The position numbers and the translations under genes were made by a program. DNA of 48,846 nt from Deltaproteobacteria bacterium. GTDB taxonomy: Bacteria; Desulfobacterota; Desulfomonilia; UBA1062. The notes below the pieces were generated by a model. That model made no database searches, was not told where the DNA came from, and worked only from the letters and a program-made list of their open reading frames with translations. The stretch is taken from positions 1 through 48,846 of the forward strand of contig JAKLDU010000005.1 of assembly GCA_022703355.1 (NCBI GenBank). The letters are read 5' to 3'. This document shows, one piece after another, positions 1-48,846 of the stretch. The first letter of the stretch is position 1. The number at the start of each line of letters is the position of its first letter.

Positions 1-278
1 CCCAAAGCACCCTGGAAAAGAGCCTCTTCGCCATCGACGAGCTCACGGGCCTCGTGGCCGCGAGCGCCCTGGTCCGCCCCTCGAAGAGCGTGCTCGACCT
101 GAATGTGGGGTCCGTGATGAAGAAGTGGAAGTCGCCCGCCTTCGCCGCCGGGGTCGACCGGTCCGTCGTGGAAAAGGGCGCCCGGATGCTGGGCAGGGAG
201 ATACCGGAGCTCGTGGAGGACACCATCGCGGGCATGCGGGAAGCGGCGGAGGAGATCGGGCTCAAGGGCGGACTCTAG
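1..278 (+). CDS. HD-superfamily hydrolase, C-terminal end (partial)
   Basis: The reading frame is open from the window edge (first whole codon at base 3) to TAG at 276-278. The 91 visible residues resemble the C-terminal part of small HD-domain phosphohydrolases: LFAIDELTGLVAASALVRPS, a KSPAF segment and a terminal helix ending in EEIGLKGGL. This helical segment normally follows the catalytic HD motif, which lies outside the window, so substrate and catalytic competence cannot be judged. It is followed 55 bp later by an MBL-fold hydrolase on the same strand and could share its transcript. The family call rests on the characteristic DELTGL...RPSKS stretch. Confidence 0.7.
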   Translation, partial: QSTLEKSLFAIDELTGLVAASALVRPSKSVLDLNVGSVMKKWKSPAFAAGVDRSVVEKGARMLGREIPELVEDTIAGMREAAEEIGLKGGL

Positions 279-333
279 CCCCCGGGCCGTTCCCGGGGTC
301 TTCGGGGCCCGCCCGCTTCGGAAAGGATGACAA

Positions 334-981
334 ATGCTGGTAAAAGTGTGCGACAACCTGTACGCGTTCGTCTGGGACGACTACACCCAGAACAACTGCA
401 ACGCCTTTCTCATCGATTCCTCCAGAAGGATCCTCATCGACCCGGGGCATGCCCACCTCTTCGGCCACGTGCAGAAGGGGCTCGAAACGCTGGGCCTCAC
501 CCCGTCGATGATCGACGTGGTGCTGGTCACCCACGGCCACCCCGACCACCTCGAGTCGGCCCTGCTCTTCAAGGACCCGACGCAGTTCGCCATGAGCCTC
601 ACGGACTATCACTTCATCCTCGAGCTCGCCGGGAGCGCCTACAAGCTCCCCGAGCCGGACTTCTTCCTCCGGGAGGGCGACCTTGCCATCGGCGACGTCA
701 CGTTCGAGGTGATCGACACGCCGGGCCACACGCCGGGGTCGGTCTGCCTGTACTGGCCCGCGCGCAGGGCGCTGTTCTCCGGCGACGTGGTGTTCCCCCA
801 GGGCATCGGCCGCACGGACCTGCCCGGCGGGAGCGGGCCCGCGCTCAAGGAGAGCATCCGCAGGATCATGAAGCTCGATGCGGACTACCTCCTGAGCGGC
901 CACGGCGAAATCCTCGCCGGCAGGGATGAGGTGGCGCGGAACTTCAGGACGGTCGAGGACTACTGGTTCAAGTATCTATAG
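334..981 (+). CDS. MBL-fold metallo-hydrolase
   Basis: A 215-residue protein of the metallo-beta-lactamase fold. The metal motif THGHPDH lies at residues 66-72, further ligands are H132 in GHTPGS, D151 in SGDVVF and H190 in SGHGE; together they form a complete binuclear metal site. There is no signal peptide, so it is probably cytoplasmic. The compact size and GDVVFPQGIGRTDLPGG segment resemble glyoxalase-II-like thioester hydrolases, but I would not name a substrate. The ATG at 334 follows an AAAGGATGA ribosome site. It converges with the next gene, and the two stop codons overlap within 976-981. Confidence 0.85.
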   Translation: MLVKVCDNLYAFVWDDYTQNNCNAFLIDSSRRILIDPGHAHLFGHVQKGLETLGLTPSMIDVVLVTHGHPDHLESALLFKDPTQFAMSLTDYHFILELAGSAYKLPEPDFFLREGDLAIGDVTFEVIDTPGHTPGSVCLYWPARRALFSGDVVFPQGIGRTDLPGGSGPALKESIRRIMKLDADYLLSGHGEILAGRDEVARNFRTVEDYWFKYL

Positions 982-1485
982 CAGGCTTCCCAGCTCGTCG
1001 GCGAGGACCCGGCGGGCCCTGGACAGGGTGTCCCGCCAGGAGCCGCTCGCGGCCAGGTTGGGAACGACCGCCCTTCCCCGGATGCCCTTGGTTTCGAGAC
1101 CGGCCTTGAGCTCCTCGAGCTGGCGGAGCATCTCCCCGTCGAGCCGTGCCCGGCAATCCCGGATGCGCCCCTCGAGCGTGCCCCTGTCGGCCCCCGCGAG
1201 GGATTCGAGCGCGTCGAGCACCCGGCCGTTGTCCCCGTCCACCTGCAGCTGGTCCAGCAGGCCGCCTTTCACCAGGGCCAGGAGTTCCGGTCGGTCATCG
1301 CCCGCGGAGTCGAGCTCCGCGGACAGGTCCCTCAGGGTCGCCCGGGAGTCGAGATACTTCTGTACTGCCGCCCGGGCGGCGTCTGCAAGCTCCTTGTGCC
1401 TGAGGTCCTGCTTCGCGTCCCGGGACATGCTCAGGCCCTTTGTCCTTTCCATGACAATGTCGAGCGTACTGCGTATCTTACCCAT
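976..1485 (-). CDS. Conserved-looking hypothetical protein, helical
   Basis: A 169-residue protein that I do not recognise. It is rich in Ala, Leu, Arg, Asp and Glu and is predicted by eye to be almost entirely alpha-helical and coiled-coil-like (KELADAARAAVQKYLDSRAT, then EMLRQLEELKAGLETKG). No signal peptide, membrane segment or cysteine cluster apart from one Cys is visible. ATG at 1485 is preceded on its strand by GGAGAG. Its stop overlaps that of the convergent MBL-fold gene by six bases. The codon composition is strongly GC3-rich like its neighbours, which supports it being a real gene. Confidence 0.6.
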   Translation of the reverse strand: MGKIRSTLDIVMERTKGLSMSRDAKQDLRHKELADAARAAVQKYLDSRATLRDLSAELDSAGDDRPELLALVKGGLLDQLQVDGDNGRVLDALESLAGADRGTLEGRIRDCRARLDGEMLRQLEELKAGLETKGIRGRAVVPNLAASGSWRDTLSRARRVLADELGSLL

Positions 1486-1567
1486 GCAACTCTCCGCTGG
1501 TGTGTTTTTCCCTTTCCATTAGGCAGGTCCGGCCATGGAGTCAAGGGCGGATTGCATCCGCCGCGTT

Positions 1568-1664
1568 ACGAAAGACGGATCGACGGTGCGCCCCGGCCCA
1601 CATGACCGGAGGTGGGAGAGCCCTCCCGGGACGTACGAAACGAAAGACGCATCGACGGTGCGCC
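1568..1664. repeat. 25-bp direct repeat, two copies 72 bp apart
   Basis: Copies at 1568-1592 and 1640-1664 begin ACGAAAGACG and end GACGGTGCGCC and differ at a single base (G against C at the 11th base). They lie in the 221-bp gap upstream of the hypothetical gene at 976-1485 and downstream of the glucan phosphorylase. They are too short and too few for an IS or CRISPR; a regulatory direct repeat or slippage duplication is possible. Confidence 0.7.
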
Positions 1665-1706
1665 TCACCCCGCGATCCGGGGCGGATGCGAAGACCCCCG
1701 GGCCGC

Positions 1707-3845
1707 CTAGTCCGTCTCCGCCGAGGTGGCCTCGGCCGCCGGGAGATAGAACCGCTCGGCGTAGTCCTTGACCATGCGGTCCGCGATGAACCGCCAGCCC
1801 AGGCTCATCATGGCGTGCTTCATCCGGGCGACCCACGCGGAGGGGATGCCCTGGGAGTCCCGGTGGTAGTAGAGCGGGACCACCTCGCTCTCGAGGGTCT
1901 GGTAGAGGTACTCGGCGTCACGCCGGTTCTGCACCTGCTGGTCGTTGTGCATGCCGCCGTGGCCGATGGCGAACCCGTTCCTGCCGTCGTAGGCCTCGTT
2001 CCACCAGCCGTCGAGCACCGAGAGGTTCAGGCCGCCGTTGAGCACCACCTTCTGCCCGCTGGTGCCGCAGGCCTCCAGGGGGCGCCGGGGGTTGTTCAGC
2101 CACACGTCCACGCCCTGCACGAGGTGCCGGGCCACGTTGTAGTCGTAGTCCTCCACGAAGGCGACTTTCAGCTTGTGGGCGCTCTCGTAGCTGAAGCGGG
2201 CGATGCGCTGCATGAGCGCCTTGCCCGCGTCGTCCCGGGGGTGCGCCTTGCCGGCGAAGATGATCTGGATGGGCCGGTCGGCGTCGTTTATGAGCTTTGC
2301 CAGCCGCTCGGGCTGGGAGAGGATCAGGTCGGTGCGCTTGTAGGTCGCGAACCTCCGGGCGCAGCCGATGGTGAGGACGTCCGGGTCGAGGATGCCGTCG
2401 ATGAGCTTCACGGTTTCCTCGTGTCCCAGGCGCGCCGACTGCTTGAGAAGGCGCCGTCTCACGAAGCGGATGAGCCGCATCTTCAGGCTCTGGTGGGTCT
2501 CCCAGAGCTCGCCGTCGTCGATGTCCTCGACCGCCTCCCACACGTCCGGGTGGACCATGCGGGTGGGCCAGTCCTGGCCGAGCCAGGTCTGGAAGAGCTG
2601 GTACATCTGGGGGGCGAGCCAGGAGAGCACGTGCACCCCGTTGGTGATGTGCCCGATGGGCACCTCCGACTCGCGCCTCCCGGGCCAGAGCCCGTTCCAC
2701 ATCATGCGGCTCACGTGGCCGTGGATGGCGGACACGCCGTTGGCCCGGCGCGAGCCCTTGAGCGCGAGGACCGTCATGCAGAAGGGCTCGCCCCGGTCGT
2801 TGGGGTTCACCCGGCCCAGGGCCATGAACTCGTCGTGGCTCAGTCCCATCCGCTCCCGGAAGACGCCGAGGTTTTCCTCCACGAGGTCGGGCGGGAACCG
2901 GTCGTGCCCCGCCTCCACCGGGGTGTGGGTGGTGAAGACGGTGTGGAGCGAGACGCGCCTGAGGGCCCGGCCCAGCGGGATCTGCTCGTACTCCATGACC
3001 CGCCGCACCTCCTCGAGGATGGCGAACGCGCTGTGCCCCTCGTTCAGGTGCATGACGCCCGGGTAGATGTTCAAGGCCTTGAGCGCGCGGGAGCCCCCGA
3101 TGCCCAGGAGGATCTCCTGCCGCATGCGAAGCCTGGCGTCGCCTCCGTAGAGCCGGGCCGTGAGCTCGCGGTCCTCCACGGAGTTGCCTTCGACGTTCGT
3201 GTCCAGGAGGATGAGGCTGACCCTCCCCACCAGGAGTTTCCAGATCCGTGCCAGAAGCGGCGTGGTCCGGGTGTCAACCCGCACGACGACCGGGTTGCCG
3301 CCCGGGTCGGTCACCGGCTGGATGGGCTGGTCGCGCGTGTCGAGGTTGATGTAGTCCTCCTCCTGCCAGCCCTCGCTGTTCAGGCGCTGGCAGAAATAGC
3401 CCTGCTGGTAGAGGAGCCCGATGCCCACGAGGGGGACGCCCAGGTCGGAAGCGCTCTTGAGGTGGTCGCCCGCCAGGATGCCCAGGCCCCCGGAGTAGAT
3501 GGGCATGGACTCGTGCAGGCCGAACTCGGCGGAGTAGTAGGCCACGGGCCGGCTGTTCAGGTTGCCGCCGTGGATGAAGCCCCAGGTCTTTTCCTGCTCG
3601 ATGTACTCGTTGAGCCTCCGGAAGGCGTAGTTGATGCGGCTTTCGAGCACGAGCTCCGAGGCGCGCTCCTCGATGACCTCGGGCGTCACCCGGTTGAGGA
3701 AGGCCATGGGGTTGTGCTCCACCTGGCGCCAGACGTGGGGGTCGAGGTCGGTGAAGATGCTGATGACCTCGGGGTGCCACGTCCACCAGAGGTTCTGCGC
3801 GAGTGCCCGGAGCCGTTCGTGAAGATGGTTTTCGAAACCTGCCAT
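1707..3845 (-). CDS. glgP: Alpha-glucan (glycogen/maltodextrin) phosphorylase, short GT35 type
   Basis: A 712-residue member of the alpha-glucan phosphorylase family (TIGR02094-like short form), which releases glucose 1-phosphate from alpha-1,4-glucans in the cytoplasm. The N-terminus has the family's NLWWTWHPE segment. The substrate-binding stretch AYYSAEFGLHESMPIYSGGL is followed by GILAGDHLKSASDLG. The C-terminal part contains RRPLEACGTSGQKVVLNGG, in which the Lys of the GTS-x-x-K segment is the expected pyridoxal-phosphate lysine, and LDGWWNEAYDG. It is shorter than E. coli GlgP (about 815 residues), as is normal for this subfamily. ATG at 3845 has a GGGGAGGG ribosome site. It is divergent from the flavoprotein at 4075 across an AT-rich 229-bp region. 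Confidence 0.93.
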   Translation of the reverse strand: MAGFENHLHERLRALAQNLWWTWHPEVISIFTDLDPHVWRQVEHNPMAFLNRVTPEVIEERASELVLESRINYAFRRLNEYIEQEKTWGFIHGGNLNSRPVAYYSAEFGLHESMPIYSGGLGILAGDHLKSASDLGVPLVGIGLLYQQGYFCQRLNSEGWQEEDYINLDTRDQPIQPVTDPGGNPVVVRVDTRTTPLLARIWKLLVGRVSLILLDTNVEGNSVEDRELTARLYGGDARLRMRQEILLGIGGSRALKALNIYPGVMHLNEGHSAFAILEEVRRVMEYEQIPLGRALRRVSLHTVFTTHTPVEAGHDRFPPDLVEENLGVFRERMGLSHDEFMALGRVNPNDRGEPFCMTVLALKGSRRANGVSAIHGHVSRMMWNGLWPGRRESEVPIGHITNGVHVLSWLAPQMYQLFQTWLGQDWPTRMVHPDVWEAVEDIDDGELWETHQSLKMRLIRFVRRRLLKQSARLGHEETVKLIDGILDPDVLTIGCARRFATYKRTDLILSQPERLAKLINDADRPIQIIFAGKAHPRDDAGKALMQRIARFSYESAHKLKVAFVEDYDYNVARHLVQGVDVWLNNPRRPLEACGTSGQKVVLNGGLNLSVLDGWWNEAYDGRNGFAIGHGGMHNDQQVQNRRDAEYLYQTLESEVVPLYYHRDSQGIPSAWVARMKHAMMSLGWRFIADRMVKDYAERFYLPAAEATSAETD

Positions 3846-4074
3846 GGCAAATCCCTCCCCGGAAAGAAAAATAATGGTTCTTGTGAACCTTTCAAGATCG
3901 AGTCTGCCTGTTAATATATATGAAAACCATTATCTCGGGAACGGGAAAAGAAGCGCTCCCGAATTGCTGAAAAAGCTTATCCTGGATCAATGCCGTCTCC
4001 TGCCGCGGTTTGCCCCGCTGACCATCCGCATCTCTCCTGTTGTGATCGATAATCTTTAATAATAAAATAACCCC

Positions 4075-5247
4075 ATGAAACACTACGACGCGGCCATCGT
4101 GGGGAGCGGCCCGGCCGGCCTTGCCGCCGCCTTCACCCTCGCATCGGAGGGCATGCGCGTCGCCCTCATCGACAGGTGCGCCTTCCCCCGGGAAAAGCTC
4201 TGCGGCGGGCTCCTCAGCGGCAGGGCGCGCTCGGAGGTGGAGGAGATCTTCGGGGCCGGCGCCTGGGGCCCGGGGGTCGCCTGCGTCTCGCGGGGGGTCC
4301 GGTTCCTGCACCGGGGCTCCCTCCTGAGCAGCGTATGCTCTCCCCACCCGGTCTACCTGGCGAACCGTGCCGCTTTCGACGCGCACCTGTTCGAGCTGAC
4401 CCTCAAGAAGGGGCCGGACGTCTTTCAGGGGGACGCGGCAACCTCCGTGGACCCGGGCGAGATGACCGTGCACTTCAGGAACCGGGAGCCCCTCCGGGCC
4501 CCCTTCATCGTCGGGGCGGACGGGGTGGCGAGCAGGGTGGCCAGGTCCCTGTTTCCGGGCTCTTTCCGGAAGCAGGCGTACGGCCTGTGCTTCCAGTCGG
4601 ACGTAGCAACGGCCGAGGTGCCGGGAGCATCCGACGTGCCCGAGATCCATCTCGGCCACGTGAAATGGGGGTACGCCTGGGTGTTCCCCAAGGGGGAAAC
4701 GCTTTCCGTGGGCCTGGGCGGCCTGCTGGGCAGGAACCCCGGGATGAAGAGGCTGTTCCTTGCCTTCCACCGCCAGATTGCCCGCAGGGAGCCAACCGCG
4801 GTGAGAAGCGGCTACATCCCCTCGGGGAACTTCCTGTGGAGGCCGGGACGCGAAAACGTCCTGCTGGCGGGGGACGCGGCCGGACTGGTGGAGCCCATCA
4901 CCGGCGAGGGGATCGCGTTTGCGCTGGCGAGCGGGAAACACGCCGCCCTCTCCATCCTGGAGGCGGCCCGCCTGGGCGACCCCCGCCGGGCGTTTCGCCT
5001 CTACCGGCGCCCTTACGCACGGGTCGCCAGGGAGTTCTGCATTGCACGGATGCTGCGGCCCCTCATGTCCTCGAGGATCGGGGAGCCCCTGTTCATCCGG
5101 GGGCTGCCCCGGGCCGAGGGGATCGTCCGGGAGTACCTGGCCCTCATCGCGGGCAGGAGTACCTTCGGGCGCCTGGCGATGCTCGTCGCGGCCAAGATGG
5201 TAAGGGACGTCCTGGCCATGCCGGTTACGGGGCGCATGCGCCCCTGA
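4075..5247 (+). CDS. Geranylgeranyl-reductase-family FAD oxidoreductase
   Basis: A 390-residue flavoprotein. The dinucleotide fold GxGxxG is at residues 10-15, with the ribose-binding acid at D33. The family signature PREKLCGG at 38-45 and the second FAD motif GDAAGLVEPITGEGI near 265-279 match the geranylgeranyl reductase family, which reduces double bonds of isoprenoid chains on lipids or quinones; related halogenase and hydroxylase members share these motifs, so the exact substrate is open. No signal peptide is seen. The start has no clear Shine-Dalgarno sequence: an AT-rich run with TAATAATAAAATAA lies directly before it. Transcription is divergent from the phosphorylase and convergent with the nuclease gene downstream. 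Confidence 0.82.
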   Translation: MKHYDAAIVGSGPAGLAAAFTLASEGMRVALIDRCAFPREKLCGGLLSGRARSEVEEIFGAGAWGPGVACVSRGVRFLHRGSLLSSVCSPHPVYLANRAAFDAHLFELTLKKGPDVFQGDAATSVDPGEMTVHFRNREPLRAPFIVGADGVASRVARSLFPGSFRKQAYGLCFQSDVATAEVPGASDVPEIHLGHVKWGYAWVFPKGETLSVGLGGLLGRNPGMKRLFLAFHRQIARREPTAVRSGYIPSGNFLWRPGRENVLLAGDAAGLVEPITGEGIAFALASGKHAALSILEAARLGDPRRAFRLYRRPYARVAREFCIARMLRPLMSSRIGEPLFIRGLPRAEGIVREYLALIAGRSTFGRLAMLVAAKMVRDVLAMPVTGRMRP

Positions 5248-5303
5248 GGAGCCCGAAGGCGCTGCCCCGGAAAACGGTCTTCCCGGTCTCTCGCGGCCCC
5301 TGA

Positions 5304-5401
5304 GTGCCCGCCCTTCGAGCGCTTCAGCATCTGCCTCTGCCACACCCATGCTTCCACCCTGCGCTAGCGGCCGGTGCGTGCCCGCCCTTCGAGCCCTTCA
5401 G
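5304..5401. repeat. 24-bp direct repeat at the 3' end of the YprB-like gene
   Basis: Copies at 5304-5327 and 5378-5401 begin GTGCCCGCCC and end CTTCAG with one mismatch, 74 bp apart. The second copy includes the stop codon of the gene on the minus strand (5398-5400). The gap between the convergent genes therefore looks as if it arose by duplication of the gene's 3' end. Confidence 0.65.
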
Positions 5402-6687
5402 ACGCCGCTCTTCCTCTTCAGCCTGGCCAGGCGGCGGGCAAAGGCTTCCCTCTCCTCGAGGGAGGCGCACCCGCCTTCCCGGAGCACCCGCTCCACGATC
5501 ACGAGGGCCCGGGGGCAGTCCCTCTGCCGGTGCTCCAGCCACTTGGCGAGCTCCTCGGCCGCGAAGAGATCGAGGGGGTCTTCGGAGAGCATGGCCTCCC
5601 AGAGTGCCGCCGCCCCGGTCCACAGGCCGCGGCGCTTGCGGAAAAGCGACAGGGCGATCCTGGCTTCCCGGGTAACCGCCGGGTCCGGGGAGTCCACGAG
5701 CCCCTCCAGAAGGGCGATGGCGACGCCTGGACACCCCTGGTGCAGGTGCAGCCTGGACGCGGCGAGGACGTCCGCGTGGGGGTGACCCTCGCCCGCGCCC
5801 ACCAGGTGGGAGAGGTGCATGACCAGGGCGGCCATGGACACCACGTCGAGGCGGTTGTGGTGGAACACCTCCTCCAGAGGGGAGGCGTCCCCGGTCCTGA
5901 GCCAGTCGAAGTACCGCCCGGGGATCTCGAAGCCGGGCACGTCCCCTTCGCGCCTGAGGCCCAGGACCTGGCTCTCCAGGGTCCCCAGGCGGCAGTTCTC
6001 CAGGCGGTGGGCCAGGAGCCTCCGGCTCGGAAAGAGCAGGTCGAGGTGGGGCATCCCGGAGAGGGGGTTCGGGAGCCGGTTGAGGATGAAGCGCGCAGCG
6101 AGGAGGGTCAGGTCGAACCCCCTGCCGTTGAAGGTCACGAGGAAGCGCCTGTCCCGGGCGATCTCGTCCAGGAGGGTGAGCAGGGCCCCCTCCTCGTGGT
6201 AGTCCCGGGCGAAGAGCTGGCACACCACGAAATCCTCGCCCTCGAACCAGCCCAGGCCCACGAGGAAGGCGAGCGTGCCGGTGCCGCCCGAGAGACCCGT
6301 GGTCTCGGTGTCCAGGAACAGGGCGTCGGAGATGGCCATGCCCCCGATCCCGGGCTGGCCGGCCAGCAGGGCCGCGGCGTTCATGTCGGGCCGGGCGAGG
6401 CAGGCTATCTCCGAGGAGCCGTGGCTCGTGCGGGCGCCGAAGAGGGTGCGGGAGAAAAAGCACTTCCCCCGGGCGTTTTCGACCTCCTCCCCGGTGACCA
6501 CCTCGGGCAGGGGCCTGATCTCCCGGGGCCTGAAGGTTACGGTGGCGCGGGGGTAGCTTTCCCGGCGGGACATGATGGCGTCGATCTTCCTGCGAAGCTC
6601 GCCAATGACCTCCGACCGGGAGGCGTCCGCCTTTCCCGGGCCCGCCGCCTCTCCCGTCATGCGCTTCAATCGGTCTTTTACGCTCAT
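5398..6687 (-). CDS. YprB-like ribonuclease-H-like 3'-5' exonuclease domain protein
   Basis: A 429-residue protein with a DEDD-type exonuclease fold. The first acidic motif DTETTG is at about residues 126-131, then FNGRGFD (second motif) near 180 and HHNRLDVVSM (third motif) near 285, the arrangement of YprB_RNaseH_like proteins. The C-terminal 110 residues are helical and TPR-like (LLEGLVDSPDPAVTREARIA and following). The substrate nucleic acid is unknown. I prefer ATG at 6687 because it follows GGGGAG at normal spacing and starts MSVKDRLKRM; an upstream in-frame Met at 6744 would add 19 residues without a ribosome site. It sits downstream of the RND operon on the same strand, 189 bp from the permease stop. 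Confidence 0.82.
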   Translation of the reverse strand: MSVKDRLKRMTGEAAGPGKADASRSEVIGELRRKIDAIMSRRESYPRATVTFRPREIRPLPEVVTGEEVENARGKCFFSRTLFGARTSHGSSEIACLARPDMNAAALLAGQPGIGGMAISDALFLDTETTGLSGGTGTLAFLVGLGWFEGEDFVVCQLFARDYHEEGALLTLLDEIARDRRFLVTFNGRGFDLTLLAARFILNRLPNPLSGMPHLDLLFPSRRLLAHRLENCRLGTLESQVLGLRREGDVPGFEIPGRYFDWLRTGDASPLEEVFHHNRLDVVSMAALVMHLSHLVGAGEGHPHADVLAASRLHLHQGCPGVAIALLEGLVDSPDPAVTREARIALSLFRKRRGLWTGAAALWEAMLSEDPLDLFAAEELAKWLEHRQRDCPRALVIVERVLREGGCASLEEREAFARRLARLKRKSGV

Positions 6688-6875
6688 GGGCTCCCCGCCT
6701 GAGGATGGCTTTCCCTGGCCCTCCCTGTCAAGGGCTTTCCTCAAGCCGGCCCGTCACGATCATGCGTTCAACCGTTCCCGCCGTCGGGCAGCCCCTCCAG
6801 GACACGGTCATGGCCGATCCGGACTTCTCTGTCCTCCCCGCCGTCCACCCGGCGGCGACCCTGTCCGGCCATGGC

Positions 6876-9800
6876 TCAATCCCCCGGATCTTCGCACCCG
6901 TCCCCGTGCCCTTCCGGGCACTGCCTGCCCCGGAAGATCTGGTAGTACATGAGGGGGACGACGATCAGGGTGAGCGCGGTGGAGGCAACGGCGCCGAACA
7001 TCATGGCGATGGCGAGCCCCTGAAAGATGGGGTCGAAGAGCATGACGAAGGAGCCCGCAACCACGGCCGCGGCCGTGAGCACGATGGGCCTCAGGCGCAC
7101 CGCCCCGGCCTGAAGCACCGCCTGTCCGAGGTCGCCTTTTTCCCGCCACTCCCTCTCGATGAAGTCCACGAGCAGGATGGAGTTGCGCACCACGATCCCG
7201 GCAAGGGCGATGAACCCTATCATCGAGGTGGCGGTGAAGAAGGCGCCGAAGGCCCAGTGTCCGGGCAGGATGCCCACGAGGGTGAGCGGAATGGGGGCCA
7301 TGATCACCGCCGGCGTCAGGAAGCTCCGGAACCACGCCACCACCAGGACGTAGATGATGAGCAGCACCGCGGCGAAGGCCACGCCCAGATCACGGAAGAC
7401 CTCGTAGGTGATGTGCCACTCGCCGTCCCACTTCATGGCGTACTCGTTCTCCAGCCAGGGCTGGACCGAGGAGTACTGGGTGAGCTCACGGTTCAGGCCC
7501 CCGGGCACCCTGATCTTCGAGATGGCGTCCTTCATGCCCAGGATGGCATACACCGGGCTTTCCGCCCTGCCCGCCACGTCGCCCACCACGTAGTCCACCT
7601 GCTTGAGGTTCTTGTGGTAGATGGTCCGGTCCTGGACCCCATCCCTCACCTTCACGAGCTCGGCCAGGGGCACGAAGGGGCCGGCGGGCGCCGGGAGGGC
7701 CAGGGTAGCGAGCCGGTTCAGATCGGAGCGGTCCTCCCGGGGCATGCGCAAGAAGATCTCCACGGGCTCCCGCTCCTTCTCGAAGTGCACGATACCCGCG
7801 GCCGCCCCGCCCAGGGCCACCTGCAGGGCCCGGGCCACCTCGTCCACGCCGATGCCGTTTCCTTCTGCCTTCTCCTGGTCCACGGCGAAGGTCACCTTGC
7901 GCTGGCCTTCCTCCACGAACCAGTCCACGTCCACCACGCCCTCGGTCCCCTCGAAGATGCCCCGGATCTGCCGGGCGATCTCGAGCCGGACACCGGGGTC
8001 CGGGCCGTAGACCTCGGCCACGAGTGTGCTCAGGACCGGCGGCCCCGGCGGGATTTCCGCGACCTTGACCCGGGCGCCGTGCCGGTCGGCGATGGCCTTC
8101 AGGTCGGGCCGCAGGCGCTTGGCGATGTCGTGGCTCTGGTCGCCCCGGTCGCCCTTGGGCAGGAAATTCACCTGGATGTCCCCCAGGGAGCCCCCCTGCC
8201 TGAGATAGTAGTGCCGCACCAGGCCGTTGAAGTTGTAGGGCGCGGAGGTGCCGACGTAGGTCTGGCAGTGAGTCACCTCGGGCACGGTCTTGAGGTATTC
8301 GGTCAGATCCCTGGCCGCGGCGGCGGTCCCCTCGAGGGTGGTGCCCTCGGGCATGTCCACCATCACCTGCAGCTCGCTCTTGTTGTCGAAGGGGAGCATC
8401 TTCACCATCACACCCTTGAAGGGGAGCAGGAGCAGGGCCAGGATGAGGAGCCCGGCGATGGCGCCCAGCGCGAGCAGGCGCTTCCTCCCGGAGTCGATGA
8501 GAGGGCCCAGGAGCCTCCCGTAGAGTCCGGGTCCTTCCCCTTCCCCGTGCCCGGGCTCGCGGTGGACGTTCCTGAGAACCTTGCAGGAGAGCCACGGGCT
8601 CACGATGAAGGCCACGAGGAGGGAGAACAGCATTGCCGCGGATGCGCCCACCGGGATGGGCCGCATGTAGGGGCCCATGAGCCCGGACACCAGCGCCATG
8701 GGTATCAGGGCGGCGATGACCGTCCAGGTGGCCAGGATGGTGGGGTTGCCCACCTCGTCCACGGCGGTCAGCGCAGTGCGGGTGTCCACCCCGTGGAGGC
8801 GGAAGTGGCGGTTGATGTTTTCCACCACCACGATGGCGTCGTCCACGAGGATGCCGATGGAAAAGATCAGCGCGAAGAGGGTGACCCGGTTCAGGGTGTA
8901 GCCGTAGAGGTGGTTGATGAGCAGGGTGAGCGCGAGCGTCACGGGCACGGCCACGGCCACCACCAGGGCCTCGCGCCAGCCCATGGCCAGGGCGATGAGG
9001 ATGATCACGGAGATGGTGGCGATGAGCAGGTGGTTTAGGAGCTCGTTGGACTTCTCTTTCGCCGTCTCGCCGTAGTCCCGGGTGACGGTGACCTGCACGT
9101 CCGAGGGCAGGACCCCGCCCCTGAGGGCCTCGACCCGGGCAAGGGCGTCTTCGGACACGGTGCTCGCGTTGGCGCCCTTCTTCTTGGACAGCGCGATGGT
9201 CACGGCCTCATACTGCCCGGAGGGGCTCCCCTTAAGGCCCTTTTTCGCGGCTGCGGGCCCCAGGCCCATGAACACGTAGCTCGCGGGCTCCTCGGGCCCG
9301 TCGGTGATTTGTGCCACGTCCCGCAGGTAGACCGGCCGCCCGTCTGTGACGTGGACCACCAGGGAAGCGACGTCCTCGGCGGAGCTCAGGAAAGAGTTCG
9401 TCTCAACGATCGTCTCCCGGTTGTCCGCGGAGAACCTGCCCGAGGGGGCCGCCACGTTGGCCCGCCCTAGCCTGCCCATGATCGCCGGGGCCGAGACGCG
9501 GTAGGCCTGGAGCTTGACGGGGTCGAGGGTCACCCTGACCTGGCGCCTCTGCCCGCCGGTCACGGTCACCTCGGACACGTCCGGACCCTTCTTGAGCTCG
9601 TTGCAGAGCTCCATGGCAACCCGCCTGAGCTCGTAGCCGCCGTACCGGGGGTTTTCGCTCCAGAGGGTCAGGGCGAGGACGGGCACGTCGTCGATGGATT
9701 TGGCCTTGACCAGGGGCTGGGACACGCCGGGGGGGATGCGGTCGTAGTTGGACATGAGCTTGCTGTAAAGCTTCACGAGGCTGTCTTCGGCGTTTTCGCC

Positions 9801-10109
9801 CACACAGAAGCGGACGATGGTGAGGTTCGAGCCCGGCTGCACGATGGAGTAGAGGTACTCCACCCCCTTGATCTCCCAGAGGAACTTTTCCATGGGCGTG
9901 GTGAGCCGCTCCTCGACCTCCTTCGGGGATGCGCCGGGGTACGACACGAAAACGTCCGCCATGGGCACGACGATCTGCGGCTCCTCTTCCCGGGGCGTGA
10001 CGACGATGGCGAACACGCCCAGGAGGAGCGAAGCGATGACCACCAGCGGCGTCAGCTTCGACTGGATGAAGGCCCGGGCTATCCTGCCGGATATGCCGAG
10101 CCCCCTCAT
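6876..10109 (-). CDS. RND efflux transporter, inner-membrane permease
   Basis: A 1077-residue permease of the resistance-nodulation-division family, which exports substrates from inner membrane and periplasm using the proton gradient. Visible features are the first membrane helix [19 protein letters not shown] followed by TPREEEPQI, the docking-domain segment [20 protein letters not shown], helix 4 with the proton-relay acids in [14 protein letters not shown], and a C-terminal helix cluster near [11 protein letters not shown]. The length is typical. The EEEPQI subgroup is common in Proteobacteria and its substrates are mostly unknown. ATG at 10109 overlaps the adaptor stop as ATGA, showing translational coupling. 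It is the last gene of the TolC-adaptor-permease operon. Confidence 0.95.
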
Positions 10110-11191
10110 TTCCGGCCCCCCTCCACGATTCCGCCGTCGACGGCCTTCTCCACGCCGGACACGACGATCTCCTCGTTCGGGGCGAGTCCGGAGAGGACCT
10201 CCACCCCATTGGCGCTCTTCCTGCCGGCCCTGATGAGGCGGTAGGTCATGACGCCGGAGGAGTCCACGACATAGACCCCTGCAAGCTGGCCCTTCTCGAC
10301 GATGGAAGCCTCGGGCACCAGGAGCGCGGTCCTCTTCCCCAGGGGTATGCGCACGCGGGCGAACATGCCGCTCTTGAGGGCCGGGTCGTCCACCGCAACC
10401 TTCAGGAGAAAGGTCCGCGACACGGCATCCACGGCGGGCACGACTTCCCGGACCCTGCCCTTGACGACCTTGTGCAGGGAGTCGACGGCCACCTCCACCG
10501 AAAGACCCGCCGTGATCCTGCCCGAGAGGCCTTCGCCGGCTGACGCCTCCACAAAGCGGCTCCCTTCCCCCTCCAGGGTGAGAAGGGGCATGCCGGGGGA
10601 GGCCATGCTCCCCGCGTCGACGTGCTTCTTCGTCACGCGGCCGGAGAAGGGCGCAGTGATGCGGGTGAACCCCAGGGCGGTCCGGGCCTCGCCGGCCATG
10701 GCCTGTGCACGGGCATACTCCGCCTCCGCCATTTTGAGCGCGGCCTCCACCTGGTCCATCTCCTGGCCGGTCAGGGCCTTCTGCTCGTAGAGGTTCCGGT
10801 AGCGGGTCCAAGTGGCCTTCGCGAGGTCCCGGTTCACCTTCGCGGCCTCCATGGCCAGGGAAGCCGCCTTCGCCCGCTCGGAGGCGTCCCGGTCGTCGAT
10901 GGCCGCGAGGAGCTCGCCCACCTTCACGGAATCGCCCTCGCGGACCTTCAGGGAGGTCACGGCCCCCATCACCCGGCTCGCGAGGATGCTCGCGCTGTCC
11001 GATTTCACGGTGCCCGCCGCCTCGAAGAGGTCGTCGATCTCCCGGGGAGAGGCCGCCTGCACCGTGACGCCGGTCACCCGGGCCCGCTTCACCGGGGCTT
11101 CCCCGCCGCCGCCACCGCAGCCCGCCATGCCGACGAGCACCAGCAGGCAGAGAGGCACGCATACGGCCCACGATCTTTTCTTTCCTGTCAT
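10106..11191 (-). CDS. RND efflux periplasmic adaptor (membrane fusion) lipoprotein
   Basis: A 361-residue adaptor linking the permease to the outer-membrane channel. The N-terminus is a lipoprotein signal, with hydrophobic AVCVPLCLLVLVGMAGC and lipidated Cys25. Next come the first biotinyl-lipoyl half (ILASRVMGAVTSLKVREGDS), a helical hairpin, the second lipoyl half (RITAPFSGRVTKKHVDAGS), a beta-barrel, and a membrane-proximal domain ending EEIVVSGVEKAVDGG. ATG at 11191 follows AGGAAGGGATGAG; a Met 12 codons upstream (11227) would bury the signal peptide behind a charged extension, so I rejected it. It lies 51 bp downstream of the TolC gene. Confidence 0.93.
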   Translation of the reverse strand: MTGKKRSWAVCVPLCLLVLVGMAGCGGGGGEAPVKRARVTGVTVQAASPREIDDLFEAAGTVKSDSASILASRVMGAVTSLKVREGDSVKVGELLAAIDDRDASERAKAASLAMEAAKVNRDLAKATWTRYRNLYEQKALTGQEMDQVEAALKMAEAEYARAQAMAGEARTALGFTRITAPFSGRVTKKHVDAGSMASPGMPLLTLEGEGSRFVEASAGEGLSGRITAGLSVEVAVDSLHKVVKGRVREVVPAVDAVSRTFLLKVAVDDPALKSGMFARVRIPLGKRTALLVPEASIVEKGQLAGVYVVDSSGVMTYRLIRAGRKSANGVEVLSGLAPNEEIVVSGVEKAVDGGIVEGGRK

Positions 11192-11242
11192 CTCATCCCT
11201 TCCTCTGTCACGATATGCCGCAGCCATGCCGGACCTCCCGTC

Positions 11243-12631
11243 TCACTCGCCCACGCCCAGGTCTTCGAGCATGGTCCCGCCCTCGAAGCTCAGGGTCGCC
11301 GCCGCGATCCCGACGGCGTTTTCCCGCTCCACGACCGCGGCCCTCGCCTGCTCGAGGCTGGCCTGGGCGCTCAGGAGGTCCGCCAGGGGCGCGAGGCCGT
11401 TCTCGTAGCGCAGCCTGATGAGCCGGGTGCTTTCCTCGGCGGTGGCGAGGGCCTGCCGCGCCAGCTCGCTGTTCATCCTCGCCTCCTCCGCGTTCAGCCA
11501 GGCCTCGCGGATCCGGTACGAGATCCCCTGCTTCATGGCCTGGAGCGACTGCTCGGCCTGGTTCGCCAGGTGCTTCGCCTTCGCCCGCTGGTACTCCCGC
11601 TTCGTCCCGTCGAAAAAATCCCACCTCAGGAAGGCCGAGGCCTGCCAGCTTTTTCCCTCTGAGCCGAAGGGCGTGTCCCGGTCATCCCGCTGGTAGGCCG
11701 CACCCACCCCCAGGGTGGGCAGATAGCCCGCCTCCGCCAGGGAGACGCCTTTTCTCGCAATCTCCGTCCTCAAGGACGCGGCCTTGAGATCGCTCCTGTC
11801 CAGGGCCGTGCCGGTGTAATGGGTAAAATCCCTGAAGGGCAGGACCACGGGCTCCTCGGCCGCGTCGACCCGCTCGCCCGCCGCGGTGAGCAGGCCCAGC
11901 CTCTCCCGGGCCAGGGCGAGGTCTTTCCGGGCGGAGTTGGCGCGCTGCCGGGCCTCCATGAGGGCGGTGGCGGTGCGCAGGGTGTCCGCGTACTGGGCCA
12001 GGCCGTTTTTGTGCCTCAGGGACGCGAGCCGCACGTTCTCCTGTGCCTCCTCGATGCCCCTGGCCGAGGCCCTCACGTGCCCGCGGGCGCTCTGCACCAT
12101 GAGCCAGGCCCTGGTCACGGAAAAGGCGGTCTCCTCCTTTTTCGTCTTCAGGTCACCCGCCGCTGCCTGCGCCTCCTTCCTGGACATGGAGAGGCTCACC
12201 AGGGCGGGCTGCAGGAACAGGGGCTGCTCGACGGCGACGGTGGTCTGGAAGTCGCCGATGGGGTCCGGGTCGTTGAGGAGGTCGGGACTGAAGTCGCCGG
12301 TCGTGATGCGCTCCTGGTTGAGGCGGGACATGAAGGCGTAGCCCGGGGTCGTGGTGCGGAGGTAGCGCTCCTCCAGCCACACCCTTGGCAGAAGCGAGGA
12401 GCGGGCAACGCCGACGTCCTTTTCCCGGGCATGAAGGCCTTCCTTCCGGGCGAGGACCTCGTGGTTGTTCTCCAGGGCCATGCGCACCGCGTCCGCAAGC
12501 CCGAGCTTCCGCCCGGCTTCGGCGTCCAGGGCCGGTGTGACCGGAGGCGCAAGCAGGGAGAGCGCCGCCCAGAGTAGCAGCCCGCCTGCGAGTGGGTACA
12601 TTTTGGCTCTGGAAGTCAGAGCTGAAACCAT
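11243..12631 (-). CDS. TolC-family outer-membrane efflux channel
   Basis: A 462-residue outer-membrane efflux protein. It has a signal peptide (GGLLLWAALSLLAPPVTPALD) and two repeated helical outer-membrane efflux domains. LADAVRMALENNHEV opens the first repeat; the matching ITYRIREAWLNAEEARM-type segment of the second repeat is visible as SYRIREAWLNAEEARMN, followed by TRLIRLRYENGLAPLADLL. ATG at 12631 follows GGGGAGGAGAAC; the frame stays open upstream to 12790, but that stretch has no ribosome site and would precede the signal peptide. It is the first gene of the operon and faces a 629-bp upstream region. Confidence 0.92.
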   Translation of the reverse strand: MVSALTSRAKMYPLAGGLLLWAALSLLAPPVTPALDAEAGRKLGLADAVRMALENNHEVLARKEGLHAREKDVGVARSSLLPRVWLEERYLRTTTPGYAFMSRLNQERITTGDFSPDLLNDPDPIGDFQTTVAVEQPLFLQPALVSLSMSRKEAQAAAGDLKTKKEETAFSVTRAWLMVQSARGHVRASARGIEEAQENVRLASLRHKNGLAQYADTLRTATALMEARQRANSARKDLALARERLGLLTAAGERVDAAEEPVVLPFRDFTHYTGTALDRSDLKAASLRTEIARKGVSLAEAGYLPTLGVGAAYQRDDRDTPFGSEGKSWQASAFLRWDFFDGTKREYQRAKAKHLANQAEQSLQAMKQGISYRIREAWLNAEEARMNSELARQALATAEESTRLIRLRYENGLAPLADLLSAQASLEQARAAVVERENAVGIAAATLSFEGGTMLEDLGVGE

Positions 12632-12868
12632 GTTCTCCTCCCCTTTCACGCGATATAGACCGCCAGAATGTTCTACTGAATTTATAATAATAATACCAAC
12701 ATATTCAATGCCTGCACGTTCGTTGCCCATGAACCGCCCCTGGCGGGGCTCCTCCGTGTTCGGAAAACCATCACATCTCAGAGGTGGCAAGATGGTTCAA
12801 TCGGCTGCCCCTCCATGTAAGGAAAAACCGGCACGGATGCCGGCTGACGGAATCTTTCTTTCCCATTA

Positions 12869-12882
12869 TTGATCCAGATCAG
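12869..12882. promoter_or_regulatory. FNR-type palindrome (candidate operator)
   Basis: TTGATCCAGATCAG matches the classical FNR consensus TTGAT-N4-ATCAA at nine of ten positions. It lies in the divergent region between the TolC operon (start 12631) and the NifX-like gene (start 13261). Neither side has a convincing -10 box at the distance expected for class II activation, so the target is unclear. Confidence 0.35.
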
Positions 12883-13072
12883 GGGCGTCGTCATCGAACT
12901 GTTGCATTTACTCCGGGCATCTCTTTTTTTCGGCTATTTGCAAGATATGGTTGAAACTGGCAATTTACAGTAAGGAATTTATGACTTCTCTTCAATCGCA
13001 TTCGCCGTCTTCACCTACGAAAACTTCAAACAGGGCATCCATACCCCCCTCATCCTTCCTGACACGAATGTT

Positions 13073-13100
13073 TTGACATGACCTTGGATCACCATATATG
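13073..13100 (+). promoter_or_regulatory. Sigma-70-like promoter candidate
   Basis: TTGACA (13073-13078), 16 bp, then TATATG (13095-13100): a perfect -35 box with a 4/6 -10 box. It points at the NifX-like gene at 13261 and would give a leader of about 150 nt. Confidence 0.4.
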
Positions 13101-13260
13101 GGCTTGATGCCGGTGGGCTTTTCGGGGTATGGTGTCAAGCGCCAGTGCCAATACACCAGTGTGTGGTATATGGCAGGAAAGCTGTTTCCTCTCCACCCTC
13201 ATCTGTCGGTGATGCTGACGCCGGAGAGGGGCAGCGGCATATACGTGGATGGAGGGAATC

Positions 13261-13620
13261 ATGAAAATTGCGTTGCCATCGATCGGGAGCGTGGTCGACG
13301 GACATTTCGGGCACTGTGAGTATTTCACTGTTTTTACGGTCGATGACCAGAAGAATATCCTGAGCGAGGAGGTTGTGCAGCCGCCTGCAGGCTGTGGCTG
13401 CAAGTCCAACATTGTGGACATTCTTGCGGAGATGGGGGTGAAGGTTATGCTCGCGGGGAATATGGGGGCAGGTGCGGTCAATGTGCTGGGCTCTCATGGG
13501 ATAGCTGTTGTACGCGGATGCAGCGGAGACCTGCGAAAAGTGGTGGAAGACTGGCTTGGCGGTTCATTGAGCGACTCCGGCTCGACGTGCGCGGCGCACG
13601 ATGGGTGCGACAGCCATTAG
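13261..13620 (+). CDS. NifX/NifB-like (FeMo-cofactor-binding fold) protein 1
   Basis: A 119-residue single-domain protein of the dinitrogenase iron-molybdenum cofactor family (PF02579-like), the RNase-H-like fold that carries metal-sulfur clusters in NifX, NafY and the orange protein of Desulfovibrio. Family marks are the first strand MKIALPSIG, the cofactor-loop region GHFGHCEYFTVF with His and Cys, GCGCKSN, the glycine-rich VMLAGNMGAGAVNVL and the terminal helix DLRKVVEDWLGG. The C-terminal tail adds further Cys and His (CAAHDGCDSH), possible metal ligands. ATG at 13261 follows GGAGGG at 13251-13256; the ATG at 13249 lacks such a site. It converges with the DUF166 gene. Confidence 0.88.
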   Translation: MKIALPSIGSVVDGHFGHCEYFTVFTVDDQKNILSEEVVQPPAGCGCKSNIVDILAEMGVKVMLAGNMGAGAVNVLGSHGIAVVRGCSGDLRKVVEDWLGGSLSDSGSTCAAHDGCDSH

Positions 13621-13675
13621 AGGGAACAGCGGCAGTCAGGCTGGTATGCCTTTTCCGGCATCCGCATAGGATTCA

Positions 13676-14344
13676 TTACCGTCTCGAGCCCCTCGAACGC
13701 GAGACGGCGATGGCCCTTTCCAATGCAGCCCTGTGGAGCTCTCCCGAAAAATGCACAGGGCTTCTCCCGTACAGCACATCCCACCCGGCGGGGTCGGCCG
13801 TGCAGAAGAACTGTGCCTCGAGGCCGATATGAACAGGAGCGTCTTCCATTCGGATTCCGACCGTCTGTTTAGCCGCCTCCCAAGTTGCGCCACAGGGCGC
13901 TCCGTGCAGGACGGTAATTCTGGAAACCCTCCCGTCGACAACGACCGTCTCAAACTCCGGAGTTCCGAAGATTCTGCCATACTCGCCCAAGTCTTCCCTC
14001 CGGGGCAGTGCACAGCAGATCCTGGGCGTAATGACACATCCCCGGGTGGTTCTCCTGTTCGAGGCTATCACCGGAATCTTAAGCTCACTGCAGAGAGACC
14101 AGAGGTCGCTGGAAAGGTCCGGGTGCTTCAGATAGTCAAGGACCAGGTCCGCTGCGATGACTCGCGGGAGGTACTCCCCCCCGTTTTCAACGACATCGGG
14201 CAGAGCCTCATCGATATCGCAGGTTTCAACCTCGAAGCGGTCCCCTCCGAAAAGTCCGATCCCCCTGATCTTGTTTTTCCCGCTTCCATTCTGCTGAAAA
14301 ACGAGAATGCGCTGGGGCTCTCCTTTTGCACGACGGTCTTCCAT
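13676..14344 (-). CDS. DUF166-family protein
   Basis: A 222-residue protein that I assign to DUF166, a family of unknown function found in methanogens and anaerobic bacteria. Key segments are RILVFQQNGSGKNKI, ETCDIDEALPDVVENG, IPVIASNRRTTRGCVITPRI followed by CCALP, and VLHGAPCGATWEAAKQ. The clustered cysteines (RGC, CCAL, APCGAT) suggest metal or cluster binding, but that is inference. ATG at 14344 has only a weak ribosome site, so the start is uncertain by a few codons. It is transcribed divergently from the DUF134 gene and convergently with NifX-like gene 1, consistent with one functional neighbourhood. Confidence 0.72.
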   Translation of the reverse strand: MEDRRAKGEPQRILVFQQNGSGKNKIRGIGLFGGDRFEVETCDIDEALPDVVENGGEYLPRVIAADLVLDYLKHPDLSSDLWSLCSELKIPVIASNRRTTRGCVITPRICCALPRREDLGEYGRIFGTPEFETVVVDGRVSRITVLHGAPCGATWEAAKQTVGIRMEDAPVHIGLEAQFFCTADPAGWDVLYGRSPVHFSGELHRAALERAIAVSRSRGSRR

Positions 14345-14503
14345 GGGGTATCGAATCTTTCAAGCCGCTTTTTCTTCGCTCCTTTTCCTGATATGCCCCT
14401 TGAAGCCATCCCGTCAATACTCATCGCTGTGCATTGGGGCCTTGACGCCCGAGACGTACAGGTTTAATAATTAGCATATGCCAAGTCAGGAGATGCATGA
14501 TCA

Positions 14504-14902
14504 ATGCCCCGGACCCGAAAATGCAGGAGGATTTCGCATCTGCCCGACATCCTCTACTTCAAACCGGCAGGCATCCCAGCTCGTGAACTGGACGAAGTGA
14601 CACTCGCACTGGACGAGATGGAAGCCGTGCGCCTTGCCGACCTGGAGGGCTTGTACCAGGAGGAGGCCGCCGGGCGAATGAATATATCGAGGCAGACCTT
14701 CGCAAACATTCTCGCATCTGCCCGCCGTACAATAGCGGAGGCGCTCGTATCGGGCAAGGCCTTAAAAATAGAAGGCGGCAATATCGAAGTGAAGGGAGCG
14801 CGTCTTTTCTGCGCACATTGCCGCAACGAGTGGATGATCCTGGGAGATCAGCATGTCCGTGCGCGGTGCCCACGGTGTGGTGCTCCAGGTACTCAACCGT
14901 GA
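14504..14902 (+). CDS. DUF134 (UPF0251) predicted DNA-binding protein with zinc ribbon
   Basis: A 132-residue protein of the DUF134 family. It opens with the signature PRTRKCRRI and FKPAGIPARELDEVTLALDE. A sigma-70-region-4-like helix-turn-helix follows at about residues 38-80 (EMEAVRLADLEGLYQEEAAG, then SRQTFANILASARRTIAEAL). The C-terminus is a zinc ribbon with CAHC and CPRC pairs. It probably binds DNA. In other anaerobes this family is repeatedly adjacent to NifX-like and Mrp genes, as here. It lies 134 bp upstream of the first sigma-54 activator on the same strand. Confidence 0.85.
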   Translation: MPRTRKCRRISHLPDILYFKPAGIPARELDEVTLALDEMEAVRLADLEGLYQEEAAGRMNISRQTFANILASARRTIAEALVSGKALKIEGGNIEVKGARLFCAHCRNEWMILGDQHVRARCPRCGAPGTQP

Positions 14903-15035
14903 ACAAAGCACTGAAGGTCAAGCCTGGAGAACGCAGGCAGCGAAAAGACCACTGTAAAAAAGCACAAAGAAGAGGGCACCGGATGAACGGCTCCATCTTT
15001 GGAGTCTCGCTTCCCGTGCTCGTGAAAGGCCTCAC

Positions 15036-16421
15036 GTGAAGAAACAGAAAAAGACAGCCGCCTCATCTTTATCATCGACCGACTCCATACTGGAGAGCAT
15101 CTCGGACGGGGTGTTCACGGTTGACCAGGACTGGCGCATCACCTCGTTCAACAGGGCCGCCTCGAAGATCACCGGCATCCCTCGCGAAGAGGCTATGGGC
15201 AGGTTCTGCTCCGACGTGTTCCGGTCGAGTATGTGCGAAGCCGACTGCGCCCTGCGAAAGACACTGAGGTCCGGGAAGCCTGCCATAGGGAGATCCTGCT
15301 ACATTATCGACTCGAATGGGCGTCGCATCCCCATCAGCGTCTCCACCGCCGTGCTCAAGGATGGGCAAGGAAGAATCGCAGGAGGAGCCGAGACGTTCCG
15401 CGACCTGACAGAGCTGGAGGAACTCCGCCAGGAACTCAAGGTGCGCTCTCACGTGGGGAACCTCGTGAGCCTGAGCCCGGTCATGCAGAAGGTCTTCGAG
15501 GTGATCCCGGCGGTAGCGGCCAGCCCCAGCACCGTGCTGATCCTCGGCGAGACAGGCACCGGCAAGGAACTCGTGGCCAGGACCATCCATGAGTTGAGTC
15601 CGCGGAAGGACGGTCCGTTTACCGCCGTCAACTGCGGGGCCCTGCCCGATGCGCTGCTGGAGTCAGAGCTGTTCGGCTACAAGGCGGGAGCTTTTACCGG
15701 GGCGAACAGGGACAAGCCGGGCCGGTTCGCCCTTGCCAAGGGGGGCACCCTCTTTCTGGACGAGATCGGAGAAGTGAGCCCTGCCCTGCAGGTGAAACTT
15801 CTGCGTGTCCTCCAGGACAGGGTCTACGAGCCCCTCGGATCGGTTCGCTCCGAGAAAGCGGATGTCCGGGTGATCGCTGCGACAAACAGGGACCTCTCCG
15901 GGCTCGTGAAAAAAGGCCTCTTCCGCGAAGACCTCTACTACCGCATCAATGTGGTGCGCTTGGAGCTGCCTCCTCTGAGGAAACGCAAGGAGGACATCCC
16001 CTCCCTTGCCGAGCATTTTATCACCCGCTTCAACAGGCTGCAGGAAAAAGCAGTCCAGGGACTGACCTCCGACGCCCTCTCTCTGCTCATGGCCCACGAC
16101 TGGCCGGGAAACATCCGCGAGCTCGAAAATGCCGTGGAGCGTGCCTTCATCCTCTGCAGCAAAGGCTCCATCGGCGTATGTCACCTGCCCGAGGAGCTTA
16201 CGGTCCGCTATTGCGACAGCACGATGCCATCGAGCATGCGGTCCGCACGGGATACCCTGGAGGCCCTAACCATCCGGAAGGCCCTGGAGAGGAACAAGGG
16301 AAGCAGAATCGCGGCGGCGCGTGAACTCGGCATCCACAAGAGTACCCTGTTCCGTAAGATCAGGAAGCTGGGGGTCTCCCGTGCAGGCAAAGAAGGCCCA
16401 TCGCAGAAGCGAAAAGAGTGA
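15036..16421 (+). CDS. Sigma-54-dependent transcriptional activator 1 (PAS-AAA-Fis)
   Basis: A 461-residue bacterial enhancer-binding protein. A PAS sensor (about 15-130) contains the paired cysteines C67 and C71 in MCEADCALRKTL. The AAA+ domain has Walker A GETGTGKE at 171-178, the sigma-54 contact loop GAFTGA at 219-224 and Walker B LFLDEIGE at about 239-246. A Fis-type helix-turn-helix ends the protein (ALERNKGSRIAAARELGIHK). GTG at 15036 follows AAAGG; an 18-codon ORF (14983-15039, MNGSIFGVSL...) overlaps the start as GTGA and might couple translation. It is the likely activator of some of the sigma-54 promoters in this window and a paralogue of activator 2. Confidence 0.93.
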   Translation: MKKQKKTAASSLSSTDSILESISDGVFTVDQDWRITSFNRAASKITGIPREEAMGRFCSDVFRSSMCEADCALRKTLRSGKPAIGRSCYIIDSNGRRIPISVSTAVLKDGQGRIAGGAETFRDLTELEELRQELKVRSHVGNLVSLSPVMQKVFEVIPAVAASPSTVLILGETGTGKELVARTIHELSPRKDGPFTAVNCGALPDALLESELFGYKAGAFTGANRDKPGRFALAKGGTLFLDEIGEVSPALQVKLLRVLQDRVYEPLGSVRSEKADVRVIAATNRDLSGLVKKGLFREDLYYRINVVRLELPPLRKRKEDIPSLAEHFITRFNRLQEKAVQGLTSDALSLLMAHDWPGNIRELENAVERAFILCSKGSIGVCHLPEELTVRYCDSTMPSSMRSARDTLEALTIRKALERNKGSRIAAARELGIHKSTLFRKIRKLGVSRAGKEGPSQKRKE

Positions 16422-16538
16422 ACCGGGGAATCAACGTGCCCGGCATGATCATTCCGCGCACGTGGAGCTGCTGCCGCAGGGAAACTTGCACGGGGGGTTC
16501 TGCCTTTTCGTGAACAATGCTCTTTTACCCCGCTTTAC

Positions 16539-16567
16539 TTGTCGATCTGCATACCCGGGGCTAATAT
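16539..16567 (+). promoter_or_regulatory. Sigma-70-like promoter before the peroxiredoxin gene
   Basis: TTGTCG (16539-16544), 17 bp, TAATAT (16562-16567): 4/6 matches in each box at ideal spacing, in the AT-rich part of the 230-bp gap after activator 1. Confidence 0.45.
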
Positions 16568-16651
16568 ATTTAATAATTCGTTTTACAAAAGTCCCCCGGC
16601 ACGATCCGGGAGACGGATCATGGATATCGAACGCATGGAAGGAGGAGATGT

Positions 16652-17371
16652 ATGCCCGAAGAGATCAAGGCAGGGTGTGCGCGGCCCACTGGCGGCCCGG
16701 TGGGGGAAGCCCCCGAAAGAACCGCTCCTGCAGGGACTGGACCGGTAAAGGAGGAAAAGGGCATGATCAAGGTTGGGGGCAAGGCCCCGGATTTTACGGC
16801 ACCGGCGTACCTGGGAGGCAAGTTCGTACAGGTGAAGCTCTCCGATTACCTCGGCAAATGGGTGGTGCTCTGCTTCTACCCCGGAGACTTCACCTTTGTC
16901 TGAGCGACCGAGATCTCGGCAGTTGCCGAGAAATATCCCGAGTATCGGAAGCTCGGGGTCGAGGTCTTTTCCATGAGCGTGGACAGCGTGTTTGTGCACA
17001 AGATGTGGAACGATCACGAGCTTACGAAGATGGTATCCGGCGGCGTGCCATTTGCCATGCTCTCTGACGGCGGCGGCCGGGTGGGGAGCGTGTACGGCGT
17101 GTACGACCAGGATGCGGGCGTGGAGATGCGCGGCCGCTTCATCATCGACCCGGACGGGGTCATCCAGGGCTATGAGGTGCTCACGCCCCCCGTGGGCAGG
17201 AACGTGGACGAAACTATCCGCCAGATCCAGGCCTTCCAGGTCGTGCGGAACAGCAAAGGAACCGAGGCCACGCCTTCGGGCTGGAAGCCGGGCAAGATGA
17301 CGCTCAAGCCCGGACCGGACCTCGTGGGCAAGGTGTGGGAGGTATGGAAGACTTCCATGGCCTTTGACTGA
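16652..17371 (+). CDS. prxU: Selenocysteine-containing peroxiredoxin (in-frame UGA at 16901-16903)
   Basis: A peroxiredoxin that reduces peroxides with a selenocysteine in place of the peroxidatic Cys. Upstream of the UGA the frame reads FYPGDFTFV; downstream it continues without a break as [17 protein letters not shown], exactly where other peroxiredoxins have FVCPTEI. Residue 84 is therefore Sec. Reading through gives 239 residues, a normal length, with the usual [13 protein letters not shown] and [13 protein letters not shown] segments. A SECIS-like hairpin follows the UGA. No Cys occurs after the Sec, so it is a one-selenol type. Two starts have good ribosome sites: 16652 (GGAGGAG) and 16763 (AAAGGAGG, giving [11 protein letters not shown], 202 residues). 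I give the longer form. Confidence 0.93.
16901..16931 (+). promoter_or_regulatory. UGA(Sec) codon and bacterial SECIS-like hairpin
   Basis: UGA is at 16901-16903. The hairpin is UCUCGGC (16914-16920), loop AGUU, GCCGAGA (16925-16931): seven perfect pairs, loop starting 18 nt after the UGA and a G at loop position 2. Bacterial SECIS elements have a short apical loop with an early G at this distance. Confidence 0.85.
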
Positions 17372-17411
17372 GCCCTTTCCTGCGAGGTTTGTTTCACTTT
17401 AGGGTTGCAGA

Positions 17412-17448
17412 CGGAGGAGAAATACGACGAGTTCGTGTCTCTCCTCCG
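17412..17448. terminator. Inverted repeat between convergent genes
   Basis: CGGAGGAGA (17412-17420) is perfectly complementary to TCTCCTCCG (17440-17448) around a 19-nt loop. It separates the peroxiredoxin gene from the convergent TRIC fragment. No T-tract follows on either strand, so it would be a hairpin-only or weak terminator. Confidence 0.4.
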
Positions 17449-17465
17449 CAGTGAAGGAAGACTCC

Positions 17466-17744
17466 TCATCCCTGCGAGCCGAACGATCTTTTCCGGCCGC
17501 TGGCGATCCTCGGTGCGACGAGGAAGACCATGAGCCCTGCCGCGATGCAGGCAAGCAGATGTCTTTCGTCACCGATCGACATAGGCGGAGTGACCCTGAA
17601 TACGATGTCCCTGATCACCCCTCCCCCGGCACCTGTCGAGAGGACCAGCACACCCAGCAGGTCGAGCTCGTGATTCACGGTGCAAAATCCACCCGAGACC
17701 GCAGAAATGGACGTTGCGGGAATATCCATGGGGTACATGATCAT
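17466..17744 (-). pseudogene. Truncated TRIC/UPF0126-type channel protein remnant
   Basis: A 92-codon frame with one TRIC (UPF0126, YicG-like) repeat: ISAVSGGFCTVNHELDLLGV, then STGAGGGVIRDIVF and a second hydrophobic stretch LLACIAAGLMVFLVAP. Family members have two such repeats and about 200 residues; here the second half is missing and the first helix is degenerate, so I read it as a remnant of a cation channel. It lies directly downstream of the radical SAM gene. Confidence 0.6.
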
Positions 17745-17765
17745 AAGGCCGCGCCTTTCACCTGC

Positions 17766-18725
17766 TCATCGTCCGGTGCGGGCGCGGAAAGAGGCCTTAC
17801 CCTTCAGCCGGACCTGCTCTATGAGCCCTTTGTTCATGAGGTCTTCCAGGTATTTCACCGCCTCGTTGAGGTGAATCGCAAGCCCGCCCGAAATGTCTTC
17901 CGCACTGCACGGCCTTCTGCTAAGCAGCTCAAAGACCGTCTCGGCCGTTGCGGAAAACTCGTCTCTGCCGTTGACCTTCCGGAAGTCGGCAATCAACTCG
18001 GCCGGCGGGCTGAAGAGCGAAACGTTCTCTTCAAGACGGGCATGGTCCACGCCTGCCGCGAAGTCCTCGGCAGGGGGCCTGGTGACCGTGTTGATCTGTA
18101 CCCTGTCGGGACCGATCAAGGCCGCCTGTCTGGCGATCATTTCGGCCTCTGCACGCATCGCCGTGTGGCCGGACAGGATGAAGACCTCGAGATGGTACTG
18201 CCCGCTGAAGCACTTCCGGAAAGCGGCGAGCCCGTCCAGCATGAGCTCGAAGGTGATCGAGGGGTGCGGCCGGTTAACGGCCCTGAACATGCCCGCGTTG
18301 CCGGCATCCAGAGAGGGGATGACCAGGTGTGCTTCCCTGAGCTGCACACGGACGTCCTCCTGCCAGAGCAGTGATCCGTTGGTCAAAACCGCGACAGGGA
18401 TATCCGTCATGGAGCGGATGCGGCCGATGAGTTCGCCGATGCGCGAGTACAGGGTGGGTTCGCCGGACCCGCTCAGGGTGATGTAGTCCGGCCGTGAAAC
18501 GAGCTTGCATTCGAGCTCTCCAATGATTTCTTCAAGGGGGCACCACTCCCGGCGCTCTACGGTGAGGTTCGTGGTACGGCCGAGCTGGCAGTAGATGCAG
18601 TCATACGTGCAGGTCTTGAACGGCACCAGATCGACTCCGAGAGACCTGCCGAGCCTTCTGGACGGGACCGGACCGAAGATGTGCCGGAAAGCTTTCCCGC
18701 TGCCGGGAGTTCTTTCATCTGCCAT
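17766..18725 (-). CDS. Radical SAM protein
   Basis: A 319-residue radical S-adenosylmethionine protein. The [4Fe-4S] motif CxxxCxxC is C39, C43, C46 in KTCTYDCIYCQLGR. The following TLSGSGEPTLYSRIGELIG matches the SGxGEPTL motif of COG0731-type Fe-S oxidoreductases. The C-terminal part (FELLSRRPCSAEDISGGL, then EAVKYLEDLMNKG) looks like a winged-helix, so a regulatory or nucleic-acid-binding role is possible; the substrate is unknown. ATG at 18725 lies 11 bp inside the upstream NUDIX gene, which implies translational coupling within the MBL-NUDIX-radical SAM operon. Confidence 0.88.
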   Translation of the reverse strand: MADERTPGSGKAFRHIFGPVPSRRLGRSLGVDLVPFKTCTYDCIYCQLGRTTNLTVERREWCPLEEIIGELECKLVSRPDYITLSGSGEPTLYSRIGELIGRIRSMTDIPVAVLTNGSLLWQEDVRVQLREAHLVIPSLDAGNAGMFRAVNRPHPSITFELMLDGLAAFRKCFSGQYHLEVFILSGHTAMRAEAEMIARQAALIGPDRVQINTVTRPPAEDFAAGVDHARLEENVSLFSPPAELIADFRKVNGRDEFSATAETVFELLSRRPCSAEDISGGLAIHLNEAVKYLEDLMNKGLIEQVRLKGKASFRARTGR

Positions 18726-19212
18726 CGGTCTGCCCGCTTCCTCCGGAGAGGATGAACCTCCCCTGGTATCGCTCGAGGTCTGAGAGCGTCTCGATGTGAA
18801 CGTGGGCCAGGTTTCCGGGGAGTCCGCCCCTGGGCCAGAAGCGAAGCTGAGATCCCTCGATGCCGTCCGGCCGTGGGGTGCCTTCCCAGTCGCGGATGAT
18901 AAAGGCCATGGCAAAGCACTGGACCTCGTCGCCGTTCGGATAGGCGAAGCTCTGCTGCGGGCCGGAGTACAGGGCCATGGGTTCTGCCGAGAGCACGTTG
19001 AGCCCGGTCTCTTCGAGCACCTCGCGTTTGAGGGCATCCAGGGCCGTTTCCCCCAACTCGACAGAGCCTCCGGGCAGCCCCCAGCACCCCGTATCCAAAC
19101 GGTGCTGGAGCAGGACCTCCCCCTGCCCGTTGACGATCAGTGCGCGAACGCCCGGGACGAAGATACGCTGCTTCCCCACCAGGGACCGTATCGTACGCAC
19201 GTAGGATTCCAC
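18715..19212 (-). CDS. NUDIX hydrolase
   Basis: A 165-residue NUDIX-fold pyrophosphohydrolase. The complete Nudix box GSVELGETALDALKREVLEE with TGL runs over residues 49-71 (Gly-x5-Glu-x7-Arg-Glu-x2-Glu-Glu-x-Gly). It is likely to hydrolyse a nucleoside diphosphate derivative; the specificity cannot be read from sequence. The start is GTG at 19212, preceded by AAGGATGAG, five bases after the stop of the upstream MBL gene. It overlaps the radical SAM gene by 11 bp. Confidence 0.92.
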   Translation of the reverse strand: MESYVRTIRSLVGKQRIFVPGVRALIVNGQGEVLLQHRLDTGCWGLPGGSVELGETALDALKREVLEETGLNVLSAEPMALYSGPQQSFAYPNGDEVQCFAMAFIIRDWEGTPRPDGIEGSQLRFWPRGGLPGNLAHVHIETLSDLERYQGRFILSGGSGQTDGR

Positions 19213-19216
19213 CAGC

Positions 19217-20053
19217 TCATCCTTCCAGGGTAAAAACCGTTCCCGTAGAAAACGGGAAACACCTCTGGGGAAACTCCCGGTAGAGGCGATCGACCGCTTC
19301 CCGGCCGGTGCAGTGGAACGGGTAGAACTCCTGCACGGCCAGATCTTTTAAGCCTGCAACGGTTTTATCCATACGGACCGGACCAGCGGACAGGAGGTGC
19401 ATACCCCCCATTACGGCGCGGATGCGGGAGCCGGCCGTCAGCTCCCGGATATACTCCAGCGTGTTCACGACTCCGGCATGGGCGCAGCCCAGCAGGACGA
19501 CGACGCCGCCCGGCGTATCGATGAAGACCGCCTGGTCATCGCGAAACTCGTCGGGTACCGTGCATTCGGCATCGGCAAAGAACGGCCCCCCGCTGTCCTC
19601 GTAGTCGTTCCTGCGGGGTATGGGCCCGGTGATGAACAGGCCGTCCGCAACTTCCGTAGGGACCCGGACAGGTCTGATCTCCGCCCGGGACTTCACGAGA
19701 TCTTTAACCTTGTGAGGCATGCCTATATCGTGGGGCACACGGCCTGGGCCGCAGGCATACTTCGGCTCGAAGGCATCGGGGTGAGCATAGACAGGCGGGC
19801 ATTTCTCAAGGCCCAAGACATGGTGGAGTCCGCCCGTATGGTCGTAGTGCCCATGGCTCAGGATGACCGAATCCGCCATCGCGGGGGTTATGCCGAGTTT
19901 CGGTGCGTTCGCGCCGAGCGCGAGGTCCTGGCCGGTGTCGAAGAGATAGCACCCGTGTCCGGATTCTATCCACACGGACAGCCCGTGCTCGGCCATAAGA
20001 TCACCGGCCGGCGCAACATTTTCAACCAGCACCGTGATCCTGAGTTTCTTCAT
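19217..20053 (-). CDS. COG1237-type MBL-fold protein 1
   Basis: A 278-residue MBL-fold protein of the COG1237 group, whose archaeal relatives take part in methanopterin synthesis. The metal motif SHGHYDHTGG has H67, H69, D71 and H72; later ligands are in LLGCAHAGVVNTLEYIREL and VMGGMHLL, and H near the C-terminus in FHCTGREA. It is clearly paralogous to the protein at 36825-37667 (same N-terminal KITVL/RITVLVEN, same CAHAG and GGMHL segments). The bacterial substrate is unknown. It begins the MBL-NUDIX-radical SAM operon, nine bases after the decayed PLP-lyase frame. Confidence 0.87.
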   Translation of the reverse strand: MKKLRITVLVENVAPAGDLMAEHGLSVWIESGHGCYLFDTGQDLALGANAPKLGITPAMADSVILSHGHYDHTGGLHHVLGLEKCPPVYAHPDAFEPKYACGPGRVPHDIGMPHKVKDLVKSRAEIRPVRVPTEVADGLFITGPIPRRNDYEDSGGPFFADAECTVPDEFRDDQAVFIDTPGGVVVLLGCAHAGVVNTLEYIRELTAGSRIRAVMGGMHLLSAGPVRMDKTVAGLKDLAVQEFYPFHCTGREAVDRLYREFPQRCFPFSTGTVFTLEG

Positions 20054-20062
20054 AGATTGCCC

Positions 20063-20410
20063 TCACAGACCCGAGAGCGCCTGCTCCAGGTCCTCCAGGA
20101 TGCTCGCCGTGGGCTCGATCCCTAAAGACAGGCGGACCGTGTTCTCCTTGATGCCGAATACCGTGCGCCGTTCGGGCGGGAGATAGAGCATGGCAGTCAG
20201 GTAGGGGATGCAGACAAGGGTTTCGGTCGCACCGAGGCTCACCGCGTGGAAGATGAGCTTGAGGTTCCGGATGAACTGCTTGGCGTCTTCCTGATCTTCC
20301 CCTACGTCGAAGGCCATCATGCCGCCGAACCCGTCACGCATCTGCAGTGAGGCGATATCATGCCCAGGATCTCCCGCTGCACTTCCGTCAATAAGGAAAC
20401 AGGCCAACAA
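20063..20410 (-). pseudogene. 3' remnant of a Cys/Met-metabolism PLP lyase
   Basis: The frame encodes only the C-terminal domain of the cystathionine gamma-synthase/methionine gamma-lyase family: QMRDGFGGMMAFDV, LKLIFHAVSLGATETLVCIP, ENTVRLSLGIEPTASILEDL. The PLP-binding Lys and the entire large domain are absent: upstream of about 20392 the similarity stops and the ferredoxin gene ends at 20454. It is a 5'-truncated remnant. Confidence 0.8.
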
Positions 20411-20453
20411 ACAGCCTTCCGGTCCAGGCCTTCAGCAGTGCTTTCCCGTTCGA

Positions 20454-20813
20454 TCAGTCGAGCCATATGGCGCCCACAGGGCAGTCCTCTTCACAGGCTC
20501 CGCATCCGCAGCATGTATCTTCGTCCACATATGCCCCATCTCCTTGCATGCTGATCGCGCCCACCGGGCACAGAGGGACACATACGCCGCACCCCGTACA
20601 CAAATTTCCGTCGACCTTTGCCGTCATCATTTTTCTCTTCACAGGCCCGGCAAGGGTCGATTCTCCCGTTGTGCCCACACCTCTGCCTCCCATGCTCACC
20701 CCTCTTCCGCCCGTGCCTCTGCCTCCCATACCCTGGCCTCTGCCTCCGATTCTGCCAGCTCCTCTACCGCCCCCACCTCTCACACCCCGTCCTCCGCATC
20801 TCCCCATACCCAT
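20454..20813 (-). CDS. RGG-like, glycine/arginine-rich 2[4Fe-4S] ferredoxin
   Basis: A 119-residue protein in two parts. Residues 1-48 are nearly pure Gly, Arg and Met with repeated GGRG units. Residues 64-119 form a bacterial-type two-cluster ferredoxin: C72, C75, C78, C82 in CTGCGVCVPLCP, and C101, C104, C107, C111 in CCGCGACEEDCP. It is an electron carrier, presumably cytoplasmic. ATG at 20813 follows AAAGAGGA; Met62/63 would be a start without the tail, but the tail has intact codon structure. It belongs to the NifX2-DUF5320-ferredoxin operon behind the sigma-54 promoter at 21746-21761. Confidence 0.87.
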   Translation of the reverse strand: MGMGRCGGRGVRGGGGRGAGRIGGRGQGMGGRGTGGRGVSMGGRGVGTTGESTLAGPVKRKMMTAKVDGNLCTGCGVCVPLCPVGAISMQGDGAYVDEDTCCGCGACEEDCPVGAIWLD

Positions 20814-20915
20814 GCTTTCCTCTCTTTATTCCCATGCAGGACCGCCTCAGACGGCTACCCGCCGGGGCAAATGTCTTCGGCAGCCTCTCATCGGCCACGT
20901 GGCAGCTGCCGTTTC

Positions 20916-21299
20916 TCAATCCTTGTTTCCCGCTGTCTGGAGCTCTTCCACCCGTTTACGGATCTTGCCGAGGGTCTGCTCGAGATACTCCGCCTGCCCC
21001 CTCAACGCTTCGAGCTCCTGCTCCCTTCCGACCGGAGGCGCGGTCGGAGCGGTATACGGCCGGTCCCTTCCCCATGAGGGAGGGCAAGCCCCGGACCCAG
21101 GCACACCGGTCGCATAATATCGGTGGCGCCATCCGCGCCCTCGTCCACCGCACCCTCCCCATCCGCCGCCCCGGCCCCAATAGATGCGCCCTGGCCCGGG
21201 ATTGGCATATCCCGGAACAGCATATCCGGCACAGTATCCTGCAGCGCGTCCTGTCGTTGGTCCGAATCCTCCAGGCCCTGTCCGATCTCCATATGGCAT
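20916..21299 (-). CDS. DUF5320-family Gly/Tyr/Trp-rich protein with coiled coil
   Basis: A 127-residue protein of the DUF5320 type: PYGDRTGPGGFGPTTGRAAG, YCAGYAVPGYANP, a glycine-rich RGGGWGGCGGRGRGWRH stretch, YYATG, then a C-terminal coiled coil (EQELEALRGQAEYLEQTLGK). The function of the family is unknown; it recurs next to NifX-like genes in anaerobes. I chose ATG at 21299 because GGAAGGAGG precedes it and the conserved N-terminus starts there; the upstream in-frame Met at 21365 adds an unrelated segment. It lies 41 bp after the NifX-like gene and 102 bp before the ferredoxin. Confidence 0.85.
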   Translation of the reverse strand: MPYGDRTGPGGFGPTTGRAAGYCAGYAVPGYANPGPGRIYWGRGGGWGGCGGRGRGWRHRYYATGVPGSGACPPSWGRDRPYTAPTAPPVGREQELEALRGQAEYLEQTLGKIRKRVEELQTAGNKD

Positions 21300-21340
21300 G
21301 GTCAGTTCCTCCTTCCTTTTTTCCCGCGAATATCCTTGTG

Positions 21341-21733
21341 TCAATCGTTGCGACCCCATCGGCATCTTCCGCCCCGGGTCCTGAACCTCCCACGGCGACC
21401 GCGACAGCCGGGCATCAGATGGCGTCCGTCGGCCAGCCTGCTTGTGATGAACGAGGTCACAATCTCATCGACCCCGCCGCACATGAACCCCTCGACCTGT
21501 ACCCCCGCCCTGATGAGGGCAGTCTCCAGCACATGGGATACGGCCCCGCACACCAGCACCTCCACACCGAGCCCTGCCACTTCAACAGCCCGTTGAAAAG
21601 GGTCCCTGCCGGTCAGGGTTCTGCCCCTGCGGCCCAATTCCTTGCCAGCCTCGATATCGATGAGGCACAAGGTGTCCGTCATATCGAAGACCGGCGATAT
21701 CCGTCCTCCCCAGTGGGCAACCGCTATCCTCAT
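21341..21733 (-). CDS. NifX/NifB-like protein 2
   Basis: A 130-residue protein with the NifX-like fold: MRIAVAHWGGRISPVFDMTD at the N-terminus, VEVLVCGAVSHVLETALIRA in the middle and a Cys-containing MCGGVDEIVTSFI. The C-terminal tail is Arg/Gly-rich with a single Cys (PGCRGRRGRFRTRGG). ATG at 21733 has no Shine-Dalgarno and lies about two bases from the start site predicted by the sigma-54 promoter, so the mRNA may be nearly leaderless. It is the first gene of an operon with DUF5320 and ferredoxin and divergent from activator 2. It is closest in layout to the zinc-ribbon NifX protein at 30970. Confidence 0.86.
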   Translation of the reverse strand: MRIAVAHWGGRISPVFDMTDTLCLIDIEAGKELGRRGRTLTGRDPFQRAVEVAGLGVEVLVCGAVSHVLETALIRAGVQVEGFMCGGVDEIVTSFITSRLADGRHLMPGCRGRRGRFRTRGGRCRWGRND

Positions 21734-21745
21734 GAACAGAAAAAC

Positions 21746-21761
21746 AGCAAATGATGTGCCA
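21746..21761 (-). promoter_or_regulatory. Sigma-54 (-24/-12) promoter
   Basis: Read on the minus strand: TGGCACATCATTTGCT, a match at every fixed position to TGGCAC-N5-TTGC with the GG and GC ten bases apart. The predicted start is near 21735, two bases before the NifX-like ATG. A Fur-like sequence (GATAATGATATTCA, 21781-21794) lies just upstream of the -24 box. Confidence 0.9.
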
Positions 21762-21906
21762 TACCACCCTGCACACTCATGATAATGATATTCAAGGTGA
21801 TCTTTCGTTATAAAGTGATTGCTGTCATATATCATACGTGCATTTTGAGATTATCTGCTTGATGTCGAATTGCATTTCGCATTATTTAAGAAAAGGGACA
21901 GGTCAT

Positions 21907-23280
21907 ATGAAGCCATCAGAATGCACGGACAACGCACAGCGCGAGCGCGACATCATCCTGGATTCCCTCAACGAGGGGGTTTTTACCGTGGGGCCGGACT
22001 GGCGGATCACCTCGTTCAACCGCGCGGCCGAGCGCATCACCGGCGTGCCGAGAAAGGACGCCCTGGGCAAGGCGTGCTTCGAGGTGTTCCATGCGGACAT
22101 CTGCGAGCAGTCCTGCGCGCTCAGGCGTACCCTGGAGACCGGCAGGCCCACGGTGAACTCCACCGCCCACATCATCAACATACAGGGGCAGAAGGTCCCA
22201 ATCCGCATCTCTGCCGCAATCCTTCGCGACGGCGAGGGGAACCATATCGGAGGCGTCGAGACCTTCCAGGACCTGAGCCAGGTGGAGCAGCTGCAGAAGG
22301 AGCTCAAGGGCCTGCGCACCTTTGAGGACATCATCGGACGCAGCCCCTTGATGATGGACCTCTTCGAGATCATCCCTCAGGTTGCCGAGAGCAACAGCAC
22401 AGTCCTCATCGAAGGCCCGAGCGGGACCGGCAAGGAGCTCTTTGCCCGGGCCATCCACAACCTGTCACCCCGGAAAAAAAAGCGCTTCGTCCCGGTGAAC
22501 TGCGCGGCCCTGCCGGATACGCTGCTGGAAAGCGAGCTCTTCGGCCACAAGGCGGGCGCATTCACCGATGCCCGGCGCGACAAGGCAGGCCGGTTCACGC
22601 TGGCGCACGGCGGCACCCTCTTCCTCGACGAGATCGGAGACGTATCGCCGGCCATGCAGGCAAAGCTCCTGCGTGTCCTCCAGGACCGCGTCGTGGAGCC
22701 CCTGGGGTCGGTCGAACCCGTCAAAGTGGACGTGCGGGTCGTGGCGGCAACGAACAGAAACCTCGCAGACCTCGTGCGCTCGGGCACATTCCGCGAAGAC
22801 CTGTACTACCGCATCCGCGTCATCCGCCTGACGCTGCCCGCCCTCAAGCAGAGGCGCGAGGACATCCCGCTGCTGATCGACCACCTCATCGCCAGGTTCA
22901 ACCGGCTCCAAGGCAAGGACATCGCGGCCGTCTCGCCTGATGCCATGTCCAGGCTCATGGAACACGACTTTCCGGGCAATGTCCGCGAACTGGAGAACAT
23001 CATCGAGCAGGCCTACGTGCTCTGCCGCGGAAGCATCATAGAGCTCCACCACCTGCCGCCAGAGCTGCGGCCTGCAGCCGCTCCCGGCCAGAACAGCCTG
23101 GGGCCCATGAGCCTGAAGGCCATGGGGCGGCACCTCATCACCGAGACGCTTCTGCGCTACGGCGGCAGCCGGAAGCGGGCAGCCCGCGACCTGGGGATAA
23201 ACGCCAGCACCCTCTACCGCAAGATCGCCGCGCTCGGCATCGAGGTCCCGGAAACCGACGGCCGCGGCCGCCGGAGATAA
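21907..23280 (+). CDS. Sigma-54-dependent transcriptional activator 2 (PAS-AAA-Fis, GAFTDA variant)
   Basis: A 457-residue enhancer-binding protein paralogous to activator 1. The PAS domain (about 10-125) again has spaced cysteines, C66 and C70 in ICEQSCALRRTL. The AAA+ domain has Walker A GPSGTGKE at 170-177 and Walker B LFLDEIGD at 239-246, but the sigma-54 contact loop reads GAFTDA (217-222) instead of GAFTGA. The Fis-type helix-turn-helix is at the C-terminus (GGSRKRAARDLGINASTLYR). I chose ATG at 21907, where similarity to activator 1 begins; the frame is open to 21838. It is divergent from the NifX2 operon, whose sigma-54 promoter it most likely controls. Confidence 0.93.
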   Translation: MKPSECTDNAQRERDIILDSLNEGVFTVGPDWRITSFNRAAERITGVPRKDALGKACFEVFHADICEQSCALRRTLETGRPTVNSTAHIINIQGQKVPIRISAAILRDGEGNHIGGVETFQDLSQVEQLQKELKGLRTFEDIIGRSPLMMDLFEIIPQVAESNSTVLIEGPSGTGKELFARAIHNLSPRKKKRFVPVNCAALPDTLLESELFGHKAGAFTDARRDKAGRFTLAHGGTLFLDEIGDVSPAMQAKLLRVLQDRVVEPLGSVEPVKVDVRVVAATNRNLADLVRSGTFREDLYYRIRVIRLTLPALKQRREDIPLLIDHLIARFNRLQGKDIAAVSPDAMSRLMEHDFPGNVRELENIIEQAYVLCRGSIIELHHLPPELRPAAAPGQNSLGPMSLKAMGRHLITETLLRYGGSRKRAARDLGINASTLYRKIAALGIEVPETDGRGRRR

Positions 23281-23409
23281 CCGTGCAGAATGCAACAGCA
23301 CCTCGCTGCCGGATTTACCCCCCCTTCCGGGCTTGATCCCTTGGAAACCATGCAGCGGAAGCCCTTTCAAAAAAGAAGATCGCCAAAAAGAAAACCTTCG
23401 CTCATGGCA

Positions 23410-23425
23410 TGGCACGCTCCGTGCA
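23410..23425 (+). promoter_or_regulatory. Sigma-54 (-24/-12) promoter
   Basis: TGGCACGCTCCGTGCA matches TGGCACG-N4-TTGCA with one mismatch (GTGC for TTGC). The predicted start is near 23436, 48 bp before the DUF364 gene. TATAAT at 23434-23439 overlaps that start but has no good -35 box. Confidence 0.8.
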
Positions 23426-23483
23426 AACCGGTTTATAATGTTGTCCGCCGCCGCATTGACGAGCTGGATACGAGGTGACGATA

Positions 23484-24287
23484 ATGACCGACCACTCGTG
23501 CACACCACAGGCTCCCAGGCTGGATATCCATCCGCTCTCAGGCGTCGAACGGAATCTCGTCGATGATATGATCCGGTCTCTCTCACGGCCGGATGCGGTA
23601 GTCGAACAGGTCACGGCAGGGCCGAAATTCATTGCGGTCGAGGCAGGCGGCCGCATGGGCATTGCCTCCCTGCTCGGCGCCCGGCACGGGAAGGACGAAA
23701 CGGGCATGGCGGAGGAACTCATCGGCATGAAGGCCGCCCAGGCCGCCTGGCTTCTGCGCGAGCCTTCCCCCTTTGCCGTCTGTCTCGGGTTGGCCGCCCT
23801 GAACGCAGCCGTTACGCCCGACCCGGACTCCCTGCCCGAAGAAAATGCGTCGGCCGAAACCCTGATTGCCGAACTGGGGAGAAACAAGGCAGTGGGCATC
23901 GTGGGTGATTTCCCCTTCACCGGTGCACTCCGGGAAACGGCGGGGGAGCTTCACCTCTTCGAGCTCAGGGACGTTCCTGGCTCGGTGCCAAGGGATCGAT
24001 GGGAGAAGGTCCTCATCGGGCTCGATGTGCTGGCCGTCACCGGCACCGCCCTGCTCACCCGCCAGATGGGCTACTTTCTCGCACAGGCATATAATGCCGT
24101 ATCTGTCGTGCTCGGCCCCTCAACACCCATGTCGCAGTCCCTGTTCAGGTTCGGTGCTGATTATCTGTGCGGGTCGGTGGTTGTCGATCCGGGCCCTGTG
24201 CTCGAGGGTATCCGGAAAGGCCTGCCGTTCAGGGCGATAAAGAAAAGAGGCGGCATCAGGTTCGTCAGATGGGCTGCGCAGGGCTGA
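23484..24287 (+). CDS. DUF364 (putative heavy-metal chelation) protein
   Basis: A 267-residue protein resembling COG2014/DUF364, a family named for a putative heavy-metal chelation domain next to an enolase-like N-terminal part. Relevant segments are GIASLLGARHGKDETGMAEE, VGIVGDFPFTGALRE, VLAVTGTALLTRQMGYFLAQ and VVLGPSTPMSQSLFRFGADY. The function is unproven, though its genes are often linked to metal cofactor or transport clusters. ATG at 23484 follows CGAGGTGA; a GTG at 23475 is in frame but poorly spaced. It is driven by the sigma-54 promoter at 23410, which places it in the same regulon as the NifX-like operons. Confidence 0.8.
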   Translation: MTDHSCTPQAPRLDIHPLSGVERNLVDDMIRSLSRPDAVVEQVTAGPKFIAVEAGGRMGIASLLGARHGKDETGMAEELIGMKAAQAAWLLREPSPFAVCLGLAALNAAVTPDPDSLPEENASAETLIAELGRNKAVGIVGDFPFTGALRETAGELHLFELRDVPGSVPRDRWEKVLIGLDVLAVTGTALLTRQMGYFLAQAYNAVSVVLGPSTPMSQSLFRFGADYLCGSVVVDPGPVLEGIRKGLPFRAIKKRGGIRFVRWAAQG

Positions 24288-24474
24288 CAGGCCGGTTCGA
24301 GAAAAAGTCTCGTTGAGTCATATCTATGAAATTACGATCGAAGAGCCCTACTCTTGCCCCACATACAGGGGTCTGAAAAGACCTTTACGACGCCTCCCAT
24401 GAATGTGAACTTGAAAGGGGACTTGACTGTCCCTCCCGGGCTCTCTCGCGGAAGTCGATCTCGGCCTGGATATC

Positions 24475-24864
24475 GTGGTCTTCACCGCCCTGCTCATGGT
24501 ATACGGGGCAAAGCTTCTGCTCCATACCGGCGATGCGGCAGGCGGGCTTACACACCCGGTCAGGATCAGGTGTGTCCCCGCCATCTCCATAGGCCTCCTG
24601 CTCATGAGCGTCGCCTGTATGGATAGATGCACCGGGGAGTCTTTCATTCTCAGGGTCACGGGCGCCCTGCTGCATGCCGGGCTCACCGTATACATCATGA
24701 AGGAGTGGATTTTCCAGGACCACAGCTTTCGTACGCATCCGGTGAGACGAGATGCTGAAGACAGGGCCATATTCCGCGATCTGTACCTGATCGACGGAGA
24801 AGAGCCGGTCAAGCCGGGCCCTGGGGAAGGCTCCTTCGTGGTGATGCGAAAGCACAGGAGATAA
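24475..24864 (+). CDS. Small membrane-associated hypothetical protein
   Basis: A 129-residue frame starting at GTG 24475. Two or three hydrophobic segments are visible (VVFTALLMVYGAKLLL, AISIGLLLMSVACMD, VTGALLHAGLTVYIM) followed by a charged, probably cytoplasmic C-terminus (HPVRRDAEDRAIFRDLYLID). I do not recognise the family. There is no ribosome site before the GTG, and the frame is open upstream to 24427. The overlapping upstream frame beginning MNVNLKGDLTVPPG (24400) could be the true N-terminus if one frameshift occurred near 24435, so the gene may be damaged. Confidence 0.45.
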   Translation: MVFTALLMVYGAKLLLHTGDAAGGLTHPVRIRCVPAISIGLLLMSVACMDRCTGESFILRVTGALLHAGLTVYIMKEWIFQDHSFRTHPVRRDAEDRAIFRDLYLIDGEEPVKPGPGEGSFVVMRKHRR

Positions 24865-24884
24865 GCCCGGGGGGCAGAAAGCAT

Positions 24885-24974
24885 ATGAGAATAATACCGG
24901 GGAATCCGGGGGGCGAAGACTGGTGGGTGAGGCGTTTCGGCGAAGACCCGCTCTGGGGCAAGCCGAGGAAGTGA
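24885..24974 (+). CDS. Candidate 29-residue Trp-rich small protein
   Basis: An ATG-to-TGA frame encoding MRIIPGNPGGEDW, a second Trp, then VRRFGEDPLWGKPRK. It lies between the membrane protein and the disulfide reductase, 20 bp after one and 20 bp before the other, with a G-rich run (GGGGGG) as possible ribosome site. Three Trp and two Gly-Glu-Asp turns in 29 residues are not typical of random sequence. No function is known. Confidence 0.4.
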   Translation: MRIIPGNPGGEDWWVRRFGEDPLWGKPRK

Positions 24975-24993
24975 GACATGCAAAGGAGGGATC

Positions 24994-26331
24994 ATGAGGG
25001 TTGTCATCATCGGCGGAGATGCGGCGGGCATGAGCGCGGCAAGCCAGGTCAAACGGCTCAGGCCAGATTACGATGTCGTCCTGTTCGAGCGGGGAGGGTA
25101 CATCTCCTACGCGGCGTGCGGCATCCCCTACTTTGTCGGGAAAGCGGTCGGGTCCCTGGACGACCTCATCGAGGTCCTGCCGGATGAGGCGAGGGAGAAA
25201 CGCGGGATCGACCTTAGGCTCGGGCACACGGCCGTTGCCATAGACCCGTCCGGGCGGACAGTCACCGTGGAGCACGAAGGGCAGACCACTGTCGAACCCT
25301 ACGACAGTCTCCTCATCGCGACCGGGGCCCGGGCTCAGACCCTTGGCATCGATATGGGCACCTTTGCCGGAGTATTCGCCATGAACGACCTCTCCGACGC
25401 CCGGAAGATAGCGGACTACGCAGCCGTGGAAAAGCCGGAAACAGCGGCTGTGATCGGCGGCGGGTATATCGGGCTCGAGGCGGTGGAGTCGTTCTGCGGG
25501 CTGGGCTTGAAAACGACCCTTGTCCACCGGCGTGAAGACCTCCACCGTTCCTTCGAGAAGGAGATGTCCGACATCATCAAGCAGAAGCTGACGGACAAAG
25601 GGGTGGCTCTGAGCCTGGGTAAGCCGTTCTCCGGCCTGGAGCACCTCGGGGGTGGCGTGGGAATCGTGCTCGGGGAAGAGAGCCTCGAGGCAGACATGGT
25701 CCTGCTCGCCCTTGGAGTCGAGCCGAACAGCAGGCTGGCCGCCGAGGCAGGGATAGGACTGGGGGCAAACGGTGCGATCAGGGTGAACGAATACATGGAG
25801 ACCGATGCGGCCGGCATCTACGCCGCCGGAGACTGCGCGTCCGCCATTCTCACGACTTTCGGAACCGAGGTCCACGCCCCGCTCGCACTCAAGGCGAACA
25901 AGCAGGGGCTCATCGCAGGCATGAACATCGCGGGCGAGCGGGAGGCCTTCGCAGGGGTCCTGAACACGGCCGTGACCAAGATATTCGACCTCGGCGTGGC
26001 CCGGACAGGCCTCTCCTTCGACCAGGCCAGAGACATGGGGCTAGAGCCCGAGAAGATCGTGGTTCGCTCCAGGGACCGCGCCAGGTATTATCCCGGATCG
26101 TCGCCCATGACGTCGCTGGTCATCGTCGGGAAAAAGGACAGGCGGGTCCTGGGCGCGCAACTCGCTGGCAGGGTCGATTCGGTCAAGAGAATCGACGTTT
26201 ATGCCACGGCCATCTACAACCGCATGACCATCGACCAGGTCTTCGAACTCGATCTCGCCTATGCACCGCCCTTCTCCCCGGTGTACGACCCGGTGCTGCT
26301 GGCGGCGCGTGTCGCGCGCAAGAAAAGGTAG
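24994..26331 (+). CDS. CoA-disulfide-reductase-like FAD/NAD(P) oxidoreductase
   Basis: A 445-residue flavoprotein of the pyridine nucleotide-disulfide reductase class with a single active-site Cys. The FAD fold starts MRVVIIGGDAAGMSAAS. The catalytic loop SYAACGIPYF gives C42, as in CoA-disulfide reductases and NADH oxidases. The NAD(P) fold is AAVIGGGYIGLEAVESF, and the second FAD motif is GIYAAGDCAS. The C-terminal dimerisation domain (VIVGKKDRRVLGAQLAGR) contains the family's LDLAYAPPFSPVYDP. Substrates could be CoA-disulfide, polysulfide or oxygen. ATG at 24994 follows AAAGGAGGG. It is distantly paralogous to the rhodanese-fused enzyme at 37818. Confidence 0.9.
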   Translation: MRVVIIGGDAAGMSAASQVKRLRPDYDVVLFERGGYISYAACGIPYFVGKAVGSLDDLIEVLPDEAREKRGIDLRLGHTAVAIDPSGRTVTVEHEGQTTVEPYDSLLIATGARAQTLGIDMGTFAGVFAMNDLSDARKIADYAAVEKPETAAVIGGGYIGLEAVESFCGLGLKTTLVHRREDLHRSFEKEMSDIIKQKLTDKGVALSLGKPFSGLEHLGGGVGIVLGEESLEADMVLLALGVEPNSRLAAEAGIGLGANGAIRVNEYMETDAAGIYAAGDCASAILTTFGTEVHAPLALKANKQGLIAGMNIAGEREAFAGVLNTAVTKIFDLGVARTGLSFDQARDMGLEPEKIVVRSRDRARYYPGSSPMTSLVIVGKKDRRVLGAQLAGRVDSVKRIDVYATAIYNRMTIDQVFELDLAYAPPFSPVYDPVLLAARVARKKR

Positions 26332-26406
26332 CTCCGCAGCAGGCGGCACGTTTGATACTGAAGAAGAAACGAGCGCCTTCCCTCGGGCAGAGGCCTCTCG
26401 AGACCG

Positions 26407-27102
26407 CTACGGGGTAACCTTCAGCTTTCCCTCGGTGGCCTTCCCCGACAGGTTGAGCCGGCCGTAGTGGGGACCCTTGGAAAGGTACAGCGCGGCCAAA
26501 GGGTTGTGGCCGAGCACACGGTCTTTGACCTCAAGCACGGTGCACGACACGTTACAGTACTTGAGGAACAGGGTGTCATGCCCGATGCAAAGCGCCAGGA
26601 GCACGGCGAGATCGACCTACTCGGCGTTCAGGATCTCGGCCTGGGCAATGGGGTTGCACATGGGCTCCATGAACTCAGCCCCCATGATCATCTCATCTCC
26701 GGTCAATCCGATGTCCTCTTTAGGTACGCACCAGACCTTGCAGTTCACGGATACCACCTCGAAGACCTTTGCCAGCATCCTGGCCTCTTCTTTCAGGCCC
26801 AGGCAGAAGGCGATGCCCAGCCGCGTGTATCAGCATTTCTTCGCGAACTCCATGGTCTCCTCGATCCGGGGGATTTTCGTCCTGATCCCTGCGGACGAGA
26901 CCTCATAGCATTGAACCTCCTGAATCGAGGCGAGGCGGGCGAATTCCCGCACCGAAGGGTTCGAGTACTCCTCTGCGACTTTTTCCATGACTTCCGGTAA
27001 ATGGAGCATGGGGCAGAAGTCAGGCGCCCCTGTCGGTATCAAGGGGTAGCAGGACGTCCCCGGGCACCTCGCACACGTGGTTCTTTCTTCCCCTGTCTCC
27101 AT
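26407..27102 (-). pseudogene. DUF1847 protein gene interrupted by two in-frame stops
   Basis: One continuous frame of 232 codons encodes a DUF1847 protein: CARCPGTSCYPLIP and FCPMLHLPEVMEKVAEEY, then after a TGA (26830-26832) YTRLGIAFCLGLKEEARML, CNPIAQAEILNAE, a TAG (26617-26619), and LFLKYCNVSCTVLEVKDRVLGHNPLAALYLS. The TGA sits where relatives usually have Gly (GGA to TGA) and the TAG where a Lys/Gln is expected. A few residues are also missing after KVFE. No SECIS-like hairpin follows the TGA, so I favour decay over selenocysteine. The intact protein is Cys-rich and of unknown function. Confidence 0.82.
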
Positions 27103-27352
27103 TGCTCATAGCGGAAAACCTCCGATTGTATCGATTCCCCCTCATATCATAAATGAACGAGGCCGAGAGAGAAAGTCACCTTCGATCTTCAGGATGCCCG
27201 GGTGTACTCGTTCTTTTCTTTGCGTATGGCCGGTTTCTCCTCGATCTCTCCGGCGGTCCGGCCGGCATGCCCGCGATCCGCGGTGAGCACGAGCCGAGCG
27301 CGGCAACCCCCGGGCCAGCCGCTTCCGTTATCGCGTCCGCTTTCTTCAGGGT

Positions 27353-27793
27353 TCATCTTCCTGAACGGTTTTTGACCAGCGCCTGAACGGTTTTGCGCGC
27401 ATTGCCCTCGCGCTCGCAGTAAGAGATTCCACTCATCTTCAATCGGTTCTGCATCTTCACACCAAACTTTCCTGCGATCACTGTCCCGGTGGACTCTCTC
27501 AGGAACAGGTCGACTGCGGCCGCACTGGAGTTGCGCCCGCCGGTCAGGCCGGGATTATTCACTGACTTCAGAAAGGTGCCGTTTTCGTTGAATATGAGAT
27601 AGTATGGCGCTTTGCCTGCAACCGAGCTGATCTCGGAGTCCGCTTTGTCGCCCAAGGCCGCAACGGCTATGGTGTGCGACGGTTTCGTTTTTGTCGCGTC
27701 TGCATCCGAGGCATGTAAAAGGCCGCTGCCGGCCGGGAAAAGCATAACCCAGGCATAGAGCAACAGACAGGCTATCCTTGACTCTCTCCTCAT
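27353..27793 (-). CDS. Exported NifX/NifB-like protein 3
   Basis: A 146-residue protein with an N-terminal signal sequence (RIACLLLYAWVMLFPAGSGL with LHA-S cleavage region) followed by a NifX-like domain: HTIAVAALGDKADSEISSVA, APYYLIFNENGTFLKSVNNP, DLFLRESTGTVIAGKFGVK and GISYCEREGNARKTVQAL. Export of this fold is unusual, since NifX-type carriers are normally cytoplasmic. ATG at 27793 follows GGAGGGCAAGTA and overlaps the stop of the membrane polyferredoxin gene by one base, so the two are translationally coupled. It probably acts in the periplasm with that protein. In-frame Met residues further upstream lie inside the polyferredoxin gene and are rejected. Confidence 0.85.
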   Translation of the reverse strand: MRRESRIACLLLYAWVMLFPAGSGLLHASDADATKTKPSHTIAVAALGDKADSEISSVAGKAPYYLIFNENGTFLKSVNNPGLTGGRNSSAAAVDLFLRESTGTVIAGKFGVKMQNRLKMSGISYCEREGNARKTVQALVKNRSGR

Positions 27794-29040
27794 TACTTGC
27801 CCTCCTTCTGGCTCGACCTTGCGGGCTTTTGCGCACGATTCGCCGGGTGAACCCTTACGGGCCCGTAGGTAATTGCGTCCTCCGGGCATACGTTCAGGCA
27901 GCGTGCGCAGCTGAAGCAGTCAGCCGGAATGCTCGCGCCGTACACCCGTCCTTTGGCGGCATCCGATGGGCACGCCTTTATGCAGGCCCCGCACTGAACA
28001 CACCTGTCTTTGTCGATCTGCACCCGTGTGATGCTGAAGCGTTCGCATACCCAGGAAACGAGACCGAACGGGCATATGATCTGGCAGAATGGCCGGTAAG
28101 TGAAAAACGACCCGACAGAGGCGGCAACGACCGTTGCCCGGATGCTCGTGGTCCCCAGGTCCAGGTCGAACAGATCGAAGGGGTTGATGAAATGATACAG
28201 GACCAGCCCCGTACGGCCTCCGACAATCCCGAAGAGGATAAGCAGCGCCGACAGGAAGAGAGCTGCACGGATGGTGTTGGTAAGCGCGAATGGGAGTTTG
28301 TGTTTTTTCGCTCTCCGCAGGACAGGGATGCTGTAGATCAGCTCCTGAAAAGCTCCGAATGGGCAGGCCCAACCGCAAACCACCTTGTTGCCAACTACGG
28401 CGAGCGCTATGAAGAACAGCAGTGCCGCCGCCTTGACCATGGAGTCCGGATAAAGCCCAACCATGGACTTGAACACCTTCACTACGCCTTCCATCGGGTT
28501 AGGAGATTTCCCGAGATAAAAGCCGGCGAAAAGAACGGAGACCAGCAGGACCACGATGTACGGCGATCGCGGATACCAGCTTTTTCTCTGTTTCACGCCC
28601 GATGCATCCGGCCGTCCGAGCATATTGAGGTATACGGCACCTACAAGCACCAGCGCAACAAACAGGTAGTATTTCCCGGGAGAGTCTTTGTGCGAGAGCA
28701 GATGGTCTACTGCGTGCGACAGCTCTTTGTCCGAGACCTTCAGCTCCTTGAGGGGTCTGCTCTTGGAGACGTCGATGGGCAGCATGAGCTCCCTCGCAAG
28801 GGCCTTTCCCGTAACGCCCAGTCCGGGCGCGATCCGGCTTATGGGCATATCGGTACTGAAACCGAGAGCATCGCCTTGCTGCGATTCATCATGGCCCAGA
28901 AAGCCGAGGGCAGCCACGGACAGGGCGATGAACGTCGTGATGAGCAGGATGATCCTCTGCCTGCCGGACAGCAAAGAGAACCATTGAAACGTCCTCATCC
29001 GCTTATCGGTGATGAGCACATGGTCCTTCCACTGCTCCAT
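27793..29040 (-). CDS. NapH/NosR-like membrane polyferredoxin
   Basis: A 415-residue membrane iron-sulfur protein. It has an N-terminal helix (RIILLITTFIALSVAALGF), an extra-membrane segment, then several helices with the NapH/NosR-type motifs CGWACPFGAFQELIYS and CQIICPFGLVSWV. The C-terminus holds two ferredoxin motifs: CVQCGACIKACP and CFSCARCLNVCP. Such proteins move electrons between the quinone pool or cytoplasm and periplasmic partners; here the partner is probably the coupled exported NifX-like protein. ATG at 29040 follows GGAGCATACCT; a Met 32 codons upstream adds a Cys/Pro-rich segment without a ribosome site and was rejected. Confidence 0.88.
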   Translation of the reverse strand: MEQWKDHVLITDKRMRTFQWFSLLSGRQRIILLITTFIALSVAALGFLGHDESQQGDALGFSTDMPISRIAPGLGVTGKALARELMLPIDVSKSRPLKELKVSDKELSHAVDHLLSHKDSPGKYYLFVALVLVGAVYLNMLGRPDASGVKQRKSWYPRSPYIVVLLVSVLFAGFYLGKSPNPMEGVVKVFKSMVGLYPDSMVKAAALLFFIALAVVGNKVVCGWACPFGAFQELIYSIPVLRRAKKHKLPFALTNTIRAALFLSALLILFGIVGGRTGLVLYHFINPFDLFDLDLGTTSIRATVVAASVGSFFTYRPFCQIICPFGLVSWVCERFSITRVQIDKDRCVQCGACIKACPSDAAKGRVYGASIPADCFSCARCLNVCPEDAITYGPVRVHPANRAQKPARSSQKEGK

Positions 29041-29457
29041 AGGTATGCTCCGGTCTCCAGCCTTTCCAATGCACGGATTCGGACAACCAGACGGACCGTC
29101 CGAATGCCCGTACACGTTTTCCCTTTTACCTAGCAAGGGGTATGCCAGGCGAACCGAAGAGCATATGGTCGCCTAGAGCATGGTGCCGTGTCTGGCCTTT
29201 TCCGAGGCGGTTACGAGGGTGCCCCTCCCCCTTGAGTCGCAATCACGCGACTCTTGCTCCCCGGGGAGAGCGTCATGGGGCGCGCCTGCCTGCCTCCGCA
29301 AGCGAAGGCCGTACACCCTTGTGAGTCGGGCTGCGGCGGCGAGGCCCTAAGCGGGCAATCCTGCCGTGCTCGAACGATGATTCCTGCGGTATGGTTTTTC
29401 CCCTTTTCCGCCTGGCCAGGCTGTGTCATTCTCATAATATCGGAATTGTCGTCTATG
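29041..29457. other. 417-bp gap upstream of the polyferredoxin gene
   Basis: I see no gene. The region serves as the upstream region for the minus-strand polyferredoxin gene and runs into a flavoprotein remnant at 29458. No strong promoter or hairpin was recognised. Confidence 0.5.
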
Positions 29458-29598
29458 ATGCTGCGTATGGGTCTGATAATTACCATCAAGGCGGAAACGG
29501 TCGTTGTGGGTACCGGCCCGGGTAGCGCTGCCATCTTGCGGGAATTCGCCGGGGCAGCGGACAGGGTGAGAAAAGCGAGGAAGAAGAGTCATGAGTGA
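29458..29598 (+). pseudogene. N-terminal fragment of a GMC-type FAD oxidoreductase
   Basis: The frame MLRMGLIITIKAETVVVGTG continues PGSAAILREFAGAADRVRKA, which is the beta-alpha-beta FAD-binding start of GMC/glucose-methanol-choline oxidoreductases (VVVGTGPGSA). It stops at 29598 after 46 codons, overlapping the transglutaminase start. The rest of the enzyme is absent. Confidence 0.55.
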
Positions 29599-30244
29599 CA
29601 TGCAGGAATACTTGAGGCCCACGGACGTTATCGACTGCGGTCACGAGACCGTCAGGCTAAAGGCCGGCAAGCTTACTGGAGGATGCTGTACCCCACTGGA
29701 AAAGGCGCTTGCGCTTTTCGGCTTTGTCCGCGACGAGATCCCATATAACCTCTACATGATATCGGTCTTCAGGGAAGACTTCACTGCCTCGCGCATCCTG
29801 GGGTGGGGTAAGGGTTACTGTGTCCAGAAGGCCGTGCTGCTGGCCGCCCTGGCCCGTGCAGCGGGCATCCCGGCACGCCTCGCCTTCGCCCGGATCCGCA
29901 ACCATAAGATCCCGGCAAAGATCGTGGCACTGACCGGGACAGACATCTTCCCTCGCCACGGCTACACCCAGCTCTTCCTGGATGGCGCCTGGGTGAGCGC
30001 TGCCCCGACGTTTGACAGCGCTCTGTGCGGCAAGATCGGGGTCCCGGTGGTTCAGTGGGACGGACGCACCGACGCCACGCTGCCTCCCTGCGATCTGAAC
30101 GGCGGAAAGTACATCGAGTACATCGAAAAGTTCGGGTCCTTTGCCGACCTGCCCTTTGACTGGATCGTGGCGGAGACCTCGAAAAGGGTCGGTCTGGACA
30201 AGAGGCCGTGGCTGACAAGGGACGATATCCCGAAGGGTCTCTGA
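29591..30244 (+). CDS. Transglutaminase-like (cysteine-protease-fold) protein
   Basis: A 217-residue protein with a transglutaminase-core domain. The catalytic triad is C77 in GYCVQKAVLLAALARAAG, H123 in FPRHGYTQLFLDG and D142 in SAAPTFDSAL, all in the expected order and spacing. There is no signal peptide, so it is a cytoplasmic relative. The family includes proteases, amidases and peptide N-glycanase-like proteins; its substrate is unknown. ATG at 29591 follows GAGGAAGAAGAG; ATG at 29600 is possible. It is flanked by a flavoprotein remnant upstream and an ABC ATPase remnant on the opposite strand downstream. Confidence 0.85.
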   Translation: MSDMQEYLRPTDVIDCGHETVRLKAGKLTGGCCTPLEKALALFGFVRDEIPYNLYMISVFREDFTASRILGWGKGYCVQKAVLLAALARAAGIPARLAFARIRNHKIPAKIVALTGTDIFPRHGYTQLFLDGAWVSAAPTFDSALCGKIGVPVVQWDGRTDATLPPCDLNGGKYIEYIEKFGSFADLPFDWIVAETSKRVGLDKRPWLTRDDIPKGL

Positions 30245-30283
30245 ACGCGGCTCCATAAGGAAATTGCCCGGGCAGCCAGCCCT

Positions 30284-30654
30284 TCAGAACACGTGCACGG
30301 CCGATGTCTTGAACGAGATCTGCACGCCCGTGCCGATGTCGAACCCCAGATCCATTGCCGAGCCCTTGGAGACGAGCGACTTGAACATCTATCCCTTAAC
30401 CGAGACATGGATCTCGTAGAGGAAACCCTGGTCGATGATGCCCGAAAACGATTTGCATATGCTCGATTCCAGGTGATGTTGATCCTGATTGAAAGGTGCG
30501 GAAACAGGGCATAGTCCTGATACATGATGCCGACGCCCCGCTTCTCCGGGGGCATCCCGGTGATGTCCCTTCCGCCCGATACGATGCTCACGCCCAGGGC
30601 CGGGACCAGCTCAGCCGCCCGTACAAACAGGTATTCCTCACTACTTCTGATCAC
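30284..30654 (-). pseudogene. Decayed Mo/W-type ABC transporter ATPase
   Basis: Two pieces of one ATPase survive. Near the start: GGRDITGMPPEKRGVGIMYQ and DYALFPHLSI, the segment around the Q-loop typical of ModC/PotA/CysA ATPases. In another frame near the end: GFLYEIHVSVKG, a stop, then MFKSLVSKGSAMDLGFDIGT and SFKTSAVHVF, the TOBE domain that binds oxyanion in molybdate/tungstate ATPases. Walker A, the signature motif and Walker B are gone, and there is at least one frameshift and one stop. Confidence 0.75.
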
Positions 30655-30795
30655 TGCATCGTCTTAAGGAACGGTTCGTTCCGCCCTTTTCGGACCTGGC
30701 TTCTTGTGTGCCATCGGCCCTGGGTATTCGCATCAAGGCCGTTCCTCGCAGGTCGATGACCCGATCGGGCACGGCATTGGGGTCGCGATATTGCT

Positions 30796-30814
30796 ACCAC
30801 GAAACCTTCGTGGT
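30796..30814. promoter_or_regulatory. Dyad, candidate enhancer-binding site
   Basis: ACCACGAA-ACC-TTCGTGGT is a perfect 8-bp inverted repeat, extendable to GC...GC with one mismatch. It is centred about 111 bp upstream of the -24 element at 30917. It could bind one of the two sigma-54 activators; a small hairpin of another origin cannot be excluded. Confidence 0.5.
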
Positions 30815-30915
30815 CGCAGTCATGCTACCTTAACGGCACGACTGTCGACTCTCCTCAAAGCACTTCATTCGACATCTTCGCATGTTATGAGAAAAAGAAC
30901 CATGGCGCACCATTC

Positions 30916-30931
30916 AGGCACGGTTTGTGCT
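30916..30931 (+). promoter_or_regulatory. Sigma-54 (-24/-12) promoter
   Basis: AGGCACGGTTTGTGCT keeps the essential GG and GC ten bases apart and matches TGGCACG-N4-TTGC except at two positions (A for T, G for T). The GTGC form of the -12 element is shared with the promoter at 23410. The predicted start is near 30942, 28 bp before the NifX-like ATG. Confidence 0.75.
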
Positions 30932-30969
30932 CAATGAAACAGCCAAAAGGACACGGTGCATTATTAGCC

Positions 30970-31464
30970 ATGAAAGCCGCATTTTCTTTTTGGAACGAAC
31001 GGATAGCACCGGTCTTCGATGTCGCCCGGCAGATCCTCCTGGTGGAAGTGGAGTCGGGTCGGATCGTGCGCGAGACCGAGGAGAAGATCCCTGCGGACAA
31101 CCCCGGAGAAAAAGCCGGTAAGCTTGCCGGGCTCGGGGTGAACGTACTGGTGTGCGGTGCGGTCTCGCGCTTCATGCACGAGTTCATCACCGCTTATGGA
31201 ATCAAGGTCATCCCTTTCATATCCGGCGACCTGCGGGAGGTCATGGGGGCATGGGAAGGAAACAAGCTCGAAGAAAGCACGTATGCGATGCCTGGATGCT
31301 GCACGCGTGCCAGGGGAATACCCGGATGCGGAGACGGCTCACGGCAGTGCCGCCTGTATATATGCCCGAGCTGCGGCCACCGGAGGCGGTTCGGGAAAGG
31401 CATCCAGGATAGTGCAGCAGTGTGCCCGAGGTGCGGAAGCATCATGACCAACGAACGTAGGTGA
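30970..31464 (+). CDS. NifX/NifB-like protein 4 with C-terminal zinc ribbon
   Basis: A 164-residue protein. The NifX-like domain covers about residues 1-110 (KAAFSFWNERIAPVFDVARQ, LGVNVLVCGAVSRFMHEFIT, FISGDLREVMGAW). A Cys-rich linker follows (AMPGCCTRARGIPGCGDG), then a zinc ribbon with CPSCGHRRRFG and CPRCGS. ATG at 30970 is where the conserved first strand starts; in-frame Met codons at 30925 would put the sigma-54 promoter inside the gene. It is the first gene of the operon that runs to the terminator at 36739. The ribbon suggests protein or nucleic-acid contact, or a metal store. Confidence 0.86.
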   Translation: MKAAFSFWNERIAPVFDVARQILLVEVESGRIVRETEEKIPADNPGEKAGKLAGLGVNVLVCGAVSRFMHEFITAYGIKVIPFISGDLREVMGAWEGNKLEESTYAMPGCCTRARGIPGCGDGSRQCRLYICPSCGHRRRFGKGIQDSAAVCPRCGSIMTNERR

Positions 31465-31510
31465 GCTTCCTGCGAAGGGGGAAACGGCTTATGCCGGGAG
31501 ATGTACCATA

Positions 31511-31831
31511 ATGAGACGGATGTTCAGATTGAGACGGAAAACGACGGCCTGCGTCGGGTCGATGGGAATGTCTGGCCCTGTTCTTCCCGGGCTGGCGGGA
31601 AGGCTGTTCAGGGGCGCCCCGCTGCTCACCTGGCTGACGGCGTGGGCATGGCACGATCTGCGGCAGCCGGACAGCCGGATCAAAGCCCTGGCCAGTCGCC
31701 TGAAAGGAATAGCCCGGAGAGAACCTGGCTATGTCGTCTCCGTTATGCCTCCTGCCGGGCTGGAAGGCCCCGGCAGGCGGGTCCTTCAAAACGGGGGCGG
31801 GGAGCAGAAAGACCGGAGAGAGCCTGAGTGA
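31511..31831 (+). CDS. Hypothetical basic protein
   Basis: A 106-residue frame, very basic at the N-terminus (MRRMFRLRRKTTACVGS), with a moderately hydrophobic centre (GAPLLTWLTAWAWHDL) and an Arg/Lys-rich tail. Third codon positions are GC-rich as in real neighbours, and GGGAGATG precedes the ATG. I do not recognise a family. It sits between two NifX-like genes in the same direction, 46 bp after the first. An overlapping frame starting at 31501 looks less protein-like. Confidence 0.45.
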   Translation: MRRMFRLRRKTTACVGSMGMSGPVLPGLAGRLFRGAPLLTWLTAWAWHDLRQPDSRIKALASRLKGIARREPGYVVSVMPPAGLEGPGRRVLQNGGGEQKDRREPE

Positions 31832-31927
31832 CAGGACAGACGGCGAGCACCCTGCAGACAGAGTCCGGTTCCTCAAGGGGAAAGGCATATAACCGGCCGG
31901 ACGCCGGATTGTATGTGCATATGGAAT

Positions 31928-31981
31928 AGGCCGGCTCACGCCTCCTCCGAAGAGATCAATGGGCCGGCCCCGATTTTTTCA
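31928..31981 (+). other. Long inverted repeat followed by a T-run inside the operon
   Basis: GGCCGGC (31929-31935 region) pairs with GCCGGCC (about 31964-31971) around a roughly 30-nt loop and is followed by CCGATTTTTTC. It precedes NifX-like gene 5 by about 60 bp and could act as an attenuator or partial terminator in the operon. Confidence 0.35.
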
Positions 31982-32036
31982 GGATGCAGGGGGCATCGTC
32001 TGAATGCAGAGTGTTCGGTATTGAAAGGAGAATATG

Positions 32037-32399
32037 ATGAAAGTTGCCTTCACAACCTCGGGAGAAACCTTAGATGCGCCCATGGACAGACGATTCGGAC
32101 GTGCGCCGAAGTTCCTGGTATATGACACCTCGGCAGGAAACTTCGAGATCGTCGACAACGTCCAGAACCTGAACGCACCACAGGGGGCAGGCATCCAGGC
32201 CGCGCAGGCCGTCTCCAGGTCCGGTGCATCGTCTCTGGTAACAGGCCATTGCGGGCCCAAGGCCTTCAAGGTCCTCCAGGCAGCAGGTGTGGCCATTTAC
32301 ACCACCGATGCCCCCACCGTTGCCGAGGCGCTCGATCGCTTCCGCGCCGGAAGCTTGAGCAGGGCACAGTCCGCTGACGTGGAGGGCCACTGGGTATGA
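32037..32399 (+). CDS. NifX/NifB-like protein 5 (orange-protein-like)
   Basis: A 120-residue single-domain protein with all hallmarks of the family: MKVAFTTSGETLDAPMDRRF, GRAPKFLVYDTSAGNFEIVD, GAGIQAAQAVSRSGASSLVT, GHCGPKAFKVLQAAGVAIYT and a final helix APTVAEALDRFRAG. The RRFGRAPKF region and GHCGPKA loop are the positions that hold the cofactor in related proteins. In size and neighbours (two ferredoxin-MinD ATPases, sigma-54 control) it is the best candidate here for an equivalent of the Mo-Cu orange protein of Desulfovibrio. ATG at 32037 follows AAAGGAG; an ATG three bases earlier is too close to it. Its stop overlaps the TrmO start as ATGA. Confidence 0.9.
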   Translation: MKVAFTTSGETLDAPMDRRFGRAPKFLVYDTSAGNFEIVDNVQNLNAPQGAGIQAAQAVSRSGASSLVTGHCGPKAFKVLQAAGVAIYTTDAPTVAEALDRFRAGSLSRAQSADVEGHWV

Positions 32400-32926
32400 G
32401 CCGGACGACCTGCCCGAAGATTCTCTATCTCCCCATAGGCGTGATCAGGAGCGGGCACACGGTGCCCGATCAGACCCCTGCCCAGAGCGTTTATGCAAAG
32501 GGCTGTTCGGGCAGGGCCGAGCTGCTGGCGGAGTACGAGGAAGGTCTTGAAGGACTCGACGGATTTTCACACCTCATCTTGATCTACCACTTTCACCGGG
32601 CACAAACCCCGCAGATGACCGTTACCCCCTTTCTCCACGAAAGCCCGCACGGCCTCTTCTCCACGCGGTTTCCGAGCAGACCCAATCCCATCGGGTTGAG
32701 CATCGTGGAATTGACCAGGCGTGACGGTACGATCCTCTTCCTCGATGGCGTGGACGTGCTGGACGGCACCCCTCTTTTGGACATAAAGCCCTATGTCCGG
32801 AGGTTCGACTGCTTTGTCGATACCAGAGACGGGTGGCAGGACGAGGTCGATGAAGAGACTGCGCAAAGGCGCGGACTGAGGAGATACCGGTCCGCACAGG
32901 GAACGATCCGGGGAAAGACCTCATGA
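32396..32926 (+). CDS. TsaA/TrmO-family protein
   Basis: A 176-residue protein of the TrmO (YaeB, UPF0066) beta-barrel family, whose E. coli member N6-methylates t6A in tRNA using S-adenosylmethionine. Family segments are LPIGVIRSGHTVPDQTP, LEGLDGFSHLILIYHFHRAQ, FSTRFPSRPNPIGLSIVEL and GVDVLDGTPLLDIKPYV. The N-terminal domain is complete; the C-terminal extension of E. coli TrmO is missing, as in many anaerobes where this short form sits in metal-cofactor operons and its substrate is unknown. It is coupled by ATGA overlaps to both neighbours. Confidence 0.88.
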   Translation: MSRTTCPKILYLPIGVIRSGHTVPDQTPAQSVYAKGCSGRAELLAEYEEGLEGLDGFSHLILIYHFHRAQTPQMTVTPFLHESPHGLFSTRFPSRPNPIGLSIVELTRRDGTILFLDGVDVLDGTPLLDIKPYVRRFDCFVDTRDGWQDEVDEETAQRRGLRRYRSAQGTIRGKTS

Positions 32927-33789
32927 TCATTGCTGTAGCTTCCGGAAAAGGAGGGACCGGGAAGACAACGGTGTCCGTGAATCTTGCGCGCGTTGCCCGG
33001 CAGAGCGTTCAGCTCTTGGACTGCGATGTGGAGGAGCCCAATGCCCACCTTTTTCTCACAGGGGAGCTCAAGGCACGCGAGGAGGTGCGCGTGCCGGTGC
33101 CTGAAGCTGACGAAACCTTGTGCGACGGCTGCGGCGAGTGCAGCAGCTTCTGCCGGTACCGCTCGCTTGCAGTCATAGACAAGAGCGTGCTCACCTTCCC
33201 CGAGCTCTGTCACGGTTGCGGGGGCTGCATACGGGTCTGCCCGAAGGGCGCCCTGAGCGAAAAGGGACATCGCATCGGCGTGATCGAGACCTTCCAGACA
33301 GGCCACGTCTCCCTGGTGCACGGCTGCCTGGACGTGGGAGTGGCCATGGCCCCTCCGCTCATCCGCGCGGTCAAATCACGTATCCGCAAAGGATGCATCT
33401 CCATCCTCGACGCGCCGCCCGGCACCTCGTGCCCGGTGGTCACCACGATCAGGGATGCGGACGTGGTCGTCCTCGTCACTGAGCCGACCCCATTCGGCCT
33501 GCACGATCTCAAGCTCGCGGTGGACATGGTCGGTGAGCTCAAGATAACCTGCGGTGTGGTGATCAACCGGGTGGACGCGGGGGACGGGAGGGTCCATGCC
33601 TTCTGCCGCGACCGCGGCATCCCGATCCTTCTGGAGATCCCGGACGACCGGCAGATCGCGGAAAGCTACTCCCGCGGGATGCTCATCGTGGATGCCCTGC
33701 CCGAGTACCGCCCGAGATTCGAAGAGCTCCTGGCAAGGGTGACTGAGCTAAGCACAAACGAGAGGAAAGAGAGCCATGCCTACCTATGA
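32923..33789 (+). CDS. MinD-type P-loop ATPase with inserted ferredoxin domain 1
   Basis: A 288-residue ATPase of the SIMIBI/MinD class. The deviant Walker A SGKGGTGKT is at residues 7-15. A two-cluster ferredoxin is inserted after the first strands: CDGCGECSSFC (about 67-77) and CHGCGGCIRVCPKGAL (about 92-107). The switch region ILDAPPGTSCPV and VTEPTPFGLHDL follow. Paired ferredoxin-MinD ATPases are characteristic of the orange protein gene cluster of Desulfovibrio and of related archaeal loci; they probably couple ATP hydrolysis to cluster insertion or electron delivery. ATG overlaps the TrmO stop, and its own end overlaps the FmdB start by 14 bp. Confidence 0.93.
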   Translation: MIIAVASGKGGTGKTTVSVNLARVARQSVQLLDCDVEEPNAHLFLTGELKAREEVRVPVPEADETLCDGCGECSSFCRYRSLAVIDKSVLTFPELCHGCGGCIRVCPKGALSEKGHRIGVIETFQTGHVSLVHGCLDVGVAMAPPLIRAVKSRIRKGCISILDAPPGTSCPVVTTIRDADVVVLVTEPTPFGLHDLKLAVDMVGELKITCGVVINRVDAGDGRVHAFCRDRGIPILLEIPDDRQIAESYSRGMLIVDALPEYRPRFEELLARVTELSTNERKESHAYL

Positions 33790-34036
33790 ATATGAGTGCA
33801 CTTCCTGCGGCTACCGGTTCGAGAAGCGCCAGGCCATGAACGACCTGTCCCTAACGGACTGCCCGGAGTGCAAGGGGGATCTTCGCAGACTGATATCCGG
33901 AGGGACCGGCTTCCTGATGAAGGACGGCTGCACAGGCGCCCCAGAGGCGAGGAACGGTGGCTGCTCTCTCGAAGAGCACGGAAAGACCTGCTGTGGCCGC
34001 GACGAGCGCTGCGGCGCATCGCACTGCGGCAAATGA
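33776..34036 (+). CDS. FmdB-family zinc-ribbon protein, Cys-rich
   Basis: An 86-residue protein. The FmdB/CxxC_CxxC zinc ribbon is at residues 1-45 (PTYEYECTSCGYRFEKRQAM, then CPECKGDLRRLISGGTGFLM). The remaining 40 residues are a Cys-rich tail with six Cys and two His (KDGCTGAP, GGCSLEEHGKTCCGRDERC), which is longer than usual and could bind metal. FmdB proteins are small putative regulators or metal-binding proteins. The gene overlaps both ferredoxin-MinD genes, so it is made with them. Confidence 0.9.
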   Translation: MPTYEYECTSCGYRFEKRQAMNDLSLTDCPECKGDLRRLISGGTGFLMKDGCTGAPEARNGGCSLEEHGKTCCGRDERCGASHCGK

Positions 34037-34938
34037 GAACGGACGTGAAGACCAAAGATTCCAGGCCGAGAGAGATTGTGGTGATCAGCGGCAAAGGCGG
34101 TACAGGCAAGACGAGCCTGGCGGCATCGCTGGCAGTGCTGGCAGGCAATGCCGTGATCGCCGACTGCGACGTGGACGCCGCTGACCTGCACCTCATACTC
34201 AAGCCAAGGGTGCTCAAACAGGACGAGTTCAGGAGCGGCAACCTCGCGGTGATCAGACACGACGACTGCACGGGCTGCGGGCTGTGCCGGGAACTCTGCC
34301 GGTTCGATGCAGTCAGGGTGTCCGGAGAGGAACCCGGGCAATCCACATACCGCATAGATCCGGTCGCATGCGAGGGCTGCGGGGTGTGCGTCAGGTTCTG
34401 TCCTGCTCATGCGATCGATTTCCCGGAGCAGACCTGCGGCTCGTGGATGGTCTCTCAGACACGCTGCGGCCCCATGGTCCATGCTCAGCTCGGCATCGCT
34501 GCCGAGAACTCCGGCAAGCTGGTCACGCTCGTCCGGCAGGAAGCCAGGCGCATCGCGACCGAATCGGGATATCCGCTCGTCATCGTAGACGGCCCTCCCG
34601 GCATCGGCTGCCCGGTGATCGCGTCCTTGAGCGGTGCATCGGTGATGCTCGCGGTGACCGAGCCCACGGTGTCCGGCGAGCACGACCTGGAGAGGGTCCT
34701 TGCCTTGGCGAGACACTTCGGGGTCCAAGCCTGCGTGTGCGTGAACAAGTGGGACCTGAACCCGGAGATGACGGAGCAGATAGAGCGCCATGCGAAAGAG
34801 TCCGGCGCGCTGACGCTGGGACGCATCCGCTACGACAAAAGCGTGACCCGAGCGCAGATCAGCGAGCTCTCCGTCGTTGAGATAGAGTCTCAGGCAGGCA
34901 TGGATATCCGGGAAATATGGAAACAACTCAACCTTTAG
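34033..34938 (+). CDS. MinD-type P-loop ATPase with inserted ferredoxin domain 2
   Basis: A 301-residue paralogue of the ATPase at 32923. Deviant Walker A SGKGGTGKTS at about residues 18-27; inserted ferredoxin with CTGCGLCRELC and CEGCGVCVRFCPAHAID; Walker B and switch region VIVDGPPGIGCPV; then VTEPTVSGEHDLERVLAL and VCVNKWDLNPE. The two ATPases differ enough to act as a heterodimer, as proposed for the Desulfovibrio system. ATG at 34033 overlaps the FmdB stop as ATGA; the frame is open much further upstream but that part overlaps FmdB and is a shadow. It ends 9 bp before the triple fusion. Confidence 0.93.
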   Translation: MRTDVKTKDSRPREIVVISGKGGTGKTSLAASLAVLAGNAVIADCDVDAADLHLILKPRVLKQDEFRSGNLAVIRHDDCTGCGLCRELCRFDAVRVSGEEPGQSTYRIDPVACEGCGVCVRFCPAHAIDFPEQTCGSWMVSQTRCGPMVHAQLGIAAENSGKLVTLVRQEARRIATESGYPLVIVDGPPGIGCPVIASLSGASVMLAVTEPTVSGEHDLERVLALARHFGVQACVCVNKWDLNPEMTEQIERHAKESGALTLGRIRYDKSVTRAQISELSVVEIESQAGMDIREIWKQLNL

Positions 34939-34947
34939 GAGACAGAT

Positions 34948-36636
34948 ATGGAAAGCGATGATTTGAGTTTCTGGGAATCTCGAACCCTGGAGCATGCAGA
35001 AAACCCGAAGAACGTGGGGCAGCTCAAGGAATACACCGGTCATGCCCGCATTACCGGCCCGTGCGGCGATACCATGGAGTTCTGGGTGTTCGAAAGAGAC
35101 GGGCATGTCGAGCATGCATCGTTCATCACTGACGGATGCGCCCATTCCGCAGCCTGTGGCAGCATGGCCACCTCCCTGGCGCAGGGCAGGAGCGCAAGCG
35201 ATGCTGCCGCCCTCAGCCAGCAGGACATCCTCGACGCGCTCGTCGACCTGCCCGAGGAGTCCGAGCACTGTGCACTGCTGGCATCCGACACGCTGCGTGC
35301 GGCCCTGGAAGATTCCGCGAAAAGAAAGCAGCATCCCCGGAAAGCCGCCAAGGCGAAAACCTGCAGCTCATGCGGCGACTCAAGCTGCCAGGCCTCGAAG
35401 AGGCTCCCCGGAGAGAGCGACGAGGATTTCGAAGAGAGGAAAAAAATCTCCGAGCGCCTCTGCCGGATCAGGCACAAGGTCCTGGTGCTTTCCGGCAAGG
35501 GTGGCGTGGGGAAGAGCACGGTGGCTGTGAACCTGGCCGTCTCACTGATGCTTGCCGGCAAGCGGGTGGGCCTCATGGATATCGACATACACGGCCCGAG
35601 CGTGCCCACCATGCTGGGGCTCACGGGCGAGGAAGTCAGGGTGGGAAACGGAGAGATCCTGCCCATCGAGTTGGGAGGCCTCAAGGTCCTGTCCATCGGT
35701 TTCTTTTTGCCGAGCCAGGACGAGGCCGTGATCTGGAGAGGGCCCATGAAGATGGGTGCGATCAAACAGTTCATCCGCGACGCGGCCTGGGGAGACCTGG
35801 ACTTCCTCATCGTGGATTCGCCCCCCGGTACAGGCGATGAGCCGCTCTCGGTCTGCCAGATCCTCGGCGACGTGGATGGGGCGGTGGTCATCACCACACC
35901 GCAGAAGGTCTCCGCGGTCGACGTGCGCAAGTCCATCTCCTTCTGCAGGCAGCTCGGCGTGCCCGTGCTCGGCGTCGTGGAGAACATGAGCGGATTCGCG
36001 TGCCCCAAGTGTGGAGAGGTCACTCCGATCTTCCGCTCCGGAGGTGGACGCAACCTGGCCGTCGACATGGCCGTCCCGTTCCTCGGCTCCATCCCCATCG
36101 ACCCGGGGATCGCCCTGGCGTGCGACGAGGGCCGGGCATTCATACATCAGTACGGTGAAACGGCGACGGCCCGGATCATGCAGGACATCATCAGGCCCAT
36201 CATGCAGCTCGACCGCATGGAAGCGCCCGACGCCGGCAATCCTGCGAACGAACGTACAGAACCGAAAGACAATACTGCCGTAAAGGAGAACTCGCCCATG
36301 AGGATAGCACTGCCTGTTGCAGAAGGAAAACTGTGCATGCACTTCGGACACTGTGAGCGCTTTGCCCTGGTCGATGTTGATGTCGATGCGAAGAGCATTA
36401 CCAAGCGGGAAGACGTCGCTGCACCCCCCCACGAGCCCGGGCTGCTGCCCGGCTGGCTCGCAGAGAGGGGCGCATCGATGGTGATCGCGGGGGGCATGGG
36501 CCAGCGGGCCCAGGGTCTTTTCGCGGAAAAGGGCATCCGCGTCCTGACGGGCGCTCCCGGCCGGAATCCGGAGGAGATCGTGACCGAGTACCTCACAGGC
36601 TCTCTCGAACTGGGAGAGAATACCTGCGACCACTGA
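34948..36636 (+). CDS. IscU/NifU-like - Mrp/NBP35 ATPase - NifX-like three-domain fusion
   Basis: A 562-residue fusion. Domain 1 (about 8-122) is an IscU-type scaffold with all cluster ligands: C39 and D41 in GPCGDT, C64 in TDGCAHS, H107-C108 in SEHCAL. A linker has C139, C142 and C147 (CSSCGDSSC), like the N-terminal Cys cluster of NBP35 proteins. Domain 2 (about 170-425) is an Mrp/ApbC ATPase: Walker A GKGGVGKS at 183-190, DIDIHGPSVP, IVDSPPGTGDEPLS, and the cluster-bridging C352/C355 in CPKC. Domain 3 (451-562) is NifX-like (MRIALPVAEGKLCMHFGHCE). ATG 451 at 36298 has AAAGGAG nine bases before it, so a separate NifX protein may also be made. A probable one-chain assembler for metal-sulfur cofactors. 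Confidence 0.95.
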   Translation: MESDDLSFWESRTLEHAENPKNVGQLKEYTGHARITGPCGDTMEFWVFERDGHVEHASFITDGCAHSAACGSMATSLAQGRSASDAAALSQQDILDALVDLPEESEHCALLASDTLRAALEDSAKRKQHPRKAAKAKTCSSCGDSSCQASKRLPGESDEDFEERKKISERLCRIRHKVLVLSGKGGVGKSTVAVNLAVSLMLAGKRVGLMDIDIHGPSVPTMLGLTGEEVRVGNGEILPIELGGLKVLSIGFFLPSQDEAVIWRGPMKMGAIKQFIRDAAWGDLDFLIVDSPPGTGDEPLSVCQILGDVDGAVVITTPQKVSAVDVRKSISFCRQLGVPVLGVVENMSGFACPKCGEVTPIFRSGGGRNLAVDMAVPFLGSIPIDPGIALACDEGRAFIHQYGETATARIMQDIIRPIMQLDRMEAPDAGNPANERTEPKDNTAVKENSPMRIALPVAEGKLCMHFGHCERFALVDVDVDAKSITKREDVAAPPHEPGLLPGWLAERGASMVIAGGMGQRAQGLFAEKGIRVLTGAPGRNPEEIVTEYLTGSLELGENTCDH

Positions 36637-36738
36637 TCCCGAAGATGCCTTTCTCATCGCATGGTCACCGCCAGGGATATACGATTCATTCAAAGCTGCT
36701 GCAGGCCTGTTCGCTCATTCTGGAAAACCGCTTCTTCT

Positions 36739-36770
36739 GCCTCTTCCCCTCCCGGGGGAAGAGGCTTTTT
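36739..36770 (+). terminator. Rho-independent terminator
   Basis: GCCTCTTCCCC (36739-36749), loop TCCCG, GGGGAAGAGGC (36755-36765), then TTTTT. An 11-bp perfect stem plus T-run, about 100 bp after the fusion gene; it ends the operon that begins at 30942. Confidence 0.93.
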
Positions 36771-36824
36771 ACGGTTCATTGAAAACATGATAAGCTGAAA
36801 CCCGGGAAATAGCGGAGGTGAATC

Positions 36825-37667
36825 ATGAATGGAGAAGTGAAGATAACTGTTCTGTCCGAAAACACTGCCGAACGGAACGACCTCGCCGCCGAGTATGGCC
36901 TCTCGATGTGGATCGAGGCGGACGGTACCAATATCCTGTTCGACACCGGCATGGCAGGTGCATTTGCGGCCAACGCGGAAAAGCTTGACATCGACCTGTC
37001 AAAGGCGGTGCACCTTGTCCTGAGCCATGGGCACTTCGATCATACAGGAGGAATACCCCTGGCACTCGACCATGCCCCCGAGGTCATCGTCCACCTTCAT
37101 CCCGACGCGACGAACCCCAAGTATCTCTACGGAGGCGCTGGCAGCTCGATGCCCATCGGGATGCCGGGCCCATCGCTGGACGCGGTGAAAAACCGGACCT
37201 CCCGCTGCATGTTCCACACCGAGCCGACAAGGCTTACCGGGCGCATCCTCCTCACCGGGCCGGTGCCCCGCAGAACGGCCTTCGAAAAGATCCTTGAACC
37301 CTTCACCCTGGACGCCAACGGCACGTTCCCCGACTCATTGCCTGACGACCAGGCCCTGTGGATCGAGACGGAGGAAGGGCTGATCGTCGTGCTCGGGTGC
37401 GCCCACGCAGGTGCCGTGAACACCGTGGAATACATCAGGGAGCAGAGCGGCAGGAGCGATATCAGAGCGGTCATCGGCGGCATGCACCTCATGGGCGCAG
37501 ACCAGAAGACGATTGAGCAGACAGCAGAGGCCATCGGATCCTGGAACGCGGCCCTCATCTCCCCCAACCATTGCACCGGAGAGGCGGCCTGCTCGTACTT
37601 CAGGGAAAGGTTCCCCGGCATCTATCGCACAAGTGCTGGCGGAACGCGATTCACCTTCCCGGCATAG
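36825..37667 (+). CDS. COG1237-type MBL-fold protein 2
   Basis: A 280-residue paralogue of the protein at 19217-20053. Metal motif SHGHFDHTGG (H68, H70, D72, H73), LGCAHAGAVNTVEYIREQ, VIGGMHLMG and the C-terminal His in PNHCTGEAACS are all conserved. Related archaeal enzymes act in methanopterin synthesis; the bacterial role is not established. ATG at 36825 follows GCGGAGGTGA. It stands alone between the operon terminator and the promoter of the disulfide reductase. Confidence 0.88.
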   Translation: MNGEVKITVLSENTAERNDLAAEYGLSMWIEADGTNILFDTGMAGAFAANAEKLDIDLSKAVHLVLSHGHFDHTGGIPLALDHAPEVIVHLHPDATNPKYLYGGAGSSMPIGMPGPSLDAVKNRTSRCMFHTEPTRLTGRILLTGPVPRRTAFEKILEPFTLDANGTFPDSLPDDQALWIETEEGLIVVLGCAHAGAVNTVEYIREQSGRSDIRAVIGGMHLMGADQKTIEQTAEAIGSWNAALISPNHCTGEAACSYFRERFPGIYRTSAGGTRFTFPA

Positions 37668-37741
37668 CGGCACGTATGTGCGGCGCACGATCATCTCGCT
37701 GCAGGCCGCGCCTCGTGGGAAAAGGGGGAAAACTTCCACGC

Positions 37742-37784
37742 ATTGACGCACGTCAATGTTCAAATGGATCTTTTGGAGTAATGT
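37742..37784 (+). promoter_or_regulatory. CRP/FNR-type operator with -10 box (class II geometry)
   Basis: ATTGACGCACGTCAAT (37742-37757) is a perfect palindrome of type TTGAC-N4-GTCAA, the half-site form used by several CRP/FNR-family regulators. TAATGT at 37779-37784 is a fair -10 box; its start site near 37791 puts the palindrome centre at -41.5. The same arrangement occurs before the small selenoprotein gene (43800-43813). Confidence 0.75.
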
Positions 37785-37817
37785 GGAAGAGAAAACGCAC
37801 AAGGAGAGAACCATATC

Positions 37818-39515
37818 ATGAGTATGAAGAGAATAGTCGTCATCGGCGGGTCTGCAGCAGGCCCCAAGGCAGCGGCCAAGGCAAGGCGCATGGACGAACA
37901 GGCCGAGGTGGTCATCATCCAGAAAGACCCGGACCTTTCCATGGCGTCCTGCGGGTACCCCTATTATGTCGGCGGCTTCTTCGACGATCGGAACATGCTC
38001 CTGAGCACACCCGCAGGGATTGTCCGCGACCCGAAGTTCTATCTCAACGCCAAGGCCATCGAGGCGAGGACCAGCACAGAGGTGACGGCCATTGACAGGA
38101 CGACCCGGACGGTCAGCCTGAAAAGCATGGTCACCGGGGAGGAAAGCGTGCTGGAGTACGACAAGCTGATCGTCGCCACGGGCTCGACGCCGAAGATGCC
38201 GCCCGTTCCAGGCATCGAACTCAAGGGGATCACTACGCTACAGTCCATGGCCGATGCCGATTTTCTGCGGAAGATACGCGACGAGAAAAAGGTCCGGAAT
38301 GCCGTGATCATCGGCGGCGGGCTCATCGGGATCGAGACCTGCGAGGCCCTGCAGTTGGCCGGGATCGAGATCACGGTCATAGAGATGCTGCCGCAGCTGC
38401 TCACCTTCCTTGACTGGGACCTGGCCAAGATCGTGGAAAACCATGTACGCAGCAAGTCCGCCAACGTGATCACCGACAACGGCATTGCGGCCTTCCTCGG
38501 GGAGAACGGCGTGCTCACCGGCGTGAAGCTGGCGAACGGCACAGAGCTCGAGTGCGAGCTCGCAGTCGTGGCCATTGGCGTTGCGCCGAACGTGAAGCTC
38601 GCGCGGGCGGCGGGGATAGAGATCGGTACCACCGGCGGCATCGCGGTGAATGAGTTCATGCAGACCTCCGACCCTGATATCTATGCAGCAGGCGACTGCG
38701 TTGAGACGACCCATCGCATCACGGGCAAGAAGGTGCTTGCGCCCTACGGCGACCTCGCCAATTTGCAGGGAAGAGTGGCCGGGGAGAATGCGGTGATGGG
38801 CAATACCGTTACCTTCCCGGGCACCATCCAGACAGGGATCTGCAAGGTGTTCGATTTCTCGGCCGGTTCCACGGGCCTTTCCGAATCAGCGGCCCGCAAG
38901 CTGGGATATGAAAATATCACAACGGTCATTAACGCGAGCCCAGACAAACCAGGGTTCATGAACGGAGAACTCCTCGTCACCAAGCTGGTGGCCGACAAAA
39001 AGACCGGGAAAATCCTCGGCGCTCAGTGCGTGGGTCCCGGCAACGTGAGCAGGCAGATCGCCCAGTGGGCCTTCGCCCTCCAGGGTGGGCTTACCGTCGA
39101 AGACGTGGTAAACTCCGACCTGCCCTATGCCCCACCCTTCTCTCTCGCCATCGACCATGGCATTGCATCTGCCCACCTCATGCAGAACAAGATGAAGGGC
39201 AGGCTCAAGGGCATCACGCCCCGCCAGGTCAAGGAAAAGCTGGACAGTGGAGAGAACCCGTTCATCCTCGATGTCCGGGGACCGGATGAGTACGAGCAGA
39301 TAAGGCTCGGCATCGGTGAGACGCTCATCCCCCTGGGCGCCCTGCGCAAACGTCTGAGCGAGCTGCCCCAGGACAAGGACCGGGAGATCGTCACCTATTG
39401 CAAGATATCCTTACGGGGGTATGAAGCGGCCCTGGTCCTGGAGGCGAACGGCTGGAACAAGGTTACGGTCATGGAAGGCGGGATCGCCGCCTGGCCATAC
39501 TCACGGGAAAAATAG
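37818..39515 (+). CDS. CoA-disulfide-reductase-like enzyme fused to rhodanese
   Basis: A 565-residue fusion (CoADR-RHD type). Residues 1-455 form the FAD/NAD(P) disulfide reductase: FAD fold VVIGGSAAGPKAAAKA, single catalytic C45 in SMASCGYPYY, NAD(P) fold AVIIGGGLIGIETCEAL, second FAD motif YAAGDCVETTH, and SDLPYAPPFSLAIDH. Residues about 465-565 are a rhodanese domain (NPFILDVRGPDEYEQIRLGI) with catalytic Cys in VTYCKISLRGYEAA. Such fusions reduce CoA-polysulfide or persulfide with NAD(P)H, so a role in sulfane-sulfur handling or redox defence is likely. AAGGAGAG precedes the ATG at 37818. It is predicted to be activated by a CRP/FNR-type regulator. Confidence 0.93.
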   Translation: MSMKRIVVIGGSAAGPKAAAKARRMDEQAEVVIIQKDPDLSMASCGYPYYVGGFFDDRNMLLSTPAGIVRDPKFYLNAKAIEARTSTEVTAIDRTTRTVSLKSMVTGEESVLEYDKLIVATGSTPKMPPVPGIELKGITTLQSMADADFLRKIRDEKKVRNAVIIGGGLIGIETCEALQLAGIEITVIEMLPQLLTFLDWDLAKIVENHVRSKSANVITDNGIAAFLGENGVLTGVKLANGTELECELAVVAIGVAPNVKLARAAGIEIGTTGGIAVNEFMQTSDPDIYAAGDCVETTHRITGKKVLAPYGDLANLQGRVAGENAVMGNTVTFPGTIQTGICKVFDFSAGSTGLSESAARKLGYENITTVINASPDKPGFMNGELLVTKLVADKKTGKILGAQCVGPGNVSRQIAQWAFALQGGLTVEDVVNSDLPYAPPFSLAIDHGIASAHLMQNKMKGRLKGITPRQVKEKLDSGENPFILDVRGPDEYEQIRLGIGETLIPLGALRKRLSELPQDKDREIVTYCKISLRGYEAALVLEANGWNKVTVMEGGIAAWPYSREK

Positions 39516-39557
39516 CCTCCCTGTCCGGCACACAAGCTTTCCGGAAAAGCAGGTGTT

Positions 39558-39598
39558 CTTCCATCTCCTCTCCTTGACAGCGGAAGAGGAGATGGAAG
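39558..39598. terminator. 14-bp perfect inverted repeat after the CoADR-rhodanese gene
   Basis: CTTCCATCTCCTCT (39558-39571) is complementary to AGAGGAGATGGAAG (39585-39598) around a 13-nt loop. It is a strong hairpin 45 bp after the stop codon, without a T-run, so it may terminate weakly or protect the mRNA 3' end. Confidence 0.6.
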
Positions 39599-39648
39599 AT
39601 GGTTGTCACGGAGCGGCCGGACCCTCATAAACGCTGTCAGGAGGTCAT

Positions 39649-40128
39649 ATGCAGGATAAGGCGTTTCAGGACTATTATCCGGACCATCTAAGCCATTGCT
39701 ACGGGTGTGGCAGGCTCAACCGGAAGGGGCTCAAGATCAGGAGTTTCTGGGACGGAGAGGAAACTGTGTGCACGTTCACCCCTCAAGAGCAGCACAGCGC
39801 GATACCCGGATTCGTCTACGGAGGGCTGCTTGCATCGCTGATCGACTGCCACAGCACAGGCTCCGCCGCCGCTTTTGCACATCGGGACGAGGGCAGGGAA
39901 CTCGGCAGCGAGCCGGCCATACGCTTCCTCACCGCGTCTCTGCACGTCGACTACCTCAAGCCCACCCCACTCGGCGTGCCTTTGACCTTGCGCTCGCACG
40001 TAAAGGAGGTCAAGGGGCGCAAGGTGGTCGTCGTGACCGAGCTTTCGGCTCAGGGGCAAGTATGCGTAAAGGGCGAAGTGGTGGCCGTAAGGGTCCCTGA
40101 TTATCTCCATGAACAGGCAAAAGCGTAA
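39649..40128 (+). CDS. PaaI-like hotdog-fold thioesterase
   Basis: A 159-residue hotdog-fold protein of the 4HBT/PaaI superfamily, which hydrolyses acyl-CoA thioesters. Family segments are FVYGGLLASLIDCHSTGSAA (with the catalytic Asp in IDCHST) and ASLHVDYLKPTPLGVPLTLR. The N-terminal LSHCYGCGRLNRKGLKI is the CFGCGxxNPxGL-like motif common in this subgroup. ATG at 39649 follows CAGGAGG. Its last 20 bases overlap the methyltransferase gene. Confidence 0.88.
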   Translation: MQDKAFQDYYPDHLSHCYGCGRLNRKGLKIRSFWDGEETVCTFTPQEQHSAIPGFVYGGLLASLIDCHSTGSAAAFAHRDEGRELGSEPAIRFLTASLHVDYLKPTPLGVPLTLRSHVKEVKGRKVVVVTELSAQGQVCVKGEVVAVRVPDYLHEQAKA

Positions 40129-40738
40129 TTTTGACAGCGAAGCCCAGGCCTGGGATAAACCCGGCCGGATAAATCTTGCGAACGATATCGCAACGGCCCT
40201 CATGGAAGAGGTCAGGGTCGATCCGAGCACGGCGGTGCTCGATTTCGGCTGCGGAACAGGTCTTCTGAGCCTCCGTCTGCAGCCGTTTGTCCGCTGCATC
40301 ACCTGCGTCGACAGCTCTTCAGGGATGCTCGAAGTCCTCAGGGGCAAGGTCGAGGGCAAAGGCCTTACGAACATCGTGATAAAGCATGTGGACCTCGATG
40401 CAGGCGATACGCTCGAAGGTCGCTTCGACCTCGTCACCAGCAGCATGACCCTCCATCATATCGCCGAAATCGGGCCTCTTCTGAAGATGTTTTATCTTAT
40501 CACCAACCCGGGCGGGCACCTTTGCATCGCCGATCTCGACCCCGACGGCGGGAGATTCCACGCAAGCAGTGAAGGCGTCTTCCACAACGGGATAGACCGC
40601 GATGCATTGCACCGCATGTTCGTGGACGCAGGGTATGGCTACATAAAGGCGAGTACGGCGGCAGAGATGGCAAAGGTTGGCCCTGATGGAGAAACGAGGC
40701 GTTTTACCATCTTCCTCATGTCAGGGAGGAAACAATAG
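40109..40738 (+). CDS. Class I SAM-dependent methyltransferase
   Basis: A 209-residue methyltransferase of the Methyltransf_11/25 type. The SAM-binding motif I VLDFGCGTG is at residues 43-51, an acidic residue ends strand 2 (CITCVDSS), and FDLVTSSMTLHHI and NPGGHLCIADLDPDGG are the later motifs. The N-terminal FDSEAQAWDKPGRINLA resembles bacterial small-molecule methyltransferases of unknown substrate. It overlaps the thioesterase gene by 20 bp, so both are co-translated; its stop codon directly abuts the rhodanese remnant. Confidence 0.9.
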   Translation: MNRQKRNFDSEAQAWDKPGRINLANDIATALMEEVRVDPSTAVLDFGCGTGLLSLRLQPFVRCITCVDSSSGMLEVLRGKVEGKGLTNIVIKHVDLDAGDTLEGRFDLVTSSMTLHHIAEIGPLLKMFYLITNPGGHLCIADLDPDGGRFHASSEGVFHNGIDRDALHRMFVDAGYGYIKASTAAEMAKVGPDGETRRFTIFLMSGRKQ

Positions 40739-41000
40739 AATTCGACACCCGCCGGCTCCGTGCTCTTCACCAGGGAAGGCACCTGCAGGCCCATGGCGGA
40801 CCTGAAGAGCCTGGCCAGGGATGCTGCAGGCGGGGACCCCGGCAAAGAGGTCATCCTGTACCGCGACACCGGGAAGGTGGCCACCTCGTGGTGGCTCCTC
40901 ATGGCTCAATCCTTTGGCCACATTGACATCAAGGTGTACGACGGCTCGAGCCAGGACTGGGCAAAGGACGCGAGCCTGCCCCATGGAACCGTAAAAGCAA
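40739..41000 (+). pseudogene. Rhodanese/sulfurtransferase remnant lacking catalytic Cys
   Basis: The frame continues straight after the methyltransferase stop without a start codon of its own: NSTPAGSVLFTREGTCRPMA, DPGKEVILYRDTGKVATSWW, DIKVYDGSSQDWAKDASLPH. This is the C-terminal catalytic domain of a 3-mercaptopyruvate/thiosulfate sulfurtransferase, in which ILYCDTG is expected; here the Cys codon is CGC (Arg), a one-base change from TGC. The N-terminal domain is absent and the end fades near 41000. Confidence 0.7.
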
Positions 41001-41068
41001 ATTCCCGGACCGGGGTGCCGGGACCCTATACCGCACGTCCCGGCCCGGTCCGCACCGAAATACCGGCT

Positions 41069-41102
41069 GAGAGCGGGCGGGCTCATGAGCCCGCCCGCTC
41101 TC
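41069..41102. terminator. Bidirectional terminator hairpin
   Basis: GAGAGCGGGCGGGCTC (41069-41084) and GAGCCCGCCCGCTCTC (41087-41102) form a very stable GC-rich hairpin between the plus-strand methyltransferase side and the end of the minus-strand sigma-factor operon. T-rich TCTTCTTC follows on the plus strand. Confidence 0.8.
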
Positions 41103-41128
41103 TTCTTCATCTCTCCGGGAATGAAACC

Positions 41129-42046
41129 CTACTGCCTGCCGCCGCTGCCGTTTCCAGAGCCGGCTTTGCCGCCGTTGCCCGATCCGCCCTGCCCCCCGGC
41201 CCCGGACCCGCTTCCTGCCCCAGCGCCGCTTCCGTTTCCTGCCCCGGCGCCAGCCGAGATGCCGGACGACTGTCCGCTTTCGCCTCTCCCGACAGAGCCG
41301 AGCTCACCGGAAGACATGCCGCCCCTGATGCGGGAGGCATACTCCCTGGCCAGCCGGGCGGCATTCCCGTACCGGGCATTCTTCATGAACGAAGACCTGA
41401 GCATCTCCATGTCCTTTGCCTCGTATTGCTTTTCCAGGGCGGTGCACACGGCTTCCGAGGCCACATCGGAGGGCACCCGGTACCGCACCATCTCGCGGGC
41501 TGCCATGAAGCTTTCCCTGGCCAGGGCGTTCGTCCGGTCCTTCGTCCTGTCCCGGTCCCTGGTCTGGAGCCGGTCGCAAATCCTGTCGGCATCCCGGGCC
41601 GTCAGCCCGGCGGCCATGCCCTCGGCGATGGCGTTTCCGGTCTGCGCTTTCTCCACGGCGCTTTCCGTAACCTTCCGGGCGGTCCGGTAGGCAAGGGAAT
41701 AGCGGGCCCTCGTTCTCTCCATGGCGTTCACCACGTCCTGCTCCCGGGCATTCTTGGCCAGGCCTTCGTAGGCCTTGCGCATCACCGGTCCGGCAGGCAG
41801 GCCCTCCGCGAGAGCCCCCATCACGATTTCCTGGGAGCGGATGATGTTCTCGACCTGGAACCTGTTCTGCTCCATGGTCTTCGTCATCTTCATGGCGTCC
41901 CCGCTCTCCACACCGGCCTGGATCATGGCGCGGGTGTGCTCCCTGAGCACCCCGGGCGCACCGGTGAGCTCGTTGTCCACCTCGTCGCCGAACAGGGGCG
42001 ATGCGCAGAGGAGAAACAGTAAAACGGCCGTGCATGTCTTTTTCAT
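41129..42046 (-). CDS. Secreted helical protein with Gly/Ser/Ala-rich tail
   Basis: A 305-residue exported protein that I do not recognise. It has a signal peptide (KKTCTAVLLFLLCASPLFG), then a helical region of repeated charged units (AYEGLAKNAREQDVVNAMER, TARKVTESAVEKAQTGNAIA, TRDRDRTKDRTNALARESF). The last 60 residues are a low-complexity tail of Gly, Ser, Ala and Asn (GAGAGNGSGAGAGSGSGAGG). ATG at 42046 follows GAGGCTTGAAGGAC; an upstream Met at 42151 is rejected because it hides the signal peptide. It lies 58 bp after the lipoprotein gene at the end of the sigma-factor operon, so it is probably one of its outputs. Confidence 0.75.
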   Translation of the reverse strand: MKKTCTAVLLFLLCASPLFGDEVDNELTGAPGVLREHTRAMIQAGVESGDAMKMTKTMEQNRFQVENIIRSQEIVMGALAEGLPAGPVMRKAYEGLAKNAREQDVVNAMERTRARYSLAYRTARKVTESAVEKAQTGNAIAEGMAAGLTARDADRICDRLQTRDRDRTKDRTNALARESFMAAREMVRYRVPSDVASEAVCTALEKQYEAKDMEMLRSSFMKNARYGNAARLAREYASRIRGGMSSGELGSVGRGESGQSSGISAGAGAGNGSGAGAGSGSGAGGQGGSGNGGKAGSGNGSGGRQ

Positions 42047-42104
42047 GTCCTTCAAGCCTCCCTTGATCATGTGCTGCCGATAAAACGCACGACATGGCGA
42101 AAGG

Positions 42105-42428
42105 TTACATTCCGGGGACATAGACGCAGGATTCCGACCCGAACTCGTCATACTCGTGGCAGTCGCACTCGGGGATGAACACCCGCCCGTCCACCTTGTA
42201 GAAATAGCTGAACTCTCTGTTGCCCGGAACGCGCACGACCCACAGGCCCCTGCCTGCCCTCGAGGCGGGATGGGGCTCGTAGCCGTCCAGCGAAGAGGCG
42301 AACACCACCGACGATGCCCCGGGGGCCTTCAGATAAAGCTCGAGGCTGCTGCCCCCAAGGCGGTGATAGTGGTGCGCGCACCCGGTGAAGAGAGCTGCCG
42401 AAACCAGGGCCATGAAAAGCATCTTCAT
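42105..42428 (-). CDS. Small lipoprotein with CBM48-like (glycogen-binding-like) module
   Basis: A 107-residue protein. The signal KMLFMALVSAALFTGC ends in a lipobox-like LFTGC. The mature part looks like an early-set (AMPK-beta/isoamylase N-terminal) domain: LELYLKAPGASSVVFASSLD, LWVVRVPGNREFSYFYKVDG and a final DEFGSESCVYVPGM. The end mirrors the DDFGGENSILYPG end of the preceding anti-sigma-like protein, suggesting duplication. It is predicted to be anchored to a membrane facing the periplasm. ATG at 42428 overlaps the upstream stop as ATGA. Confidence 0.75.
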   Translation of the reverse strand: MKMLFMALVSAALFTGCAHHYHRLGGSSLELYLKAPGASSVVFASSLDGYEPHPASRAGRGLWVVRVPGNREFSYFYKVDGRVFIPECDCHEYDEFGSESCVYVPGM

Positions 42429-43006
42429 GCATCGATCCCGGGGTAGAGGATGGAGTTCTCTCCGCCGAAGTCGTCCATCTCGCCGGCCGGGATGGTGGGG
42501 TCGGCAACCCTGTGCGAGCCGTCGAGGATGTAGGTGAAGCTGTGCTCTCCGGGCGGGAGGGGAAGCGTCACCTCCCAATACCCCCCCGTGCCCCGCTTCT
42601 CCAGGGCGACCTTTCTCCAGCCGGTGAAGCTCCCGGTGATCTCGACCTGCCTGGCGTCCGGCACGCAGATGACGAAGCGGTGAAACGAGGCGCTGCCCGG
42701 CTGCGCCTGCTGCCCGTGCTGCCAGAAAAACATCGAGGACAGGACGATCACCGCCGTGGCGACCGCCACCGCCGCAGTGCGCAGAACCCGGGGGGCGAAG
42801 AAACGGGACGGGTTCGCGGGGACCGGCTGGACGAACGGCTTCGGGTCCGCCTGCCCGGTGCGCAGGAGCTGCTCCTGGCGCAGGAGGGACACGGTGTCTT
42901 CCTTGAAACCGGCGCTTCCATGAACCTTTTCGACGAAGTCGATCTTTTCTTCAAGATCGAGCTCGTCGTCGATGAACATGCTGATGAGAAAATCGTGCTC
43001 ATTCAT
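42425..43006 (-). CDS. Anti-sigma-like membrane protein with periplasmic CBM48-like domain
   Basis: A 193-residue protein. The N-terminal 60 residues (NEHDFLISMFIDDELDLEEK...) resemble the helical anti-sigma domain without zinc ligands. One membrane segment follows (about 73-96, AAVAVATAVIVLSSMFFW), then an isoamylase/AMPK-type glycogen-binding-like domain: QVEITGSFTGWRKVALEKRG, GYWEVTLPLPPGEHSFTYIL, DDFGGENSILYPG. The gene position after an ECF sigma factor with an 8-bp overlap supports an anti-sigma role. A polysaccharide-binding fold on the outer face could be the sensor. ATG at 43006 follows GGAGGGTGG; a GTG at 43015 is less well spaced. Confidence 0.8.
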   Translation of the reverse strand: MNEHDFLISMFIDDELDLEEKIDFVEKVHGSAGFKEDTVSLLRQEQLLRTGQADPKPFVQPVPANPSRFFAPRVLRTAAVAVATAVIVLSSMFFWQHGQQAQPGSASFHRFVICVPDARQVEITGSFTGWRKVALEKRGTGGYWEVTLPLPPGEHSFTYILDGSHRVADPTIPAGEMDDFGGENSILYPGIDA

Positions 43007-43478
43007 GGTTTCCACCCTCCAGGTACTCCTTCAGTTTGAGGCGGGCCCGGTGCACCTTCACCTTGACGTTCCCCGCGCTCATGGACATGATGCCGGCGAT
43101 CTCGCCGTACGAGAGACCGCCGCCTGCCACCATGGACAGGATGTCCCTCTCCTCGTCGCTCAAGGTCTGCAGGCCCCTGAGCACGTTCAGAAACCCGTCT
43201 TTCACGATGGCCGCATGCTCCTGGTCCGCCGCCGGGTCGGGATGATCGTCGTCGAGCCCGGCATACCTGCCGTTCCTGCGGACGTGGTCGATGAACGCGT
43301 TCCGCGCGACGGTGAACAGCAGCGAAGGGGACACCTCCCGGCCCTCATAGCGCTCCATGCACCGGGTCACACTTTCCTGCAGGATGTCATGCGCCGTGTC
43401 CTGATTCCCGGTCAGCCGCAGGAGATAAGCAAACAGCCTTCCCCCGTGCTCCTCGACTATGTGAGCGATAGTGTGCAT
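42999..43478 (-). CDS. ECF-type RNA polymerase sigma factor
   Basis: A 159-residue ECF sigma factor with only regions 2 and 4. Region 2 is RLFAYLLRLTGNQDTAHDIL-QESVTRC with LFTVARNAFIDHVRR; region 4 is LSDEERDILSMVAGGGLSYG-EIAGIMSMSAGNVKVKVHRA. It directs polymerase to its own promoters, probably including this operon: TGTAAC (43515-43510) and CGTT (43493-43490), 16 bp apart on the minus strand, look like an ECF promoter, but the start site would leave only about five leader bases, so I do not annotate it. The gene starts 48 bp after the small selenoprotein gene and may be co-transcribed with it. Confidence 0.93.
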   Translation of the reverse strand: MHTIAHIVEEHGGRLFAYLLRLTGNQDTAHDILQESVTRCMERYEGREVSPSLLFTVARNAFIDHVRRNGRYAGLDDDHPDPAADQEHAAIVKDGFLNVLRGLQTLSDEERDILSMVAGGGLSYGEIAGIMSMSAGNVKVKVHRARLKLKEYLEGGNHE

Positions 43479-43525
43479 TGCCTTATCTTAACGGATGAAG
43501 CGCGGAAAAGTTACAGAAAAGGGCT

Positions 43526-43702
43526 TCAGCGCCGTTCCGCGGACATGCCCTCTTTGCCTGAGGCCTTTGGGGCCTTTTTCTTGCCGTCCTCGACCGGACA
43601 GCCCGGGCTCATTCAGGTCCTGACCCCGAATCTGGGCAGGAGCCAGGCTTGGACGAAATACCAGACGCCAATCATCGCGAGAAAGAACAGCAGGTCGTTC
43701 AT
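43526..43702 (-). CDS. Small membrane selenoprotein (predicted; in-frame UGA at 43613-43615)
   Basis: Read as a normal gene this is a 29-residue membrane peptide, MNDLLFFLAMIGVWYFVQAW then LLPRFGVRT, ending at TGA. If the UGA encodes Sec, the frame continues MSPGCPVEDGKKKAPKASGK and seven or eight more residues to TGA at 43526, giving 58 residues with Sec30 and Cys35 (U-x4-C) right after the membrane helix and a Lys-rich tail. A SECIS-like hairpin follows the UGA at the same position as in the peroxiredoxin gene of this window. GAGGAAAGC precedes the ATG at 43702. A CRP/FNR-type site lies upstream. Likely a single-pass membrane thiol/selenol redox protein; the function is unknown. Confidence 0.78.
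43583..43615 (-). promoter_or_regulatory. UGA(Sec) codon and SECIS-like hairpin
   Basis: On the minus strand, UGA (43615-43613) is followed after ten bases by GCUGUCC (43602-43596), loop GGUCGA (43595-43590), GGACGGC (43589-43583): seven pairs including one U-G. The loop begins 18 nt after the UGA and carries GGUC, as does the apical loop of the E. coli fdhF SECIS. Confidence 0.75.
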
Positions 43703-43771
43703 GAGCTTTCCTCCATGTCTCGCCCCTTTCCGTGGTTTCCCCGGAAGAGGCTCTCATCCCTTTAGAGAAGG

Positions 43772-43813
43772 ATCATGCCCCGGCGATTCTTTTCTGTCAT
43801 TGACCTGGGTCAA
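43772..43813 (-). promoter_or_regulatory. CRP/FNR-type operator with -10 box (class II geometry)
   Basis: TTGACCTGGGTCAA (43800-43813) is a perfect TTGAC-N4-GTCAA palindrome. On the minus strand CATGAT (43777-43772) matches the -10 consensus at four of six positions; the start near 43765 puts the palindrome centre at -41.5. The target would be the small selenoprotein gene and possibly the sigma operon. Confidence 0.65.
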
Positions 43814-43980
43814 CGGGGGAACAGGTAAGGCAGCAGGGGCTAGAGGGAGAGTCTGAACACGTCCCCGCGGGCCCCGCCCTGCAGAGGTCCCGGAAGCGCT
43901 CCCGGTACAGGCCGCAGGCGACCGGAAGTCGGACGGCATTCAGGAGCTGTCCCCTTGACTTGCCCCTCCGCCTGTGGCAC

Positions 43981-44001
43981 GTATCAGGTAAATCGTGATA
44001 T
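43981..44001. promoter_or_regulatory. Inverted repeat before nikR, possible operator
   Basis: GTATCA-N9-TGATAT is a near-perfect dyad (five of six pairs) ending ten bases before the NikR start codon. Its half-sites resemble the GTATGA half of the E. coli NikR site, but the spacing is shorter. Autoregulation is a guess. Confidence 0.35.
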
Positions 44002-44011
44002 CGGGTGGCCC

Positions 44012-44428
44012 ATGTCAGAGCTCGCGAGATTCGGGGTTTCACTGGAAAACCGGCTGCTGGAGAAGTACGACCGGCTCATCAGGAAGAAGGGCTACGCGAC
44101 ACGCTCCGAGGCGCTCAGGGACCTCATCCGCTCGGAGCTCGTGAAGAAGGAGTGGGAGGAGAACCAGGAAGTGGCGGGCGCGGTCACCTTCGTCTACGAC
44201 CACCACCACCGGGGCCTCGCCGGGCGCCTCACGGACATCCAGCACGACTGGCAGTCCCTCATCATCTCAACCCAGCACATCCACCTCGACCACCACAACT
44301 GCCTGGAGATCGTGGCCGTCAAAGGCCGGGCCCACGAGGTGGAGAAGCTCGCCCACGCCCTGCGCTCGGTGAAGGGCGTCCGTCACGGCACCCTGAGCAT
44401 GACCAGCACGGGCAAGGCCATAGACTGA
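44012..44428 (+). CDS. nikR: Nickel-responsive regulator NikR
   Basis: A 138-residue ribbon-helix-helix plus ACT-domain regulator. Residues 1-45 (ARFGVSLENRLLEKYDRLIR, RSEALRDLIRSELV) are the DNA-binding part. The nickel site is complete: H78 in DIQHDW, H89 and H91 in QHIHLDHHNC, and C97, corresponding to H76, H87, H89 and C95 of E. coli NikR. When nickel is bound it represses nickel-uptake genes. ATG at 44012 starts the conserved N-terminus; the frame is open upstream to 43955 without family similarity. It is followed by the NikMN-Q-O importer, its likely target. Confidence 0.95.
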   Translation: MSELARFGVSLENRLLEKYDRLIRKKGYATRSEALRDLIRSELVKKEWEENQEVAGAVTFVYDHHHRGLAGRLTDIQHDWQSLIISTQHIHLDHHNCLEIVAVKGRAHEVEKLAHALRSVKGVRHGTLSMTSTGKAID

Positions 44429-44603
44429 CCCCGGGGAAAGCCCGTGCGGGAAAGCCCTTGGGTGTCACGATCTGTTTTTTCATTATTTTATCATGTTACT
44501 TTTTCATCTTTTGTGCTACGGTTGCCCTGTTCCGGCCTGACCGGCCTCAAGGAGAACGGCACGGGACGCTTTTAAATGCAATCATTGAGGAGAGGGTACA
44601 CTC

Positions 44604-45617
44604 ATGCACATGGCAGACGCGCTGATCTCCCCCGCCGTGGGCGGGGCAATGTGGGCGGTTTCCGCCGCCACGGTGGCCTGGTGTTCGAAAAAGGTGAAAG
44701 AGGACCTCGACGAGCGCAAGGTACCCCTCATGGGCGTGCTCGGGGCATTCGTGTTCGCCGCCATGATGATCAACTTCACCATCCCGGGCACGGGCTCCAG
44801 CGGCCACCTGGGCGGGGGGCTGCTCCTGGCGGTGCTCCTGGGGCCGCACGCGGCCTTCCTCGTGATCGCCTCCATCCTCGTGGTCCAGGCCCTTTTCTTC
44901 GCCGACGGAGGCCTCCTCGCCCTGGGCTGCAACATCTTCAACCTGGGCTTCTTCCCGGCATTCTTCGCCTACCCCCTGATCTACAAACCCATCGCGGGGA
45001 AAAAAGCGACCGCCACAAGGCTCACCCTGGGGGCGGTCCTCGCCGCAGTGGCCGGGCTCCAGCTGGGCGCCTTCTCCGTGGTCCTGGAGACCACCCTCTC
45101 GGGGATCACGGCCCTGCCCTTCACCACCTTCGTCCTGCTCATGCAGCCCATTCACCTGGCCATCGGGCTCGTGGAGGGCGTGGTCACCGCCTCGGTCGTC
45201 TCCTTCGTCTGGAAGGCCAACCCCCAGATCCTCGAGGGGCGGTTCGCCGGGGCCTCTCCCGGGTCGGTTCAGTTGAAGCACGTCGCCCTGGCCCTGCTCC
45301 TGGCCGCCCTGCTCACCGGAGGGTTCGTCTCCTGGTTCGCCTCGTCCAATCCCGACGGCCTCGAGTGGGCGACCGAACGCACCGCGGGCACAAGCGAGCT
45401 GGCGGGCACCGATGCCCTCCACTCCCTCATGGCCCAGATCCAGGAGAAGACGGCCTTCCTCCCCGACTACTCCTTCGCTTCGCCCGCCCCCGGAGCTTCC
45501 GGTGAAAGCGGCCGCCTCGGCACCACCGTGTCCGGCATCGCGGGCGGGCTCATCACCCTGGCGCTCGCCTTCCTCACGGGCCTCGTCCTCAAGAAGCGCC
45601 TCCCCGGCAGGGGCTGA
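44604..45617 (+). CDS. nikM: Energy-coupling-factor nickel/cobalt transporter substrate component NikMN (CbiM-type)
   Basis: A 337-residue membrane protein of the CbiM/NikM family. MHMADALISP at the N-terminus carries His2, whose amino-terminal Met-His-Met metal site is the family hallmark. Further marks are the helices GVLGAFVFAAMMINFTIPGT, GSSGHLGGGLLLAVLLGPHA and LGCNIFNLGFFPAFFAYPL. The C-terminal third (SWFASSNPDGLEWATERTAG with a final helix ITLALAFLTGLVLKK) is the PDGLE/NikN module, fused here. NikR next door favours nickel over cobalt. GAGGAGAGGG precedes the ATG, and NikQ follows after 23 bp. Confidence 0.93.
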   Translation: MHMADALISPAVGGAMWAVSAATVAWCSKKVKEDLDERKVPLMGVLGAFVFAAMMINFTIPGTGSSGHLGGGLLLAVLLGPHAAFLVIASILVVQALFFADGGLLALGCNIFNLGFFPAFFAYPLIYKPIAGKKATATRLTLGAVLAAVAGLQLGAFSVVLETTLSGITALPFTTFVLLMQPIHLAIGLVEGVVTASVVSFVWKANPQILEGRFAGASPGSVQLKHVALALLLAALLTGGFVSWFASSNPDGLEWATERTAGTSELAGTDALHSLMAQIQEKTAFLPDYSFASPAPGASGESGRLGTTVSGIAGGLITLALAFLTGLVLKKRLPGRG

Positions 45618-45640
45618 GACTTCAGGGAGGCGCAGGATCC

Positions 45641-46453
45641 ATGGCAGGCATCGCGGGTGCGTTCACCAACCTCGACGTTCTCGACCTCCTCTCCACCGGG
45701 GACACCGCGGCCCACCGGCTCGACCCCCGGGCCAAGCTCGTCACCGTGCTCCTGTTCATCGTCTCCGTGGTGTCCTTCGACCGGTACGAGATCTCCGGGC
45801 TGCTCCCCTACTTCTTCTTCCCCGCGGTCATGATCCCCCTGGCGGGCATCCCCCCCCGGTACCTCCTGGGGAAGTGCCTCGCGCTCCTGCCATTGGCGTT
45901 GCTCATCGGGGCCTTCAACCCCCTCTTCGACCGGCAGCCCCTGGTCTTCCTGGGACCCGTGGCCCTGTCCGGGGGCATGGTCTCGTTCCTCTCCATCCTC
46001 ATCCGCTTCAGCCTCACCGTGCTGGCCGCTTTCATCCTCGTCGCCGTGACCGGGTTCACCGGCGTGTGCCTGGCCCTGGAGCGCTTCCGCGTGCCCCGGG
46101 TGTTCTGCGTGCAGCTCATGCTGCTCTACCGCTACATCTTCGTGCTCTCGGGCGAGGCGTCCCGGATGGCCCGGGCGCGGGAGATGCGCTCGCGGGGGCC
46201 AAAGGGAACGGGCATCCGCGTGTTCGGGTCCCTCGTGGGGCACCTCCTCCTGCGGACCTGGGACCGGGCGCAGCGGGTGCACATGGCCATGCTCAGCCGG
46301 GGGTTCACGGGCGAGTTCCACATCCGCAGGCCGCTCAAGTTCACGGCGCAAGACGCGGCCTTCACGTTCGGCTGGTGCTCGCTCTTTCTCCTCTTCCGGC
46401 TCGTCGACCTTCCCCGCCTGGCCGGGAGCCTGCTCACCGGGGTGCTCCCGTGA
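45641..46453 (+). CDS. nikQ: Energy-coupling-factor transporter transmembrane component NikQ (CbiQ-type)
   Basis: A 270-residue T-component that transmits ATP hydrolysis to the substrate-binding subunit. It has about five membrane segments (LVTVLLFIVSVVSFDRYEIS, LSILIRFSLTVLAAFILVAV, and others). Both coupling motifs are present: ARAREMRSRG and RAQRVHMAMLSRGF, the two Ala-Arg-Gly-type helices that contact the ATPase. The length is normal. Its TGA overlaps the GTG start of the ATPase gene. Confidence 0.93.
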   Translation: MAGIAGAFTNLDVLDLLSTGDTAAHRLDPRAKLVTVLLFIVSVVSFDRYEISGLLPYFFFPAVMIPLAGIPPRYLLGKCLALLPLALLIGAFNPLFDRQPLVFLGPVALSGGMVSFLSILIRFSLTVLAAFILVAVTGFTGVCLALERFRVPRVFCVQLMLLYRYIFVLSGEASRMARAREMRSRGPKGTGIRVFGSLVGHLLLRTWDRAQRVHMAMLSRGFTGEFHIRRPLKFTAQDAAFTFGWCSLFLLFRLVDLPRLAGSLLTGVLP

Positions 46454-47226
46454 GCCACCACATCGTTGAGGTGCAGGGCCTCGAGCACGTCTACCCGGAC
46501 GGGACCACCGGCATCCAAGGCATATCGCTCAAGGTCGTGCACGGGGAGTCCGTGGCGATCATCGGGCCCAACGGCGCCGGCAAGTCGACGCTCCTGCTCC
46601 ACCTGAACGGCTACCTCGCCCCCACCTCCGGCTCAGTGCGCATCGGCGAAGTGCCCCTGACGAGGGAGACGCTCCCGGAGATCCGGAGGACCGTGGGCGT
46701 GATCTTCCAGGACCCGGACGACCAGCTCTTCATGCCCACGGTGTACGACGACGTGGCCTTCGGGCCGGCCAACCTGGGCCTGCCCCGCGACGAGATCGAC
46801 CGCCGGGTGAACGAGGCGCTGTCCCTCATGGGGATCGCATCCCTGAAGGACAAGCCCCCCTACCGGCTCTCGGCAGGGGAGAAGCGCCGCGCCGCCATCG
46901 CCGCGGTGCTCTCGAACCTCCCGGACATCCTCGTGATGGACGAGCCCACCACCGGCCTCGACCCCTTCGGCCGCAGGCAGCTCATGGGGATCCTGCGCGG
47001 GTTCACCCACACGAAGATCATCGCCACCCACGACCTGGACCTGGTGGCCGACCTCTGCGAGAGGACCATCGTGCTCCATGGCGGCAGCGTCGCCGCGGAC
47101 GGCCCCACCTTCGAGATCTTCCGCAACGGGGCGCTCCTTGAGGAGTGCCACCTGGAGAAGCCCTTCTCCATGCAGGGCTGCCCGGTGTGCTCGCCCCGTT
47201 CAGGCGCCGGGGGCCAGCGCGTGTGA
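46450..47226 (+). CDS. nikO: Energy-coupling-factor transporter ATPase NikO (CbiO-type)
   Basis: A 258-residue ABC ATPase. Walker A IIGPNGAGKST (about 37-47), Q-loop VGVIFQDPDDQLF, signature YRLSAGEKRRAAIAAVL, Walker B ILVMDEPTTGLDP and switch His in IIATHDLDLV are all intact. The start is GTG at 46450, overlapping the NikQ stop by four bases; the frame is open far upstream but that part is a shadow of NikQ. The C-terminus ends in a Cys pair (MQGCPVCSPRSG), possibly metal-related. It ends the nickel-import operon, 43 bp before the cyclase gene. Confidence 0.95.
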   Translation: MSHHIVEVQGLEHVYPDGTTGIQGISLKVVHGESVAIIGPNGAGKSTLLLHLNGYLAPTSGSVRIGEVPLTRETLPEIRRTVGVIFQDPDDQLFMPTVYDDVAFGPANLGLPRDEIDRRVNEALSLMGIASLKDKPPYRLSAGEKRRAAIAAVLSNLPDILVMDEPTTGLDPFGRRQLMGILRGFTHTKIIATHDLDLVADLCERTIVLHGGSVAADGPTFEIFRNGALLEECHLEKPFSMQGCPVCSPRSGAGGQRV

Positions 47227-47269
47227 GGAGACAGCTTCCCTTAAAGAAGCCACCGAGAGGAGAGAACGT

Positions 47270-47935
47270 ATGAGCAGTCCCCTGAAGCCCGGCATGCGCG
47301 TCATCGACCTGACCCACACCATCGCCCCGGGCATGCCCTTCTACCCCGGCACCGAGCCGCCGGTCTTTTCCCGGCCGTGCACGCTGGAGACTCACGGGTT
47401 CGTGGAGCAGAAGATCACGCTCTACTCCCACACGGGCACGCACATGGACGCACCCGCCCACATCCTCGCCGGCGCGCCCCTGCTCGACCGCATGGACGTG
47501 GGCTCTTTCGTGGGCAGCGCGGCCGTCCTCGACCTCCGGGGGCTGAAGAAGGCGATCATCGGCCTCGAAGACGTCAAGGCGCACGAGGACGCCGTCAGGG
47601 GCAGGGATTTCGCGATCCTGTTCACGGGCTGGGGCAGCAGGTGGGGCACCGACGCCTACTACGCCGGCTACCCGTCCCTCGGACCGGAGGCGGCGGCCTG
47701 GCTTGCCGGGTTCAATCTCAAGGGCGTGGGCCTGGACACGATCTCCATCGACCCGCCGGAGGCCACGGACTTCCCGGTCCACCGGATCTTCCTGGAAAAG
47801 GGAGCCGTGATCATAGAAAACCTGGCCAATCTCGAGGAAGCCCCTCGTGAAGCCTTCCTCTTCTGCTGCCTGCCGCTCAAGCTGGGCGAGGCTGACGGCG
47901 CCCCGGTGCGGGCCGTGGCCCTGGCCGGGAGCTAG
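47270..47935 (+). CDS. Cyclase family protein (kynurenine-formamidase-like)
   Basis: A 221-residue metal hydrolase of the cyclase family (PF04199-like). The metal motif HTGTHMDAPAH is at residues 54-64 (H54, H58, D60, H64). The N-terminal VIDLTHTIAPGMPFYPGTEP and the later FTGWGSRWGTDAYY and GVGLDTISIDPPE are typical. Members hydrolyse N-formylkynurenine, isatin or related amides; the substrate is unknown here. GAGAGGAGAGAA precedes the ATG at 47270; an in-frame Met at 47078 lies inside NikO and is rejected. The last 30 bases of the gene are the first unit of a 40-bp tandem repeat. Confidence 0.9.
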   Translation: MSSPLKPGMRVIDLTHTIAPGMPFYPGTEPPVFSRPCTLETHGFVEQKITLYSHTGTHMDAPAHILAGAPLLDRMDVGSFVGSAAVLDLRGLKKAIIGLEDVKAHEDAVRGRDFAILFTGWGSRWGTDAYYAGYPSLGPEAAAWLAGFNLKGVGLDTISIDPPEATDFPVHRIFLEKGAVIIENLANLEEAPREAFLFCCLPLKLGEADGAPVRAVALAGS

Positions 47936-48025
47936 GGTTATGTCCGTGCGGACCGTGGCCCTGTCGGGCGTCCAGAGTTATACCTTTGCAGGTCGCGGCC
48001 TTGGCCGGAGTCTCGTGTTATGTCC
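47906..48025. repeat. Three tandem 40-bp imperfect repeats starting inside the cyclase gene
   Basis: Units 47906-47945, 47946-47985 and 47986-48025 align end to end without gaps; shared blocks include GTGCGG, CCGTGGCCCTG/CGCGGCCTTGG and GTTAT. The first unit contains the cyclase stop codon, so the 3' end of the gene was copied twice into the flank. Confidence 0.85.
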
Positions 48026-48109
48026 CGTCGAGTTCCGGACAGCTTCTGTTTGCCCTGTCGAAGGAGCCGGCGGTGCGCCCCGTGAAGGTAAACGCTGCAG
48101 GAATGAAAC

Positions 48110-48484
48110 CTACCTGATGATCCTCAGGGACAGGGGGTAGCGGTAGGGGATGTTGTTGCTCGCCCTGACGGCGGCGACGAGGACGAGGACGAGGTCCGCG
48201 GCCACGATGACGCCCGCCACGGGGTAGAACACGATGCCGACGAGGACCGGGGTGAGGCTGATGGCCAGGCCCAGGGCGACGAGGGCGTAGATTGTCATGG
48301 AGATCTGGAAGTTGATGGACTCGCGCCCCTGGCCATCCACCAGGGGGAACTCGTTCTTCTTGAAAAGCCACACGACAAATGGCCCCAGGACGTTGCCGAA
48401 GGGAATGCCCAGCAGGGCGATGAGCGAAGAAAGGTGGCAGAGCATGGTCCAGGTCCTCTGCCTGTTCTCATACGTGGCTTCCAT
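48110..48484 (-). CDS. DUF4870-family small membrane protein
   Basis: A 124-residue protein with three to four membrane segments (MLCHLSSLIALLGIPFGNVL, GPFVVWLFKKNEFPLVDGQG, MTIYALVALGLAISLTPVLV, VIVAADLVLVLVAAVRASN). The motifs GRESINFQISM and the PFVVWLFKK step match DUF4870, a family of unknown function in the inner membrane. ATAGGAGGTGCC precedes the ATG at 48484. It stands alone and points away from the last gene in the window. Confidence 0.9.
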   Translation of the reverse strand: MEATYENRQRTWTMLCHLSSLIALLGIPFGNVLGPFVVWLFKKNEFPLVDGQGRESINFQISMTIYALVALGLAISLTPVLVGIVFYPVAGVIVAADLVLVLVAAVRASNNIPYRYPLSLRIIR

Positions 48485-48808
48485 GGCACCTCCTATCCGA
48501 GACCCCCGGGGCTTTCTTCTGCAGGTAAGCGGCCCGGAAAGGCGGCAATCCCTCAGATGGCCCTTCCTTTCCGGGATTCCCTGTCTTTCTTATAGTGCTT
48601 TTCGGGGGAAATGTAAAACCGGCCGGGTTTCTCCCGGACATGGGAAGAGACACGCCATCGGCGGGGGAGCGCAGGGTTCTCCCGGGAGCGGGGAGGGGCA
48701 TCGCGGAACTGGCCCTTTTCCCGGGGATATGCCATAAAGGGGAAAAGGCCGGGGGCGTTTCCTTCCCCGGTGAACCCGTTCGAACGAAGACAGGGGGAGG
48801 CACGCGAC
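48485..48808. other. 324-bp divergent intergenic region
   Basis: No gene is seen. Short minus-strand frames here lack ribosome sites and family features. The region holds the upstream parts of the DUF4870 gene and of the partial gene at 48809. Confidence 0.5.
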
Positions 48809-48846
48809 ATGAAGAAGAGACAGAAGAAGGTCCTCGTGCTGCTGGG
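48809..48846 (+). CDS. 5' end of an unidentified gene (partial)
   Basis: ATG at 48809 follows GGGGGAGG with 8-bp spacing and opens MKKRQKKVLVLL, a basic start leading into a hydrophobic strand. Only 12 codons are visible, too few for a family call. Confidence 0.6.
   Translation, partial: MKKRQKKVLVLL

Follow-up and report, generated by a model that had tools for sequence, protein, structure and literature searches.

A 58-codon gene on the minus strand of the 48,846-nucleotide stretch of DNA analysed here (the window), together with its homologues in more than ten bacterial phyla, almost certainly constitutes a selenoprotein family in which an in-frame UGA is decoded as selenocysteine (Sec), as judged from comparative sequence analysis. 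In the window, 29 codons precede this UGA and 28 follow it, and translation with TGA read as U gives MNDLLFFLAMIGVWYFVQAWLLPRFGVRT-U-MSPGCPVEDGKKKAPKASGKEGMSAERR. The initial annotation, which did not give the strand, had described a ribosome site, one membrane helix, the in-frame UGA, 28 further codons and a clean stop, and all of these are present when the gene is read from 43702 to 43526; the plus-strand reading of the same interval yields nothing sensible. The region of the gene has no credible match in Rfam, and none of the plasmid records matches the family.

Table 1 Features of the selenoprotein gene and its immediate surroundings in the window
Feature	Position	Strand	Evidence
Membrane selenoprotein gene, 58 residues	43526..43702	-	Translation with TGA as U; homologues with one TGA in the same column
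Shine-Dalgarno sequence GGAGG, 7 nt before the ATG	43710..43714	-	Sequence
Start codon ATG	43702-43700	-	Sequence
Predicted single membrane helix, residues 3-24	43631..43696	-	AlphaFold2; charge bias of the family
In-frame UGA, read as Sec, residue 30	43613..43615	-	TGA conservation; Cys in five SelA-less genomes
SECIS hairpin, 7-bp stem	43583..43602	-	Fold; same-register hairpins in relatives; covariation in the sister class
Conserved Cys35 (U-x4-C), presumed partner of Sec30	43598..43600	-	Family conservation at U+5/U+6
Terminal stop, also TGA	43528-43526	-	Sequence
ECF sigma factor, directly downstream	42999..43478	-	NCBIfam sigma70-ECF over cut-off

Our comparison set comprised 196 distinct family genes, with many counts made on 195 of them. 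The codon in the Sec column is TGA in 195 of the 196 and is never TAA or TAG, whereas the final stops of these genes are mixed (TAA 70, TGA 68, TAG 55); since an ordinary stop would be expected to vary as the final stops do, the internal TGA does not appear to be one. Downstream of the UGA, third codon positions take a 0.56 share of the changes, compared with 0.60 upstream, stops per codon are 0 in frame and 0.025-0.053 in the other frames, and both Cys and DR/VES motifs are conserved. A lack of downstream conservation, or relatives ending at this point with UAA or UAG, had been named at the outset as outcomes that would tell against a selenoprotein, and neither occurred. The homology check suggested at the same time, allowing U or Cys at position 30, retrieved homologues with UGA or, rarely, Cys at that site and with conserved residues after it.

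In 162 of 195 genes a Met codon comes directly after the UGA, as would suit an arrangement in which the UGA is the ordinary stop of a 29-residue membrane peptide and the adjoining AUG starts a second peptide by coupled reinitiation (UGA-AUG). We reject this very improbable arrangement, because Met is not obligatory at this position (V, L, G, T, A, I or K is found there in 33 genes), the stop is never exchanged for TAA or TAG, and in five SelA-less genomes a Cys codon makes the halves one continuous frame; the covariation of the SECIS hairpin and the way in which the presence of the family tracks SelA, both described below, argue in the same direction. That the sequence after the UGA is conserved as the hairpin of an attenuator or other non-coding RNA element, and not as a translated frame, has next to no probability and is rejected on the codon-position pattern, for although the region does contain a conserved, covarying hairpin, third codon positions change most, as they do upstream, in-frame stops are missing, the Cys and DR/VES motifs are retained and the frame is fused to thioredoxin and to sulfide:quinone reductase (SQR).

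The candidate SECIS element of the window gene, GCUGUCC-GGUCGA-GGACGGC, occupies nt 11-30 after the UGA, and folding recovers the 7-bp stem and the loop GGUCGA from nt 18 that had been reported for it (loop at 43595-43590, nt 18-23). A selenocysteine peroxiredoxin in the window (PGDFTFVU; U codon at 16901, plus strand), said by the initial annotation to share this spacing, has a SECIS-like hairpin directly after its U codon, and the loop of that hairpin does begin at nt 18 after the UGA. Folded alone, the hairpin of the small gene does not exceed dinucleotide shuffles in stability (z -0.9), and the argument for a SECIS is thus made from the family. Hairpins in the same register are found in relatives (L010, L118, L150, L180, L186, L190, L201 and L202), the mean MFE of the family is -12.7 as against -9.1 +/- 0.2 in synonymous-codon controls, and the loop opens with GG or GU in 139 of 194 genes, compared with about 31 in controls. 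The commonest hairpin class is a larger sister class of 45 genes with the loop at nt 24. Selected by predicted fold, this class covaries at 8/8 pairs, contains 109 compensatory cells versus 33 when shuffled, and is 91.4% paired versus 66.1% in shuffles and at most 42% when slid; in a set drawn up from the protein motif with no regard to the fold, pairing is 79%, compared with 60% after shuffling. These comparisons indicate that a SECIS hairpin 17-25 nt downstream of the UGA directs Sec decoding across the family.

The distribution of the Sec machinery can be set beside that of the family. SelA occurs in 52 of 56 Acidobacteriota genomes with the UGA form and in 108 of 191 others (57%; p=7e-8), in 18 of 20 UGA-form Planctomycetota genomes, and, within the window's phylum, in 166 of 174 family-positive genomes versus 189 of 221 others (p=8e-4), eight family-positive genomes of this phylum having no SelA match over cut-off. 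The expectation that C-x4-C forms may exist was borne out by five Cys forms encoded by TGC or TGT (L188, L245, L257/L269, L263/L270 and L268), and SelA is absent from all five of their genomes (Fisher p=1e-6). Three of these genomes have contigs of 4.8, 7.8 and 8.3 Mb, so that a gap is an unlikely cause of the missing SelA in them. Three other candidate Cys or no-stop forms (L111, L112 and L114) were set aside as very low-scoring, chance or unverified matches. For the genome of the window itself, absence of selA, selB and selD had been put forward as evidence against the selenoprotein; selB and tRNA-Sec are present, but a search for selA gave no match. Four sampled members of the genus have selA, and the simplest, probable explanation for its absence here is a gap in a MAG that is 80% complete, but two genomes of the same taxonomic family as the window genome (G014 and G016), which are 98-99% complete, likewise have no SelA match.

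A read-through search returned homologues in about half of 99 relatives, every significant one with one TGA in the same column, and most genomes of the same genus have a homologue carrying exactly one TGA there; single-TGA homologues in most of the genus and roughly half of the phylum place the window gene far beyond chance. When 395 genomes from the window's phylum were searched with a profile, 174 (44% of those sampled) proved to have homologues, and the weaker matches, checked by hand, also have TGA wherever the column is readable. The share is about 23% in the sampled Acidobacteriota and 9% in the sampled Planctomycetota, and besides these two groups, members come from Thermodesulfobacteriota/Deltaproteobacteria, Melainabacteria/Cyanobacteriota, Spirochaetota, Verrucomicrobiota, Armatimonadota, Zixibacteria, Calditrichota, Rokubacteria and other groups. 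Scanning of the GTDB collection with a DNA pattern allowing TGA, TGC or TGT, which provides a sample and not a census, gave 79 TGA and 1 TGC among the 80 matches listed.

Members of the family are about 45-70 residues long (median 53 over the 196 distinct genes), and in 176 of 195 Sec is residue 29 or 30. They share a membrane helix and the motif [WF][ILV]LP[RK]xG[VI]xT-U-[M]xxxC; the tail is variable, charged and disordered. The second Cys lies at U+5 (U-x4-C) in 147 of 195 genes and at U+6 (U-x5-C) in 18, while 24 have no Cys within 8 residues of U. Divergent subfamilies exist with changed Sec motifs, namely GIRG-U-GVGPSDRC (L105/L106/L107), LGLPS-U-GAP (L092/L096/L101/L102) and PV-U-G (L098/L104), some of whose members are without the usual Cys after U. 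Two single genomes each hold two copies with different tails (L090 and L116; L089 and L117).

AlphaFold2 predicts one helix (residues 3-24), with a pLDDT of about 90 over residues 1-20, and a disordered tail. Across the family, Lys/Arg and Asp/Glu number on average 0.19 and 0.87 in the first six residues, and 6.0 and 4.1 in the part after residue 20. The orientation of membrane proteins follows the positive-inside rule. From this charge bias and the rule we infer an N terminus outside and a C terminus inside, which would place Sec30 and Cys35 on the cytoplasmic surface of the membrane. The proposed selenol/thiol pair at the membrane surface, put forward in the initial annotation, would fit this arrangement.

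In the window, an ECF sigma gene begins 47 nt downstream of the selenoprotein gene, as had been pointed out earlier; the neighbours of relatives form no recurring ECF cluster, and we regard the association as incidental and reject a partnership with an ECF sigma or anti-sigma factor. By eye, the gene after the ECF sigma factor (42425-43015, minus strand) has the look of an anti-sigma or membrane protein with a glycogen-binding-like (CBM48-type) C-terminal domain. Divergent beside the selenoprotein gene lies a NikR-type nickel regulator (44005-44428, plus strand), which is found near the family in 11 loci, including the L158 group. No thiol or sulfane gene adjoins the selenoprotein gene in the window.

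In the wider family, the commonest recurrent neighbour is of thioredoxin type (15 of 203 adjacent same-strand slots versus 2 of 459 distant ones, p=1e-6), in several phyla and on either side of the family gene. Furthermore, the selenoprotein frame runs stop-free into thioredoxin in L155 and L212 and into type III SQR in L164, all three being apparent natural fusions. Four loci (L226, L206, L209 and L173) have a CoA-disulfide reductase-rhodanese gene 5-75 nt upstream, and such a gene also stands next to the Cys form L245. Persulfide dioxygenase (PDO) is directly adjacent to the family gene in L171 and L126, as is type III SQR in L191. In L269 and L270 the Cys form sits in an operon between persulfide dioxygenase-rhodanese and SQR, with a TauE-like transporter ahead of the dioxygenase. 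Pooled, thiol and sulfane genes fill 27 of 203 adjacent slots versus 11 of 459 distant ones; tested one by one, the single sulfane gene classes are too few to reach significance. Neighbourhoods vary, such a gene being directly adjacent on the same strand in only 27 of 196 loci.

These thioredoxin, CoA-disulfide reductase-rhodanese, persulfide dioxygenase, rhodanese and type III SQR neighbours lead us to propose, tentatively and as a reading that we hold plausible but short of probable, that the family provides a membrane-anchored pair of selenol and thiol (U-x4-C) that faces the cytosol, is served by thioredoxin and acts in thiol and sulfane-sulfur redox chemistry. Sec30, as the reactive selenolate, would attack oxidised sulfur at the membrane, in a disulfide, a persulfide or a similar substrate, and would then form a selenenylsulfide with Cys35, which thioredoxin could re-reduce. 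It is conceivable, if somewhat doubtful, that the membrane-tethered selenol is a dedicated acceptor and relay of persulfide (sulfane sulfur) between membrane SQR and cytosolic rhodanese, thioredoxin or CoA-disulfide reductase.

Two other functions would leave the selenoprotein itself intact. We consider it unlikely that the family handles metals or metalloids, with Sec and Cys as membrane ligands, and has no part in sulfur redox, and keep this open since ArsR-type genes (12 of 203 adjacent slots versus 2 of 459 distant ones) and NikR, in the window and the loci mentioned above, recur. These contexts come mainly from Desulfobacterota relatives, whereas thioredoxin, rhodanese, PDO and SQR are neighbours in several phyla, and ArsR-type proteins also sense persulfides, which weighs against a metal role; other selenoproteins have been implicated in Hg/As handling (PMC13188914), which weighs for it. 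A thioredoxin-dependent peroxidase, or a repair protein for membrane lipids or membrane-protein thiols, would agree with a selenol beside a membrane helix and with the thioredoxin linkage and in-frame fusions, but we judge it rather improbable, given that the AlphaFold2 model of one helix and a disordered tail contains no peroxidase fold and that the persulfide-enzyme neighbours would be left unexplained. The thiol/sulfane-sulfur role can be compared with proteins already known. Related type III SQRs, which have a selenoprotein subtype (NF049943), stand beside or in frame with four members (L164, L191, L269 and L270), but a type III SQR is a flavoenzyme of about 400 residues and the window family has no enzyme domain. 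Thioredoxin (TIGR01068), likewise, recurs as adjacent gene and in-frame partner, while its fold is absent from the predicted structure of the selenoprotein itself.

Analogous in layout are SELENOK and SELENOS, eukaryotic single-pass membrane selenoproteins with Sec near the C terminus and the SECIS in the 3' UTR. In both, as here, Sec belongs to a charged, disordered cytosolic tail that comes after a single membrane helix; the positions of their Sec and SECIS differ from those in the window family, and no Pfam match to them was found among 50 members, so that we regard this as resemblance, not homology. The same 50 members have no credible match to any other Pfam or NCBIfam family, and a 2026 table of 119 prokaryotic selenoprotein families and subfamilies (PMC13188914) holds no counterpart, which together point to a new selenoprotein family, though it may be described elsewhere or stand unlabelled in databases. 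The catalogued families (PMC13188914) resemble it in UGA plus bacterial SECIS, in Cys homologues in Sec-free genomes and in a redox-type U...C pair; none has such a size, a single helix and an LPRxGVxT-U motif, and most are Trx-like with many Cys homologues, in contrast to the rare Cys forms found here. The deep-Sep paper describes hypothetical families DG, DW and DF, each with Cys-containing homologues in various organisms, and its authors note that filtering may remove Sec proteins that have no Cys homologues.

A 58-codon gene is discarded by annotation rules, and a protein enters selenoprotein catalogues either through its Cys homologues or by being long enough for gene calling; at about 50 residues and nearly always with Sec, the family escapes both routes. 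At 44%, about 23% and 9% of genomes in the window's phylum, Acidobacteriota and Planctomycetota, respectively, it would rank among the commoner bacterial selenoproteins, and it may account for the Sec machinery in some lineages. Cultured hosts include Desulfospira joergensenii DSM 10085, Desulfacinum hydrothermale DSM 13146, Pelovirga terrestris M08fum and Aquisphaera insulae JC669. Were the persulfide relay true, the family would be a nearly Sec-obligate redox module common to many phyla, and it connects selenium and the membrane with sulfane-sulfur chemistry in a way that can be tested.
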